64,000 nt of DNA from Candidatus Reidiella endopervernicosa (GTDB taxonomy: Bacteria > Pseudomonadota > Gammaproteobacteria > GCF-013343005), in assembly GCF_013343005.1 (NCBI RefSeq), contig NZ_CP054491.1, forward strand, positions 1,346,501-1,410,500, given 5' to 3'. A program made the translations under genes and the position numbers. Below the pieces are notes generated by a model. It saw only the letters and a list, made by a program, of their open reading frames with translations. It made no database searches and was not told the DNA's origin. This document shows, piece by piece, positions 1-64,000 of this stretch (the stretch's first letter is position 1; each line of letters begins with the position of its first letter).

Positions 1-486
1 TACATCGGCGCTTTACCGATAAGCCCTCTCATTGTTACGTGCTCCTTTTGACTCGGCAAAGAGCAGCACTTGCCAGCCAGCTCTTTTGGTACAACCTCAA
101 ATTTCACATTATTAACAACCACGGCCTTCTCTGTTTGTTGTGAGATGGCGGAATCGATCGCATCAGCGAGCTTCAAAGCATCGGCCTTATCTCCCGCTTG
201 AGCGCCGAGTCTCGCGAACTCCATACAGAGCATCATGCCTTGCAGTGCTTCATCCGAACTCTGAAGACCTAAAACAATTCCAGCCACATCGTTGCTCACC
301 GTTATGAAGGTTTTCTTCAGGCTCGTGTTGGCGCTCCAGCTATCCCGCTTTCGGACTCCGTCCACGACTTCACCTGAAAGATTCCGGTGTTCTCGGCAAT
401 CTCCCGTTTGATGTGCTCTGGATCGTAGTTGGCGACTGATGCGGCTGAAAACACAGTATGATGAGTAGGCGAATAGCGTGCGACAT
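1..486 (-). pseudogene. Secreted protein of unknown function, left-edge partial, two frameshifts
   Basis: I do not recognise the family. Read on the minus strand, an ATG at 486-484 follows a good ribosome binding site (GGGAGAG, seven bases upstream). The first residues, MSHAIRLLIILC then FSAASVA, form a typical signal peptide, so the product should be exported. The frame must be shifted twice, once in a TTTT run near 440 and once in a GGG run near 346. Adding one base to each run gives one continuous frame to the window edge. The mature part contains NYDPEHIKREIAENTG and later DKADALKLADAIDSAI, a helical stretch. A CC pair lies near the truncated end. The true C-terminus is outside the window. 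The gene is AT-richer than the pet and dcw genes. I am fairly sure it is coding and make no functional claim. Confidence 0.5.
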
Positions 487-787
487 TATTGATCTCTCCC
501 TGTCAAAATTGATTTCCCCGAGTCTCACGACCCCTTGAATGTTTGGGATCAGAGTAAAGCCCTAATTTGCGTAGCACTGTCCAGCATGGTGAATAGCGCA
601 ACTCGATGAATGTGAGATAGCGTGGTGCGTTGGTCTGGTTGGGTTTGACATTACCTTTGTCGTCATGCTGCGCTGATCCTTGTGCGTTGTAATTCTCTTT
701 AATTCATCTGGTTTTATCTGCAAGGCGTGCGCTCTCATGAAGGCGAACTTGCCATGCTGTGTGGGCCTTGAGATGGCCTCATGCCGC
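487..787. other. Intergenic stretch, no gene seen
   Basis: Roughly 300 bases lie between the start of the left-edge secreted protein and the end of the antiporter. I see no convincing reading frame, RNA gene or hairpin terminator here. It should include the promoter of the left-edge gene. The only open frame, starting near 680 on plus, runs antisense into the antiporter and has no family resemblance. Confidence 0.4.
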
Positions 788-1914
788 CTAGTCCCTCCGC
801 AGTTTGTCGGAGACAGCGATGGGGGTCGGGTAGCGTTGTACGACGTAGTAGGAGGAGGCGATGAAGGTTAGGAGGGTGGTTGCCTGGATTAGGTAGGAGG
901 CTTCGTGGCCGATGACGCCGAGGTTCAGGGCGAGCAGGGCGATTAGGAGGGAGAATTCGCTGACCTGTCCCATGCGTACGCCGATCTCCAGGGCGCGTTC
1001 CGGCTTGTCGACGGAGTCTTTGAGCAGCCACTTGAAGATGAGCGGTTTGAAGAGCATCGAGAGGGTGGCGAGTACCAGTGCCGGGATCAGGACCTGTTCG
1101 AGGATCGGTAGCTGGAAGCCGGCGCCGAGCGAGAAGAAGAAGATGATGAGGAAGAAGTCGCGCAGCGGTTTGAGGCTCTCGGCGATGTAGAGGGCGATCG
1201 GGCTGGTGGCGAGGGTGACGCCGGCGATGAAGGCGCCGATCTCCTGTGAGAGGCCGAGCAGGGCGGCGAGTTCGGCGATGCCGAGGCACCAGCCGATGGC
1301 GGTTAGGAAGATGTACTCCTGGATCTTGTCGAAGCGGCGGATCAGTTTGATCAGTATGTAGCGTGTGAAGAGGTAGGCGAAGAGGACCAGTATCGGGAGT
1401 GCGAGCAGTAGCATTGCTAGCTCGCTGGCAGGGATGTCGCCCTTGCCGTGGACCTCCAGCGCCAGCAGGATGCCGATCGCCAGCAGGTCCTGCAGCAGCA
1501 GTACGCTGATGATGATCTCGCCCATGCGCTGGTGGTGGAGGGCGGTGGTCGGTAGCAGTTAGAGAGAGAGGTGGTGCTGGAGAAGATCAGTGCGGCGCCT
1601 ATCAGTAGCTGCTCGGCGCAGGTTAAGCAGAACATGAGCCGGCGATGCCATGCCGACGGGGCGAGATGGTGTAGGCTGATCCAGGGTGATCGGTATGCCG
1701 AGCAGGCTACGACGCAGTTCTTCGGTGGCAGGCTTGAGTTCCAGCGGCGGCAGGAAATGATGCCGATGTGAAGACTCCGGATCAGGGCAGGGTCGGTGAC
1801 CAAAGCCGAGCGCCCGCCGAAGGTTGCCAGCGGATGTAGCACCAGCGGTGCCGGCGCGTAGAGTCCACGTTGCCAGAACCGGCGGCCTCGCCCGAGATGA
1901 GAGATGGGAAGCAC
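788..1914 (-). pseudogene. CPA2-family cation/proton antiporter (KefB-like), N-terminal half frameshifted
   Basis: The intact part (1525 to 788, 245 residues) is the C-terminal half of a CPA2 monovalent cation:proton antiporter, an inner-membrane protein with about 12 helices. It shows alternating hydrophobic helices, the conserved LLLQDLLAI segment and ELAALLGLSQEIGAFIAGVTLA, followed by helices ending near YYVV. Upstream of 1525 the homologous sequence continues (LLIGAALIFSS, LLPTTALHHQR, LELKPA, LLGIPITL, VTDPALIRSL) but jumps between frames, with at least one in-frame stop near 1560. The translated cytoplasmic TrkA-N domain of full-length KefB is absent, so this is a short CPA2 form. The gene lies just downstream of the degS-like gene on the same strand. 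The damage is more than single homopolymer losses, so either true decay or poor assembly is possible. Confidence 0.7.
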
Positions 1915-1950
1915 GATCGATCTTCAGTCACGCTCGTGCTCCATTATCCG

Positions 1951-3095
1951 TTAGTCGTCGACCGGGTTGTCGGTCGAAACACCGTGGTCGGCCGCCGGGC
2001 GCGAATCCCTTCCAGCCAACGTTGTCTGCCCGGCTCGATCACAGGGACTCGCCCATGATGGTTGGTGAAACGACCATCCGCGTTGGTAATCCACGATGGG
2101 GGGTGATGATGTCACCCGGGTTGATGTCACCCTTCGCGCAGGGCGACCGGTCCAGGACTCCTGGCGATCAGCACGCCGAGTGCTCGTAGGTGTTGAGCCT
2201 TCAGCCAGTGCCGGGGTGATGTCCTGCGCCTCGATACCGACCAGCCGAGGGATTCGTGGCCAGTTTGATGTCGTATCATCACGCCGTTTTAATGTCAGAT
2301 TTGGGCAAGCCTGCCCGTGACCGCCGATTACTGAAGATGTGCGGTTTGATCCGACCAGTTGCGCCATGGGCGGCAGTGCGCCACCGGAGTGCCGGAATTG
2401 ATCGCATGGTCTGGATAAGTTCGGTGGTGTGGATGCCGGGCGGCTACGACCGGTGGCGCTGACGATGCCCATGGTAACGGTCTGGCCGACACCGAAGGGG
2501 TTGCCGATGGCCAGTACCACGTCACCGACCTCCAGTACGCGGTCGCTGCTAATGGTGATATTGGGCAGTCCTTCGAGTTGAACGTGCAGTACCGCAAGGT
2601 CGGTGTCGGGGTCTGCTCCGACCAGGGTGGCGGCGGCCGTGCGACCATCATGAAGCTGCACACGAATCTGATCGGCGTTGGCAACCACGTGGTGGTTGGT
2701 GAGGATGTGGCCCGGGACGAGATCACGCGCCAGAGCCTGGGTAGAGAAGGGTCTGCAGTTTTCGAATGCCGAGGTTCATGCAACTAGCGGCGGAATAGTG
2801 TGTTTTGAAAGTGGGAAATGGCGTTCGGTGCGACCTTGGCGGTGTTGATGTTGACCACGGCGGGCGCGGCGGCCTTGGCAGCCGTTGCGTAAGAGACCGG
2901 GCCATTGCCCAGTCCACCCATTGTTGGTGCGGCAACGGTATGCGCCGGTTGTGCTCCGCCACTCTCCTTGATCTCCACCACCTGCTGCGGGTTGTTAAGC
3001 AGGTCGGGGCGCAGGAAGACGACGACAAAGGCGGCGGCCAGTCCGATGGTGGTGAGGAGAAAGAGGTTGTTGATCAGTTTGCGTAATGAGTCCAT
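1951..3095 (-). pseudogene. degS: DegS/AlgW-type periplasmic serine protease, multiply frameshifted
   Basis: The start at 3095 gives an N-terminal membrane anchor (LFLLTTIGLAAAFVVVFL) as in DegS/AlgW, the inner-membrane protease that cleaves anti-sigma-E in the envelope stress response. Further on, the other two frames give NHHVVANAD (catalytic His), DTDLAVLHVQLEGLP (catalytic Asp), GDVVLAIGNPFGVGQTVTMG, then SGGAL (catalytic Ser region) and pieces of a PDZ domain (DITPALAEG, PGDIIT). These come in the right order for a protein of about 350-380 residues, but at least three frame changes are needed (near 2780, 2420 and 2200). The neighbour nif3 is divergent, and an algW-nif3-petABC order is known in pseudomonads. 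Whether the gene is dead or mis-assembled cannot be decided here. AlgW versus DegS naming is uncertain. Confidence 0.75.
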
Positions 3096-3158
3096 TGGGC
3101 TAACCTAGCAGGCCTTATTTAATATTGTGATGAATTGCCATCTATAATGTGGGGGAAT

Positions 3159-3917
3159 ATGGTCGAACTTCAAGAGCTGGTCCACTCTACCGATGCACTG
3201 CTTAATGTCGGCGCGTTTCAGGATTATTGCCCGAACGGTCTTCAGGTGGAAGGGCGAAGCGAAATACGCAGGCTGGTCAGCGGTGTCACCGCCTGTGCCG
3301 AGCTGCTCGATCGTGCCGTGGCGCTGAATGCCGATGCGGTGCTGGTTCATCACGGCTACTTCTGGAAGGGTGAGGGGGCTGCCATCACCGGGATCAAACG
3401 TGGACGTATCAAGCGTCTGCTCGATGCCGATATAAGCCTGCTTGCCTACCATCTTCCGCTCGATGCCCATTCGGAGTTGGGTAATAACGTGCAATTGGCA
3501 AGGCAGTTAGGTCTCGATGTTCAGGGCAGCTTTGGTGGTGGCGGTGGACCAGATCTGGCGTTGATGGGGGGTGTTGAGCAACCTCTTAGTGCCGAGGCAC
3601 TGGCCGTTCAAATTAAAGAGCGGTTAGGCCGCGCCCCGTTGCATGTCGGTAATGGCCCGGCGCTGATTCGCTCAATCGGCTGGTGTAGTGGTGCGGCACA
3701 ATCCTATATCGAACAGGCGGCGGAGCTGGGGCTCGATGCGTTTATCAGTGGCGAGATATCAGAGTCGACGGTCCATTTTGCCCGTGAAGCAGGTATTCAC
3801 TACTTCTCAGCCGGACATCACGCGACCGAAAAATATGGTGTTCAGGCGCTGGGTGAGCGTTTGGCGCAGACATATGCGATAGAACACACCTTTATCGATA
3901 TCGCTAACCCCGTGTAA
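3159..3917 (+). CDS. Nif3-like dinuclear metal-centre hexameric protein
   Basis: Member of the NIF3/YbgI/DUF34 family, cytosolic toroidal hexamers with a two-metal site. The biochemical role is still debated (a GTP cyclohydrolase I type 2 name is often propagated). From the ATG at 3159, preceded by GGGGG six bases upstream, the protein has 252 residues, close to E. coli YbgI (247). Visible metal-site residues are the VLVHHG pair (His64/His65), YHLPLDAH (His98, Asp102) and the C-terminal AGHHATEKYG motif. A longer TTG start at 3135 is less likely because it lacks a ribosome binding site. The gene is divergent from the degS-like gene, with about 60 bases between them, and precedes petABC, a conserved neighbourhood. 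The family call is firm; the function is not. Confidence 0.9.
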   Translation: MVELQELVHSTDALLNVGAFQDYCPNGLQVEGRSEIRRLVSGVTACAELLDRAVALNADAVLVHHGYFWKGEGAAITGIKRGRIKRLLDADISLLAYHLPLDAHSELGNNVQLARQLGLDVQGSFGGGGGPDLALMGGVEQPLSAEALAVQIKERLGRAPLHVGNGPALIRSIGWCSGAAQSYIEQAAELGLDAFISGEISESTVHFAREAGIHYFSAGHHATEKYGVQALGERLAQTYAIEHTFIDIANPV

Positions 3918-4007
3918 CTCAATAATATTCCAGTCAAATCTAGATTCATTCTTGACCTTTTAGTCAAGTTGTTGGATGCTATCGGGCTTTGTAAAGCCAT
4001 AGTGACA

Positions 4008-4023
4008 ATCAGAATATTCTGAT
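4008..4023. promoter_or_regulatory. 16-bp perfect palindrome upstream of petABC, candidate operator
   Basis: ATCAGAATATTCTGAT is a perfect inverted repeat with no spacer, ending 80 bases before the petA start. A second short inverted repeat (GGCTTT/AAAGCC, 3985-3998) lies just upstream. A TTGACC hexamer at 3952-3957 could be a -35 element, but no convincing -10 at normal spacing follows it. The palindrome may be a binding site for a dimeric regulator of the bc1 operon. No regulator can be named from the sequence. Confidence 0.4.
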
Positions 4024-4103
4024 GTTCTTACTGGTTTTTTGGGGGCGCGCTCCAGCTATTACGCCCCGTCACAGTTTTTATTTTGCATTCTGGGAGAGCA
4101 CGA

Positions 4104-4700
4104 ATGAGTACAGATGGCGTAGATACAAGCAGGCGCCGCTTCCTGACCGCAGCTGCCACAGTGGTGGGTGGTGTAGGTGCTGCGGCAGCGGTAGTCCCCT
4201 TCCTCGCGTCGATGAATCCGAGTGAGCGCGCGAAGGCAGCGGGTGCACCGGTTGAGGCCGATATCAGCAAACTTGAGCCGGGTCAGCGCATTACCGTTGA
4301 GTGGCGTGGCAAGCCGGTCTGGATTGTTCGTCGTACCGAGCAGAACCTGAGTGATCTGGCCTCGATCGAGAGCGTGCTACTCGATCCCAGCTCCAACAAT
4401 ACTGCGCAGCAGCCCGATTGGGCGAAGAATGAGGTGCGCTCAAGCAAGCCGGAGTATCTGGTTGTTGTTGGAATCTGTACCCACCTCGGCTGCTCACCAA
4501 CCTTCCGTCCCGAGATAGGCCCGGCACCTTTTGATCCCGATTGGAAGGGTGGTTTCTTCTGTCCCTGCCATGGTTCCAAGTTCGATCTCGCTGGCCGAGT
4601 CTTCGCTGGCGTGCCTGCACCGAAGAATCTCGAAATTCCGCCCTACACCTATCTTAGCGATAGCAAGATCATGATCGGTGTTGATCAAGGAGCAGCCTAA
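4104..4700 (+). CDS. petA: Ubiquinol-cytochrome c reductase, Rieske iron-sulfur subunit
   Basis: High-potential 2Fe-2S subunit of the bc1 complex. It takes electrons from ubiquinol at the Qo site and passes them to cytochrome c1 on the periplasmic side. The 198-residue product, from the ATG at 4104 with GGGAGAG upstream, has a Tat-type signal anchor (SRRRFL at 9-14, then a hydrophobic helix at about 15-37). The cluster motifs are CTHLGC (125-130) and CPCHG (153-157). Cys125, His127, Cys153 and His156 are the expected ligands, and Cys130/Cys155 the structural disulfide. Length is normal for the family. It is the first gene of petABC, and its TAA overlaps the petB ATG by one base, so translation is coupled. 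Confidence 0.97.
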   Translation: MSTDGVDTSRRRFLTAAATVVGGVGAAAAVVPFLASMNPSERAKAAGAPVEADISKLEPGQRITVEWRGKPVWIVRRTEQNLSDLASIESVLLDPSSNNTAQQPDWAKNEVRSSKPEYLVVVGICTHLGCSPTFRPEIGPAPFDPDWKGGFFCPCHGSKFDLAGRVFAGVPAPKNLEIPPYTYLSDSKIMIGVDQGAA

Positions 4701-5935
4701 TGAATATGCTGACTAATCTTCTGGGGTGGGTCGATGCCCGCTTCCCGCTGACCAAGATGTGGAGAGAACACCTCTCTGAATACTATGCGCCGAAGAACTT
4801 CAACTTCTGGTACTTCTTTGGTTCGCTGGCGCTGCTGGTGCTGGTTATCCAGATCGTCTCCGGCATCTTCCTGACCATGAACTACAAGCCCGACGGCGAG
4901 CTCGCCTTCGGTTCAGTCGAGTACATCATGCGTGATGTCGACTGGGGCTGGCTGATCCGTTACATCCACTCCACCGGTGCATCGGCCTTCTTCGCGGTGG
5001 TCTATCTGCATATGTTCCGTGGTCTGATGTACGGCTCCTACAAAAAGCCGCGTGAGCTGATCTGGATCTTCGGTTGCCTGATCTATCTGGCGCTGATGGC
5101 TGAGGCGTTCTTCGGTTACCTGTTGCCCTGGGGACAGATGTCCTACTGGGGTGCGCAGGTTATCGTTAACCTCTTCGCCGCCGTACCATTCGGTCTTGGT
5201 GAACCACTCTCGCTCTGGATTCGTGGTGACTTCGTCGTCTCCGATGCGACCCTGAACCGCTTCTTCGCCTTCCACGTCATCGCCGTACCGCTGGTACTGG
5301 TAGGTCTGGTTGTGGCGCACATCCTGGCGCTGCATGAGGTCGGTTCCAACAACCCTGACGGTGTAGAGATCAAGAAGCACAAGGATGCGAACGGTATTCC
5401 GCTCGATGGCATCCCCTTCCACCCCTACTACTCGGTCAAGGATATTGTCGGTGTGGTTGTCTTCCTGATGGTCTTTGCAGCGATTGTCTTCTTCGCTCCG
5501 GAGATGGGTGGCTACTTCATTGAGCATCCGAACTTTGAGCCAGCCAATCCGCTGAAGACCCCGGAGCATATTGCACCGGTCTGGTACTTCACCCCCTTCT
5601 ACGCCATGTTGCGTGCGGTACCGTCAATTGCCGGCTCTGCGTTCCCGGGTGTGGCGGTGATGGGGGCGGCGGTTGTGATTCTCTTCTTCCTGCCGTGGCT
5701 CGATCGTAGCCCAGTGAAGTCGATTCGCTACCGTGGTCTCTGTTTCAAGGTGCTGCTGTTTGTGTTTGTTGCAGACTTTGTAATGCTCGGATTCCTCGGC
5801 ATGGAGCCGACTACCGATCTCTACAAACTGCTGGCGCAGATCGGCACTGCTTACTATTTCTTCTTCTTTATCATGCTGGCGATTATTCCAATGTTTGAAA
5901 AGACCAAGCCAGTACCAGAGAGGGTGACAAAATGA
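4700..5935 (+). CDS. petB: Cytochrome b of the bc1 complex
   Basis: Integral membrane subunit carrying hemes bL and bH and both quinone sites. At 411 residues it is a full-length proteobacterial cytochrome b with eight predicted helices. The heme ligands are visible as His90/His104 in helix B and His192/His207 in helix D, with 13 and 14 residues between them. The Qo-site motif reads PVWY (293-296) in the place of the common PEWY; variants of the second residue occur in natural cytochromes b. The stop overlaps the petC start by four bases. Membership of the petABC operon and the clean frame make the call very safe. Confidence 0.97.
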   Translation: MNMLTNLLGWVDARFPLTKMWREHLSEYYAPKNFNFWYFFGSLALLVLVIQIVSGIFLTMNYKPDGELAFGSVEYIMRDVDWGWLIRYIHSTGASAFFAVVYLHMFRGLMYGSYKKPRELIWIFGCLIYLALMAEAFFGYLLPWGQMSYWGAQVIVNLFAAVPFGLGEPLSLWIRGDFVVSDATLNRFFAFHVIAVPLVLVGLVVAHILALHEVGSNNPDGVEIKKHKDANGIPLDGIPFHPYYSVKDIVGVVVFLMVFAAIVFFAPEMGGYFIEHPNFEPANPLKTPEHIAPVWYFTPFYAMLRAVPSIAGSAFPGVAVMGAAVVILFFLPWLDRSPVKSIRYRGLCFKVLLFVFVADFVMLGFLGMEPTTDLYKLLAQIGTAYYFFFFIMLAIIPMFEKTKPVPERVTK

Positions 5936-6585
5936 GAAAGTTTATCGTAGCAATGTTGTTTGCCGTGCTGCCTGGCGTGGCGCTTGCCGCCGGTGGTGGT
6001 GTGCATCTCGACAAGGCGAATATCGACCCTAGCGATAACGCCTCACTGCAGAATGGCGCCAAGCTGTTCGTTAACTACTGCCTGAGCTGCCACTCGGCCA
6101 AGTACCAGCGTTACAACCGTATGGGTAGCGATCTGGGTCTGAGCGATGAGCAGGTGAAGGGTAGTCTGATGTTCGCCTCTGAGAAGGTGGGCGATACGAT
6201 GACCATCGCAATGTCCGATGCGGATGCCGAGAAGTGGTTCGGTGCACCGCCACCGGATCTCTCGGTTATCTCGCGTGCCCGCGGTGTTGATTGGCTCTAC
6301 ACCTATCTGCGTACCTTCCATGAAGATGCCAACCGTCCCTTCGGTGTGAATAATACGGTGTTCAAGGATGTCGGTATGCCACACGTACTTGCCGAGCTGC
6401 AGGATAATATGGGTCCGGCCGAGTATGATGGTCAGGTCCGCGATCTGGTAAACTACCTCGCCTATATGGGTGATCCGGTGAAGCTGGAGCGTGAGCGTCT
6501 CGGGATCTGGGTGCTGCTGTTCCTGGCAGTTCTCTTTGTCGTGACCTATGCGCTGAAGAAAGAGTACTGGAAAGACATACATTAA
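5932..6585 (+). CDS. petC: Cytochrome c1
   Basis: Membrane-anchored c-type heme subunit of the bc1 complex, which delivers electrons to soluble cytochrome c. The 217-residue protein has a Sec signal (hydrophobic residues 4-19, cleavage near ALAA-GG), a heme c site CLSCH (Cys50, Cys53, His54), the GAPPPDLS segment typical of c1, and a C-terminal anchor helix (about 190-208, GIWVLLFLAVLFVVTYAL) followed by a basic tail. A likely Met ligand lies in the DVGMPHVL segment. It overlaps petB by ATGA and is followed by a strong hairpin, so it closes the operon. Confidence 0.97.
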   Translation: MRKFIVAMLFAVLPGVALAAGGGVHLDKANIDPSDNASLQNGAKLFVNYCLSCHSAKYQRYNRMGSDLGLSDEQVKGSLMFASEKVGDTMTIAMSDADAEKWFGAPPPDLSVISRARGVDWLYTYLRTFHEDANRPFGVNNTVFKDVGMPHVLAELQDNMGPAEYDGQVRDLVNYLAYMGDPVKLERERLGIWVLLFLAVLFVVTYALKKEYWKDIH

Positions 6586-6601
6586 TAGCAGTTGCCGCGT
6601 G

Positions 6602-6640
6602 CGCCCCGGTGGTCTCTGGCCACCGGGGCGTCGTTGTTCC
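6602..6640 (+). terminator. Terminator after petC
   Basis: A perfect 11-bp stem, CGCCCCGGTGG pairing with CCACCGGGGCG, encloses a seven-base loop and is followed by TCGTTGTT. The T tract is weak, but stem strength and position between petC and sspA support a rho-independent terminator. Confidence 0.7.
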
Positions 6641-6668
6641 ATAACAAGAGAGAAGTGGGAGAGTATTG

Positions 6669-7295
6669 ATGGCAGTAATGGCGAATAGACGTTCGGTAAT
6701 GACGCTGTTTTCGGATCCGACCTGTGCCTACAGCCACCAGACACGAATGGTGCTGATGGAGAAGGGTATTACGGTCGATATCATCAGCATCGATCCGGAC
6801 AACAAGCCCGAAGATCTGCTCGATCTCAACCCCTACAACACGGTTCCTACTCTGGTCGATCGTGATCTGATGCTCTACAACGCGCATATCATCATGGAGT
6901 ACCTTGATGAGCGTTTCCCCCACCCGCCGCTGATGCCGGTTGATCCGGTCTCACGTGCCCGTGCTCGTCTGGCGCTCTATCGCATCGATGAGGACTGGTT
7001 CAGGCTGCTCGATGAGATTGAGAGTAAGACCGAGAAGCAGTCGGCCAAGGAGCGTAAGGCACTGCGTGAAAGCCTCATCTCCAGTGCTGAGCTATTTGCG
7101 GCCAAGCCGTTTTTCCTCAGCGATGAGTTCTCTCTAATGGATTGCGCCATCGCACCGCTGTTGTGGCGCCTGCCACACCTCGGTATCGAGCTGCCTGCGC
7201 AGGCCAAGGCGGTAATTGACTATGCGGATCGTATCTTTGCTCGCGAATCGTTCCAGGAGAGCCTGACCGAGGGTGAGCGGGAGATGCGTGAGTAG
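6669..7295 (+). CDS. sspA: Stringent starvation protein A
   Basis: SspA is an RNA-polymerase-associated protein with a glutathione-S-transferase fold that adjusts transcription under starvation and acid stress. The 208-residue product starts at the ATG at 6669, behind GGGAGA. It begins with a thioredoxin-like domain (MTLFSDPTCAYSHQ, where the GST catalytic residue is not conserved as in true GSTs) containing NPYNTVPTLVDRD and LYNAHIIMEYLDERFPHPPLMP, the last being the surface SspA uses on polymerase. An all-helical C-terminal domain follows (about 90-208). It lies directly after the bc1 operon and before sspB, the usual order in pseudomonads and relatives. A second in-frame ATG four codons on is possible. 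Confidence 0.95.
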   Translation: MAVMANRRSVMTLFSDPTCAYSHQTRMVLMEKGITVDIISIDPDNKPEDLLDLNPYNTVPTLVDRDLMLYNAHIIMEYLDERFPHPPLMPVDPVSRARARLALYRIDEDWFRLLDEIESKTEKQSAKERKALRESLISSAELFAAKPFFLSDEFSLMDCAIAPLLWRLPHLGIELPAQAKAVIDYADRIFARESFQESLTEGEREMRE

Positions 7296-7324
7296 TAGCG
7301 TTTTCGCTGCGCTCTATTCCGTCT

Positions 7325-7711
7325 ATGACATCAAGTCGCCCCTATCTGATTCGTGCACTCTACGAGTGGATCAGCGATAACGACTGCACCCCTTATCTTC
7401 TGGTCAACTCAGAGTTTGACGAGGTAGTGGTGCCGACCGAGTATATTGAGGACGGTAAGATCGTGCTCAATATCTCAATGGGTGCGGTATCCGGGCTTGA
7501 GCTCGGCGATGAGGTGATCAGTTTCAGTGCACGTTTTAGTGGTAAATCGAACGATATCTTTGTGCCGATCGGTTCGGTGCTGGCGCTCTACGCCCGTGAG
7601 AACGGGCAGGGCATGATGTTTGCGGAAGAGGAGGATGGAACTGAGCCTCCCGATGACGATAGTCCCACCGATACCCCCCCAACTCGCCCCTCTCTAAGGG
7701 TGGTTAAATAG
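7325..7711 (+). CDS. sspB: SspB, ClpXP specificity adaptor
   Basis: SspB delivers ssrA-tagged and some other substrates to the ClpXP protease. The 128-residue protein has the N-terminal substrate-binding fold (RPYLIRALYEWISDN, then YLLVNSEFDEVVVP and an ARFSGKSNDIFVPIGSVLALYARENGQGM region). After an acidic proline-rich linker (EEEDGTEPPDDDS) comes the short C-terminal ClpX-tethering peptide RPSLRVVK, which matches the conserved XB motif. It lies 29 bases after sspA, so the two are probably cotranscribed. A small GNRA hairpin (7720-7733, GTAGC/GCTAC) follows but lacks a T tract. Confidence 0.95.
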   Translation: MTSSRPYLIRALYEWISDNDCTPYLLVNSEFDEVVVPTEYIEDGKIVLNISMGAVSGLELGDEVISFSARFSGKSNDIFVPIGSVLALYARENGQGMMFAEEEDGTEPPDDDSPTDTPPTRPSLRVVK

Positions 7712-7803
7712 TTAATTCTGTAGCGAAAGCTACCGCTGTTCGCTTTCTATATGGTTTCTTGCAATGGCTATACTTGGCCATAATTCGGTGAGGAGCTTAC
7801 TCG

Positions 7804-8298
7804 ATGATTGAAGTCGTTCAGGGCGACATTACCCAACTTAGGGTCGATGTGATTGTGAACGCCGCCAATAGTGGCTTGTTGGGCGGTGGTGGTGTGGATG
7901 GAGCAATTCACCGTGCCGCAGGCCCGCAGCTGCTTGAAGTGTGTCGCCTACTGGGTGGCTGTGCGACGGGTGAGGCGAAGCTTACCCCCGGCTTCGATCT
8001 GCCGGCGCGTTATGTGATCCACACGGTTGGACCGGTTTGGCGCGGAGGCGGTGCGGGTGAGCAGGCGTTGTTGGCCTCCTGCTATCAAAACTCATTCAAG
8101 CTAGCGCTTAGGCAGGGATTAACAACGATCGCCTTTCCATCCATCAGTACGGGTGTCTACGGTTATCCGAAGCAGGCGGCCGCTGAGGTGGCCGTTGCGG
8201 TGATGCGTGATTTCACGACGCAGTTCGAGTCGATTATTGCCTGCTGTTTCAGTGTTGACGATGCTGAGCGTTACCGCAGGCTACTCGCCGCTGTCTGA
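7804..8298 (+). CDS. Macro-domain O-acetyl-ADP-ribose deacetylase (YmdB type)
   Basis: Single macro domain, 164 residues, matching YmdB length (177). These cytosolic enzymes hydrolyse O-acetyl-ADP-ribose and some remove ADP-ribose from proteins. The conserved stretches are all visible: [17 protein letters not shown] at 6-22 (Asp and Asn of the ADP-ribose pocket), [16 protein letters not shown] at 25-40 (catalytic loop with Asp), [29 protein letters not shown] and [12 protein letters not shown]. The start ATG at 7804 is preceded by GGAG. Its 3' end overlaps by 18 bases, tail to tail, with the GlcD-like gene on the other strand. No cognate ADP-ribosyltransferase is seen nearby, so a role in a toxin pair is not supported. 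Confidence 0.93.
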
Positions 8299-9714
8299 AG
8301 CACCCGATGAGTCGGAGAGTGGTGGGATCGTCTTGCCTGGGTTGAGGATGTTATTTGGATCGAACGTCTGTTTGATCTGATGCATGAGTGCCAGGCTGTT
8401 GGTATCCACTTCTCGGTCGATAAAGTCACGCTTCTCCAGACCGACGCCGTGTTCACCGGATAGTGTGCCATCGAGTGAGAGCACCAGATCGAATAGCTCA
8501 CTCAGACACTGTTCGGCCCGAGCTACCTGTTCTGGGTCGTCGGGATTGATGAGTAGATTGACATGGATGTTGCCGTTGCCAGCATGACCGAAGTTGATAA
8601 TGGTGATCTGGTGACGTTCAGCCAGTGTCTCGATACCGGTGATCAGGGCCGGTAATTGTGAAACCGGCACCACTACATCCTCGTTGATCTTCTTTGGCGC
8701 CACCTTGCGCAGTGCTGGAGAAAGCGCCTTGCGCGTGGCCCAGAGTGCGGCGACTTCATTGCTGTCGCGTGCGGCATGGATCTCTACTACTCCTTCGACG
8801 CTGGCGGCTTCGATGATGGCCTCTACAGCATGCTGCAGGTAGCTCTCACTACCATCGACCTCGATCATCAACAGCGCACCCGCGTGGTCGGGTAGTTCGG
8901 CATTGGAGTAACTGCGAATCATCTCGATCGCGGCGCCGTCAATGAACTCGAGTGCACAGGGGGTGGTGGGCTGAGCCATGATGCGCGCTACGGCACGTGC
9001 GGCACACTCTACGTCGCGATAGATGGCGCGCAGGGTGCGTTTCGATTCGGCCAGCGGTGTTAGCTTGAGCGTCGCCTCGGTAATCACCGCCAGGGTACCT
9101 TCGGAGCCAATCAGCAGGCGGGTCAGATCGTAGCCGACCACCCCTTTGCTGGTGGAGACGCCAGTCTTAATCGACTTGCCGCTAGCAGTGATGGCGCGCA
9201 GTCCCAGGGTGTTATCGCGGGGAGTCCCGTATTTGACCGCGCGGGGTCCGGCAGAGTTGTAAGCGAGGTTGCCGCCAACGGTACAGAAGGCGGAGCTGGT
9301 CGGATCGGGTGGCCAGAAGAAGCCGTGTACCGCTGCAGCCTCCTGTACCGCCTGGTTGGTAACGCCGGGTTGAACCACCATCAATCGATTGTCGGGGTCG
9401 ACCTTGATGATCTGTTCCATGCGCTCGAGCGATATCACCACGCCACCATCGATAGCGGTTGCGGCACCCGTGGTACCGCTGCCACGACCACGAGCAACCA
9501 GCGAGATCTGAAATTGGTTGCATGCCGATATGACGGAGCTGACCTGCTCTTCGCTGGTAGCAAAGATAACCGCTGCGGGGAGCTGATGGCGACGGCTATT
9601 ATCGTAGCCGTAGGGCCAGCAGTCGGCCGCCTTGGTGACGACGTTTTGCTGACCGACTGCAGCTTTAATCGCGCTTAGAAACTTCTCTGGAAGTGCTGTG
9701 CCGCTGTGGGTCAA
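8281..9714 (-). CDS. FAD-linked oxidase, GlcD / D-lactate dehydrogenase family
   Basis: A 477-residue flavoprotein of the VAO/PCMH superfamily that oxidises a 2-hydroxy acid such as glycolate or D-lactate. The N-terminal FAD-binding domain shows [14 protein letters not shown] (about 71-84) and [20 protein letters not shown] (about 135-154). The C-terminal FAD-oxidase domain has [14 protein letters not shown] with the metal-ligand histidines, and [14 protein letters not shown]. No Cys-rich GlcF-type iron-sulfur domain is attached or encoded next to it, so it is probably a stand-alone FAD dehydrogenase. The exact substrate is not readable. It starts four bases inside the end of dolP, as the last gene of the lpoA-yraN-gmhA-dolP series. 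Confidence 0.88.
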
Positions 9715-10298
9715 TCGAGGTACTCAAAGAGTTTGACCACGCGCTGTACGCCACCGGTGCGACGTGCCACTTCGGTGCCTGCATCGGCTTCTCGACGTGA
9801 AACGAGGCCCATCAGAAAGACTGTGCCATTCTCAGTGACGACCTTAACGCGGGTTGGATCGAAGCCGTCGATATGTTTGACCTGCAGCATGCCCGCCTTA
9901 ACGCGTGTGGTGATGAGGGCATCGCTGCTGCGGGTCATCAGGGAGCTAGGGGCGGCAATTGCCACCTCGTTGTGGACACGGCGGACCTTGGGGATCTTGC
10001 GTGCTAGCTGGTCGAGGCGGCCGCGCATCGATTCGTTGGGGGTCTCACCCGTTATCAGCAGCATCATGTTGTAGCTGGTGAAGTTGACGTGACTCTGGCT
10101 GGAGAGTGATTTGTCGGCGAGCAGGGCGCGTAGCGCCTTGAGTTCGATCGACTGATCCTCAACGACGGTGCCAGTGGTGCGACGATCGTGGACGACGGCA
10201 ACACCGGTGGCGGCGCCACCAACAACCATTTCGGCGCAGCCGCCGAGCAGGGTGGCGCTACCAATCAGTAGTAGCGAAGCGAATCTCTTCAGGTGCAT
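9711..10298 (-). CDS. dolP: BON-domain outer-membrane lipoprotein (DolP/YraP type)
   Basis: A lipoprotein of 195 residues with a lipobox LLGGC (modified Cys21) after a short hydrophobic signal. Two BON domains follow, about residues 45-110 (SQSHVNFTSYNMMLLITGETPN) and 125-190 (IDGFDPTRVKVVTENGTVFLMGLVSRREAD), as in E. coli DolP (YraP), which supports outer-membrane integrity and envelope proteostasis. Length equals E. coli DolP (191). Its position behind the SIS gene matches E. coli yraM-yraN-yraO-yraP order. It overlaps the downstream oxidase by four bases and starts three bases after gmhA ends, so it belongs to the same minus-strand transcript. Confidence 0.92.
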   Translation of the reverse strand: MHLKRFASLLLIGSATLLGGCAEMVVGGAATGVAVVHDRRTTGTVVEDQSIELKALRALLADKSLSSQSHVNFTSYNMMLLITGETPNESMRGRLDQLARKIPKVRRVHNEVAIAAPSSLMTRSSDALITTRVKAGMLQVKHIDGFDPTRVKVVTENGTVFLMGLVSRREADAGTEVARRTGGVQRVVKLFEYLD

Positions 10299-10301
10299 CT
10301 A

Positions 10302-11289
<988 letters not shown>

Positions 11290-11301
11290 GCCCGGTTTTA
11301 A

Positions 11302-13254
11302 CTACTGCTCGTCGGCTTGCGCGCCGCTCGGTGTCTTCACCCCAGCGGCGGCCTGTACCAGGGGTCGCGGTTCGCCCCGCACAAAGCTGGCCCAGCGCAG
11401 GATGCGGCGGATGTTGTGCTGCTCATCGAGATAGAGGGTGCCGCTCTCACCCTCAACGCGGGTACCGGGGCGGTTCGCCAGTACATTGAGTGCCGGGGCG
11501 AGGTTGTAGGCGTCGATGCCGAGTGCGTAGAGACGTGCCGAGCGTTTCATCTGCTTCGGCCACAGTGTCTGCAGCTGCTGGCGTAGAGGGTTGTGCTGTT
11601 GTGATTTGCCCAGCGTCCACGGCATGTCGCAGAAGAGGATGCCGTCCATGTCACGATCCTTCGCCTTGTCGGGGTGGCCGGTATAGACGTGCGAGGTGGC
11701 GTAGATCGGTATCTTGCCGAGGTAGTGGAACTTGAGCTGAGGGCGGATCAGGCGCGCCTGACGTGGGAAGGCGAGCATGAAGATGATGTCGGCATCCTGA
11801 CGACGACGTGGCTCAAACTTCACCTTGCCGCCGATGATGCGGGTGAGTGCGCGCTTGCGCGACTGGCTGGCATCGGTATCGAGCAGGGCGCGGATCGGTG
11901 CCGAGAAGTCGCTGCCGCTGGAGGTGTAGCGTTGAACCTCTAACATCTCACCGCCGAACTGCTCCCAGCGGTTCTGCAGGGTCTGTAGCAGGCGATCACC
12001 CCAGGCGCCGTTTGGTACCAGGGCGATGGCACTGGAATAGCCGTCCATCAGTGCCTGATCGGCGATCTGTACGATCTCATCCTCGGGTGAGAGGCCAAAC
12101 TGGTAGAGGTTGCGTGGGGTATCGCTTAGCGCATGGTTGAGGGCCAGAACCGGTACCTGCAGTGAGCCGATCGAGGCGATGTCGGTGACCGCCTGTTTGC
12201 GCAGAGGGCCAATCACCAGCTGGGCACCGTCGCGTAGGGCGGCATTGTAGGCCTGTTCGGCACCGCCGATGGTGTCGTAGATGCGTACCTCGCCGTTACG
12301 CCCCTCATCCTTGCCTGCGTAGTGCGCGGCGAGAAAACCGTCTCGAATGGCATGGCCCGCAGCGGCGTGTTTGCCGCTCAGTGGCGTAGTGGGCAGCCGA
12401 GAACCGCGAGGCTGGCGCAGCGGCATGGGTGCTGCTCGGTGGGGTAGCGGGCCAGTTGGCGTGACCTCGCGCGGGCCGGGCGAGGCATGTCGGGTGCTGC
12501 AGCGAGCCGGCGGCGCGGGAGCGCGCCTGCCAGTTGGCGAGTGCCGACTCCATCTGGCTGGCCTGAAAACGGTAGGCGCGACTGATGGCGAGCACTCCTC
12601 CAGCCGATTGAGCACGAGGGGCTTCACTCGGCGGCGCGGAGCGCCTCATCATCGCAGGTATCTTGAGGGCTGAGCCAAACATGCGATCTCGATGGTTGTC
12701 GTTAACACGAGGGTCGAGCAGTAGGTCGAATCCAGGGCACACGTTTGGCGGCACTCTGCTGCCAGCGACTGGAGAGGTAGAGGCCGCCCACGCAGCGCCG
12801 TGCGAGCGTCTGCGCAGTTCCATCGGCGATGGGAATCTTGGGGCTGCACAACGAAGGACTCGCGGGATCCCATTTGAGAGATTGGCGATGCTCGCCCACT
12901 GCAAGGTTACTATCGGCAGCCGTGAGGGAACCGTGACGCTGCTGGTATCGGATAATGCGGAGCGTGGGTCTTGGCATCGTCGCTGTATGTTGCGCGCGGG
13001 AACGATTCGGCAGCGTTGAGTTGGATCTGACGGAGCGGTGTCGGTGAGCGGGCCGAGAGCACCAGCCACTGCTGAGCGCCGTCGAGTGTCTTGCTGCGAT
13101 CCTCAACCTGAACGGGCGTGCGTGACGGTGAGTCGCCATAACCGAGGTATCTACTCGTCGTGCTGCAGCCGATCAGTAGAGCGGTGAGCGTCAGGATTCC
13201 CAGTCGGGTTAGGTGGTGCCGTTTCACTTGCAAGTTATTCACTATCCGTTGCAC
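11302..13254 (-). pseudogene. lpoA: LpoA (LppC/YraM) outer-membrane activator of PBP1A, frameshifted in the middle
   Basis: LpoA is an outer-membrane lipoprotein that stimulates the PBP1A transpeptidase. The N-terminus is read from about 13254 (possibly a GTG at 13227): a signal with lipobox LLIGC, then STTSRYLGYGD and SKTLDGAQQWLVLSARS. The C-terminal domain is intact in another frame from about 12360 to 11302, with GHAIRDGFLAAHY, LVIGPLRKQAVTDIA, PVLALNHALSD, DIIFMLAFPRQARLIRPQLKF and YALGIDAYNLAP, a periplasmic-binding-protein fold. Between about 13050 and 12370 the TPR part is spread over three frames. The total length, about 650 codons, is normal. Divergent from rsmI as in E. coli. The breaks look like several small indels and may be assembly errors, because PBP activation is normally important. 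Confidence 0.85.
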
Positions 13255-13329
13255 GATGGCGCGCGTTGAGGGTTGAGCCGGTGGAGCATGCTGCTCGTCG
13301 GATGCCCAGTATCTTGGGAGGCGTGGAAG

Positions 13330-14181
13330 GTGTCAATTGAGTATGGTCGACTCTATATAGTAGCGACACCGATCGGCAATCTCGGTGATATGACACCGCG
13401 TGCCGTCGAGGTGCTGAAAACGGTCGATCGAATCGCTGCCGAGGATACCCGTCATAGCGGCGGTCTGCTGAAGCATTTTGCGATAACCACGCCGATGTTT
13501 GCCCTGCATGAGCACAATGAGCGTCAGCGCTGTGGTGTGCTGATCGATATGCTGCTGGGGGGTGAGTCGGTGGCGTTGATCTCCGATGCCGGTACCCCGC
13601 TGATCAGTGATCCCGGTTACCATCTGGTGCGTGAGGCGCATCGGCAGGGTATCAGCGTTGTGCCGGTTGCCGGTGTGAGTGCGCTGATTACCGCGCTCTC
13701 GGCCAGTGGGCTGGCGACTGACCGTTTCTGCTTTGAGGGCTTTCTGCCCGCTAAATCGGCCGCGCGCCGCGCCCGTCTTGAGCTGCTCGGCGATGAGTCG
13801 CGCACCATTACCTTCTATGAATCTCCGCATCGAATCCTCGACTCACTCGCCGACATGGTGGCGGTATTGGGCGCAGAGCGGCCTGCGGTGGTGGCGCGTG
13901 AACTGACCAAACGTTTTGAAACCATTAAGCACGCCACGCTCGGCGAGCTGCTGGCCTGGGCTGAGGCCGATAGTGATCAACAGCGTGGTGAGTTTGTGGT
14001 TGCGATTGAGGGTGCAATCAAAAAAGAGTCGCAGGGGCTTGATGACGAGGTGCTGCGAATCGCGCAGCTGCTGCGCGACGAGCTGCCGCTGAAGCAGGCG
14101 GCGGCATTGGCGGCGAAGATCAGTGGTGAAAAGAAAAATGCGATCTACCAGCACCTGCTGCAGGCTGAGCGCGATGGATAG
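13330..14181 (+). CDS. rsmI: 16S rRNA (cytidine-1402-2'-O)-methyltransferase
   Basis: RsmI methylates the 2'-hydroxyl of C1402 in the ribosomal decoding centre using SAM. From the GTG at 13330, with GGGAGG upstream, the product is 283 residues (E. coli 286). Family motifs are RLYIVATPIGNLGDMTPRAVEVL at the start, AAEDTRHSGGLLKHF, ALISDAGTPLISDPG, VPVAGVSALITALSASGL, FEGFLPAK and FYESPHRI, typical of the tetrapyrrole-methylase fold. A longer upstream ATG at 13273 adds 19 residues with no family resemblance. Divergent from lpoA and followed directly by the rnpB promoter. Confidence 0.95.
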   Translation: MSIEYGRLYIVATPIGNLGDMTPRAVEVLKTVDRIAAEDTRHSGGLLKHFAITTPMFALHEHNERQRCGVLIDMLLGGESVALISDAGTPLISDPGYHLVREAHRQGISVVPVAGVSALITALSASGLATDRFCFEGFLPAKSAARRARLELLGDESRTITFYESPHRILDSLADMVAVLGAERPAVVARELTKRFETIKHATLGELLAWAEADSDQQRGEFVVAIEGAIKKESQGLDDEVLRIAQLLRDELPLKQAAALAAKISGEKKNAIYQHLLQAERDG

Positions 14182-14188
14182 ATCTGCA

Positions 14189-14216
14189 TTGAACAATTTT
14201 TTTCAGGCTGTATGGT
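14189..14216 (+). promoter_or_regulatory. Sigma-70 promoter of rnpB
   Basis: TTGAAC (14189-14194) and TATGGT (14211-14216) are separated by 16 bases. The predicted start, six to eight bases further on, falls exactly at the 5' end of the P1 helix of RNase P RNA. The promoter lies just after the rsmI stop. Confidence 0.65.
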
Positions 14217-14221
14217 ATGCG

Positions 14222-14580
14222 GCGGGAGTTGGCCGGACAGTCGCGGCCCCTTAGGGGGCGGAGGAAAGTCCGGGCTCCATAGGGCAGGGTGCCAGGTAAC
14301 ACCTGGGCGGCGCGAGTCGACGGAAAGTGCAGCAGAAAAGATACCGCCGATGACTCCTTCGGGAGTACAGGTAAGGTTGAAATGGTGCGGTAAGAGCGCA
14401 CCGCGTCGGTGGCAACACTCGGCGGCAAGGTAAACCCCACCCGGAGCAAGACCAAATAGGGGAGCTGAGGCGTGGCCCACGCTGCTCCCGGGTAGGTCGC
14501 TTCAGGTGCGTGGCGACACGCATCGCAGATGAATGACTGTTCACGACAGAACCCGGCTTACAGGCCGACTCCCAACCCAA
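14222..14580 (+). ncRNA. rnpB: RNase P RNA, bacterial type A
   Basis: The catalytic RNA of RNase P, which trims the 5' ends of pre-tRNAs. The ends pair as helix P1: GGGAGTTGGCC at 14224-14234 with GGCCGACTCCC at 14563-14573. The near-universal core elements are present: GAGGAAAGTCCGGGCTCC (14262-14279), the AGGGCAGGGTGCCAGGTAA segment, AAGGTTGAAATGGTGCGGTAAGAGCGCACC in pieces, GGCAAGGTAAACCCCACC and the 3' ACAGAACCCGGCTTACAGGCC element. The length of about 350 bases is normal for gammaproteobacteria. A 62-codon open frame that overlaps its 3' end is a chance ORF. Confidence 0.96.
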
Positions 14581-14591
14581 TTTTGCGCAAA

Positions 14592-14612
14592 CCCCCTCCG
14601 CTCGTGAGGGGG
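14592..14612 (+). terminator. Terminator of rnpB
   Basis: CCCCCTC pairs with GAGGGGG around a seven-base loop, some ten bases after the mature RNA end. CTCGGCAATTTT follows. It is the expected place for the rnpB terminator. Confidence 0.7.
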
Positions 14613-14803
14613 CTCGGCAATTTTCCCCACCTCGGAGTCAAAAAATATTATTCCTATTTTTACTTTTCAGAGGGGTTCTTAACACCTTTTTGCAAGCCTA
14701 TGATTTTACTCTCTTAGTCGTTCGCGAGATTTTGCCAATATTTTCTACAAAACATCGCTAAGTCACTGTCATACAAGTAAGTATCCCGTTTTTACCGGTC
14801 CAT

Positions 14804-14843
14804 TTTGTTGCAAAGGCAAAATCTTTGTTGCAAAGGCAAAATC
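14804..14843 (+). repeat. 20-bp tandem duplication in front of mraZ
   Basis: TTTGTTGCAAAGGCAAAATC occurs twice head to tail (14804-14823 and 14824-14843). Each copy contains TTGCAA, the -35 hexamer of the promoter proposed for the dcw cluster. Only the second copy is at the right distance from the -10. Confidence 0.9.
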
Positions 14844-14856
14844 TGACTCCTATAGT
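14828..14856 (+). promoter_or_regulatory. Sigma-70 promoter of the dcw cluster (Pmra)
   Basis: TTGCAA (14828-14833), a 17-base spacer, then TATAGT (14851-14856). The -10 touches the first MraZ box, so MraZ bound there would block polymerase. No other promoter of this quality is seen before mraZ. Confidence 0.65.
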
Positions 14857-14910
14857 GGTACAAAGTGGGTTCCAGTGGAAAATAATGGAAAAATAAGACC
14901 CACAGTGGGG
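14856..14910 (+). promoter_or_regulatory. MraZ operator: phased TGG boxes
   Basis: TGGTA, TGGGT, TGGAA and TGGAA start at 14856, 14866, 14876 and 14886, exactly ten bases apart. A fifth, TGGGG at 14906, keeps the phase with one empty slot at 14896. MraZ is known to bind its own promoter at TGGGN direct repeats separated by five bases, so this arrangement matches the known site and predicts autorepression of the cluster. Confidence 0.8.
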
Positions 14911-14915
14911 GAAGC

Positions 14916-15374
14916 GTGTTTCGCGGAGTTAACAATCTCAATCTCGATGCAAAAGGTCGTATGGCGGTGCCTACCCGCTATCGCGAACGCATTCGTGATC
15001 TCTCCGCAGGTCAAATGGTGGTCACCATCGATACCGATGAGCGCTGCCTGCTGCTCTACCCGTTGCCGGTCTGGGAAGAGATCGAACGCAAACTCGACGC
15101 GCTGCCAAGCTTTAACCGCCAGGCGCGCCGTGTTCAGCGCCTGCTGATCGGGCATGCCACCGAGTGTGAGATGGATGGTCAGGGGCGTCTGCTGCTGCCG
15201 CCGCCGCTGCGTGAGTTTGCCGTAATGGATAAGAAGGTCGTGCTGATCGGTCAGGGCAAGAAGTTCGAGCTCTGGGATGAGCAGAGCTGGAGTGAGCGCC
15301 GCAACAGCTGGCTCGATGAGGATGATGGCGACGATATGGCGTTGCCAGCCGACCTGGAATCTCTCTCGCTTTGA
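14916..15374 (+). CDS. mraZ: MraZ transcriptional repressor
   Basis: MraZ is an AbrB-like DNA-binding protein that represses its own dcw operon. At 152 residues it has normal length. It contains the duplicated motif: [22 protein letters not shown] (2-23) and [21 protein letters not shown] (about 80-100), each with the D-x-K/Q-GR signature of the family. The start is GTG at 14916, preceded by GGGGGAAGC, close to the last TGG box. Its stop overlaps the rsmH start. The operator upstream fits autoregulation. Confidence 0.96.
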
Positions 15375-16312
15375 GTGGCGAGAGCGAGGTGGCGCACCGC
15401 TCGGTGCTATTGGCTGAATCGCTTGAGGCGCTATCGGTCAATGGTGGGGGTATCTATATAGATGGAACCTTCGGTCGCGGTGGTCACGCCGCAGCGATTT
15501 TGGAGGTGTTGGGACCCGATGGTCGCCTGCTGGCGATCGACAAGGATCCCGAAGCGGTAGCGGCGGCAGAGCAGCGCTTTGCCGGTGATAGTCGGTTTTC
15601 GATCGAGCGGGGGTCGTTTGCGATGTTGGGAGAGTTTGTTGAGTCGCGTGGTTGGAGTGGTCGAGTCGACGGCATTCTGCTCGATCTCGGTGTCTCCTCG
15701 CCGCAACTCGATGACGCGCGCCGCGGTTTCAGTTTCCTCAACGATGGTCCGCTCGATATGCGCATGGATCCCGATAGCGGTGAGAGTGCTGCCGATTGGC
15801 TGGCGCGTGCTGGTGATCGGGAGATTGCCGAGGTGCTGAAGCGCTACGGCGAGGAGCGTTTTGCCAAGCGTATCGCCAGAGCGATCGTTGAGGCGCGTGA
15901 TGAGAAACCGCTGACCACGACACGTCAGCTGGCTGAGGTGGTGGCGGCAGCTCACCCGGCCTGGGAAAAACATAAACACCCGGCGACGCGCTCATTTCAG
16001 GCGATCCGGATCTATATCAATCGTGAACTCGAGGATGTTGAGGCAGTGCTGGCGCAGAGCGTCGATGCTCTGGCGCCGGGTGGGCGGCTGGCGGTGATCA
16101 GTTTCCACTCCCTCGAGGATCGGTTGGTGAAACGTTTTATCCGTGATCAGGTGCGCGGTGATCAATTGCCGCACGATCTGCCGGTCATGCATGTCGAGAC
16201 CAACGCAAAGATGAAGTCCTTAGGTAAGGCGATCCGCGCCAGTCGGGATGAAGTGGATGAAAATCCACGCGCCCGCAGTGCGGTGCTGCGCGTGGCGGAG
16301 CGGTTGGCATGA
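15371..16312 (+). CDS. rsmH: 16S rRNA (cytosine-1402-N4)-methyltransferase
   Basis: RsmH (MraW) methylates N4 of C1402, the same nucleotide that RsmI modifies. 313 residues, family-typical. Motifs: [29 protein letters not shown] (SAM loop), [55 protein letters not shown] and [16 protein letters not shown]. The annotated start is TTG at 15371, overlapping the mraZ stop. A GTG at 15389 is an alternative that still precedes the conserved HRSVLL. The gene overlaps ftsL by four bases. Confidence 0.95.
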
Positions 16313-16578
16313 GTGGGCAGCTGATGGCGATGGCCTTTCTGCTTCCTGCGCTGTTCGTCTCGGCGATTGGTGTGGTCTACGCCAAACATGAGACGCGCAA
16401 GCTCTTTATCGAGCTGCGCTCACTACAGAGTGAGCGTGATGTGATGGATACCGAGTGGGGGCAGCTGCAGTTGGAGCAGAGCACCTGGTCTACCCACGGC
16501 AGAATTGAACGTGCAGCGAGAGAGAAGCTGGGGATGAAGATCCCCGATACGAGCGAGGTTGTGATCGTTACCCCATGA
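16309..16578 (+). CDS. ftsL: Cell division protein FtsL
   Basis: Small bitopic inner-membrane protein of the divisome, which forms a complex with FtsB and FtsQ and activates FtsWI. 89 residues: a short cytoplasmic start, one transmembrane helix (about 6-24, [18 protein letters not shown]), then a periplasmic coiled coil with leucines ([20 protein letters not shown] and LQLEQSTW). The [11 protein letters not shown] motif near the C-terminus is characteristic. ATGA overlaps on both sides couple it to rsmH and ftsI. Confidence 0.93.
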
Positions 16579-18287
16579 GCGAGCAGCAGTCAGTAGAGAT
16601 TTTTAAAGGTCGGCGCTATTTGGCGCTCGGCCTGTTTCTGCTTGGCATGGCGGCGCTGTTGGGGCGTGCCGCGCAACTGGAGCTGTTCGATCGTGAATTC
16701 CTGCAGAATCAGGCCGATGCGCGTCATCTACGCGTGGTCGAGATCCCCGCCCATCGCGGCATGATTACCGATCGTAACGGCGAGCCGCTGGCGATCAGTA
16801 CCCCGGTCGATTCGGTGTGGGCCAATCCGCAGGAGCTGATGTTGGCAAGCGGCGAGCTGCCGCAGCTGGCGCGTCTGCTAGGGCTGAAGACTGAGAAGTT
16901 GCAGCGTCTGCTTGCCAAACGCGAGGGACGTGAGTTTGTCTATCTGAAGCGTCATGTACGCCCTGATCTGGCGCGCAAGGTGATGGCGCTAGATCTGCCA
17001 GGGGTCTCACTGCAGCGTGAGTTTCACCGCTACTACCCAGCCGGTGAGGTCACCGCGCATCTGGTTGGTATGACCAACATCGACGATCTCGGTCAGGAGG
17101 GGCTAGAACTCTCCTACAACGAGTCGCTGCGAGGTGAGCCGGGTGCCAAGCGGGTAGTGCGCGATGGTCGTGGTCGAATTATCGAAGAGGTGGAGCTGAT
17201 CCGTGCTATGCGCCCTGGTCAGCCGCTGCAGCTCAGTATCGATCGTCGTATCCAGTATCTTGCCTACCGTGAGCTGAAGGCGGCGGTAAAACAGCACAAA
17301 GCGACCTCGGGTTCGCTGGTGTTGCTCGACGTGCGCAGTGGCGAGGTGTTGGCGATGGTCAACCAGCCTTCATACAACCCCAATCGTCGCAGCGGTCAGA
17401 AGAGCAGCGCACGGCGTAATCGCGCCGTGACCGATGTCTTTGAGCCCGGCTCGCCGATCAAGCCCTTTACCGTTGCCAGTGCGCTGGAAAATCGGTTGAT
17501 CAAGCCGAGCACCGTGATCAATACATCGCCGGGTTACTACCGAATTGGACGTAAAACCGTCAGTGATTTCCGTGATTACGGCGCGCTGAGTATCGGTGAT
17601 GTATTGGTTAAATCGAGCAATGTTGGTGCCAGCAAAATTGCGCAGAAGCTGGAGAGTGAGCAGCTCTGGTCGATGCTCTCAAGGGTCGGTTTTGGTGAGT
17701 CGACCGCAAGCGGTTTCCCCGGTGAGTCGGCCGGTGTGCTGAGTAACTTCCATCGCTGGCGCAAGGTTGAACACGCCACCCACTCCTACGGTTACGGCCT
17801 CTCCGTTACGCCGCTGCAGCTGGCGCATGCCTACTCAGTGCTTGCTGCCGATGGGGCGCAGTATCCGGTGACCCTGTTGAAAAACAGTGAACCAGCTGAG
17901 GGCGAGCAGGTGATTACCCCGCAGGTAGCGCGTCAGGTTCGTAACATGCTCGAGGGTGTCGTGAGCCGTAAAGGGACTGGATATAAGGCGCATGTGGTCG
18001 GTTACCGTGTCGCGGGCAAGACCGGCACGGTGCATAAAGCGGTTGCAGGTGGTTATGCCGAAGATCGTTACCACTCGGTCTTTACCGGTATGGCACCGGT
18101 TAGCGAGCCGCGGCTGGTGATGGTGGTGATGGTCAATGATCCGCGCAACGGCGACTACTACGGAGGTGCCGTTGCGGCACCGGTCTTCTCCAAGGTGATG
18201 AGTGGGGCGCTCAGGCTGCTGGGGCTGCCGCCCGATGATATGCCTGTGCGCGCCTCCGCCTCTACCGAGAAGAGGGGGCCCGCATGA
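16575..18287 (+). CDS. ftsI: Peptidoglycan transpeptidase FtsI (PBP3)
   Basis: Septum-specific penicillin-binding protein that crosslinks peptidoglycan in the periplasm. 570 residues. Single N-terminal transmembrane helix (about 14-32), pedestal domain, then a transpeptidase domain with SPIK (Ser293, Lys296), SSN (347-349) and KTG (482-484). The SxxK box reads SPIK where E. coli has STVK, which keeps the catalytic Ser and Lys. The RGMITDRNGEPLAIS segment (61-75) is the conserved pedestal motif. Overlaps ftsL and murE by four bases each. Confidence 0.97.
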   Translation: MSEQQSVEIFKGRRYLALGLFLLGMAALLGRAAQLELFDREFLQNQADARHLRVVEIPAHRGMITDRNGEPLAISTPVDSVWANPQELMLASGELPQLARLLGLKTEKLQRLLAKREGREFVYLKRHVRPDLARKVMALDLPGVSLQREFHRYYPAGEVTAHLVGMTNIDDLGQEGLELSYNESLRGEPGAKRVVRDGRGRIIEEVELIRAMRPGQPLQLSIDRRIQYLAYRELKAAVKQHKATSGSLVLLDVRSGEVLAMVNQPSYNPNRRSGQKSSARRNRAVTDVFEPGSPIKPFTVASALENRLIKPSTVINTSPGYYRIGRKTVSDFRDYGALSIGDVLVKSSNVGASKIAQKLESEQLWSMLSRVGFGESTASGFPGESAGVLSNFHRWRKVEHATHSYGYGLSVTPLQLAHAYSVLAADGAQYPVTLLKNSEPAEGEQVITPQVARQVRNMLEGVVSRKGTGYKAHVVGYRVAGKTGTVHKAVAGGYAEDRYHSVFTGMAPVSEPRLVMVVMVNDPRNGDYYGGAVAAPVFSKVMSGALRLLGLPPDDMPVRASASTEKRGPA

Positions 18288-19795
18288 TGGTGGCAGAACA
18301 GATCCGTACCGGGCAGATGCTCGGTTCGCTGCTTGAAGGGATTGTGGTTGTCTCAGCGGCCGATGATGTCGAGATCAGCGCGCTGGCGCTCGACAGTCGT
18401 GCCGTCGAGTCGGGCACGCTCTTCTGCGCCTGTGCTGGCAGCCGTGAACATGGTGTTAACCACGCCGCTGCTGCCCATGCGGCCGGTGCGGTCGCGATTC
18501 TTTGGGAGCCTGCTGAAGGAATCGATGGTGAGGCGCTGAGCGCGCTACCCACGACGGTGATAGCCGTTGAAGGCCTGAGCCAGCGCCTTGGTGAGATTGC
18601 GGCACGCTTCTACGGTCACCCCAGCCACGGCATGGTGGTGACCGGTATTACCGGCACCAATGGCAAGAGTTCAACGGCTCACTACGTGGCAGCAGGGCTC
18701 GATAGCGATGCATCGCCCTGTGGTGTCATCGGCACGCTCGGTAACGGTCGTGTCGGTAGCCTCTCTGAGGCGACCCATACCACTCCCGATGCGATCTCTC
18801 TGCAGCGCCTGCTGGCTGAGATGCGCGATAGTGGCATCGATCAGGTGGCGATGGAGGTCTCCTCTCACGCGCTGGAGCAGGGGCGGGTCAACGGTGTTGA
18901 GTTTGATCTGGCGCTCTGGACCAACCTCAGTCGCGATCATCTCGACTACCACGGCGATATGTCGAACTATGCAGCCGCCAAGCGTCGCCTCTTCGCTATG
19001 CCGGGGCTGCGTGCTGCGGTGATCAATGGTGATGATGAGAACGGCTGTGAGCTGCTCACCTCTTTGACTGAACTTGAGTCGGTTAGCTACGGCTTCTCCG
19101 ATGCGGCGCGTAGCGGTGATCGTTATGTGGTTGGTAGCAATCTGCAACTGAGCGGCGAGGGGATGAGCTTCGATATCGATTCGAGCTGGGGGCAGGTGCG
19201 ACTGCGTACCGACCAGCTGGGTCGTTTCAACGCCAGTAACCTGCTCGGTGCGCTCGCCGCACTGTTGGTGATAGGGCTTCCCTTTGGTGAGGCGATCAGC
19301 CGTATCGGTTCGGTCCCGACCGTCACTGGACGTATGGAACGTTTCTCAGTAGCGGACTCACCGTTGGTGGTGGTTGACTACGCCCATACCCCCGATGCAC
19401 TGGAGCAGGCACTGGCAGCGCTACGCGACCACTGCGACGGTCGCCTCTGGGCGGTATTTGGTTGCGGTGGTGATCGAGATCGTGGCAAACGTCTCGAGAT
19501 GGGCGCCGTTGCAGAACAGTTTGCTGACTACGTGGTGGTGACTGATGACAACCCGCGTAGCGAGGATCCACTGCGCATCGTCATTGAGATCCTCAATGGT
19601 ATGGATAACCCCGACAGTGTCTATATCAAGCGCGATCGTGGTGAGGCGATCGCATTCGCCCTGTTCCATGCCAAGCCGCAGGACATCGTGCTGGTGGCTG
19701 GTAAGGGGCATGAAAACTATCAGCAGATCGGTGATGAGCGTCGCCCCTTCAGTGATCGGAACGAAGTTGAGCGTCTGCTCGGGGAGCGGGGGTGA
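18284..19795 (+). CDS. murE: UDP-MurNAc-L-Ala-D-Glu:meso-diaminopimelate ligase
   Basis: Adds the third amino acid of the peptidoglycan stem peptide, with ATP. 503 residues. The Mur-ligase P-loop GITGTNGKSS is at 121-130. Other substrate motifs are THTTPDAISLQRLL and EVSSHALEQGRV. DNPR at 422-425 is the signature for meso-diaminopimelate, so the wall is of the usual Gram-negative chemistry. YAHTPDALEQAL and the GxGxDRDRGKR region are also conserved. It overlaps ftsI and murF. Confidence 0.97.
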   Translation: MMVAEQIRTGQMLGSLLEGIVVVSAADDVEISALALDSRAVESGTLFCACAGSREHGVNHAAAAHAAGAVAILWEPAEGIDGEALSALPTTVIAVEGLSQRLGEIAARFYGHPSHGMVVTGITGTNGKSSTAHYVAAGLDSDASPCGVIGTLGNGRVGSLSEATHTTPDAISLQRLLAEMRDSGIDQVAMEVSSHALEQGRVNGVEFDLALWTNLSRDHLDYHGDMSNYAAAKRRLFAMPGLRAAVINGDDENGCELLTSLTELESVSYGFSDAARSGDRYVVGSNLQLSGEGMSFDIDSSWGQVRLRTDQLGRFNASNLLGALAALLVIGLPFGEAISRIGSVPTVTGRMERFSVADSPLVVVDYAHTPDALEQALAALRDHCDGRLWAVFGCGGDRDRGKRLEMGAVAEQFADYVVVTDDNPRSEDPLRIVIEILNGMDNPDSVYIKRDRGEAIAFALFHAKPQDIVLVAGKGHENYQQIGDERRPFSDRNEVERLLGERG

Positions 19796-21168
19796 AGCCG
19801 ATGAGTCTGCAACAGCTCACAGCACTGCTTGATGGCCGCATGATCGGTGAAGATGTCTCGATTGCTGCCGTCTCAACCGATAGTCGAACCCTGCCGCAGG
19901 GGGCACTTTTTATCGCCCTGAGCGGCCCCAATTTTGATGGTCACGCCTTTGCCGCGCAGGTGGCGCAGACAGGCGCCGTGGCCGTGCTGGTGAGCCGTGA
20001 GTGCGAGACATCGCTACCGCAGCTGGTGGTTGAGGATACCCGTGTGGCACTAGGGCAGCTGGCGGGTTGGCAGCGCGAGCAGTTCGAGCAGCCACTGGTT
20101 GCGGTGACCGGCTCCAACGGTAAGACCACGGTGAAGGAGATGCTGGCGGCGATTCTCGGCGTGGGCGGCGAGGTGCTCGCCACCGAGGGGAACCTGAATA
20201 ACGATATCGGCATGCCATTGACGCTGCTGCGGCTCGAGGATGAGCAGACCGCAGCGGTCATCGAGATGGGTGCCAACCACGCCGGCGAGATTGCCTATCT
20301 GACCGAGATCGCCAGGCCGAATGTGGCGCTGATTACCAATGCTGGAAATGCCCACCTGGAAGGTTTTGGTTCGCTCGAGGGAGTGGCCGAGGCGAAGGGT
20401 GAGATCTTCTCGGGACTCAGTAGTGACGGTGTGGCGGTGATCAACGCCGATGATCGCTTTGCTCCGCGCTGGCGAGAGCTGGCGGGTAGTCATCGCACGC
20501 TGCAGTTTGGTATTGAACACTCCGCTGATGTGACCGCTAGTCATATCGAGATGGCTGTGGCTGGTGGCGCTGTTACGACGCGTTTCGAACTCAATACCCC
20601 GATTGGTAGCGCCGCGATAAATCTGCCGTTGCCCGGTCGTCACAATGTAATGAATGCGCTGGCGGCTACAGCCGCAGCACTCGCCGCTGGTGCCAATCTT
20701 GATCAGGTGTGTCGTGGACTGGCTGCGATGACGGGGCCAAAGGGGCGTCTGCAGCTGAGGGCTGCGCATGCTGGTGCACAGCTGATCGATGACAGCTACA
20801 ACGCCAACCCTACTTCGCTTAAGGCGGGTGTCGAGGTGTTGTCTGGTATCGGCGGACATCGCTGGCTGGTGATGGGTGATATGGCAGAGCTGGGTGACGA
20901 TGCAGCGGCACTGCATGCCGAGGTGGGCGTTCAGGCAAAGGCGCTTGGTATCGATCGTCTCTACGCGGTCGGTGAGCTCTCCGCGGCGGCGGTTGAGGCG
21001 TTTGGTGCTGAGGCTTTTCACTTTGAGTCGAAAGAAGCGCTGATCGAGGCGTTGCGAGATCAGCTTGCTGCCGATGTGACGCTGTTGGTGAAAGGGTCGC
21101 GCTCCGCCCGAATGGAGCAGGTGGTTGAAGGTTTGAGTATTGATGAGACGAGTGGAGCGGGACATTAA
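19792..21168 (+). CDS. murF: UDP-MurNAc-tripeptide:D-Ala-D-Ala ligase
   Basis: Adds D-Ala-D-Ala to the UDP-MurNAc-tripeptide in the cytosol. 458 residues. The N-terminal domain recognises the UDP-sugar ([25 protein letters not shown]). The P-loop [14 protein letters not shown] is near 105-118. [16 protein letters not shown] and [10 protein letters not shown] are signature segments, and [18 protein letters not shown] lies in the C-terminal domain. The start is GTG 19792 (GTGA overlap with murE) or the ATG three codons later. It ends two bases before mraY. Confidence 0.97.
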
Positions 21169-21170
21169 CG

Positions 21171-22250
21171 ATGTTGCTTGAATTAGCAAACTATCTGGCG
21201 CAATTCCATAGTGGATTTAATGTATTCCAGTACCTGACCCTGCGTGCCATTCTCGGGGTGCTGACGGCGCTGGTGATTGCATTTGTAATCGGCCCAACGA
21301 TGATCCGTAAGCTCAGCTATCACCAGATCGGTCAGGCGATCCGTGACGATGGGCCACAGAGCCATCTCGCCAAGGCGGGTACTCCGACCATGGGTGGGGC
21401 ACTGATTATCGTCGCCATCGCCCTCTCAACCCTGCTCTGGGCAGACCTGAGTAACCGTTACGTCTGGACCGTGCTGCTGGTCACCATCGCCTTTGGTGCG
21501 ATCGGTTGGGTAGATGACTACCGCAAGGTGGTGGAGCGCAATCCCAAGGGGCTCTCGGCGAAAGCGAAATATTTCTGGCAATCGGTGGTGGCGCTCGGTG
21601 TGGCGATCTATCTCTATAAAACCGCTTCACCGGTTGAGACGCAGTTGATCCTGCCCTTTGTTAAGAGTGTCACGATCGAGCTGGGTGTCGGCTTTGTGGT
21701 ACTGACCTACTTTGTCATCGTCGGTACCAGCAACGCGGTCAACCTGACCGATGGCCTCGATGGGCTGGCGATTCTGCCAACGGTCATGGTGGCCGGTGCA
21801 CTGGCGATCTACGCCTACGTTACCGGTCACGCCAATTTCTCTGGCTACCTCGGTCTGCCCTATGTGCGTGGGGTCGGTGAAGTGGTGGTCTTCTGTGGCG
21901 CGATGGTCGGTGCCGGACTCGGTTTTCTCTGGTTCAACGCCTATCCCGCGCAGGTCTTCATGGGTGATGTCGGTGCGCTGGCACTCGGTGCCGCGCTCGG
22001 TCTGCTGGCGGTACTGGTTCGTCAGGAGCTGGTGCTGTTCATCATGGGCGGTGTGTTCGTGGTCGAGACCGTCTCAGTGATCCTGCAGGTTACCTCATTC
22101 AAATTGACCGGTCGGCGCATCTTCCGCATGGCGCCGCTGCACCACCACTTCGAAGAGAAGGGGTGGCCGGAGACACGGGTCGTGGTCCGTTTCTGGATTA
22201 TTACGGTCATTCTGGTGCTGATCGGACTGGCAGCACTGAAGATTCGATAA
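21171..22250 (+). CDS. mraY: Phospho-MurNAc-pentapeptide transferase (lipid I synthase)
   Basis: Polytopic inner-membrane enzyme that transfers phospho-MurNAc-pentapeptide to undecaprenyl phosphate, making lipid I. 359 residues, about ten helices. Diagnostic motifs: [13 protein letters not shown] (about 66-78), GWVDDYRKV with the active-site Asp pair, [13 protein letters not shown] with the third catalytic Asp, and the HHHFE motif of the cytoplasmic loop ([15 protein letters not shown]). Length and motifs match the family exactly. Confidence 0.97.
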
Positions 22251-22256
22251 AGAGAG

Positions 22257-23627
22257 ATGTTGACGGCTGAAACATTGATGGAAGAGCAGATGACAACGGG
22301 GCATGAGGAGCGGACGCTGGTCGTCGGTCTGGGTAAAACCGGGCTGTCGGTTGCGCGCTTCCTTGCGGCGCGTGGCGAGTCGGTCGCAGTGACCGACAGC
22401 CGCGAGACCCCACCGATGCTCGATGAGCTGCGTGAGCAACTGCCCGATGTGGCCCTCTTCACAGGTGAATTCTCTGAACAGCTTTTCGCCACGGCCGAAC
22501 GCATTATTGTCAGTCCTGGCGTTGATCTACGTCAGCTACCGCTCTCTGAGGCGATGATGCGTGGTGCCGAGGTGATGGGCGATATCGAACTCTTTGCTCG
22601 CTACGCCGATGCGCCGGTGGTTGCCATTACCGGCTCCAACGGTAAGAGCACTGTGACCGCGTTGGTCGGTGCGATGGTTGAGGCGGCCGGGCGCGAGGTG
22701 AGGCTGGGTGGTAACTACGGCACCCCGGCGCTCGATCTGTTGCAGGAGCAGGCCCCCGATCTCTATGTACTGGAGCTCTCCAGCTTCCAGCTTGAAACAA
22801 CAAACACGCTACAGTGCGAGTCTGCCGCGGTGCTCAATATCTCGGCCGACCATATGGATCGTTATAACGATCTGGAGGCCTATATATCGGCCAAGCGTCG
22901 CATTTTTCACAACACCGCTGTCTGCGTGGTCAATTGTGACGATATGGCGGTCACTGACATGGTCAGGGGGGAGGAGAATGTCGTCTGCTTCACTCTCAAG
23001 CCACCCAAAAGCGGTGAATATGGTTTGCTCGAGGCGGGGGGTGAGCAGTGGCTCTGTTATGGCGATCAGCGCCTGATGGCCGCCGCTGAACTGCGCATGG
23101 TCGGCAGCCACAACTGCGCCAATGTGCTGGCGGCAATGGCGCTTGGTTCGGCGGCAGGTCTAGCGCTCGAGCCGATGGTTGAAGCGGCACGCCACTTCAC
23201 CGGTCTGCCGCATCGTTGTCAGTGGGTGGCCGAGGCGGAGGGTGTGCGCTGGTTCAACGATTCGAAGGGGACCAACGTTGGTGCGACAATCGCCGCGATT
23301 GAAGGTATTGCAGCCCCAGTGGTTCTGATTGCCGGGGGTGAGGGCAAGGGTGCCGATTTTGCACCACTGCGTGAGGCGCTAGCGGATAAGGGGCGTGCCG
23401 TCGTGCTCTTCGGTCGAGATGCATCGTTGATCGAGTCAGCAGTCAATGGCGCCACTGACGTGGTCCATGCGGCTGATCTTGATGAGGCGGTGGCAAAAGC
23501 CGCCGCCCTGGCCAAGTCGGGCGATGCGGTACTCTTCTCGCCCGCCTGCGCCAGCTTCGATATGTTCCGAAATTATGAAGAGCGCGGTGAGCGTTTCGTT
23601 GAGGCGGTTGGGAGGTTGCTCGCATGA
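22257..23627 (+). CDS. murD: UDP-MurNAc-L-alanine:D-glutamate ligase
   Basis: Adds D-glutamate to UDP-MurNAc-L-Ala. 456 residues from the first ATG. Homology to other MurD proteins begins only at ERTLVVGLGKTGLSVARFLA, so the real start may be the ATG at 22290. The P-loop ITGSNGKSTVTALVG and LELSSFQLETT are diagnostic, as is GLPHRCQWVAEAEGVRWFNDSKGTN in the central-to-C-terminal part. It lies seven bases after mraY and overlaps ftsW by ATGA. Confidence 0.96.
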   Translation: MLTAETLMEEQMTTGHEERTLVVGLGKTGLSVARFLAARGESVAVTDSRETPPMLDELREQLPDVALFTGEFSEQLFATAERIIVSPGVDLRQLPLSEAMMRGAEVMGDIELFARYADAPVVAITGSNGKSTVTALVGAMVEAAGREVRLGGNYGTPALDLLQEQAPDLYVLELSSFQLETTNTLQCESAAVLNISADHMDRYNDLEAYISAKRRIFHNTAVCVVNCDDMAVTDMVRGEENVVCFTLKPPKSGEYGLLEAGGEQWLCYGDQRLMAAAELRMVGSHNCANVLAAMALGSAAGLALEPMVEAARHFTGLPHRCQWVAEAEGVRWFNDSKGTNVGATIAAIEGIAAPVVLIAGGEGKGADFAPLREALADKGRAVVLFGRDASLIESAVNGATDVVHAADLDEAVAKAAALAKSGDAVLFSPACASFDMFRNYEERGERFVEAVGRLLA

Positions 23628-24817
23628 GTGCGGTTGCAGCTACAGCGGGTCAGGCCTCACGCGCGGCGGTTAAACGCAAGCCGGCCGAGTATGACTTCTG
23701 GCTGCTCGGTACCGTCTTCACACTGGCCGCGCTCGGTCTGGTGATGGTCGGTTCTGCCTCAATCGCCTATGCCGACCGATTCTACGATACGCCGTTCCAT
23801 TTTCTCTTCCGTCAGAGTGTTTACATGATAGTTGCGCTGCTTAGCGGCTACCTGGTGGTGAAGACACCGATGGTGCAGTGGGAACGTGCCAGCATGGCGC
23901 TGCTGGTCGGTGCGCTGCTGTTGCTGATGGTGGTATTGATCCCCGGTGTTGGTCGCGAGGTCAATGGTGCGGTGCGTTGGCTACCACTCGGTGTGATCAA
24001 TATGCAGGTCTCCGAACTGGCGAAGCTGTTTGTGATTATCTATCTGGCCGGTTATCTGGTGCGCCGTGGCCACGATGTACGTAACACCGCCAAGGGCTTC
24101 TTTGTGCCGATGGGTGTGTTGAGCTTTACGGCACTGTTGCTGCTGCTGGAGCCCGATTTTGGAACCACGGTGGTGTTGATGGCCGCAGCGCTCGGTATGC
24201 TCTTCATCGGTGGGGTACGCCTCTGGCTGTTTGGCATGTGGCTCGGAGTGGTGCTCGCGGCGATGGTCATTCTGGCAGTCTCATCCCCCTACCGTATGCA
24301 GCGTATTACCACCTTCCTCAACCCCTGGGCCGATCCCTTCAATAGCGGCTTCCAGCTCACCCAGGCGCTGATGGCGATTGGTCGCGGCGAGTGGTTTGGC
24401 GTCGGGCTTGGTGCCAGTGTGCAAAAACTCTCCTACCTGCCTGAGGCACATACCGATTTCCTCTTTGCCGTGATCGGTGAGGAGCTCGGCTTTGTCACCG
24501 TGACGCTGGTGGTGGTGCTGTTTGCATTCTTTGTCTGGCGCAGTTTTGCCATTGCAGCACGTGCCGAACAGCGCGGTCACCGCTTTCCCGCCTACCTCTG
24601 TTACGGCATTGCGCTGTGGATTGGGGTGCAGGCCTTTATCAACATGGGCGTGAACATGGGGCTGCTGCCGACCAAGGGGCTGACCCTGCCGCTGATGAGT
24701 TATGGCGGAAGTAGTCTGATTGTTACCGCACTTGCGATCGGGATGGTGGTACGTACCGATCATGAGCTGCGCACCACGCCCGATGAGGGGCAGATACCGT
24801 GGGGGCAGAAGTCATGA
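23624..24817 (+). CDS. ftsW: Septal peptidoglycan glycosyltransferase FtsW
   Basis: SEDS-family membrane protein that polymerises glycan strands at the septum together with FtsI. 397 residues, ten predicted helices after a cytoplasmic start of about 25 residues. Conserved parts: GLVMVGSASIAYAD, GREVNGAVRWLPLGVINMQVSELAKL (a core SEDS loop), LLEPDFGTTVVL, EAHTDFLFAVIGEELGF with the catalytic-site Asp, and GLLPTKGLTLPLMSYGGSSLI. Overlaps murD and murG by ATGA. Confidence 0.97.
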   Translation: MSAVAATAGQASRAAVKRKPAEYDFWLLGTVFTLAALGLVMVGSASIAYADRFYDTPFHFLFRQSVYMIVALLSGYLVVKTPMVQWERASMALLVGALLLLMVVLIPGVGREVNGAVRWLPLGVINMQVSELAKLFVIIYLAGYLVRRGHDVRNTAKGFFVPMGVLSFTALLLLLEPDFGTTVVLMAAALGMLFIGGVRLWLFGMWLGVVLAAMVILAVSSPYRMQRITTFLNPWADPFNSGFQLTQALMAIGRGEWFGVGLGASVQKLSYLPEAHTDFLFAVIGEELGFVTVTLVVVLFAFFVWRSFAIAARAEQRGHRFPAYLCYGIALWIGVQAFINMGVNMGLLPTKGLTLPLMSYGGSSLIVTALAIGMVVRTDHELRTTPDEGQIPWGQKS

Positions 24818-25911
24818 GCCGCAGGGGGACGGTACTGGTGATGGCTGGTGGCACTGGTGGACACGTCTTTCCGGCGCTGGCGGTGGCTGAGCGTCTGCGC
24901 GACGAGCAGGTTGAGGTGGTCTGGATGGGCACCCCACACGGTCTTGAGTCGCGTGTGGTGCCCGAGGCCGGTTTCCCACTCGAGGCAGTTGAGGTACAGG
25001 GGCTGCGTGGTACCGGTATCAGACGTCTTATTGCAGCACCGTTTGTCCTGCTCAAGGCGCTGCTGCGCTCTATCGCGATTCTGCGCAAGGTGCGTCCCGA
25101 TGCGGTTCTGGGGTTGGGGGGCTTTGTTACCGGCCCCGGCGGTGTGGCGGCAAGGCTGATGGGTAAACCTCTGCTGGTACATGAACAGAACGCTATCGCT
25201 GGATTGACCAATCGTCTGCTCTCGCGCATCGCAACCAGATTGATGCAGGCCTTCCCTGGCAGCTTCCCCGTTTCACGCAAACCGATACATACCGGTAATC
25301 CGGTGCGTGCCGATATTGCAGCGCTCGAGGCACCAAATGTTCGTATGGCAGAGCATACAGGTCCGGTACGGCTACTGGTGCTGGGTGGCAGTCTCGGTGC
25401 ACAGGCGCTCAATGAGCAACTGCCCGCCGCACTGGCGTTACTTAACGAATCGGAGCGTCCCGTGGTTCGCCATCAGGCGGGTGGCGGAAAACATGAAGAG
25501 GCTAAACAAGCGTACCAATCTGCCGGTGTTGATGCGGAAGTGCTTCCCTTCATCGCTGACATGGCAGGGGCATACGGTTGGGCCGATCTGGTGATCTGCC
25601 GCGCCGGTGCGCTGACCGTGGCCGAGCTGGCCGCAGCTGGTGTCGCTAGCATCCTGGTGCCGTTCCCCTATGCCGTTGATGATCACCAGAGCGCCAATGC
25701 CCGTTACCTCTCCGATGCAGGTGCCGCACTGCTGCTGCAGCAGCGCGACATCGAACCGGAGATGTTTGCTGAGATGGTGCGCGGACTGATCAGTGATCGT
25801 GCTCGTCTGGTGGAGATGGCAAATATGGCGCGTGCCAGGGCGATGCCGGATGCGACATCAGTGGTCGCAACTGAGTGTCTGCAGTTCTGTCGTACAGGAG
25901 ATGCCGCATGA
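24814..25911 (+). CDS. murG: UDP-GlcNAc transferase MurG (lipid II synthase)
   Basis: Peripheral inner-membrane glycosyltransferase that adds GlcNAc to lipid I. 365 residues from the ATG at 24814, which overlaps the ftsW stop as ATGA. An upstream GTG at 24799 is less likely. N-terminal GT-B motif [19 protein letters not shown], the second glycine-rich loop [30 protein letters not shown], and [15 protein letters not shown] with the C-terminal UDP-binding region [15 protein letters not shown]. Full length for the family. Confidence 0.97.
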
Positions 25912-27368
25912 GTGGTCATATGCAGCAGGGTGAGATGCTCAATCCAATGGGCCGTATGCGTTCGATCCATCTGATTGGCATCGGTGGTGCGGGTATGGGG
26001 GGTATCGCCGAGGTGCTGCTCAATCTTGGCTACAAGGTGACCGGTTCCGATCTGCAACAGAATGCGATGACCGAACGACTCAGCTCGCTCGGTGCAGAGA
26101 TCGTCTTTGGCCATCAGGCGGAGAATGTCGCCGATGCCGATGTGGTGGTGATCTCCAGTGCGGTGACCAGTGATAATCCTGAAGTGGTGGCTGCACAGGA
26201 GCGGCGTATCCCGGTGGTACCGCGTGCAGAGATGCTCGCTGAACTGATGCGTTTCCGTTACGGCATCGCCGTGGCCGGTACCCACGGCAAGACGACCACC
26301 ACCAGCCTGATCGCCTCACTGCTCGGTGAGGGTGGCCTCGATCCGACCTTCGTCATCGGTGGCAAGCTCAACAGTGCTGGGACCAACGCGCGTCTCGGTG
26401 CTGGCCGTTACCTGGTGGCCGAAGCGGATGAGAGCGACGCCTCCTTCCTGTTCCTGCAGCCTATGTTGGCAGTGGTGACCAACGTCGATGCCGATCACCT
26501 CTCGACCTACGGCGGGGACTTCGATCGCTTGCGTGACAGTTTTATTGAGTTCCTTCATCACCTGCCGTTCTACGGTCTGGCAGTGGTCTGTATAGATGAT
26601 GATGAGGTGCGCGAACTGCTGCCGCGTATTACCCGTCCACTGCTCACCTACGGTACTGCTGAAGATGCCGATGTGCGGGCGATGAATATCTCGCAGCAGG
26701 GGGTTAATACCCACTTTGAGGTGATGTTGCCGGGTCGCGAAGCGCCATTGGCGATCACCCTGAGTCTACCTGGGCGACACAACATGCTTAATGCGCTGGC
26801 CGCGATTGCCGTGGCGGTTGAGCTGGGTGTCGACGATGAGTCGATTCAGCAGGGTCTGGCACGCTTTGAGGGTATCGGACGGCGCTTCCAGGTGCGCGGT
26901 GAGCTGCCACTTGAGTCGGGCCGAGCGCTGCTGGTTGATGACTACGGCCACCACCCGCGTGAGCTGGCCGCTACGGTGCAGGCGATTCGAGATGGTTGGC
27001 CCGAGCGCCGTCTGGTGATGGCCTTCCAGCCGCATCGCTATAGCCGTACCCGCGACCTGCTCGATGATTTTGCCCAGGTGCTCTCCGAGTGTGACGCGGT
27101 GATTCTGACCGAGGTCTACTCGGCCGGAGAGACACCAATTGCCGGAGCCGATGGTCGTGCCCTGGCGCGTGCAATCCGTGCCCGCGGCAAGGTCGATCCG
27201 GTTTTTGTTGAGCGGCCGAGCGAGATCGCTGAGCTGGTCGCCAGTGTGGCCCGTGGTGGTGACATTCTGCTGGTGCAGGGAGCGGGCAATATCGGTGTGG
27301 TTGCGCAGCAGTTGGCAGCCGATGCGGAACCGGCCAGCGATGCGGCGGTACAGGGAGGTGCAGCATGA
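25908..27368 (+). CDS. murC: UDP-N-acetylmuramate:L-alanine ligase
   Basis: First amino-acid ligase of the stem peptide. 486 residues from the ATG at 25908 (ATGA overlap with murG). [18 protein letters not shown] is the N-terminal nucleotide-sugar motif (about 18-35). [14 protein letters not shown] is the P-loop. [14 protein letters not shown] and [18 protein letters not shown] are conserved parts of the active site. The C-terminal domain ends near [11 protein letters not shown], followed by a short Ala-rich tail. It overlaps the next small ORF, not murB, by ATGA. Confidence 0.97.
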
Positions 27369-27529
27369 AGATGCGTTATCAACTCCATCTGGGTTGTGGC
27401 GAACCACTGGTCTGCCACCACAGTGCACTACAGCGTCTGCGCAAGGCGCAGCAGTGTGGTTCAGACAAACCACGCATGATGCGGGTTACTACGGTGATGA
27501 AGCGTCGCAGTGTCGGAGGCAAGCGATGA
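27365..27529 (+). CDS. Small basic ORF coupled between murC and murB, unknown
   Basis: I do not recognise this 54-residue product. It starts at ATG 27365, whose ATGA overlaps the murC stop, and its TGA lies inside ATGA of the murB start (27526). GGAGGT sits six bases before its ATG, as strong as any site in the cluster, and murB has its own GGAGG within the ORF's last codons. The protein is very basic (14 Lys/Arg), has three cysteines at 11, 17 and 31 and histidines at 8, 18 and 19, and no hydrophobic helix. The N-terminal part ([13 protein letters not shown]) could bind a metal. The C-terminus is Arg/Lys-rich ([10 protein letters not shown]). Either it is a real small protein, or a translational relay that carries ribosomes from murC to murB. 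Confidence 0.6.
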
Positions 27530-28443
27530 TGGCGGCGGCACTCGATAATGGGCTGCGCGGCGAGCTGCTGCTCAACGAGTCGATGTCGCGCCACACCTCG
27601 TGGCGCGTCGGTGGTCCTGCCGAACGCCTCTATCGTCCTGCGGACATTGAAGATCTGTGTGCTTTCCTGCAGTCACTACCTGCTGGTGAGGCGCTTTACT
27701 GGATTGGTCTTGGTAGCAATCTGCTGGTGCGTGATGGTGGTCTCAGAGGCACAGCAATCATGACCAAGGGTGTTATTGATCACGCTGAGCAGTGCACGGC
27801 CGAGACCATTCGTGCAGAGGCGGGTATCTCCTGCGCCAAGCTCGCACGCTTCTGTTCTCGTGCGGGGTTGACCGGGGCAGAGTTTCTGGCAGGTATTCCC
27901 GGCACCTTCGGTGGTGCTCTGGCGATGAATGCCGGGGCCTTCGGAGGTGAGACATGGTCGCTGCTGATCGAGATCGAGACGGTTGATCGTCACGGAGAGT
28001 TGCATCGTCATAGCCCCGAAGAGTTCAAGGTGGCCTATCGCTCCGTTGAGGGGCCTGCCGACGAGTGGTTTGCGGCGGCGACACTGCGGCTTGAGGTGGG
28101 CGATGTTGAGGTCAACACGCAGCGTATTCGCGAGCTGCTTGAGCAGCGCAGCGGCGCGCAGCCGATCGGTCTGCCGAGCTGCGGTTCGGTGTTCCGTAAT
28201 CCCGAGGGTGATCATGCGGCGCGTCTGATCGATAGCGCAGGGTTGAAAGGGTTGAGTATCGGGGCTGCCTCGGTCTCGGAGAAACACGCCAACTTCATTA
28301 TCAACAATGGCGGTGCCACCGCAGCCGATATTGAGTCACTGATTGAGCTGGTTGCCAGGCGGGTTCACGCAATCCATGGCGTTGAGCTTGAGCAAGAGGT
28401 CCACATCATCGGTGAGCCGACAGGAGGGGGCGATGAGCAGTAG
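27526..28443 (+). CDS. murB: UDP-N-acetylenolpyruvoylglucosamine reductase, type II
   Basis: NADPH- and FAD-dependent reductase that completes UDP-MurNAc. 305 residues from the ATG at 27526 (a second ATG follows at once). FAD-binding motif WIGLGSNLLVRDGGLRG. The pocket segments AGIPGTFGGALAMNAGAFGGE and LPSCGSVFRNPEGDHAARLID carry the catalytic Ser, and EKHANFIINNGGATAADI is the C-terminal motif. The length of about 300 and the CGSVFRNP motif place it in type II, unlike the longer E. coli type I enzyme. GGAGG lies five bases upstream. Confidence 0.96.
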   Translation: MMAAALDNGLRGELLLNESMSRHTSWRVGGPAERLYRPADIEDLCAFLQSLPAGEALYWIGLGSNLLVRDGGLRGTAIMTKGVIDHAEQCTAETIRAEAGISCAKLARFCSRAGLTGAEFLAGIPGTFGGALAMNAGAFGGETWSLLIEIETVDRHGELHRHSPEEFKVAYRSVEGPADEWFAAATLRLEVGDVEVNTQRIRELLEQRSGAQPIGLPSCGSVFRNPEGDHAARLIDSAGLKGLSIGAASVSEKHANFIINNGGATAADIESLIELVARRVHAIHGVELEQEVHIIGEPTGGGDEQ

Positions 28444-29377
28444 CACACAACATACCCCTGCTGACTACGGCAAGGTCGCGGTGCTGATGGGCGGTGACTC
28501 GGCTGAGCGCGAGGTGTCGCTGAATAGCGGTGGTGCGGTGTTGGCGGCACTGCAGTCACAGGGTGTCGATGCACAGGGTGTCGATTTTCGTGCCGGAATG
28601 TTGGCTGAGCTGGCTGAAGCAGGTTTTGATCGTGTCTTCATCGTGCTGCATGGGCGCATGGGAGAGGACGGTGTAGTGCAGGGAGCGCTGGAGCTGCTGG
28701 ATCTTCCCTATACCGGTAGCGGTGTACTCGGTTCGGCATTGGGTATGGATAAGCTGCGTTGCAAAAAACTCTGGACAGGCAGTGATCTGCCAACACCAAA
28801 ATTTTTGCAGCTGCGTAGCGGCTTTGATGCGGCAGCGGTGGTGGCGCAACTCGGTCTGCCGCTGATGGTTAAACCGGGGCGTGAGGGTTCAAGCATCGGT
28901 ATGAGTCGGGTTGAACGCGTTGAGGATCTTGAGGCAGCGTTTAATGCGGCGGTTGTCTTTGATGAGATGGTTTTTGCTGAGCAATGGATCAGCGGCGGCG
29001 AGTATACGGTGGCGCTACTTGGCGGAGAGACGCTGCCGCCGATTCGGCTCGAGACACCGCACGCATTCTACGACTACAAAGCGAAGTATCAGGCCGATGA
29101 TACGAGCTACCACTGTCCCTGTGGTCTGGATAGTGAGGATGAGCAGCAGCTACGCGCTCTGGCACTTGCGGCGTTCAATGCGGCCGGTGCAGAGGGTTGG
29201 GGTCGAGTCGATTTTATGCGTGATGAGCAGGGCGCATTCTGGCTGATTGAGGTCAACACGGTGCCGGGTATGACTGACCACAGTCTGGTACCGATGGCTG
29301 CGACCGAAGCGGGTATCAATTTTGAAAAACTGGTACTGCGAATCCTGGATACGAGCTTTGACGGAGTCGTGCAATGA
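28433..29377 (+). CDS. ddl: D-alanine:D-alanine ligase
   Basis: ATP-grasp enzyme that makes D-Ala-D-Ala for MurF. 314 residues from the ATG at 28433, behind AGGAGGGGG and overlapping the murB end by 11 bases. Motifs: VLMGGDSAEREVSLNSG (N-terminal), VFIVLHGRMGEDGVVQG, LPYTGSGVLGSALGMDK, the ATP-binding MVKPGREGSSIGMSRV, and EVNTVPGMTDHSLVPMAA with the metal ligands. Longer N-terminal extensions in this frame have no support. Confidence 0.96.
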   Translation: MSSSTQHTPADYGKVAVLMGGDSAEREVSLNSGGAVLAALQSQGVDAQGVDFRAGMLAELAEAGFDRVFIVLHGRMGEDGVVQGALELLDLPYTGSGVLGSALGMDKLRCKKLWTGSDLPTPKFLQLRSGFDAAAVVAQLGLPLMVKPGREGSSIGMSRVERVEDLEAAFNAAVVFDEMVFAEQWISGGEYTVALLGGETLPPIRLETPHAFYDYKAKYQADDTSYHCPCGLDSEDEQQLRALALAAFNAAGAEGWGRVDFMRDEQGAFWLIEVNTVPGMTDHSLVPMAATEAGINFEKLVLRILDTSFDGVVQ

Positions 29378-30162
29378 GGGCGCTTCGTAAGAGCAAAAAG
29401 AAGAGCAATCGGCGTATTGAGCCAAAACAGAAGCGTCGCTGGATCAATCCGCGTTATCTGGGGCTGGCGGTGAGCGTGGCGATTCTGCTCGGGCCGATGG
29501 CCTGGGTCTACACCCTGCTACACGATGCGGAGCGTTTTCCGATTGAGCGGGTGGTGGTTGAGAAGGGGGCTTTTGTCTTTCTCAACCAGCAACAGATTGC
29601 GTTGGTGGCGCAGCCCTATGTGGGCGTTGGATTTTTTAATCTCGATGTGAGCGCGATCCAACGCGCGATTGGAGAGCTGGCGTGGGTTGATCGAGTTTCA
29701 GTACGCAGGGTCTGGCCCGACAAGCTCTGGGTGCAGGTGAGCGAACAGCAGCCACTTGCGCAGTGGGGTAAGGGTTCTCTGCTTAATCGACGTGGTGAGA
29801 TCTTTACCCCGTCACGCAGTGAGATGCCGCAGGGGCTGGTACGACTTGAAGGGCCGCGCGGTCTGGAGAAGAAGTTGGCAGAGATGTACGCAGCAGTAGT
29901 GCCGCCTCTGACCACAGTGGGGTTGCCACTGAAGAGGCTGGAACTGGATCAGCGCCGTTCATGGCATCTGGAAGTAGAGAATGGAATCGAATTTGAATTG
30001 GGTCGTACCGACCCGGAAAGGAGATTGCAGCGCTTTCTCAGTGTCTACCCCAGCCTGATGGCAGGACAGGATGCAGGGGTAAAAAGTGTCGATCTTCGTT
30101 ATAGCAACGGCTTTGCAGTGAGCTGGAAGTCACCAACCGGCGCACCAAAAAGCGAGGGATAA
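29374..30162 (+). CDS. ftsQ: Cell division protein FtsQ
   Basis: Bitopic divisome protein that links FtsA/FtsK-side proteins to FtsL and FtsB. 262 residues: a basic cytoplasmic tail (RKSKKKSNRR), one transmembrane helix (about 30-50), a POTRA domain beginning at FPIERVVVEKGAFVFLNQQQI, then the FtsQ beta domain (WVDRVSVRRVWPDKLWVQVSEQQPLAQWG and VKSVDLRYSNGFAVSW). The ATGA overlap with ddl and the two-base gap to ftsA show operon membership. Confidence 0.95.
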   Translation: MRALRKSKKKSNRRIEPKQKRRWINPRYLGLAVSVAILLGPMAWVYTLLHDAERFPIERVVVEKGAFVFLNQQQIALVAQPYVGVGFFNLDVSAIQRAIGELAWVDRVSVRRVWPDKLWVQVSEQQPLAQWGKGSLLNRRGEIFTPSRSEMPQGLVRLEGPRGLEKKLAEMYAAVVPPLTTVGLPLKRLELDQRRSWHLEVENGIEFELGRTDPERRLQRFLSVYPSLMAGQDAGVKSVDLRYSNGFAVSWKSPTGAPKSEG

Positions 30163-30164
30163 GA

Positions 30165-31400
30165 ATGTCGAAGAAGAGTGAACAGAACCTGATTGTCGGA
30201 CTGGATATCGGAACCTCTAAGGTGGTTGCGATCGTCGGTGAGGTTAGCGGAGAAGGGGAGATCGATATTATCGGTATCGGTTCACACCCCTCGCGCGGTC
30301 TGAAGAAGGGTGTGGTGATTAACATCGAATCGACGGTGCAGTCGATTCAGCGTGCCGTGGAGGAGGCGGAGCTGATGGCTGGTTGTCAGATTCATTCGGT
30401 CTATGCAGGTATCGCCGGTAGCCATGTTCGTAGCCTTAACTCTCACGGCATTGTCGCGATCAAGGATCGTGAGGTGGCCCATAGCGATGTGGATCGAGTG
30501 ATCGATGCGGCGCGTGCGGTAGCTATCCCTGCCGATCAGAAGATCCTGCATGTACTGCCGCAGGAGTTCATCATCGATAACCAGGAAGGGATTAAAGAGC
30601 CGGTCGGCATGTCGGGTGTACGCCTGGAGGCGAAGGTACATCTTGTCACCGGTGCAGTGAGTGCAGCGCAGAACATTATCAAGTGCGTACGTCGCTGCGG
30701 CCTTGAGGTTGATGACATTATTCTTGAACAGCTCGCATCGAGTTACTCGGTGCTCAGTGATGATGAAAAAGAGCTGGGTGTCTGTCTGGTCGATATCGGT
30801 GGTGGTACCACCGATATCGCCATCTTTACCGAGGGGGCGATTCGCCACACTGCAGTGATTCCGATTGCCGGTGATCAGGTGACCAATGACATCGCAGTGG
30901 CGATGCGAACTCCCTATCAGTATGCCGAAGAGATAAAGATCAAATACGCCTGTGCACTGACTCAGCTGGCCAATGCCGATGAGACGATTGAGGTGCCGAG
31001 TGTCGGTGACCGTCCACCGCGTCGACTGGCTCGTCAGACTTTGGCCGAGGTGGTTGAGCCGCGTTACGAAGAGCTGCTTTCACTGGTGCATGCCGAGCTG
31101 CGACGTAGCGGATTTGAAGATCTGATTGCCGCCGGTGTAGTGCTGACGGGTGGTACTTCGAAGATGGAGGGGGTCGTCGATCTCGCTGAAGAGATTTTCC
31201 ATATGCCGGTCAGACTCGGTCTGCCACAGCATGTGCGCGGCCTGGTTGATGTGGTGCGCAATCCTATTCATGCAACAGGCGTTGGCCTGCTGTTATTTGG
31301 TAAGAAAAATCGTGGATCGAAAGTAGCGGAAACGTCAGGTGGTGCCGGGCTCAAGGGAGTCTGGTCGCGGATGAGATCGTGGTTTCAAGGGAGCCTGTAG
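30165..31400 (+). CDS. ftsA: Cell division protein FtsA
   Basis: Actin-like ATPase that anchors FtsZ to the membrane. 411 residues. LIVGLDIGTSKVVAIVGE (phosphate 1), CLVDIGGGTTDIAIF (phosphate 2) and VVLTGGTSKMEGVVDLAEEIF (adenosine motif) are all present. The C-terminal amphipathic helix GVWSRMRSWFQGSL is the membrane-targeting sequence. It is preceded by ftsQ at two bases and followed 60 bases later by ftsZ. Confidence 0.97.
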   Translation: MSKKSEQNLIVGLDIGTSKVVAIVGEVSGEGEIDIIGIGSHPSRGLKKGVVINIESTVQSIQRAVEEAELMAGCQIHSVYAGIAGSHVRSLNSHGIVAIKDREVAHSDVDRVIDAARAVAIPADQKILHVLPQEFIIDNQEGIKEPVGMSGVRLEAKVHLVTGAVSAAQNIIKCVRRCGLEVDDIILEQLASSYSVLSDDEKELGVCLVDIGGGTTDIAIFTEGAIRHTAVIPIAGDQVTNDIAVAMRTPYQYAEEIKIKYACALTQLANADETIEVPSVGDRPPRRLARQTLAEVVEPRYEELLSLVHAELRRSGFEDLIAAGVVLTGGTSKMEGVVDLAEEIFHMPVRLGLPQHVRGLVDVVRNPIHATGVGLLLFGKKNRGSKVAETSGGAGLKGVWSRMRSWFQGSL

Positions 31401-31460
31401 GGCTCAAATCGAATTAATGAACAGTGTAAGTAATCAAATTTCTGGAGAGGAGTGGAGCAA

Positions 31461-32618
31461 ATGTTTGAATTAATGGATGCCTATTCGCAAAACGCGGTAA
31501 TTAAGGTTGTTGGTGTTGGCGGTGGTGGTGGCAACGCGGTACAGCACATGCTTGAGGCTGATATCGAGGGCGTTGATTTCATTTGTGCAAATACCGATTC
31601 ACAGGCGCTACGTAACGCCTCGGCACGCACGTTGTTGCAGCTGGGTAATGACATCACCAAGGGGCTGGGTGCCGGGGCAAACCCCAATATTGGTCGTCAG
31701 GCGGCGATGGATGATCGTGAAAGAATCCAGGAGGTAATTGAAGGTGCGGATATGCTCTTTATTACCGCCGGTATGGGTGGTGGTACCGGAACCGGTGGTG
31801 CGCCGGTTGTTGCAGAGATCGCTAAGGAGATGGGAATTCTGACCGTTGCGGTTGTCACCAAGCCGTTCCCGTTCGAGGGTGGTAAGCGCCTACAGATCGC
31901 AAATGACGGTATTGAGGAGTTGAGCCAGAATGTCGACTCATTGATTACCATTCCGAATGAGAAACTGTTGCAGGTACTCGGTAAGGGCGCCTCTCTTCTG
32001 GATGCATTTAAAGAGGCCAACAACGTGCTGCAGAATGCGGTGCAGGGTATTGCCGAACTGATTACTCGTCCGGGCCTGATCAACGTCGACTTTGCTGACG
32101 TTCGTACTGTGATGTCAGAGAAGGGTATGGCGATGATGGGCTCTGGCACCGGTTCTGGTGAGAATCGTGCGCGTGAAGCGGCAGAAGCGGCAATATCCAG
32201 TCCGCTGCTTGAGGATGTAAATCTCTCTGGTGCAAACGGAATCCTGGTAAATGTAACGGCGGGTCTCGATCTTTCAATCGGAGAGTTTGAGGATGTGGGT
32301 AGCACGATTCGTGAGCTTGCCTCAGACGATGCGACTGTTGTGGTGGGTACCGTAATCGATCCTGAGCTGACCGGTGAGCTGCGCGTCACCGTGGTTGCTA
32401 CTGGTATCGGTCAGGAGAGGATGAAGGAAGAGGCGCTACCTGAGACTCCTGCTGTCAAGCTTGTTGAGAAACGTGCTGATGGTGAGATCGACTACCGTGA
32501 GCTTGAGCGTCCAACGGCGATCCGTCAAAAGGCGGTCGGTGATGGCCTCGAGTCTGCTGCTCTGGACGATCTTGATATCCTCGATATCCCCGCTTTCCTG
32601 AGAAAGCAGGCGGACTAA
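31461..32618 (+). CDS. ftsZ: Cell division protein FtsZ
   Basis: Tubulin-like GTPase that forms the Z ring. 385 residues from ATG 31461, which has GGAGAGGAG upstream; a GTG nine bases earlier is unlikely. [14 protein letters not shown] begins the GTP-binding domain. The tubulin signature GGGTGTG is at 106-112. [11 protein letters not shown] contains the T7-loop region. The last residues, [17 protein letters not shown], form the C-terminal peptide that binds FtsA and ZipA. The linker is short, as in E. coli (383 residues). Confidence 0.98.
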
Positions 32619-32693
32619 TAATGCTGGTTCGCTGAGGTGTGGAAACCTTGGGAGATCAGTGACTTGAGTGTTTTTCTGTAAAGTGTCTGCACT

Positions 32694-32721
32694 TTGCAGA
32701 GGGATTTGCCTGTGTTAGCAT
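32694..32721 (+). promoter_or_regulatory. Probable sigma-70 promoter of lpxC
   Basis: TTGCAG (32694-32699), 16 bases, TAGCAT (32716-32721), in the 159-base gap between ftsZ and lpxC. This would give lpxC its own transcript with a leader of about 50 bases. The hexamers are imperfect, so confidence is moderate. Confidence 0.45.
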
Positions 32722-32777
32722 GACGGCAAATTTGAGATCGTATGTGCACTCATACTGGATGGGGATGTAGCTCGATA

Positions 32778-33689
32778 ATGATAAAACAACGGACTTTGAA
32801 GAACGTTATCCACGCCACAGGTGTGGGTCTTCACACCGGAGAGAAGGTTTATCTGACGCTGCGACCCGCTGCGCCAGATACCGGCATTATCTTCAGACGC
32901 GTCGATCTCGACGAGCCGATGGAGATCAAGGCGAGTCCAGAGAATGTTGGCGATACACAACTTTCGACTACCCTGATTAAGGATGGTGCAAGAATCTCAA
33001 CCATCGAACATCTGCTCTCAGCGATGGCAGGTCTGGGTATCGATAATGCTTATGTCGATCTCAGTGCCCCTGAAGTACCGATTATGGACGGCAGTGCTGG
33101 ACCATTTGTCTTCCTGATTCAGTCTGCTGGTATTGAAGAGCAGGCAGCCGCGAAACGTTTTATCCGTATCAAAAAACCAATCAAGGTCGAAGATAACGGA
33201 AAATGGGCGGCGTTCGAACCATTTGAAGGCTTTAAGGTCTCGTTTAGTATCGATTTTGATCATCCGCTCTTCCACGAAGAGAATCAGCAGGCGCTGATCG
33301 ATTTCTCTACCACATCATTTGTGAAAGAGGTGAGTCGTGCGCGCACCTTTGGATTTATGCGTGACATCGAGCAGCTGCGTGAGCGCAAGCTGGCGCTCGG
33401 TGGTAGTCAGGACAATGCAATAGTCGTCGATGATTTCCGCGTGTTGAATGAAGATGGTCTTCGTTACGAAGATGAGTTCGTAAAACACAAAATTCTTGAT
33501 GCGATCGGTGATCTCTATCTACTAGGTCGCAGTCTGATTGGTGCCTTCAGTGGACACAAATCGGGACACGAGTTGAATAACACGCTGTTAAAAGCGTTGA
33601 TGGCAGACGAAAGCGCCTGGGAAGAGGTGACCTTCGAAGATGTCGAGTGCGCACCAATCTCCTTTATTAAGCCGGTTCAAGCGACCTGA
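32778..33689 (+). CDS. lpxC: UDP-3-O-acyl-N-acetylglucosamine deacetylase
   Basis: Zinc enzyme that commits the pathway to lipid A. 303 residues from ATG 32778 (E. coli 305). [24 protein letters not shown] is the typical start. The zinc ligand His78 lies in [10 protein letters not shown]. The second site [15 protein letters not shown] carries His and Asp, and [10 protein letters not shown] is the catalytic His segment. The C-terminus does not show the LA-AxVVA-like tail that FtsH recognises in E. coli (it ends FIKPVQAT), so turnover control may differ. Its position after ftsZ is the usual one. Confidence 0.97.
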
Positions 33690-33690
33690 G

Positions 33691-34131
33691 TTAATCCCTC
33701 TTAGGATGACGTGAGAGCCGTACGAGTGCGGCTTTTAGTGGTTCGTAGGGTGTTGCAGCGGCAGATTGGCGCAGATGTTCGGCGCTGGCTTGTGAGATTT
33801 TTGTCCGACCCTGGTGTGGGGCTTGCGCTTGTCGTGCAGGTTTGACCTCGATCGAAAGGTTCTTGAGCTCGGTTTTAAAGTGCGACTCAAATGCCTGTTT
33901 GATTGCTGGAAGCAAATAACGAAGCTTGGTCGACCAGGCGGGTGAATCGGTATAGAGGATCAGATTACCGTTTCGCAGGTTGGCGACACGACAGTGTGCA
34001 TTGAGCGGTTCAGGAAGTTGCTCGACGATGAACTGCTCAAAATTGGCCAGTAGTGTGCCATGCGCAATGACCCGATCAGGCAGTACGCCTCGGAGTAGAT
34101 GGTAGAGCGGTTTTGTCGATTTGCCCGGCAT
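33691..34131 (-). CDS. DUF721 protein, DciA-like
   Basis: 146 residues, convergent with lpxC at one base distance. The N-terminal half is a DUF721 domain (about 12-95): LLANFEQFIVEQLPEPLNAHCRVANLRNGNLILYTDSPAWSTKLRYLLPAIKQAF, a KH-like fold. DciA, a DUF721 protein, is the ancestral loader of the replicative helicase DnaB in bacteria lacking DnaC. The C-terminal part is basic and probably disordered. A DUF721 gene between lpxC and secA is common in gammaproteobacteria. The helicase-loader role is inferred from the family. Confidence 0.85.
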   Translation of the reverse strand: MPGKSTKPLYHLLRGVLPDRVIAHGTLLANFEQFIVEQLPEPLNAHCRVANLRNGNLILYTDSPAWSTKLRYLLPAIKQAFESHFKTELKNLSIEVKPARQAQAPHQGRTKISQASAEHLRQSAAATPYEPLKAALVRLSRHPKRD

Positions 34132-34196
34132 GATCTCTGCGAAGGCTCCATTGCGAATTTCAACTCATTGTAATCGATTCAGGTTTTGATGCCGAA

Positions 34197-35129
34197 ATGA
34201 ACGTTGTCATAAATTCAAACGCTTGTCGCAAGGCCTGCGTCATCACGCTTACCTCACCCTGGGTTCTGCTGGGGCTGTTCTCTCTGTTGCTGTTGTTTAG
34301 CTCCTCACTGCTCTACGTAGGCTACTGGGCGGGACAGCCGACGGATAGCAAGGTTGCTGTTTCAACCGTCTCAGAGGAGTGGCGCAGTGATGTGTCACGT
34401 CAGCAGCAGGAGCTCGAGGCGCTACGTACCTCCATGTCTGAGCATATGGATGCACTGGCGATCAAGCTCGGTGATGCTCAGGCTCAGGTGATTCGACTCA
34501 ATGCACTGGGCAAACGTCTGACCAAAATTGCGAATCTCGATGAAGGGGAGTTCGACTTTGAGGCGCCACCTGCATTAGGCGGTCCATTTTCCCCCTCCGC
34601 GAAAGGGGAGTCACTCGCCTCTGCTGATTTCATTCAACTGCTGAGCGAACTTGAACAGCAGATCGATGATCGTGAACAGCAGCTCACCGTGATGGAGTCA
34701 CTGTTGATGAGCCGCTCTCTACAAAAGGAGGTCTTCCCTGCGGGGCGGCCGATCGAGAAGGGTTGGCTCTCATCTCGCTTTGGTAAGCGCACCGACCCCT
34801 TCACGGGCAAGCAAGAGCGTCATAAAGGGCTCGATTTTGCGGGTAAGATGGGCTCCAACGTGGTTGCAGTTGCTTCCGGTGTTGTAACCTGGTCGGGCAA
34901 GCGGTCGGGTTATGGTCAGATGGTCGAAATTAATCACGGTGGGGGCTACGTGACCCGCTATGGTCACAGCAAGGAGAACCTGGTCGAAGCGGGTGATAGT
35001 GTCGATCAGGGTCAGGTCATCGCCTTAATGGGTTCAAGTGGCCGTTCCACCGGACCTCATGTCCATTTTGAAGTGCTGCGCAACGGTCGTGAAGTCGACC
35101 CATCTAAATACATCAAGGCTGCCCGTTAG
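34197..35129 (+). CDS. M23 family metallopeptidase, membrane anchored
   Basis: 310 residues. A signal anchor (about 21-46), a coiled-coil region (about 65-110 and 140-170, with RQQQELEALR and LLSELEQQIDDREQQL), then a LytM/M23 domain from about 195 to 305. It has the zinc-site motifs HKGLDFAG and GPHVHFEV, plus KRSGYGQMVEINHGGGYVTRYGH. Catalytic residues appear complete, so it is probably an active peptidoglycan endopeptidase and not an EnvC/NlpD-type activator. It occupies the place of secM before secA. Start at ATG 34197; GATGCCGAA upstream is a weak ribosome site. Confidence 0.9.
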   Translation: MNVVINSNACRKACVITLTSPWVLLGLFSLLLLFSSSLLYVGYWAGQPTDSKVAVSTVSEEWRSDVSRQQQELEALRTSMSEHMDALAIKLGDAQAQVIRLNALGKRLTKIANLDEGEFDFEAPPALGGPFSPSAKGESLASADFIQLLSELEQQIDDREQQLTVMESLLMSRSLQKEVFPAGRPIEKGWLSSRFGKRTDPFTGKQERHKGLDFAGKMGSNVVAVASGVVTWSGKRSGYGQMVEINHGGGYVTRYGHSKENLVEAGDSVDQGQVIALMGSSGRSTGPHVHFEVLRNGREVDPSKYIKAAR

Positions 35130-35142
35130 GGCGGCTTCTTCT
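35118..35142 (+). terminator. Hairpin after the M23 peptidase gene
   Basis: GCTGCCC pairs with GGGCGGC (one G-T pair) around GTTA and is followed by TTCTTCTC. The stop codon of the peptidase lies in the hairpin. It would separate this gene from secA. Confidence 0.5.
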
Positions 35143-35247
35143 CATTCATCTCAATTGGATTACCGATGGGCAATCGCCGCTGCGATTTAGCGTCAAGTTA
35201 CGCTATCATTCCGCTCTTAATAATCGGGTAATCGGGAATTATCTCTA

Positions 35248-37968
35248 ATGGTCAGCAGTCTGTTCAGGAAGATTTTTGGTAGTCGCAATGAGCGCTTGGT
35301 TAAGCGCATGCGCAAGAGTGTTGCGCAAATCACGGCACTGGAGGAGGGGCTGCAAGGGCTCTCCGATGAGGAGTTACAGGCCAAGACCACAGATTTTAAG
35401 CGTCGCATCGAAGACGGAGAGACGCTGGATAACCTGTTGAATGAGGCCTTTGCGGTCGTTCGTGAGGCGAGTCGTCGTGTGATGGGTATGCGCCACTTCG
35501 ATGTGCAGCTGATCGGTGGCATGGTGCTACATCAGGGCAAGATCTCTGAGATGCGCACCGGTGAGGGTAAGACCCTGATGGCGACCCTTCCCGCCTACCT
35601 CAATGCCCTCTCGGGCAAGGGTGTGCATATCGTCACGGTCAATGACTACTTGGCCAAGCGTGATGCGAACTGGATGCGTCTGCTCTATGAGTTCCTCGGA
35701 CTGAGTGTTGGAATCGTAGTGCCGGGTCTGGAGCAGACGGAGAAACGCGACGCCTATGCGGCCGATATCAGTTACGGCACCAATAACGAGTTCGGTTTTG
35801 ACTACCTGCGTGACAACATGGCTTTCAGTCTGGCTGAGAAGGTCCAGCGCGAGGTGAATTTCGCTGTGGTCGATGAAGTCGATTCGATCCTGATTGATGA
35901 GGCGCGTACTCCATTGATTATCTCCGGTCCCGCTGAGGATAGCTCTGAGCTCTACAAGCGGATCAACGAGCTGGTGCCAAAACTGGTGAAGCAGGAGGAA
36001 GAGGATGGCGAGGGTGACTTCAGCATCGATGAGAAAGGTCGTCAGATCCATCTCACCGAGGATGGTCACCAGCGTGTTGAGGAGCTGCTGAGCGAGTCTG
36101 GGCTGCTGGCCGAGGGGCAGAGCCTCTACGATGCCGCTAACCTGACATTGATGCATCATTTCACCGCCGGGCTGCGTGCGCATAATCTCTTCCAGCGTGA
36201 TGTTGACTACATCGTTCAGGATAATCAGGTGGTGATTGTCGATGAATTTACCGGTCGTACCCTGGCGGGGCGTCGTTGGTCCGATGGTCTGCATCAGGCG
36301 GTTGAGGCGAAAGAGGGTGTAGCGATTCAGTACGAGAATCAGACCCTCGCTTCGATCACCTTTCAGAACTACTTCCGTCTCTACAACAAGCTGTCCGGTA
36401 TGACCGGTACCGCCGATACCGAGGCGTTTGAGTTCCAGCAGATCTACGGCCTTGAGACGGTGGTTATTCCGACCAATCAGGCGATGGTTCGTGACGATAT
36501 GGGCGACAAGATCTATATGACTGGCGATGAGAAGTATCAAGCCATTCTGGATGATATTCGTGACTGCCAGCAGCGTGGACAACCAGTGCTGGTTGGTACT
36601 GCCTCAATCGAGGTCTCGGAGCTGATCGCAAAGCTGCTGAGCGATAACAAGGTCAAACACGAGGTGCTAAACGCCAAGCAGCATGCGCGCGAGGCTGAGA
36701 TTGTGGCGCAGGCGGGGCGTCCGGGTTCGGTGACTATTGCTACCAACATGGCGGGCCGTGGTACCGATATCGTGCTCGGCGGCAATCTTGATGTAGCCCT
36801 GGAGGGCCTCGGTGAAGATGCCTCTGAGAGCGACAGGGAGCAGATGCGCGAGGAGTGGAAGGCGACTCACCAGAAGGTGCTGGAGGCGGGTGGTCTGCAT
36901 ATAGTCGGTACTGAGCGTCATGAGTCACGTCGTATCGATAACCAGCTGCGTGGTCGTGCTGGTCGTCAGGGTGATCCGGGCTCGAGTCGTTTCTACCTCT
37001 CTCTCGAAGATAGCCTGCTGCGTATCTTTGCCTCTGGCAAGGTCGGCTCACTGATGGGCAAGCTCGGCATGGAGGATGGTGAGGCGATCGAACATCCGTG
37101 GGTAACCAAGGCAATCGAGAATGCACAGCGTAAAGTAGAGGCGCACAACTTCGATATTCGTAAGCAGCTGCTTGAGTATGATGATGTGGCCAACGATCAG
37201 CGCAAGGTGATCTATGAGCAGCGCAATGAGCTACTCGCCGATGAGGATATCAAGGAGACGATCACCGATATTCTGGATGATGTGACCGAGACGACGATTG
37301 ATACCTACATTCCACCTCAGAGCCTCGAGGAGCAGTGGGATGTGTCGGGACTGGAAGAGGGACTCGATACGCAGTTCGGTCTCAAGCTCGAGGTTTCGAG
37401 TTGGCTTGAAGAGGATGAGACGCTTCACGCAGAGACACTGCGCAAGCGTATCCATGCGGAGATGGAGCGAATCTATGCCGAGAAGGAGGTCCTGGCGACC
37501 CCCAGTGTGATGCGAAATTTTGAGCGTGAGGTGATGCTTAAGGTGCTCGATTCGCACTGGAAGGAGCACCTCGCTGCGATGGACTACCTGCGTCAGGGCA
37601 TTCACCTGCGTGGCTATGCGCAGAAGAATCCCAAGCAGGAGTACAAGCGCGAAGCATTCGAGATGTTTAGCGAGATGCTCGACCGCATCAAGATTGAGGT
37701 CGCGAGTGTTCTGGCGCGCGTTGTGGTTCGCACCGAGGAGGATGTCGAGGCGGTTGAGGAGCAGCGTCGTAGTACTGTGCCAATGACCTATCAGCACGCC
37801 GACGCTTCTGCGTTGGGTGGTGAGGAAGCGCCTGCAGAGCCTGAGGCAGAGCGCGATGGTTCTCCTGCGGCTCCCTTTACCCGTGAGGGGCGAAAGGTCG
37901 GACGTAATGAGCCGTGTCCCTGCGGTTCAGGCAAGAAGTATAAGCAGTGCCACGGTCAGCTTAGTTAA
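35248..37968 (+). CDS. secA: Preprotein translocase ATPase SecA
   Basis: Motor of Sec protein export. 906 residues (E. coli 901). Walker A MRTGEGKT at 102-109, Walker [16 protein letters not shown], the preprotein-crosslinking domain, the helicase motif [19 protein letters not shown], and the arginine-finger motif [27 protein letters not shown]. The C-terminal tail carries the zinc-binding, SecB- and lipid-interacting motif [14 protein letters not shown]. No SecM-like arrest peptide is seen upstream, so the E. coli type of secretion-responsive control is absent. Confidence 0.98.
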
Positions 37969-37982
37969 GTGGATCGTTGAGT

Positions 37983-39203
37983 ATGGCAGTCGGTCTGAAA
38001 CCTATCGCAGAGATGCACCCTGTTGCTGGGTTTAGGCTCGGTACCACCTCGGCCGGCATCAAGACGCCTGGGCGTCGAGACGTGGTGCTGATGGAGCTCC
38101 CAGAGAGTGCCAGTTGTGCTGCCGTTTTCACTCGTAACGCTTTCTGTGCAGCCCCCGTTACCATCGCCAAACAACATCTGGCCCACGTTACTCCACGTTA
38201 CCTATTGATCAATACCGGCAATGCCAATGCGGGCACCGGCGCACAGGGAATTGCAGATGCGCAACGTTGCTGTAGGGCCGTTGCTGAGCAGATGGGGGTG
38301 GCTGCGGAGACAGTGCTCCCTTTTTCAACCGGCGTAATTGGCGAGCCACTCCCAGCTGAAAAGATCATTGCAGCAATTCCAGTCGCCGCCGCTGCACTTG
38401 AGCTTACCGCCTGGGGTGACGCTGCGCACGGGATCTTGACCACCGATACCATGGCCAAGGGGAGTAGTCGCCGTGTATCAATTGATGGTGGTGAGATTAC
38501 CGTAACCGGTATCTCTAAGGGATCCGGCATGATTCGACCCGATATGGCCACCATGCTCGCCTACGTGGCGACCGATGCAGCCGTTGAAAGTGAGTTGCTA
38601 CAACAGTTGCTCGAAGAGGCCGTTGCAAACTCATTTAACGCAATCACGGTCGATGGTGATACTTCGACCAATGATGCCTGCGTACTGGTTGCGACGGCTG
38701 CCAGCCGTATTGCCAAGATTGAGAGTGAGATGAGTGTTGGCTACGCTGAATTGCGAGAGGCGCTGATAGAGGTCTGTCAGGAGCTGGCCCAGGCGATTAT
38801 TCGTGATGGTGAGGGCGCAACAAAATTTATTACCGTTGAGGTGACGGCTGGGGAGAGCGTAGAAGAGTGTCGTCAGGTTGCCTATACGATCGCCCACTCA
38901 CCACTGGTTAAAACAGCCTTTTTTGCTTCCGATCCAAACTGGGGGCGTATTCTGGCCGCCGTTGGTCGTGCCGGCGTCGATTCTCTGGATCTTGAGGCGG
39001 TAACGATCCATCTTGATGAGGTCTGCATCGTGCGGGCTGGATGTCGTGTCGAAGAGTATCAGGAGTCAGCCGGTCAGGTTGTAATGGATCGTGAAGAGAT
39101 CACCATTAACGTTGCACTTGCGCGTGGCCATGCAGCAGCGACTGTCTGGACCAGCGATCTCTCGCACGAGTATGTCAAAATCAACGCCGAGTACCGGACC
39201 TGA
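37983..39203 (+). CDS. argJ: Glutamate N-acetyltransferase / amino-acid acetyltransferase
   Basis: Moves the acetyl group from N-acetylornithine to glutamate in the cyclic arginine pathway; some members also use acetyl-CoA. 406 residues from ATG 37983. The protein cleaves itself at MAT-ML: Ala189/Thr190 in RPDMATMLAY, and Thr190 becomes the nucleophile of the beta chain. Also GVFTRN-like AAVFTRNAFCAAPV, INTGNANAGTGAQG and FASDPNWGRILAAVGRAG. It follows secA by 14 bases. The 406-residue length is normal. Confidence 0.97.
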   Translation: MAVGLKPIAEMHPVAGFRLGTTSAGIKTPGRRDVVLMELPESASCAAVFTRNAFCAAPVTIAKQHLAHVTPRYLLINTGNANAGTGAQGIADAQRCCRAVAEQMGVAAETVLPFSTGVIGEPLPAEKIIAAIPVAAAALELTAWGDAAHGILTTDTMAKGSSRRVSIDGGEITVTGISKGSGMIRPDMATMLAYVATDAAVESELLQQLLEEAVANSFNAITVDGDTSTNDACVLVATAASRIAKIESEMSVGYAELREALIEVCQELAQAIIRDGEGATKFITVEVTAGESVEECRQVAYTIAHSPLVKTAFFASDPNWGRILAAVGRAGVDSLDLEAVTIHLDEVCIVRAGCRVEEYQESAGQVVMDREEITINVALARGHAAATVWTSDLSHEYVKINAEYRT

Positions 39204-39227
39204 GGCGATACTCCTCTGGCGTCACGG

Positions 39228-40190
39228 GTGACTGTCATCTCCTCCACTGCCCCAATTAATATTGTTGTCGCTGCGATTATCGATCGTGAAGAGCGGGTGT
39301 TGCTTGCGTTGCGTCACAAACACCTGCACCAAGGTGGGCTGTGGGAGTTTCCTGGTGGAAAGATCGAGGCGGGAGAGAGTGAGCAGGCCGCGCTGGTTCG
39401 CGAACTTGATGAAGAGCTCGGTATCATCCCATGCCGCTACAGACGGCTGATTTCGGTTCCTTTCGATTATGCCGATCGCACAGTTGTGCTGCATGTCTGG
39501 CGGGTGGATGAGTATCAGGGCGAGGCTTCTGGTCGTGAAGAACAGCCCATCGAATGGCAACCGATTGCAAAGCTCCGTGAAATCGAGTTTCCTGCGGCTA
39601 ATCGCCCGATAGTGAGTGCGCTTGAGCTGCCTCCACACTATCTGATTACCGGTGAGCCTGCAGACAACTCAGAGCGATTTCTCCTCTACCTTCAGGGGGC
39701 ACTCGATCAAGGTATCCGTTTGGTGCAGCTGCGTGCTAAACGGCTTGACCAGAAGGCCTATCTGGAGCTGGCTAACGCCGCCTTAGAGAAAACACGCTCG
39801 ATTGGTGCGAAGTTGTTACTGAATGCGACGCCGGAGATGGTTGAGGCGGTGGGTGCCGATGGGGTTCACCTCGATAGCCAACGCCTGCTGTCGCTGCAGA
39901 GTCGGCCACTCGATAACGATTATTACGTCGCTGCATCGTGTCACTCGGCCGAGCAGCTTGCGCACGCGGCAGCAATCGATGTTGATTTTGCCGTGCTCTC
40001 TCCGGTCCAAAAGACGGTTTCACACCCGGACGTAAAGCCAATTGGTTGGCAGCGTTTTGCGGCAATGGTCAACGATCAGCCTATGCCAGTTTACGCACTG
40101 GGTGGAATGAGTGGTGAGATGGTATCAGAGGCGTATCGGTGCGGTGCGCAGGGTGTAGCGGCCATCAGCGCCTTCTGGGCTGCTAATTAG
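39228..40190 (+). CDS. mutT: MutT Nudix hydrolase fused to a ThiE-like domain
   Basis: 320 residues in two domains. Residues 8-130 are MutT: the Nudix box runs from Gly44 to Ile66 (GKIEAGE then RELDEELGI) and should hydrolyse 8-oxo-dGTP. Residues about 140-320 resemble thiamine-phosphate synthase (ThiE/TenI): [62 protein letters not shown] and [11 protein letters not shown]. Such fusions are known in gammaproteobacteria, and the role of the second domain there is unclear. Its ThiE-type phosphate and pyrophosphate motifs look only partly kept, so I would not assume thiamine synthesis. GTG start. Tail-to-tail four-base overlap with yacG. Confidence 0.93.
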
Positions 40191-40384
40191 TACCCAGATG
40201 GCTCGTCGTCATCAGGGTGTCGAGGAGGCAGTTCATCGCCGGGTATGTTGTGCTCCTCAGCGAACCACTCACCCAGATCTATAAGTCGACAGCGCTCACT
40301 ACAGAAGGGGCGCCAGGTGGATTTTGGTGTGAAGTCGACGGCCTTTCCGCAAGTTGGGCAGGAGACGGTCAAGGGTTTACTCAT
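40187..40384 (-). CDS. yacG: DNA gyrase inhibitor YacG
   Basis: 65-residue zinc protein that binds and inhibits GyrB. Four cysteines (9, 12, 28, 32) form the zinc site, in SCPTCGKAV and [26 protein letters not shown] and the acidic C-terminus are family features. It sits between mutT and zapD, as in E. coli. It starts 18 bases after the zapD stop, so it is probably in the coaE-zapD-yacG transcript. Confidence 0.95.
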
Positions 40385-40402
40385 TTTGCGAGACTCCAGC
40401 GG

Positions 40403-41176
40403 TTAAATCGCACAGCATGTCAGCTCAAAGGCGACGCTCTGTTTGCTCTGTACCGGACGCCCTTCCATCTCGGGCTGTTCCATAAAGCGGATGGTGATGC
40501 GATGCTTGCCGCCACTGATCTCTGGGAAGAGGGTCGAGCTACGTGGCAGGGCGACGCGGACCAACTGGCAAGGATTGTTTGAGTCGAGTGTTGCCTGAAA
40601 AAAGCCGCTCTCCGCCTCAAGTTTCTTGGGCAGTGTGCTATGACGGATGAGATGCATAATCAGGTCGAGTGACTGCTCCACGATAACCAGCTCGTCGAGC
40701 CATGATTTCAGGTCGCTCATGCGACGCTTGGCGGGCTGTTCCAGCCAGTAGTGGTAAGCGGGAATGTCAAAATCGCAGCTGCCGCCAGGTATCGTACTGC
40801 GTTGACGAATGTTACTCAGGAACTCATGACCCTTTAGTGACTGGCCAATCTGGCCGCTTACATCGTGGAGTTTGTCGATCAGATTGTCGAGATCATCAAG
40901 AATATCCTCAAGTCGCTCGCGATCTACATCTGGATTCTCTTCGAGATCGGCAAGGTAGCTGGTATGACGCTCCAGCTCCTTAAGGATCTCGGTTTTAAGG
41001 TCGGTTTTTCCGCTGATGATGTTGAGGATGTCGAGCAGGGTAGTTAGTGCGGCACGACTGTTCCAAACCGAGTCACCACGCAGGTAGTGGCGGCACTGCC
41101 TGAAGAGAAACTCCAGCCGCATAAAGGTGCGCACTCTTTCATTGAGTGGCTGCTCGTAGATTACCCTGTCTTGCAT
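40403..41176 (-). CDS. zapD: Cell division protein ZapD
   Basis: 257 residues (E. coli 247). ZapD crosslinks FtsZ filaments. The start YEQPLNERVRTFMRLEFLFRQ is characteristic, followed by helical stretches (SHLADLEENPDVDRERLEDILDDL-like segment at about 75-98) and the conserved GHEFLSNIRQRSTIPGGSCDFDIPAYHYWL region. The C-terminal beta domain follows (MEGRPVQ, near residue 240). Its place between coaE and yacG matches E. coli. Confidence 0.95.
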   Translation of the reverse strand: MQDRVIYEQPLNERVRTFMRLEFLFRQCRHYLRGDSVWNSRAALTTLLDILNIISGKTDLKTEILKELERHTSYLADLEENPDVDRERLEDILDDLDNLIDKLHDVSGQIGQSLKGHEFLSNIRQRSTIPGGSCDFDIPAYHYWLEQPAKRRMSDLKSWLDELVIVEQSLDLIMHLIRHSTLPKKLEAESGFFQATLDSNNPCQLVRVALPRSSTLFPEISGGKHRITIRFMEQPEMEGRPVQSKQSVAFELTCCAI

Positions 41177-41262
41177 GCGCTTAATCTAGGTAGATTTCCA
41201 GATTCTGTTTGGAGCTATATTCTCCTCCAGTGTCGCGAGTGTGGCAAATTGAATCTGTGAAT

Positions 41263-41865
41263 CTATGTGGTGTCTGCTGCGGTTTCGAGTAGTTGTTGGT
41301 GGAGCGTGTCCACCTGCTCCCACAGTGAATTTATGTCGTCGTTATTGTGGATGATGTGGTCAGCCGCTTCTAGACGATCTTGGCGCGACCACTGACTCGC
41401 CATGATTTTTCGAGCATCGGACTCTGAGACCTTATCGCGTTCTGTGGTGCGTTGTAGCTGTAACTGTTCGGGACAGTCAACGACAATGGTGGCATCTACG
41501 AAGGTGTAACCACCCGATTCGAACAGCAGTGGGATAACCAGCAGGGTGTAAGGTGACTGGCTGGCTGCGATCGAAGTCATGATCTCACCACGGATGAGTG
41601 GGTGGAGAATGGCCTCCAGACGCAGTCGTTGTTTGTCGTTGGAAAAAGCTGTTTGTCGCAGTGCGGCTCGATCAAGTGAGCCATCGGCTTGCAGTAGATC
41701 GTGACCGAATGTATGTGTGATTTGCTCCAGAGCTGGCATGCCTGGTTCAACCACATGGCGTGCAATTACATCGGCATCAATGACTGTGATGCCATGGGCT
41801 GCAATCAGCTCCGCTACAGTAGATTTGCCGCTGCCAATGCCTCCTGTTAACGCAACTACATACAT
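41263..41865 (-). CDS. coaE: Dephospho-CoA kinase
   Basis: Last step of coenzyme A synthesis, ATP-dependent phosphorylation of dephospho-CoA. 200 residues. Walker A GGIGSGKS at 8-15, the DADVIARHVVEPG substrate segment near 33-45, HPLIRGEI, VIPLLFESG and VDCPEQLQLQRT with the lid region. Between pilD (13 bases) and zapD. This pilBCD-coaE-zapD-yacG order is widely conserved in gammaproteobacteria. Confidence 0.97.
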   Translation of the reverse strand: MYVVALTGGIGSGKSTVAELIAAHGITVIDADVIARHVVEPGMPALEQITHTFGHDLLQADGSLDRAALRQTAFSNDKQRLRLEAILHPLIRGEIMTSIAASQSPYTLLVIPLLFESGGYTFVDATIVVDCPEQLQLQRTTERDKVSESDARKIMASQWSRQDRLEAADHIIHNNDDINSLWEQVDTLHQQLLETAADTT

Positions 41866-41878
41866 CGGGTATTGATGG

Positions 41879-42742
41879 CTAGGTGGCCCATGCCAGGTAG
41901 GCCTGCGTTAGATCTTGACCCCAGAGCATGGCAATCCAGCCAGCAGCGGCTAGATAGGGGCCAAAAGGTATCGGGATATTTCGGTCGTGGCCTCGCAGCA
42001 CGATGAGTGAAATACCAACCACAGCGCCTACCAGAGATGAGAGCAGGATGACGACTGGCAGCAGTTGCCAACCTAACCAGGCTCCAAAGAGAGCGAGTAG
42101 TTTGAAATCGCCGTAGCCCATACCCTCCTTGCCGGTAAGTAGTCTGAACAGGTGAAAAATAGCCCAGAGTGATAGGTATCCAGCAAGCGCGCCAATGATG
42201 CTGGTGTGACTATCTACGAATACACCGAAAAGACTTAGGATCAGGCCCAACCAGAGAAAGGGGAGGGTGATGGAGTCGGGAAGAAGCTGCTGGTCGAAAT
42301 CGATCATTGAAAGGGTGATCAATGCCCAGGTAAGTGCGAGTGCAGCGGCTGCCTGGATGGTGAATCCAAAATGCCAGACAACCGTGACTGATAGTATGGC
42401 GGTGACAAGTTCGATAATCGGATAACGGGGAGAGATAGGGGTGCCACATTCTGAGCATCTTCCCTTCAACCAGAGGTAACTGGCGAGCGGGATGTTCTCA
42501 AGTGCAGTGATTGAGTGCTCGCATTTTGGACAACGAGAGCCGGGTGCTAAAAGGTTGAAGGCTGTGTTCTCAGTCGTCTCATTGTCGTTTAGAAATTCTT
42601 CACACTGAGCACGCCAATCGCGTTCCATCATAATTGGTAGTCGATGGATTACCACATTGAGGAAGCTGCCGATGATTAGACCAAAGAGTGCAGTGCAGGA
42701 GAGAAGTAACGCTAGGTTGGTTTGTAGTAGATCAACAATCAT
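41879..42742 (-). CDS. pilD: Type IV prepilin peptidase / N-methyltransferase
   Basis: Inner-membrane aspartyl protease that cuts type IV prepilins before the conserved Phe and methylates the new N-terminus. 287 residues with about eight helices. The cytoplasmic loop has two CxxC pairs (Cys71/74 and Cys96/99), needed in bifunctional enzymes. The catalytic Asps are Asp148 in MIDFDQQLLPD and Asp212 in GYGDFKL. The N-terminal IIGSFLNVVIHRLP motif is conserved. It should process the two pilins encoded at 61.6-62.5 kb. Confidence 0.97.
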   Translation of the reverse strand: MIVDLLQTNLALLLSCTALFGLIIGSFLNVVIHRLPIMMERDWRAQCEEFLNDNETTENTAFNLLAPGSRCPKCEHSITALENIPLASYLWLKGRCSECGTPISPRYPIIELVTAILSVTVVWHFGFTIQAAAALALTWALITLSMIDFDQQLLPDSITLPFLWLGLILSLFGVFVDSHTSIIGALAGYLSLWAIFHLFRLLTGKEGMGYGDFKLLALFGAWLGWQLLPVVILLSSLVGAVVGISLIVLRGHDRNIPIPFGPYLAAAGWIAMLWGQDLTQAYLAWAT

Positions 42743-42749
42743 GTGGGCT

Positions 42750-42781
42750 AAAAATTAGCCAGCCTCAGAGGGCTGGCTAAT
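42750..42781 (-). terminator. Rho-independent terminator between pilC and pilD
   Basis: On the minus strand ATTAGCCAGCC pairs perfectly with GGCTGGCTAAT (11 bp, six-base loop) and is followed by five T. It should end the pilB-pilC transcript, so pilD-coaE-zapD need another promoter or read-through. Confidence 0.85.
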
Positions 42782-42809
42782 GGTTCTCCTTCGGTCTAAG
42801 GACGAGTTC

Positions 42810-44042
42810 TTATACGACAGAACCCAGCTTGAAGATGGGGAGGTACATGGCGATAATCAAACCACCGATCAGGACACCCAGTACAGCCATAATTAACGGC
42901 TCCATGAGGCTGCTCATGGCGTCGACAGCATTGTCGACCTCCTCTTCATAGAAGTCGGCAACCTTGCTGAGCATGCTATCGAGTGAACCAGACTCCTCAC
43001 CAATGGCGACCATCTGAATGACCATGCTGGGGAAGATATTGGTCTGCTTCATAGCAAGTTGAAGCTGCTGACCAGTTGCGACATTTTCACGCATCTGCAT
43101 AACAGCTTCTGAATAGACGATGTTGCCGGTAGCGCCTGCCACTGACTCAAGGGCCTCAACTAGTGGAACACCGGCGGCGAACATTGTAGATAGAGTTCGT
43201 GCGTAGCGAGCTACAGCTGATTTATGCAGAATCACGCCGAAAATTGGCATCTTTAGCGCCATTCTGTCGAGTGCATGTGCAAATTTTCTAGATTTCTTCT
43301 TGGCATCCATAAATGCCGTCACAGCAAGTCCGATCACGCCGAAAATAGCCCACCACCACTCCTGGAAGAAGATTGATAAACCGATGACCCAAAGGGTGAA
43401 GGCAGGAAGTTCAGCACCAAAATTGGCGAATAGGTCCTGAAATTGCGGAATAACAAAGATCATGAGAATGGTCGTAACGATGAAGGCAACAACAATTACC
43501 GCGACAGGATAGAAGAGAGCTTTTTTGATCTTTTTCTTGATCGCCTCAGTCTTCTCAAGGTAGGTAGCGATCTTGTGCAGGAGTTCTTCAAGAACACCGG
43601 CCTGCTCACCTGCTTTGACGAGGTTACAAAAGAGATCGTCAAAATATATGCGATGTTTTCCTAAAGCCTCGGCAAGCGTTGTTCCGCCCTCAATATCAGC
43701 CTTAATACCTAGCAGTAGGTTAGCCATACTGGGATTGTCATGCCCTCTGCCTACAATCTCAAAAGACTGTACCAGTGGTACACCCGCAGACATCATGGTT
43801 GCCAGCTGACGTGCAAAAACAGCGATGTCACCTGTCGTGATTTTCTGTTTTCGTTGGCCGCCAAAGAGGGGCGAGGCTTTTTTGTTGACCTTGATAGGGG
43901 CGATGCCCTGGCGCCGCAGATCAGCCTTAACTGCCACAGCATTCGTGGCATTGGTTTCACCTTTGACCTTTCTGCCCTTTTTATCAGTCCCGATCCATGC
44001 AAAGGTCAGCTGTTTCTGCGATGCTTGTTCCGCCATGGGCAT
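42810..44042 (-). CDS. pilC: Type IV pilus inner-membrane platform protein PilC
   Basis: 410-residue GspF-family protein, the membrane platform on which PilB drives pilin assembly. Two GspF domains (about 75-198 and 278-400) carry the family motif twice: FARQLATMMSAGVPLVQSFEI and YARTLSTMFAAGVPLVEALES. GEQAGVLEELLHKIATYLEK and GEESGSLDSMLSKVADFYEEE also recur, and three transmembrane helices follow. A stop three bases before the pilB end suggests cotranscription. Full length and frame intact. Confidence 0.96.
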   Translation of the reverse strand: MPMAEQASQKQLTFAWIGTDKKGRKVKGETNATNAVAVKADLRRQGIAPIKVNKKASPLFGGQRKQKITTGDIAVFARQLATMMSAGVPLVQSFEIVGRGHDNPSMANLLLGIKADIEGGTTLAEALGKHRIYFDDLFCNLVKAGEQAGVLEELLHKIATYLEKTEAIKKKIKKALFYPVAVIVVAFIVTTILMIFVIPQFQDLFANFGAELPAFTLWVIGLSIFFQEWWWAIFGVIGLAVTAFMDAKKKSRKFAHALDRMALKMPIFGVILHKSAVARYARTLSTMFAAGVPLVEALESVAGATGNIVYSEAVMQMRENVATGQQLQLAMKQTNIFPSMVIQMVAIGEESGSLDSMLSKVADFYEEEVDNAVDAMSSLMEPLIMAVLGVLIGGLIIAMYLPIFKLGSVV

Positions 44043-44045
44043 TCC

Positions 44046-45758
44046 TTATTCCTTTGTTACGCGGTTGACTTCTTCTAAACTGGTTACGCCCTGCCTGACC
44101 TTCTCCAAGCCGGACTCTCTCAGGTCAGGGATGTCCTCTTTTCGGGCTTGATCAGCGATCTGAAGAGCATTCCCACCTTCCATGATGATTCTTTCTATAG
44201 CTTCAGAGATCGGCATTACCTGATAGATGCCGACGCGTCCTTTGTAACCGTCAGTACACTGGTCGCATCCGTTCGCGCCATAGATAGTGAGCTTTGGAAG
44301 CTCCTCTTCAGTAAAACCTTCCTGAATAAGGGTGTCATGAGGTATTTCTTCTACTGTCTTACATTTTTCACACAATCTACGCCCAAGACGCTGGGCGATG
44401 ATAAGGTTAACAGCAGATGCAATATTGAACGGTGCAACACCCATGTTTAGAAGTCGACTTAAAGTCTGTGGGGCATCATTGGTGTGTAGCGTCGATAGAA
44501 CCATGTGACCTGTTTGTGCAGCTTTTATGGCAATCTCTGCAGTCTCGAGATCTCGGACCTCACCCACCATGATCACATCGGGGTCTTGACGAAGGAATGA
44601 TCGTAACGCAGAGGCGAAGTCGAGTCCCGCTTTAGGGTTCACGTTCACCTGATTTACGCCCGGGAGATTGATTTCAGCGGGATCCTCAGCGGTTGATATA
44701 TTACGGTCTGGTGTATTGAGTATGTTGAGGCCGGTATACAGAGATACAGTCTTACCACTACCAGTTGGTCCTGTTACAAGGATCATTCCGTGTGGTTTGG
44801 AAAGTGCGTCAAGATAGAGCTGTTTCTGTTCAGCTTCATAACCAAGAGCATCAATGCCTAGCTTTGCGCTACTTGGGTCAAGAATACGCATTACGATCTT
44901 TTCACCAAATAGAGTTGGGCAGCTGCTGACACGGAAATCGATAGCTCTGTTCTTCGAGAGCTTCATCTTCATTCGACCATCTTGCGGTACACGGCGCTCA
45001 GCGATGTCTAGTTGCGACATTACCTTGATTCGAGCGGCAATTCTTGTTGATAGATTAACTGGAGGAGTAGCAACCTCATGAAGAATGCCATCTTGGCGAT
45101 AACGAACACGGTAGAATTTTTCAAAGGGTTCGCAATGGATGTCTGATGCCCCCCTGTTGATTGCGTCAACAAGGATCTTGTTAACGAAACGGACAACTGG
45201 CGCATCATCTACGTCCAGATCACCGGCATCACCTTGATCTTCTTCGCCCGAAGTGATATCGAGATTTTCAAGGTCGGCATCAAGAAGAAGATCGGACATG
45301 CTACTGCTGTCTTGTTCTTCAAGAACCTTCTCGATCATCTGGACGAGAGGTTCCTCTTCAACCAGTATGGCGTCCGTATTTACACCAGTGTGGAACTTGA
45401 TTTCATCAAGAGCCTGAAGATTGGTCGGATCTGATAACGCTACGTAGAGTCTGTTACCTCGTTTGAATAGGGTAGAGCCTGATGTTGTTGAATAAGCTTC
45501 TCACTGACGAGGTTTTCAGGTAATGATTCTCTGTCAATGACGTTGATATCGAAGACGGGTACTCCAAACTCTTGAGCCGCTGCCCATGCAATGTCTTTGC
45601 TGCTAACTAGTTTATTTTAACAAGATAACTAACGAGTTGAAGTTTTTATTGGTGGCTTGCTGAGTACTTTCGAGTGCGGCTTGCTCTGACAGCAGGCCGT
45701 CATTGACCAGACGTCTGGCAAGACCACTGATATTAATCTGTTGGTTAGGTGTGGCCAT
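44046..45758 (-). pseudogene. pilB: Type IV pilus assembly ATPase PilB, two frameshifts near the N-terminus
   Basis: Hexameric ATPase that powers pilus extension. The catalytic part (from 45338) is intact: Walker A GPTGSGKT, Asp boxes around [23 protein letters not shown], the His box [12 protein letters not shown], and a zinc site CEKCK with CDQC. The start is ATG 45758 (ATPNQQINISGLARRLVNDGLLSEQAA), and the N1 domain continues as KDIAWAAAQEFGVPVFDINVID. Two frame breaks, in an A run at 45615-45618 and a C run at 45470-45472, each disappear if one base is added. So the gene is very likely intact in the organism and the breaks are assembly errors. First gene of pilB-pilC. Confidence 0.9.
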
Positions 45759-46374
45759 TATTTATAATCTATTTTGTTCGCCAAATGGTGATCATAGTAT
45801 ACGATGGTAATGTATGTTAAGCCACTATCCAAGTGGTTGATTTGTATAGGACTATGGATCTGACAACGCTGTGTGCCTAATCTGGTGTGGATAGCAAATA
45901 GATGATTTACCCAATGGTCTAAAATTTGGTGTTAGTTTGTAGTGAGAACTGCGAGTAAGTAAAGAGTCTCACGAAGTTTGCGACACATTCTCTGTGGGCA
46001 TTACGATGGAATAGTGGTGATTGTTAGTGGATAGTGATCGTCTGAGCTGAAAAGTAGGAGTGTAGATGAAGGCGGTTTGTAAGGAAAAAGCAATAATTAC
46101 TGCTTTTGGTGTTAAATTTGGGTGTTTGAATTATAGGCTTTAATGGTTCATAGGGGTGACGTAATAACTTTAGATTATGAAGGGTTGTCTTGAATATGCC
46201 AAATGCCGAATTCATATAGGGATTATATGATGCATTAATGTGGTGCTTGCTCAGTGTCAAAGATGGTTCTTACGTGTGAAGAAACTGAGTTCGTCAATGA
46301 CGATGTTCATTTGAATGTGTCGAGCGTAGCTTACCTTATTAACCTAACCTAATATTTAGTGGGATCGTTTTTCT
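45759..46374. other. Intergenic region between pilB and the glycan island
   Basis: About 615 bases of AT-rich DNA between two divergent units. I find no supported gene, RNA or strong hairpin. It marks the change from GC-rich core sequence to the AT-rich island and must hold the promoters of pilB-pilC and of the aminotransferase gene. A 78-codon frame on minus (46260-46024) has no ribosome site and no recognisable features. Confidence 0.5.
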
Positions 46375-47581
46375 ATGAAAGATATACATGCTTATTCGGA
46401 TCTTGCGATCAATGGAGCTGTTCCTGCTTTTGATGAACCTCTGCATGTAGGAAAGCCAAATGTCGGTGAAAGAGCTCTTTTGAACATTATGTTGATGAGC
46501 TATTTAAAAGAGGTCGTTTAAGTAATAACGGTCCGTTGGTTCAGGAGTTGGAAAGGAAGGTCGCAGGCTATCATAGTGTTAAGCACTGTGTGGCTATGTG
46601 TAACGGTACAGTTGCACTTGAGATCGCCATTAGAGCTTTAGGCATGGAAGGTGAAGTGATTATCCCATCCTATACGTTCATAGCTACTGCACATGCATTG
46701 CATTGGCAGGGACTGATACCTGTATTTGCCGACATTGATCCGCGAACTCATACGTTGGATCCAAATGCAATCAAGCGCATGATTACGCCGCGCACTACGG
46801 GTCTAATAGGTGTGCATTTATGGGGACGGCCAGCTCACATAGGTGCATTAGAAGAAATTGCTGAGGAGTACCATCTTGAGTTGATGTTTGATGCTGCGCA
46901 TGCTTTTGGATGCTCTTATCAAGGAAGAATGATAGGTGGTTTTGGAAGATGCGAAGTCTTAAGTTTTCATGCGACTAAAGTTTTTAATACATTTGAGGGT
47001 GGAGCCGTTCTAACAAATGATGATGAACTGGCTGAAACGATGCGTTTGATGAGGAATTTTGGATTCTCGGGTGCAGATAATGTCATTCTTCCAGGAACTA
47101 ATGGCAAGATGACAGAAATTTCAGCAGCTATGGGGGTTACGAATCTTAAGTCTATAAAAAGACAATTAATGCGAATAGAGCTGCCTATCGGAGATACCGA
47201 GATGGTTTGGCCAGGGTTCCAGGAATTAAAGTACTGACTTTTGATGAAGGTGAGTATTGTAATTTCCAATATGTTGTGGTTGAGGTGGCGGAGGATTGTG
47301 CTGTAACGCGTGATCAGCTTATAGAGGCACTACAAGTAGAAAATATATTGGCTAGGAAATATTTTTGGCCTGGCTGTCATAAAATGAAGCCGTATGTGGA
47401 TGATTATCCTCATGCGGGGTTGCTGCTTGAAAATTCTCAACATGTCAGCGAGAGGGTGGTGGTTCTACCGACTGGCGCCTCCCTGAGTGAGGAGACAATA
47501 CAGGCGGTGGTAAGCGTTATTAGTGTGATGGTTGAATCTGAAAAACTGTCGAAGTGTAGTGATTCCGCTTTAAAAAGATAA
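46375..47581 (+). pseudogene. DegT/DnrJ/EryC1/StrS sugar aminotransferase, frameshifted
   Basis: PLP enzyme that adds an amino group to a nucleotide-linked keto-sugar. Joined across two frame breaks the product is about 400 residues. The first part reads INGAVPAFDEPLHVGKPNVG, then HYVDELFKRGRLSNNGP. The cofactor-binding region has MCNGTVALEIAIRALGM, FDAAHAFGCSY with the PLP-contacting Asp, and SFHATKVFNTFEGG with the Schiff-base Lys. The break near 46480 is a T run one base short; the other is near 47170. The C-terminal piece begins ARVPGIKVLTFDEGEYCNFQYVVVEV. First gene of the glycan island. The exact sugar is not readable. Confidence 0.85.
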
Positions 47582-47630
47582 GAAGTAAAGAGATTGAGTC
47601 GCTGTGAATGGTGTGTCAGAAGGAGAGGTA

Positions 47631-48377
47631 ATGAAAATTGGTGTTATGCAGCCTTATGCATTTCCGTATATAGGATATTTTCAGCTTATTAACTATGTAG
47701 AGAAGTGGGTTGTGTTTGATGGAGCGCAATATATTAGCAAGGGATGGATTAATAGAAATAGGATTTTGCACCCAGATAGAAGCAAAGAGTGGCAGTATGT
47801 GACCATTCCTACCAGAAAACATTCACATACAGATAAAATATGCGACATAAAAATAAATAATGATATTAAATGGCGCGATCAGTTTTGGGTAAGCTAACAG
47901 CATATAAAAGAAAAGCCCCTTTTATGTGCAAACAATTGATCTCATAAAAGAATGTTTGACTTATGAGTCGGTAAGCTTATCTAACTGGGTTACCAACTCT
48001 CTTGTATTATCGTGCCAGAGATTGGGAATAGCATTCGATTACTCAATGTTCTCTAGTATGAATATTGATACGTCAGATGTGCGTGAACCTGGCGACTGGG
48101 CACTAAAGATAGCGTGCGAAGCCGGTGCAGATGAGTATGTTAATCCGTATGGTGGTTACTCAATCTTCTCTGAAGAGAAGTTTATTGAACGTGGAGTGTC
48201 ACTAAAGTTTCTCAAGCCTGAGCTTAGTTCTTACGTGCAGCGGAGAGGTGAATTTGTTGAGGGCTGTCAATTATCGATGTGATGATGTGGGTAGATACAG
48301 CTGGAATACTTGAAATTCTTGGTGAGCATAAAGTGATGACGTGGGCGATGTTGGATCATAACGAGGTTGCTGGTTAA
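47631..48377 (+). pseudogene. WbqC family protein, frameshifted
   Basis: WbqC-like proteins are found in O-antigen and other surface-glycan loci; their reaction is not firmly known, though a role in amino-sugar modification is assumed from context. The start ATG 47631 has GGAGAGG upstream. KIGVMQPYAFPYIGYFQLINYVEKWVVFD is the diagnostic start, followed by GWINRNRIL and VTIPTRKH. After a break near 47890 the frame resumes (TIDLIKECLTYESVSLSNW, SSMNIDTS, GADEYVNPYGG). After a second near 48265 it ends with SIIDVMMWVDTAGILEILGEH. Total about 245 residues, normal for the family. Confidence 0.82.
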
Positions 48378-48534
48378 AAGGATAGCTTTGGCAATATAGT
48401 GGGATTTCTATTGGTCATGTTGTGTGTATGAAAGAATTCATAATTAGTTTAATTATGAAGCGTATGTAATACGAATTCATTATTAGTATGAGAGGCTTTA
48501 AGGATTTGACAACTAAAATCAAGTGTAAATAGTT

Positions 48535-49465
48535 ATGTTAAGTAAATCACCTGAAATTAAAAATAACTGCACACATCCCATGTTGGTAACTGGGTCAGCT
48601 AGGCAGGGATTAAAAATTGTTTTGGAAGGCTTGAAGTTGCGTGGAGCTAAGAGCATTCTTCTGCCGGCGTATATTGGTATTACTGATCGTGAGGATCGGG
48701 CGTGTTTGATCCTGTCTTGGATTCAGCTCTGACTATGCGTTTTATGAAGTGGGCCTAGATTTAAGTGCTAGCAAAGAAAACTTATATGCTCTTATAAAAT
48801 CAAATAAATATTCTGTTTTATTGGTAATACACTACTTCGGTTTTTGTCAAAATAATATGGAAGAGATAAGCGCCTTATGTAAGGAACATGGCGTCGTGTT
48901 GATAGAGGACTGCGCCCATACTATGTTCGGGTATTGTTCGGGTGTAAGGCTCGGTTCGATCGGTGACTTTTCAATATTCTCCGTGCATAAAATATTGTCC
49001 GTAGAGAATGGAGGGATATTGCAGGTCAATTCAAGTGAGTATCTGGATCTTATTAACAAGGTAAAGTTAGATGGGTTGTATTGTGATGTTTTGGGTGAAG
49101 TTTTAATGTCAGATCTGGAGTGCGTTAGATCAAAGAGAAGAGATAATTATTGTGCGCTAATGAATGTCTTGGTTGAATTTGATGGTATCGAGATGATGTA
49201 TCCAGATCTTCCAGAGGGTGTTTCACCCCACAATATGCCCATTATTATTAGAAGAGGTAGGCGTGAAGAGGTCTATTTTAAATTGATAGATCTAGGTATA
49301 CCGGTGGTCGCTCTGTACTACAGGATGATAAGCGCTATTAGTGCAGAGGTTTTCAAAGATTCAATATACCTTTCAGAAAATATCCTGAATTTACCTGTTC
49401 ATCAGGATGTGGATAGTGATGATGTGATTAGTGTGCGCGAAGCATTTAGGAAGATCTATGGCTAA
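48535..49465 (+). pseudogene. DegT-family aminotransferase-like protein, frameshifted
   Basis: About 310 residues once two single-base losses near 48695-48730 are repaired. The PLP-site elements are present: TGSARQGLKIVLEGL at the start, VLIEDCAHTMFGYCSG with the cofactor Asp, and DFSIFSVHKILSVENGG with the Lys. It is shorter and more diverged than the first aminotransferase of the island, so it may use a different acceptor. Its last 8 bases overlap the start of the next methyltransferase gene (ATG 49458), which suggests an operon. Confidence 0.75.
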
Positions 49466-50148
49466 AGATGAAACTTATTGGCAGGAACATTGGCGTTCGC
49501 ATTCGAAACTGGACGATAATGACCCGCAAAACAAGTTGCCAGAACGAAATATGGAGTGGCGATTAGCAATGGTGCGTGGTTGAAGACCTGTGATTATATA
49601 ATTGATCAGATTATGCCAGTCAAAACCGATGTTTTTCTTGATATTTGCTGTGGAATGGGCTGTTAGAAGAGTGTCTAGTTTCTAAGGTTGACAAGATAAT
49701 AGGTGTAGACTTCTCAGAAAAACTATTAAATGAATTTGTTGTTGAAAGTAGTAAAATAATTAAAGTATGCTCTGATGTAAATAAGTTCGATTATTCATCG
49801 TGTAAATATGATCATGCAATAATGTATTTTGCAGCGCAACATTTCAGTGAGGAAGAGTTGTGCATAATTATTGATAAGATCTCTAAGAACATACAAAAAG
49901 GCGGCAAGATATACATCGGTGATGTGCCTGATATTACTCGAAAATGGGAGTTTTATAGTACCTCTGAAAATCGAAACTATTACTATTCATGTCTGAAGGA
50001 TGGGGTGCCAAATATTGGAACATGGTTCGAAAAAGAATATTTTCTTTATATGGCAGAATGCTTAGGATTCGACGAGGTAATTGTTAAGGATCAACCAGAA
50101 TTTATGAACAATAGTAGTCATAGATATGATGTGTTGTTCGTAAAATGA
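49458..50148 (+). pseudogene. SAM-dependent methyltransferase, frameshifted
   Basis: Class I methyltransferase of about 230 residues. MAKDETYWQEHWRSHSK starts at 49458. A first break falls near 49575. Motif I is seen as FLDICCG and, after another break at about 49660, GLLEECLVSKVDKIIGVDFSEKLL gives the beta2 acidic Asp. YDHAIMYFAAQHFSEEEL and GGKIYIGDVPD are motifs II/III. The C-terminal part has no special feature. Likely acts on a sugar or lipid-linked glycan, judging from the neighbours. Confidence 0.75.
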
Positions 50149-50264
50149 GTATGTTCAATATCGAAAGTGAAGCATCAAGTGATGATGTGTTTATCCAATA
50201 CGAGTGAATAGTGTTGTATCGAGTGATGAGATATTGACTGTTTTGTCTAAAGTAAGTGTTGTCT

Positions 50265-51068
50265 ATGTTCAATAAAGTAGTCTTGATAACAGGTATGCCA
50301 AGGTCTGGTACAAGTTGGCTAGGCCAGATAGTTGATAGTTCACCGGATGTGGCGTATCGATTAGAACCCCTGTTTTCATATAGGTATAAGAATATTATTA
50401 ATAAAGAATCGGATGCATTAAGCATAAATAGATTCTTGAAATCCATTTACCTCACAACCGATGAGTTTATTTGTCAGACTGAAAGCAGAAGCATAGGTCG
50501 CTATCCCAGTTATCATAAAAATGAGTCTCCTTCGGTGTTGGCGATTAAGACCACGCGTCATCATGAATTATTATCAAAGTATTTGAGGTGTATTGATGAT
50601 TTGGAAGTGGTATCAATTGTTAGGCATCCATGTGCGGTAATTAACTCATGGATATCGACTGACAAGGAATTTAAAGATAAGGGGTGTAGTGTTGCAATAG
50701 ATTGGAAAAGCGGGGTGTGTAGAAAGGATGGTATCGGTGAAAGCTGGGGTTTGATGACTGGTTGAGTGAGACAAAGAGCCATCTAAACTTAGCGCTTAAA
50801 AATGATAATTTTAATATTATCAAGTACTCATCGCTTGTAACTGATTCAGAACGAGAAATAAGAAAGCTTTTTCTAGGATTGGTATACCGATAGAGAGGCA
50901 AACAGAAGTCTTTTAAAAGAATGTAATCAGAGTCATAGCGATGACCCATATTCAGTGTTTAAGAGTAAGAGTGTAATGGACGACTGGCGTCAGTCACTGG
51001 ATAGTGCGATCAGGGATGAAATAATTGCCGAAACGGTTGCGTCAGGTTTAGATGCGTTCTTGGAGTAA
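50265..51068 (+). pseudogene. Sulfotransferase family protein, frameshifted
   Basis: About 265 residues. The 5'-phosphosulfate loop reads ITGMPRSGTSWLGQIVDSSPDV (residues 8-29) and the 3'-phosphate motif VSIVRHPCAVINSW, the two binding signatures for PAPS. After a break near 50755 the frame goes on as WLSETKSHLNLALKND and ends DAIRDEIIAETVASGL-like (DSAIRDEIIAETVASGLDA). It would put a sulfate group on the glycan. Start at ATG 50265; the in-frame ATG at 50256 is an alternative. Confidence 0.75.
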
Positions 51069-51200
51069 CATGTGCGCATAGGTTTGATAATTAAATCGGA
51101 TAATTGATTGTTCATATGGTCTTGTCAGTATTGGCTCCAACGTTCCATTGCTGGTTTGTAAATCGTTAAGAATGCACATAAGTAGTTAGGGTGAATAGAC

Positions 51201-51991
51201 GTGAATTGCATTATTTGTAGCTCGAAAATGATTTACTATTTTACAAAATTCTTTGAAGAGTATGGGCTGGGTAGTGTTGACTATTATAAGTGTGATTCGT
51301 GCGGATTCTGTCTTTCGAAAAATCACGTAGAAATGAGTGATGATGATTGGAAGGTTTTAAATCATGATTTTCATGTTAAGAGTCATGGCAGCAACACAAA
51401 TCCATTTAATAGAAACCAAAGATATTTTAACCAGTCATTGATGTTATATCTGATGAATAAGCACGATCTGATTGAGCATGGTTCTTGGCTTGATTGGGGG
51501 CTGGTAATGGTGTGATATCTAATCACTTACTTAAATACTTTGACCTAGAGCTGCATAACTACGATATGTACTTTTCAGCAGATCATAATAAAGTATCAGA
51601 GGATGAGCTAAAATTAAGAGGTTATAATCTTGTCGTTAATAGTGGCGTATTTGAGCATGTAAGGAGTAGAGAAACACTTGATCGAATCGAGGGCTATGTG
51701 AAAGAAGATGGCTGTCTTGCTATTCACACACTGGTGGCTGAGGAGATCCCAAGAGGCCCTGATTGGATGTATCTTCTTCCTGTGCATTGTTCGTTCCATA
51801 CAAATCATAGTATGGATCTTCTTATGAAACAGTGGGGATATACCTCATCTGTATATAACGAATCATCAAAGTTGTGGGTACTATTCAAAGGCTGTGATAA
51901 AACGATAAAAGAGCACGTTGATGCTATGAATAACTCATTAGGTTGGGAATATCTTTACTATCGCAGTGGTTTTGTTGATTATTGGAAGTGA
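51201..51991 (+). pseudogene. Methyltransferase with N-terminal zinc-ribbon-like motif, one frameshift
   Basis: About 263 residues. The N-terminus has CIIC (3-6) and CDSC, a likely metal-binding pair typical of the C-methyltransferase-type proteins in sugar loci. The SAM motif LDWGAGNGVISNHLL appears when one G is added to a run of five at 51496-51500. Next come LNVVNSGVFEHVRSRETLD-like (NLVVNSGVFEHVRSRETLD) and GCLAIHTLVAEEIPRGPDW. The single homopolymer explanation makes me think the gene is intact in the cell. Function: methylation of a glycan component, inferred from context. Confidence 0.75.
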
Positions 51992-52060
51992 CAGGAAATA
52001 ATGTTACTAAATAATACATATTAAAATGTTAAATCGATATGTCATCAACTGGCATCTGGA

Positions 52061-53572
52061 ATGAGATATAAGTCTTCTGTCGGTAGAAATATTGGTGCTA
52101 ATTATATAGGCACAATATATAACGCAATTGTCGGTATTGCAGTTCTCCCACTATATATCGGTTATGTAGGAGAAGAAGCATTTGGCTTGATTGGTCTCTA
52201 CATCATGCTTCAGGCATGGTTAACTCTACTTGATCTGGGTCTATCACCGCTTTTAGCAAGGGAGGCGGCTAAGTCGCGTCGTGATGAATCTGGCAGTGCG
52301 AGATTAGTTAAAATAACACACAGCCTTGAGCTCATGATTTTAGTGATCTCACTTTTCACGTTCCTTATGATTGGATATCTCAGCGAGTGGATATCTCTCG
52401 TCTGGCTAAGTATTGGAAGTCTAGAGGCGCCCAAGGTAATTGCAGCAGTCACGCTTATTGGTCTTACAATAGCGCTGAGGTATTTCTCCTCCTTATATCG
52501 AAGCGGTTTGCAGGGGCTTGAGCGTCAGGTCGACCTTAATGTGATCAATGTCATCATAGTCACGTTGAGATACTTTGGTGCGCTTATGCTGCTGCGGTAT
52601 GTAAGCGTTGATATAACAGTGTTTTCACCTATCAGGTGCTTGTTGGCGTAATTGAGATTGGGGTTCTCTCAAGGCAATATTACAAGGCAGTATCCTGCAA
52701 ACAGAAAATAAGTATTCGGATCTATCTTAATGAAATCATACCAGTAATACCCTTTGCAACGGGTATTGCGTATACAGCTTTAATTGCTGTAGTGGCTAAT
52801 CAAATAGATAAGCTTGTTATGTCAAATATACTACCGATACACGAGTATGGGTATTTTACGTTGGTAGTAATAATTTCAACTGGAATTGTTCAATTGTCGA
52901 AGCCTATAGGCCAGGCAGTACTTCCAAGAATGACGTATCTTCTTTCAAATGAAGATATGCAGAAAATGTTGACACTTTATAGGGGGACGCAGATTGTTGC
53001 AGTGTTTATAGTTCCATTGTCTGGTGTGATTGCTATATATTCTTATGAAATATTGTATCTATGGAGTGGTGAGATTAATGCAGCAGAATGGGGAAAAGAT
53101 ATTTTATTCTGGTTTTCGTTGAGTAGTGGGATATTAGCGGTAAACTCATTTCAGTACCATCTTCAATTTGCATATGGAAAGTTAAAGCTGCACGTCATAT
53201 ATACATCGGTCATGGCTATCATTCAGATACCGCTACTAATTTATGTGGCTTATATGTATGGTCCACTTCAAGTGGCTGTCACGTGGTTTTTCTCAGGCTG
53301 TTAACATTGTTAGTATGGACACCCTACATTCACTATAAGTTTGCTCCTGGTATACATTTAAGATGGCTGTTGTTTGATATCGTGCCAAGCATCTTGATTT
53401 CGTTGCTTATATTATTAATCTCTAAAGATTATTATATGTTTACCAGTACTTATGATGAGGTTATAAGTGCGGTATTTATCGCTCTTGTTTTATAATAATA
53501 GTTATTGCCAATATTATTATGTCGCCTATATGCAGGAATTTGATTAAAAAGGTTTTGGATAAGTTTTATTAA
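52061..53572 (+). pseudogene. Wzx-type polysaccharide flippase, frameshifted
   Basis: MATE/MVF-superfamily membrane protein that moves lipid-linked glycan across the inner membrane. In three frames (52061-52650, 52640-53300, 53283-53572) it gives about 500 residues and some 12-14 helices. The start RNIGANYIGTIYNAIVGIAVLPLYIGYVGEEAFGLI is typical, as is LLDLGLSPLLAREAAKSR. The middle has NQIDKLVMSNILPIHEYGYFTL. The last break, a T run at 53488-53491, is one base short; after repair the protein ends KKVLDKFY. Presence of Wzx implies a Wzy-dependent or similar glycan pathway; no clear Wzy is seen here. Confidence 0.82.
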
Positions 53573-53577
53573 CTAAT

Positions 53578-54493
53578 ATGAAATACTGCAAGAGAATTGT
53601 TGTTTACGCTCCGAGCTATGATGAGAATGTTGGAGGAATTATTGCACTACATCGCTTGTCTCAACTATTGCAAGAAAGTGGATATAAGTGCTGTCTGCAT
53701 CCATGGTCTCCGCAGTTTTCAATGTCAAAGCCAATGTTTACGATAGTTCAAATTGTTAAATATATATATGGAAGTATAGTTGGTCGTCGATATGAAACAT
53801 TAAAACAAAATTACATACCCATAATAGACGCTATCGATCCAGAAAGTGATGTCATTGTTTATCCAGAAATTGTCATTGGTAATCCCTTGCGCGCGAGGAA
53901 TGTGGTTCGTTGGGTTATGTATTATCCGGGAAAAATAATGGGTAAATGGGGTTATGGTAATGATGATTTAATATTTAGCTATCACGATATGTTTTCACGT
54001 AATCATAAATATATACACTATGGTGGTGAGCTAAAGATAATCTTCTTACAGAAGTCATACTACAATAGTAAATCCGCGAAGAGATCAGGTACATGTTATA
54101 TAAAGAGAAAGAGGAAATATAGAAAAATAGTACATGACCTAGATAATTCCAAGCTCATTGATGGTAAGGCACATGAGGAAATCGCAGAAATATTCAGGAA
54201 TTCGGAAGCTTGTATATCTTATGATTGTTATACGATGTACTCAAGATATGCCGCTATATGTGGCTGTCTTTCAATAGTGGTTCCAGAAAAGGTGTAAGTA
54301 AATTACAGTGGAAGCCAAAAGAGGAAGACCGCTGGGGTATAGCTTATGGATTCGATGAAAAGAGATAAAGTGGGCTCTAAGTACGCGGCATAAAGTTCTT
54401 CCCTATCTAATAAATCATGAAGAGAAATGTAACGCAGAATCGACATCTAATTTTATCAGTATGTGTGTAAAATACTTTGATTTAACACGCTGA
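53578..54493 (+). pseudogene. Glycosyltransferase-like protein, frameshifted
   Basis: About 305 residues. It begins like a GT-B enzyme: RIVVYAPSYDENVGGIIALHRLSQLLQESGY (6-36), then VIVYPEIVIGNPLRARNVVRWVMYYPG. The C-terminal nucleotide-sugar side is suggested by ACISYDCYTMYSRYAAICGCLSIVVP. An A run at 54287-54290 is one base short; after that the frame gives LQWKPKEEDRWGIAYGF, and a further break leads to the TGA at 54493. The family is not a well-known one and the sugar cannot be named. It follows wzx by five bases. Confidence 0.65.
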
Positions 54494-54795
54494 CCGCCAT
54501 GGAGAGCGAAGTGAGGGCGGTTAGTCCCCGATAGTCGACGCCGTCTGTATATTCGTAGTTGAGAGCGCGAGCGAACGACGGAGAAGATGCAGCACGGCTT
54601 TATGTCGGCGTAGAGTCACTGAGGGAGTTGTGTAGAGCCGCGAAGAGGTGATTACGCAACGTACGCAGGACGTCGGGCGCCGCAGGCATAAACGGTCGCG
54701 TGAAGTTTTTGCTGTTTGCTTGGGCTTGGATGCCCAAAACAAACTTTCGCAAAATAGCGACTCCCCGGAAGGAGTTTGACGATGTCTGTTGTGAT
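54494..54795. other. GC-rich noncoding block in the AT-rich island
   Basis: Some 300 bases with clearly higher GC than either neighbour and no gene I can support. It contains an inverted repeat at its left end (CCGCC, 54494-54498, with GGCGG, 54516-54520) and a hairpin at 54713-54744 (GTTTG-TTGGGC against GCCCAA-CAAAC, slightly imperfect). The minus-strand frames show no family motif. It lies exactly between two convergent units, where a repeat family member, a terminator or a remnant of a mobile element would be expected. Confidence 0.4.
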
Positions 54796-54830
54796 GGTGT
54801 TTGTTGGTTAATAAGAGTAAGTTTGTTGGC

Positions 54831-55779
54831 CTAAATTGTTTTGCTGTAAACGTACTTAAGTACGTCTTTATGTTTCAATTCGAAAGCCTGTAAGGCTTGC
54901 TGATCGCTTGCTGATAGTGCGGAAGAGGGCGGACTATATTTTACGTGACTCATCTTAAAGCTATTTTTACTATTGATATGTGTGCCGAAGCGTTTGTTAT
55001 ACTGATCAATATTCAATAATACTTCATCGTCTAGACCAATAAATAATTTTACCCTATTAATGATAGATTCGTGATTGCTAGCTAGTGACTTGTAACTAAC
55101 GATTAGAAGTCTATCTGGGTGTTCTTGTAGAGCACTTTTAATGTTTAAGAGTGAGGGGCATACTGCGAATGGAGTATTTTCTTTGTATTGCCACCACGTT
55201 TTATATTCGACTCGATTGCCTCTCTGGGTGTTTTAGGGTGACTATGAAGGGTCGATTAATTTTCCTCATTATTTCAGGTAGCCAGTATACATATCTAGGT
55301 GTTTTATCATAAATATATTTGGAGTTTTGAAGATTAATTTCAGCCTATCGTCCTCATGAAGCCTACCAGAGTATCGGTGTAATTTATCGTACATCTCAGT
55401 GTAGGAGCTTGAAGAGAGAATGTCGTCTCTATCTTCTTTTGTTACACCCCATCCCAGTTAGTTGATGATAGCCAGTCATAAAATGGAGTTACGAGATTAA
55501 AGTTTGTGATGTCACTCAATAAAAACCACATTCGACACCGGACGCAATGTCAGGGTGACCGTTTAATAGCTGTGAAAGAAGTGTGGTGCCGCTGTGCTCT
55601 TGCCCTGTTATGACGCATAAAAGTTGGCTCTTTCCGTTTTGTTGGTTGAGTGTGTCAATGTGACGAGGTGGTTTTGAGTGTAAGCCACCGCGCAAAATAA
55701 TGCTTTGTGCAGTGCGAGTTAGTAATATGTAGTTTATTAATTTACGCATGTTGTGACGACCCAATATAATTGTTTTCAT
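54831..55779 (-). pseudogene. Sulfotransferase-like protein on minus, multiply frameshifted
   Basis: Read from the ATG at 55779: a short N-terminal part, then LLCVITGQEHSGTTLLSQLLNGHPDIASGVECG, a P-loop-like 5'-phosphosulfate motif of the sulfotransferase type. Downstream the homologous sequence is broken in at least three places. The C-terminal piece (55016-54831) reads RFGTHINSKNSFKMSHVKYSPP and ends KHKDVLKYVYSKTI. Total about 310 codons. It faces opposite to its neighbours. Because the damage is heavier than elsewhere, true decay is as likely as assembly error. Confidence 0.6.
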
Positions 55780-55922
55780 GTACCTATAGTATAACAAGAG
55801 ACGCAAACAGTTATCATGAGTAATGATGGTGTTGTCGTATACTACGTGGCTGATAGCTAAATAACGGTATGTGTCGAGACTGTGGAGGAATTTCTTCGAT
55901 ATAGTGATAGATAATACATTGT

Positions 55923-56078
55923 ATGTACAATAAGTTTGTTTATAGATTGGTGTCTATGTGGTGTTATCGTCTCAAATGTCTATTCATAAGTCTGACAGCT
56001 AATAAGATAAATGACTTGTATTCTGATTTAACATCTTTGAACAACACAAGAATTCCTGGCAAGATCAATTATATGTAG
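55923..56078 (+). CDS. Possible small or broken ORF, unknown
   Basis: A 51-codon frame, MYNKFVYRLVSMWCYRLK at the start and RIPGKINYM at the end, in the 500-base gap between two transferase genes. In the frame of the following GT2 gene the sequence after it also reads through without stops from about 56092 (VIITKGKIRCKIYADVLDF) to the GT2 start. Together these may be pieces of one decayed gene whose family I cannot name. There is no ribosome site worth the name before it. Confidence 0.25.
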   Translation: MYNKFVYRLVSMWCYRLKCLFISLTANKINDLYSDLTSLNNTRIPGKINYM

Positions 56079-56275
56079 ATGTTATATAGGGACTTGTAAT
56101 AATTACTAAAGGCAAGATCAGATGTAAAATATACGCAGATGTACTTGATTTTGAAGATATTCAGGATATTGTCTCCATAAATAATCGATCCTTGAGATTT
56201 ACTGCTAAATATACTCGTACGGATACGACCGTCGCCAGTTACTATCACGATATAAATTATGATGAGATTCATAAA

Positions 56276-57087
56276 ATGAAAATATGTGCTGTAGTTATAG
56301 ACTACTTCGGAAGTGAGATGACAGTAGCGGCACTTTCCTCGCTAGTGGGCCAAAAATAGCATGGTTTGTCGTTGTTGGAAACTCTAATAATGACGCTGCT
56401 AATGATGAATTGCAGGGTAGTGTGAATAAGTTATTTAGCAATAGAGGTATTAATAATTACGAATTTATTATTAATGATCAAAATCTAGGTTTTGCAAGTG
56501 GTATAAATTATGCGATTAATAGGGTAGAGGAGAATCAATCTTTCGAGTCTTATTTGGTAATGAATAATGATACTATTGCAAGCCCTGATCTTGTAGGGTG
56601 TCTTGAAAAGGAAATGATTAGTAATCATAAAGTGGCATTGGTATCACCCTCTATACTAGCGCCTGATGGTGTGATACTTCTCTTTATTACAACCGATACT
56701 CTGGAATACAAACTAAACGTAAGTTAGTAGGATCATTTAAATATTTAAGCGGGTGTTGTCTGCTGATTAATAGAAAACTGATTTCAGGAAATGTATTCGA
56801 TCCGGAATTCTTTATGTATGGAGAGGATGTGGATCTTTCATGGAGGGTGAGGCTTCTTGGTTTTATATTGCGCAAATAGAATCAACCTCAGTCGTTCATC
56901 AGGGAGTGCGTCAAGTAAAGTCGGTAGTGATTTTTATGAGTTGCACGTCATTCGTGGACATATTCTTCTTTCAGACAAGCTTAATAGCGGCGCGTTATTG
57001 AAGGCTATCTCTAAAATAATTACTCTCATATTCTTAATGTTTCGTGGGTTATATAGATCGAGTAAATATAAAAAATTACGCCACTAA
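56276..57087 (+). pseudogene. GT2 glycosyltransferase (rhamnosyltransferase type), frameshifted
   Basis: About 270 residues after repair. MKICAVVIDYFGSEMTVAALSSL starts it. An A run at 56352-56356 is one base short, then IAWFVVVGNSNND. The metal/nucleotide motif is LVMNNDTIASPDLV, preceded by NLGFASGINYAINR, both typical of family 2. After another break near 56680 come LSGCCLLINRKLI and FFMYGEDVDLSWR, the catalytic EDxDLSWR motif. The C-terminal helical part ends in basic residues. Likely adds rhamnose or a related sugar in the island's glycan. Confidence 0.8.
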
Positions 57088-57237
57088 TTAGTATATTTAA
57101 GTCGCTTATTAAATAGCGTCAACAATATTATATGCCATTGACATTAACCTAGGTCTTATATGCAAAATATGAATGTAACGTATTGTGATAAGTCCGGGGT
57201 GATAGAAGTTGAGTGAACTAGATTGCACGGGTGGAAA

Positions 57238-58468
57238 ATGAATAATAAACGGGTACTAGTGCTAACATCGACATTCCCAAAGTGGGATGGAGATACGGCT
57301 CCCTCATTCATATTCCAACTTTCAAATAGAATGGGAGTCAGAAATGATGTCTTCGTTCTATCACCTTATAGTAATGGTTCAAAAATTACCGAAACAATGT
57401 CTCGCTTAAATGTCTATAGATTCAAGTATTGGTTTGGTAAAAACTTCTAGCTGATGGTGCAATTCTACCAAGCCTAAAAACAAGTTACTGTGGTTGCAAA
57501 TCATACCATTTATTCTGGCTGAACTATTTGCGGTTAGAAGGCTCGTAAAGAAAAAAATTAATGTTATCCATGCGCATTGGTGTATACCTCAGGGTTTCGT
57601 TGCAGTCGCTTACAAGCTTCTATTCTTTTCTAAAGTGAAGATTATATGCACATCTCATGGGGCTGACATATACGGACTAAGAAAATATGACTTTATTAAA
57701 AGGTGGGTGCTTAATAGATGTGATCGAATAACAGCAGTTAGCAATGCTCTCAAGGCTGAAATATTGGCATTGAACGTGAAAGTGGATGTAAAAGTTATTC
57801 CTATGGGCGTTGATCTGTCTCTGTTTAATCCAAATGCAAAGTCTGGCGTCCTGCAATCTCGTTATTCTATCAATGGACCTTTGCTTCTATATGTTGGTCG
57901 ACTGAGTGATAAGAAAGGGGTTAAATACCTTATATCTGCAATGACTAAAATTGTACGGAGCGTGCCATCAACAAAGCTATTGATAGTCGGTGACGGGGAG
58001 GAACTAGAATCACTGTCTGATTTGTCATCTGATCTTGGCTTGAGCAATGAGATTGTCTTTGCGGGTGCGGTTAAAATAGTGATTTACCAGGCTACTATGC
58101 TGACGCAGACATATTTATTGGTCCTTCAATTGTTTCAAATGACGGTGATACAGAAGGCTTTGGGTTGGTGTTTGTTGAATCTATTGGTAGCGGATGTTAT
58201 ACGATTGCAACCGATCTACCAGCAGTTGCTGATATTGTAGTAGATGGTAAGTCCGGATTTATCGTTACTCAACGAAGTAGTGATGAAATAGCGATGACTG
58301 TATTAAAAATACTTTCTAATCCAAAAAATATGCAATGATGAAATCATACGCACGAGAATTTGCTCTAAAAACTATGATTGGGAAGTGATAGCTAAAAATA
58401 CTGTGATCTCATTATTTAAAATGTCGATTCAGTTAGGTAGTGATTCGTGTCATCTGGATATGTGTTAA
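57238..58468 (+). pseudogene. GT4 glycosyltransferase, frameshifted
   Basis: GT-B enzyme of about 400 residues. Start ATG 57238: RVLVLTSTFPKWDGDTAPSFIFQL. A break near 57445 leads to VIHAHWCIPQGFVAVAYKLL, CTSHGADIYGLRKYDF and RITAVSNALKAEILAL. The linker GVDLSLFNPNAKSG and LLYVGRLSDKKGVKYLISAM start the donor domain. After an A run at 58073-58076 (one base short) come GPSIVSNDGDTEGFGLVFVES with the EX7E motif, and VVDGKSGFIV. The end near 58320-58470 needs one more shift. Donor sugar unknown. Confidence 0.82.
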
Positions 58469-58628
58469 TTGTTTCTATGTTGCATCGGATTTAAATCACC
58501 GACTGCTTATAACGCTTGAAGGTAACCTCATATCTAGGCGGTTATATATATCTTGGTATCGCAGTTCCCCCCGTTCTTTAAATGGTATGACACAGTTGGT
58601 TTTGAGTTTTCCTGTATAACAGAGGTGC

Positions 58629-59512
58629 TCACTCACTTCCATTATTTTCCGTGTTGCTGTAGAGCAATCCGGTGACTTGTTCAGAAACCAATCCTATTAA
58701 AAATGATAATTGAAGTGGAAAGTAGAAGGGCACTCATGTTTGTAAATCGGTCGGCTGTGATAAATGTATACATGTAGTATCCTGTGCCAACGATAAAGTG
58801 AAATAAACTTATGGGAATAAAAGCTTTAGTGGCGAGTAGAGTGTGCCAATTTTAAATATAATTAAAAGGAAGCGAATACCATCGCTGATTGGCTTTATAT
58901 GGCTCTTTCCAGTTCTCTTTGCGGCATGAATTGGAATATAACAAACTGAGTAACCTGCTCTAAAAAATGCCATGGTGCAGGTCGTCGGATATGAAAACTT
59001 ATTGGGTAAAAGGTGGATGAATTCATGAAACTTATCTGCGCGAGCGGCTCTAAATCCTGATGTGAGGTCGTCAATGCGGTGGTTTGTCATCCAGGAAGAT
59101 AGGTTGTTGTAGAGTTTATTGGCAAGCCCTCGTCCAATACTCGCTTGAGATCCTTTCTGTCGTGCACCTACAACCATGTCATAGCCTTCGTCAAGCTTTG
59201 ATAGTAGGCGTGGTATGTCATCTGGGTTGTGTTGTCCATCTGCATCCATAAATAGAAGTGTGTTGCCTGTGGCAGCTCGTGCACCCGTTTTAATGGCGGC
59301 ACCATTACCAATGCTGTAAGGATGTGATAATACTTTCACACCTGCTTCGATGCAACTTGTCTGGTATTGTCGCTAGAGCCGTCATCAACGATTATGATTT
59401 CATGTAAACAACTTAACGTTGTTATTTTTTCTAGCAGTGTCTTAAGTGGGATCGCCTCGTTCTTTGCTGGAATAATAAGGCTAACGGTGGCTTTACTGGT
59501 CTTTTGAATCAT
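58629..59512 (-). pseudogene. GT2 glycosyltransferase of the DPM1/GtrB type, frameshifted
   Basis: Membrane-associated enzyme that makes polyprenyl-phosphate sugars. From the ATG at 59512: VSLIIPAKNEAIPLKTLLEKI and HEIIIVDDGSSDNTRQVA, then after a break near 59336 SIGNGAAIKTGARAATGNTLLFMDADGQHNPDDI with the DAD metal motif, YDMVVGARQKGSQ and DLTSGFRAARADKF. Past 58815, in other frames, the sequence goes on as two hydrophobic helices (ISLFHFIVGTGYYMYTFI and SALLLSTSIIIFLIGLVSEQV) to the stop at 58629. Last gene of the pilin block. It likely feeds a lipid-linked sugar to the GT-C protein encoded upstream. Confidence 0.8.
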
Positions 59513-59552
59513 TATTAATCCGTGAATTGTTTTTGCATTAATAATTAACTGC

Positions 59553-61452
59553 TCAAGATTGTCTATATCCCTTTTTGCTATTACGTAAAGAGGGTTTTGC
59601 TCGCTTATCCATTTCTCTAGCAAGAGAGATGTATGTAAGTGCGTCATCATAGAGCCCTACAGTGGACAGCCAGGTAGCTTGAAGAAGTGGGATGTCAATT
59701 ACCGGTTGTAGCTGATGAGCCTTATCGAGCGAATCCATCGCGGGTGAAAGCAACCGCTGGTTGGCATACATTTGTCAAGCCAATAATGCAACATATGTTG
59801 CGTGGTCCTCTGTTTGAACGATGGGTTGTAAGATGTTGCTTTGAAAATATTAATCATCTCATTGGTGTTAAGTGCCCCACACTCACCTTCATTGCAATTT
59901 GTGCAAACTGGATCAGTGTGGATGCTGAGGCGTGACTATACTTTGATGATTTCATTTTTAACTGAATTGCAGAAATATCATCTAAGGTCAGTGTCTCCTT
60001 GGTGCATTGAATTAGTGCTGTTTGAAGAATTAATGAAGCATCATTTGGATGGTGACCTAATGCAAGCGTGAGCTGTTTCTCGGCCTCATTATGATCGTTA
60101 TTCATTAGTGCAAATGACGCTGCTGCTTGTCTGGCGCGTATTGATGTTGGGTGTTCTGAGGCCCATACCCGCGAAGCGACTAGGGGTTTCCCCATATTAT
60201 ACTATTTTGGTATACCGAGAATGTTGATGCAAAAGTAGGCATGAAAATAATGAAATGATTAATGGTTTGTGGGTTTTATAGTGCTTGACACCAATATAAG
60301 CGACAAAAGCAAAGGACCAATCATTGGTAGATAATTTCTATGCTCAAAATATAGTTCAAGCGGTAAAACAGTTGATTCCATCAGATGCCCGCTAAAGAAC
60401 CATGCTATCGCAAGGCTAAAGAGCGGTGCTCTTTTTCTTGTGGCAAATCCCATAAAAGAAGAAATATAATAGTTCAATGGCAATGACTGTGCTTACAGGT
60501 GTGAATAAACTCTTTGAAATCACATAGTCATCATGAAATAGGCCGCCATTACCAAGTCTTGGAATTATGATTTGGCCTAGATAATCTAGAAGTATTCTTG
60601 ACTCGGTTAGTACACGTTCATAAAATTAAAATCTCTGTTTGGCAGTATTGATGGGGCTTTAAAGGCTAAATATGCGATGTAGCTAATAATGCACAGGGCA
60701 GGCAGTGTAATAAAAATGTTTTCCATATTTTAAAGCTACTGAGATCACCCTTCGTGGCTTCTCTATACAGAATTGATTCTAATACAAATAAATAGACAAA
60801 AATCAGGGCACCATTTTCTTTGCTTAAGACAGAAAGTGGAACCAGTATTAAAACGAAAGGGTGAGTAGAAAATACCCTGTTTTGGGTCGTTCTGGAATTA
60901 AACCACGTAGATATAAATATAGTGTGAGGAGTGCCAGATTGAACAGGGCGCTTAATTCGGTCATTCTCTGTATTACATAGAGAACTGTCGATGTATTGAG
61001 TGGTTGAGTTAGCCAGAGGGCTGAAACTAGAAGTGCCGTCCACTCAGAGGCTCTAATCTCTACATTAGTAATAATGAGTAGTTTACGTATGAATGTGTAG
61101 ACTAAGACGCCATTAAGAAGGTGAATCATTAACCCGGTATATTTAAATCCCCAGGGATCTGTCGGCCAGGCGTTATCATTGATTAAAAGCTAAGCAGGCT
61201 TATTGGGCGTCCGGTAGGTCCAGATGTACCGCCCAGCACAAATTGAAGAGAACGATTGAAGGTATCGAACTGGTCAAGCTGCTCTAATATGCTTAAGTTT
61301 GGGATGTCATCAAACAGAAAGGGTCCAATGAGTCCCGGCCAATAGATGGCAGCAGTCATTAAAATCAGAAGGTAAAGAAGGAAGGTTGGTGCGATTGCTG
61401 CTATATATTCGCTAGCCGACTTGCCTTGAGTGCTTAAGTCGTTATAGATCAC
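59553..61452 (-). pseudogene. Multi-pass GT-C-like membrane protein with TPR repeats, frameshifted
   Basis: About 630 codons spread over several frames. The N-terminal half is polytopic: FLLYLLILMTAAIYWPGLIGPFLFDDIPNL carries the FDD motif at the first periplasmic loop, typical of TMTC-like/GT-C transferases. Further helices, ALWLTQPLNTSTVLYVIQRMTELSALFNL, VLSKENGALIFVYLFVLES, and the family motif [21 protein letters not shown] follow. The C-terminal half has TPR-like helices (SIRARQAAASFALMNNDHNEAEKQL and PLLQATWLSTVGLYDDALTY). It lies right after two pilin genes and before a DPM1-type GT2. I infer a pilin or surface-protein glycosylation function. The number of breaks leaves decay possible. 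Confidence 0.7.
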
Positions 61453-61586
61453 GCGAAACTATTATATCCAGTTAGGTTTGTTTGAGTTGCTCCGCATAGC
61501 TTATTGAGTTGACTAGCAAAGCATTTGATTATCATTATGCATACATATGGTGTCACACTAAAATCTAGCGTGAGATGTTAACGCTA

Positions 61587-62008
61587 TTATTTGCAGCTTG
61601 TAGGTCGAAACTTGTCTGGCATTGTACCCTCAGTGCATGTCCATTGAATCACGCTTCCGGCATCTACTGCCCTTAGTACAACGGTGCCACCACTTAACGC
61701 AAGAGTGTTATATGTAATGGTTATCAGGCTCCCTGATACCGATATAGAGTTAACTGCGCTTCCTGAGATGCTGCCAGCCACTGGTAGTCCCGCGCTGGTA
61801 TTGTTTAATGGCCAAGTGCTATTACTCAGATAAAACTCACCTAGACCAATTTTTGATGATCCTGCTAAGGAGAGTCCCTCTGCTACATGCGCTCTTTTGT
61901 ATAAACATTGTATGCAGGCACTGCAATAGCAGCAAGAATTCCGATAATTGCAACCACAATCATTAGCTCAATTAAGGTAAATCCCTTCAATCTATTGACC
62001 GTGTTCAT
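61587..62008 (-). pseudogene. Type IV major pilin paralogue, one frameshift
   Basis: Second pilin gene, about 140 residues. The prepilin leader MNTVNRLKG is cut before [22 protein letters not shown], then AYNVYT. A T run on plus at 61895-61898 is one base short; after repair the product continues [26 protein letters not shown], as in its neighbour. The C-terminal disulfide loop is WTCTEGTMPDKFRPTSC. It is about half identical to the upstream pilin and shares the GSISGSAVNSISVSGS block with it. AT-richer than the first copy. Confidence 0.85.
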
Positions 62009-62063
62009 GGTGTTCAAATTCCGTATTTCTGTAGGCATTTTCAAAATGAATCATGAAGAATAA

Positions 62064-62099
62064 TGGCTAGGATGCTCATGAATTGAGTCATCCTAGCCA
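62064..62099 (-). terminator. Hairpin between the two pilin genes
   Basis: Perfect 11-bp stem TGGCTAGGATG/CATCCTAGCCA, with an inner CTCA/TGAG pairing, lies between the first pilin stop and the second pilin start. On minus it is followed by ATTATTCTTC. It can stop most transcripts after the first pilin gene. Confidence 0.7.
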
Positions 62100-62114
62100 A
62101 TTCTAAGGTGTTGC

Positions 62115-62540
62115 TTAGCGGCAGTTGGCTGGGAGCCACTTGCTCTTCATGGTTGCGTTACCTGCTGCGCAAGTCCATGCAATTGAACCGCCTGAAGCAG
62201 CTGATGCGCTAAGTGTAACGGTTGCACCTGATTCAACTTCGGTCTTATACGTGATGGTAATGATGCTGGTAGCTACGCTTACGCTATTAACCGCATTACC
62301 GGTAATGCTGCCTGATGGAGGCAGGCCAACTGAGGTGTTGTTGGAGCCCCATGAACCCTTACTTGAGAAGTACTCAGCAACACCAGCCTTGGCACCGGCA
62401 GCGAGGTTCAGGCCCTCGGTGACGTGTGAGCGTTTGGTGTAGTCCTGGTAAGCGGGTAGTGCGATGGCTGCCAGAATACCGATGATCGCGACTACGATCA
62501 TAAGTTCGATCAGTGTGAAACCCTGTTGCATTTTCTTCAT
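62115..62540 (-). CDS. pilA: Type IV major pilin PilA
   Basis: Structural subunit of the type IV pilus. 141 residues from the ATG at 62540 (AGGAG eight bases upstream; a second ATG lies two codons earlier). The leader MKKMQQG is removed by PilD before [31 protein letters not shown], with the conserved Glu5 of the mature protein. The head domain has [18 protein letters not shown] and ends in a disulfide loop between WTC and ANC. Frame fully intact. A sigma-54 type promoter upstream and a hairpin downstream suggest it is the strongly expressed copy. Confidence 0.96.
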
Positions 62541-62662
62541 GGTCATTCTCCTAAAGCGTGAAATCTATATTGTGTACTTGATTGGGTAATAAATGAGCTC
62601 ATTTGTCTGAACTTGACTCTGGCTCAAGTTAACCAAAAGCAAGATACAGGCGTATCAGTAGA

Positions 62663-62678
62663 AGCAAAGAGGATGCCA
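62663..62678 (-). promoter_or_regulatory. Sigma-54 (-24/-12) promoter of pilA
   Basis: On minus, TGGCATCCTCTTTGCT matches the sigma-54 consensus TGGCAC-N5-TTGCW: GG and GC are exactly 10 bases apart. Only the sixth base (T for C) of the -24 element differs. The start would be near 62652, giving a leader of about 110 bases. Pilin genes in Pseudomonas are known to need RpoN with PilR. Confidence 0.75.
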
Positions 62679-62804
62679 GTCTGTGTTTTCTGTGATGTAT
62701 AGACAAAAATAACTAATAAAACAATCGGCTAGAGATATTGTCGTTTAGTAATAATGCACTGGAATGGCACCAACCGAACTCTATAAAAGAGTCTGAATGT
62801 AATA

Positions 62805-62824
62805 ATGTGACAAAATTGTCACAT
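62805..62824. promoter_or_regulatory. Inverted repeat upstream of pilA / downstream of tRNA-Glu
   Basis: ATGTGACAA-AA-TTGTCACAT, 9-bp arms. It lies about 130-160 bases upstream of the sigma-54 promoter, so it may be the site of an enhancer protein such as PilR, which favours TGTC half-sites in Pseudomonas. It could equally be the terminator of the tRNA gene. The CRP consensus needs a spacer two bases shorter. Confidence 0.4.
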
Positions 62825-62845
62825 ATGGGCGTTGGGAGGGGAATG

Positions 62846-62920
62846 TGGTACTCCGTAGGGGAATCGAACCCCTGTTACCGGCGTGAGAGGCCAGTGTCCT
62901 TACCGCTAGACGAACGGAGC
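62846..62920 (-). tRNA. tRNA-Glu (anticodon CTC), CCA encoded
   Basis: The minus strand reads GCTCCGTTCGTCTAG at the 5' end and CCCCTACGGAGTACCA at the 3' end. Acceptor, D, anticodon and T arms fold normally. The anticodon loop is CTCTCAC, anticodon CTC, which reads GAG. The T loop is GTTCGATTC. The 3' CCA is encoded. The first acceptor pair is G-T. Most gammaproteobacteria decode Glu with TTC only, so this is an additional isoacceptor. Confidence 0.93.
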
Positions 62921-63022
62921 ATCTATTTAGTCTGACCAGGCTGGTCCTACCGAACAGGCGTGCTATTATACCTGCGCTCTCTATTTCTACAACAAAAAAA
63001 CAACCTTAATTAACAGTTAGTT

Positions 63023-64000
63023 ATGAGCATAATCATCGGTATTGTTAACGTAATTCCTCGTTCTGAGCATAATCTCTCCCGGCGCGACATCAGTGATAAC
63101 GCCCTGAAGGTGCTCTACCGCCTCAAAGATGCTGGCTATCACGCCTGTCTGGTGGGTGGTGGTGTGCGTGATCTGCTGCTCGGTCTTGAGCCAAAAGATT
63201 TCGATGTGGCTACTGATGCAACTCCGGAGGAGGTGCGTCGCGTATTCCGCAACTGCCGTCTCATTGGCCGACGTTTTCGTCTCGCACACGTTCACTTTGG
63301 GCACGATATCATCGAGGTGGCGACCTTCCGTGGCTCGCATCAAGGCACTGAGGGCGATGACAAGGTTGCCAGTGTTGACGATGAGAATGGCAGAATCCTG
63401 CGTGATAACGTTTTCGGTACCATTGAAGAGGATGCGATACGCCGCGACTTCACTGTCAACGCGCTCTACTACGATATTGATGATTATGCGTTGCTCGACT
63501 ACGCAACGGGGCTTGATGATCTGCGCAATGGTGTTCTACGTCTGATTGGTGATGCAGAGACGCGATATCGTGAAGATCCTGTGCGGATGCTGCGTGCAGC
63601 TCGTTTCGCGGTCAAACTTGGCTTCACTATTCACGACGATTGTGCTGAGCCGATTCATCGCCTTGCCAATCTGCTTGAAGACATCTCTCCAGCACGCCTG
63701 TTCGAAGAGGTGTTGAAGCTGTTTCAGGGCGGCAAAGCCCTACAGAGCTTCGAAATGCTGCGCCACTATGGCCTGTTCAACTATCTCTTCCCGCTGACTG
63801 AGGCCGTTCTGGCCCACGAAGAGGAGCACTTTCCGATCACGCTGGTTGCGAGTGCGCTAGAAAATACCGACAAACGTATCAGTATCGGTAAGCCCGTTAG
63901 CCCTGCCTTTCTGTTTGCAGCGCTCCTTTGGGAGTCGGTTCGTCACCGAGCCGATGCACTACTCAAGTCAGAAGAGGCGACGAGTGAGATTCAGGCGATG
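63023..64000 (+). CDS. pcnB: Poly(A) polymerase I, right-edge partial
   Basis: Adds A tails to RNA 3' ends to promote decay. The frame is open from the ATG at 63023 to the window edge (326 codons; the family has about 430-460). Nucleotidyltransferase motifs: [12 protein letters not shown] (43-54) and KDFDVAT with catalytic Asp59 and Asp61. Next are [45 protein letters not shown], and [21 protein letters not shown], which closely match E. coli PAP I. The start is uncertain, as in E. coli, because the first 15 residues are variable and the ribosome site is weak. In relatives folK follows. Confidence 0.96.

Follow-up and report, generated by a model that had tools for sequence, protein, structure and literature searches.

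A probable MraZ operator of four boxes overlapping the -10 hexamer of the dcw promoter in Candidatus Reidiella endopervernicosa

Results

Gene neighbourhood of the box array

The window, that is, the whole stretch of 64,000 nucleotides of Candidatus Reidiella endopervernicosa DNA analysed here, contains mraZ on the plus strand (14916..15374; GTG start, 152 amino acids), which matched PF02381 with an E value of 1.4e-35. The next gene of the dcw operon, rsmH (mraW), follows at 15371..16312 on the same strand (PF01795, E 1.2e-113), and ftsL and an ftsI-type transpeptidase gene lie downstream of rsmH in the gene order of the window. The open reading frames at 18284 and 19792 were read from their translations as putative murE and murF. 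The order mraZ, rsmH, ftsL, the ftsI-type gene, and putative murE and murF is that of the usual start of a dcw operon. Upstream of mraZ, we found rsmI (13273-14181) and rnpB, the upstream neighbour, encoding class A RNase P RNA (14225..14576, plus strand; Rfam RF00010, 325.6 bits). The preliminary description had taken the region between 14804 and 14910 as a dcw promoter, and this was borne out by mraZ downstream and by rsmI and rnpB upstream of the array of short repeats described below.

Another gene of the window, on the minus strand at 11302-13254, encodes an LppC/LpoA-type lipoprotein. Its open reading frame at 11302-12627 covers only positions 226-563 of the PF04348 profile, and a lipoprotein-like N-terminus starts at 13254 in another frame with no Pfam match; the gene looks frameshifted, or its N-terminal half looks highly diverged.

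The MraZ protein

PF02381 was matched in two stretches of the window MraZ, corresponding to two SpoVT/AbrB-type repeats, and the nearest named relatives of the protein were labelled mostly Gammaproteobacteria. In the 31 sequences used for alignment and structure prediction, D11, K13, G14, R15, D87, and R91 were invariant; we take the first four to be the DxKGR motif of MraZ. The AlphaFold model (pLDDT 92) gave 16 structure matches at E ≤0.001, all of which were MraZ of M. pneumoniae or M. genitalium. Among them were two cryo-EM entries: 9r4j (best chain, E 1.1e-12), the title of which describes MraZ "in complex with its promoter", and 9sz7 (best chain, E 7.3e-12), titled as MraZ "with 4 box promoter". 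No paper on these 2026 PDB entries was among the matches listed in our literature searches. As judged by family, invariant residues, and predicted fold, the window protein is MraZ.

The box array and the promoter hexamers

The sequence 5' of mraZ was subsequently read on the plus strand. Three GTGG cores (box 1, slot 0, 14855..14858; box 2, slot 1, 14865..14868; box 3, slot 2, 14875..14878) are followed by an ATGG core (box 4, slot 3, 14885..14888), an empty slot (slot 4, AAGA, 14895..14898), and a further in-phase GTGG (slot 5, 14905..14908), and the core of box 1 begins within the -10 hexamer (TATAGTGG). Direct reading confirmed the array as first described, with five TGG cores on one 10-base phase, one slot left empty, and the start inside the -10. 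Four of the cores, three GTGG and one ATGG, are contiguous with a 10-bp period, an MraZ operator being expected to have three or more, and the array lies at the -10 within the dcw promoter, 5' of mraZ (14916). When the 215-base upstream region was shuffled 20,000 times with preservation of dinucleotides, neither five nTGG per six-slot frame nor a contiguous run of four boxes was obtained (0/20,000 each), and four nTGG per six-slot frame were obtained three times.

The -10 hexamer, TATAGT, is located at 14851..14856 and overlaps box 1. A -35-like hexamer, TTGCAA, is found at 14828..14833 (plus strand), 17 bp from the -10; with four of six consensus matches it is a weak -35. Furthermore, a promoter scan yielded a single candidate site, and shuffled sequences averaged 0.6. 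The weak -35 and a scan barely above the shuffles would be in line with chance repeats in AT-rich leader DNA and no operator. This explanation is extremely improbable in view of the box counts in the shuffles, the adjacency to mraZ, and the phase conservation across the class that was obtained with two different anchors, as described in the next section.

Two patterns were searched for in the whole 3.45-Mb genome. Three AGTGG at 10-bp intervals, with at most one mismatch, gave two overlapping matches, both of them this array, and the reversed control gave one; four TGGN7 units gave the array and one other site (G000:C1:2579442-2579474), the control also giving one. No second convincing box array, such as would point to a wider MraZ regulon, was found with these two patterns in the whole genome.

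Conservation of the array in related genomes

For comparison, 80 MraZ loci were taken from public contigs and others from further genomes of the class, of which 31/36 and 320/369 carried MraZ. This gave 136 loci; removal of two identical upstream regions (L089 and L141) left 134 including the window, and L130, whose upstream region is 48 nt long, was omitted from the counts of box runs and of filled slots per frame, so that these cover 132 relatives. Among the whole genomes compared, none besides that of the window belongs to its order, and MraZ identity to the nearest relatives is 74%. A box was defined loosely as nTGG or GTGn and strictly as nTGG only. Slots were counted in the regions that could be anchored by CTATAGTG with at most two mismatches, namely 112 of the 134 (111 relatives and the window); 19 regions with three mismatches to CTATAGTG and three unanchorable ones (L101, L107, and L109) were omitted. 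Since the anchor requires a TG in one or more of slots 1-3, slots 0-3 are favoured in these counts, and slots 4 and 5 are not.

Slots 0-3 were filled in 90-98% of the 111 anchored relatives: slot 0 in 106/111 (20/111 with strict nTGG), slot 1 in 109/111, slot 2 in 104/110, and slot 3 in 99/110. Slot 4 was filled in just 25/109 and is accordingly usually empty in relatives. The slots from -4 to -1 and from 5 to 8 were filled in 0-6%, and nTGG off the phase occurred at a mean of 1.5%, with 10% at the highest single offset. The picture was the same in a thinned set of 69 relatives less than 70% alike (slot 4, 13/67; slot 5, 2/60). At least four boxes (nTGG or GTGn) followed one another without a gap in 106 of 132 relatives, whereas 2,640 shuffles gave no such run. 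Furthermore, an anchor made from boxes only, without the -10, recovered stretches of at least three adjoining boxes in 125 of the 134 regions, counting the window. Phase conservation in relatives, which the preliminary description had named as a check, was upheld with both anchors. As a separate observation, nTGG occurred in 17/111 relatives at offset -21, upstream of the array; this offset is absent from the list for the thinned set.

The position of the -10 relative to the first box was also shared: of the 121 arrays that had a -10-like hexamer, the window among them, 78 have the best one starting four bases before the first box, as in the window, and 22 have it at -16 instead of -4. The TATAGT -10 is conserved. 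Across the class, the best -10-like hexamer was TATAGT, not TATAAT, in 80 of 121 arrays (for example, in L002, L083, and L098), which suggests that the first box, and not the promoter, constrains the fifth base of the -10, an argument made partly circular by the alignment on the first box. Upstream of the -10, TTGACA with at most one mismatch was observed in 88 of the 112 anchored regions (window included in the 112), at 18 bp from the -10 in 64 of these 88 and at 17 bp in 20; the hexamer of the window has two mismatches.

The in-phase GTGG in slot 5

The GTGG at 14905 shares its G-run with GGGGG at 14907..14911 (plus strand), the putative Shine-Dalgarno sequence of mraZ, which lies four bases before the GTG start. 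GGGG within -18 to -4 was observed in 38 of the 112 anchored regions (window included). In relatives, slot 5 was filled in 2/98 (1/98 with strict nTGG), which is about background, so that the GTGG at this position is probably part of the ribosome-binding site and not an operator box. Of the 22 TGG that relatives carry within the final 20 nt before mraZ, one was in phase. Slot 0 lies at a variable distance from the start codon; modulo 10, this distance is 7, 8, 9, or 0 in 73 of 111 relatives, and the value of the window is common to 7 of 111. The 1/22 and the 7/111 are consistent with a coincidence of one in 10 for the phase of slot 5. Most likely, the in-phase GTGG is the Shine-Dalgarno stretch of mraZ, its place on the phase being fortuitous (a probability of about 1 in 10).

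We also considered a true five-box operator of this lineage, in which the GTGG at 14905 would be a fifth MraZ contact across the empty slot, and the bound ring would also cover the ribosome-binding site and extend or tune repression. The site is exactly on phase and has the full CAGTGGG context, and five strict TGG in six slots are, as a whole, beyond chance. Such five-of-six frames are rare, with strict nTGG reaching five or more in 2 of 132 relatives; the window array accordingly ranks among the fullest, and slot 5 might be in use. Arrays of five or six boxes do exist, since contiguous runs of at least five loosely defined boxes were found in 26 of 132 relatives. However, the filling of slot 5 given above does not exceed the off-phase mean in any marked way, TGG near the start is seldom in phase, the modulo-10 distance of the window is uncommon, and the G-run is needed as a Shine-Dalgarno sequence; given a TGG there, the phase would be expected by chance in about 1 of 10 cases. 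We therefore regard a five-box operator as unlikely. The array had been presented as an unusual five-slot operator, and this was not borne out: the conserved operator comprises slots 0-3, and the GTGG at 14905 is neither conserved in the relatives compared nor independent of the ribosome-binding site, whose GGGGG it overlaps. Nor did the supposed novelty of five boxes over the known three or four hold, because with runs of at least five in 26 of 132 relatives, five boxes would not be special.

The 20-bp tandem duplication

Upstream of the array, TTTGTTGCAAAGGCAAAATC is present twice in exact tandem on the plus strand, at 14804..14823 and 14824..14843, confirming the 20-bp duplication that had been described. 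The second copy holds the usable -35, and the first carries TTGCAA at 14808-14813. The claim of a second -35 stands as far as the repeated hexamer is concerned. As a working -35 the upstream hexamer was rejected, because 37 bp separate it from the -10 and no -10 is present at 16-18 bp from it. Cryptic boxes within the duplicated unit were rejected as well: AAAG falls on the phase of the array (slots -2 and -4) without a TG core, and slots -4 to -1 were filled in at most 6/111 relatives.

The duplication is the highest-scoring tandem repeat of the 64-kb window according to TRF (score 82; next, 60), its length equals two helical turns, and its unit holds the inverted pair TTGC-AAAG-GCAA. These features would suit a regulatory role, as a tandem site for another regulator or as a second -35 or UP-like element raising dcw transcription. 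Against such a role, an exact tandem duplication (unit length, 12-59 bp) was present in the window only among the 134 upstream regions (at most 250 nt each, some shorter), leaving the other 133 with no exact counterpart; elsewhere in the genome the 20-bp unit occurs only with three mismatches, in two places; the upstream TTGCAA has no suitably placed -10; and the slots upstream of the -10 show no conserved boxes. A regulatory duplication is hence improbable. Most likely, the duplication arose by a replication-slippage event specific to this lineage, which left the core promoter intact; it may also be an assembly artefact. Other short tandem repeats reported by TRF in the window are located at 37445-37488 and 28557-28585, with units of 21 bp and 15 bp, respectively.

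The two features could also be combined, such that in this lineage a fifth, non-adjacent box doubles as the ribosome-binding site and the 20-bp duplication offsets the tighter repression. If this were true, one element would serve both the operator and translation start; we consider it very unlikely. The in-phase Shine-Dalgarno sequence and the duplication would matter only if they altered regulation.

Discussion

Comparison with known MraZ operators

In Mollicutes, the MraZ site is given as (AAAGTGKN3)3 in PMC5282649. The Mycoplasma operator resembles the array described here in its AAAGTGG-like boxes, three or four in number with a 10-bp period, and in its autoregulatory position before mraZ, and the fold of Mycoplasma MraZ is matched by the model of the window protein. 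The window array differs in the extra in-phase GTGG that overlaps the Shine-Dalgarno sequence; in the window, the first box is embedded in the -10. In E. coli K-12 (L145), three GTGGG are followed by GGGG in the fourth slot with a 10-bp period, so that Pmra is alike in having direct GTGGG repeats at 10 bp before mraZ, whereas, unlike in the window, no TATAGT -10 is overlapped by its first box. E. coli MraZ represses dcw, according to Eraso 2014 as cited in PMC8475190 and PMC7761207. In B. cenocepacia, MraZ is described in PMC7761207 as gel-shifting a fragment with four 7-nt repeats and 3-nt spacers over the dcw start site. This PmraBc site is alike in its four 7-nt repeats, 3-nt spacers, and overlap with the start site; in contrast, that paper places it downstream of the -10, and the array of the window begins within the -10.

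Proposed mode of action

Taken together, the match of the MraZ fold and the sites of B. cenocepacia and E. coli point to an ordinary four-box autoregulatory operator as the best explanation. Very probably, the locus carries such an operator interlocked with the -10, together with a fortuitous in-phase TGGGGG at the ribosome-binding site and a slippage duplication. Since the supposed fifth box lies on the ribosome-binding site, the finding is real but largely ordinary. In the proposed mechanism, MraZ, the product of the first gene of the operon, would form a ring of SpoVT/AbrB-type subunits. The boxes, which lie on one helix face at a 10-bp period with the first embedded in the -10, would be bound by the ring, which would cover the -10 and the start region. 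Bound at a first box inside the -10, MraZ would block RNA polymerase, and the expression of mraZ and the downstream genes would be damped. For this organism, we infer MraZ binding, repression, promoter activity, and the ring form; cooperative binding by the ring, as had been suggested, is plausible by analogy with published work on MraZ.

The locus adds one more well-formed MraZ operator. At the level of the class, the counts amount to a rule of four slots with a 10-bp period, the first of which is interlocked with a TATAGTG -10; slot 4 is optional, and longer arrays occur at some loci only. This rule is of use in the annotation of dcw promoters and agrees with the four-box structure deposited in the PDB. 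Six loosely defined boxes per 10-slot frame were observed in 9 of 132 relatives (L015, L016, L017, L022, L062, L074, L079, L080, and L099), and in L015, L016, L017, and L062 the array begins more than 100 nt before mraZ.
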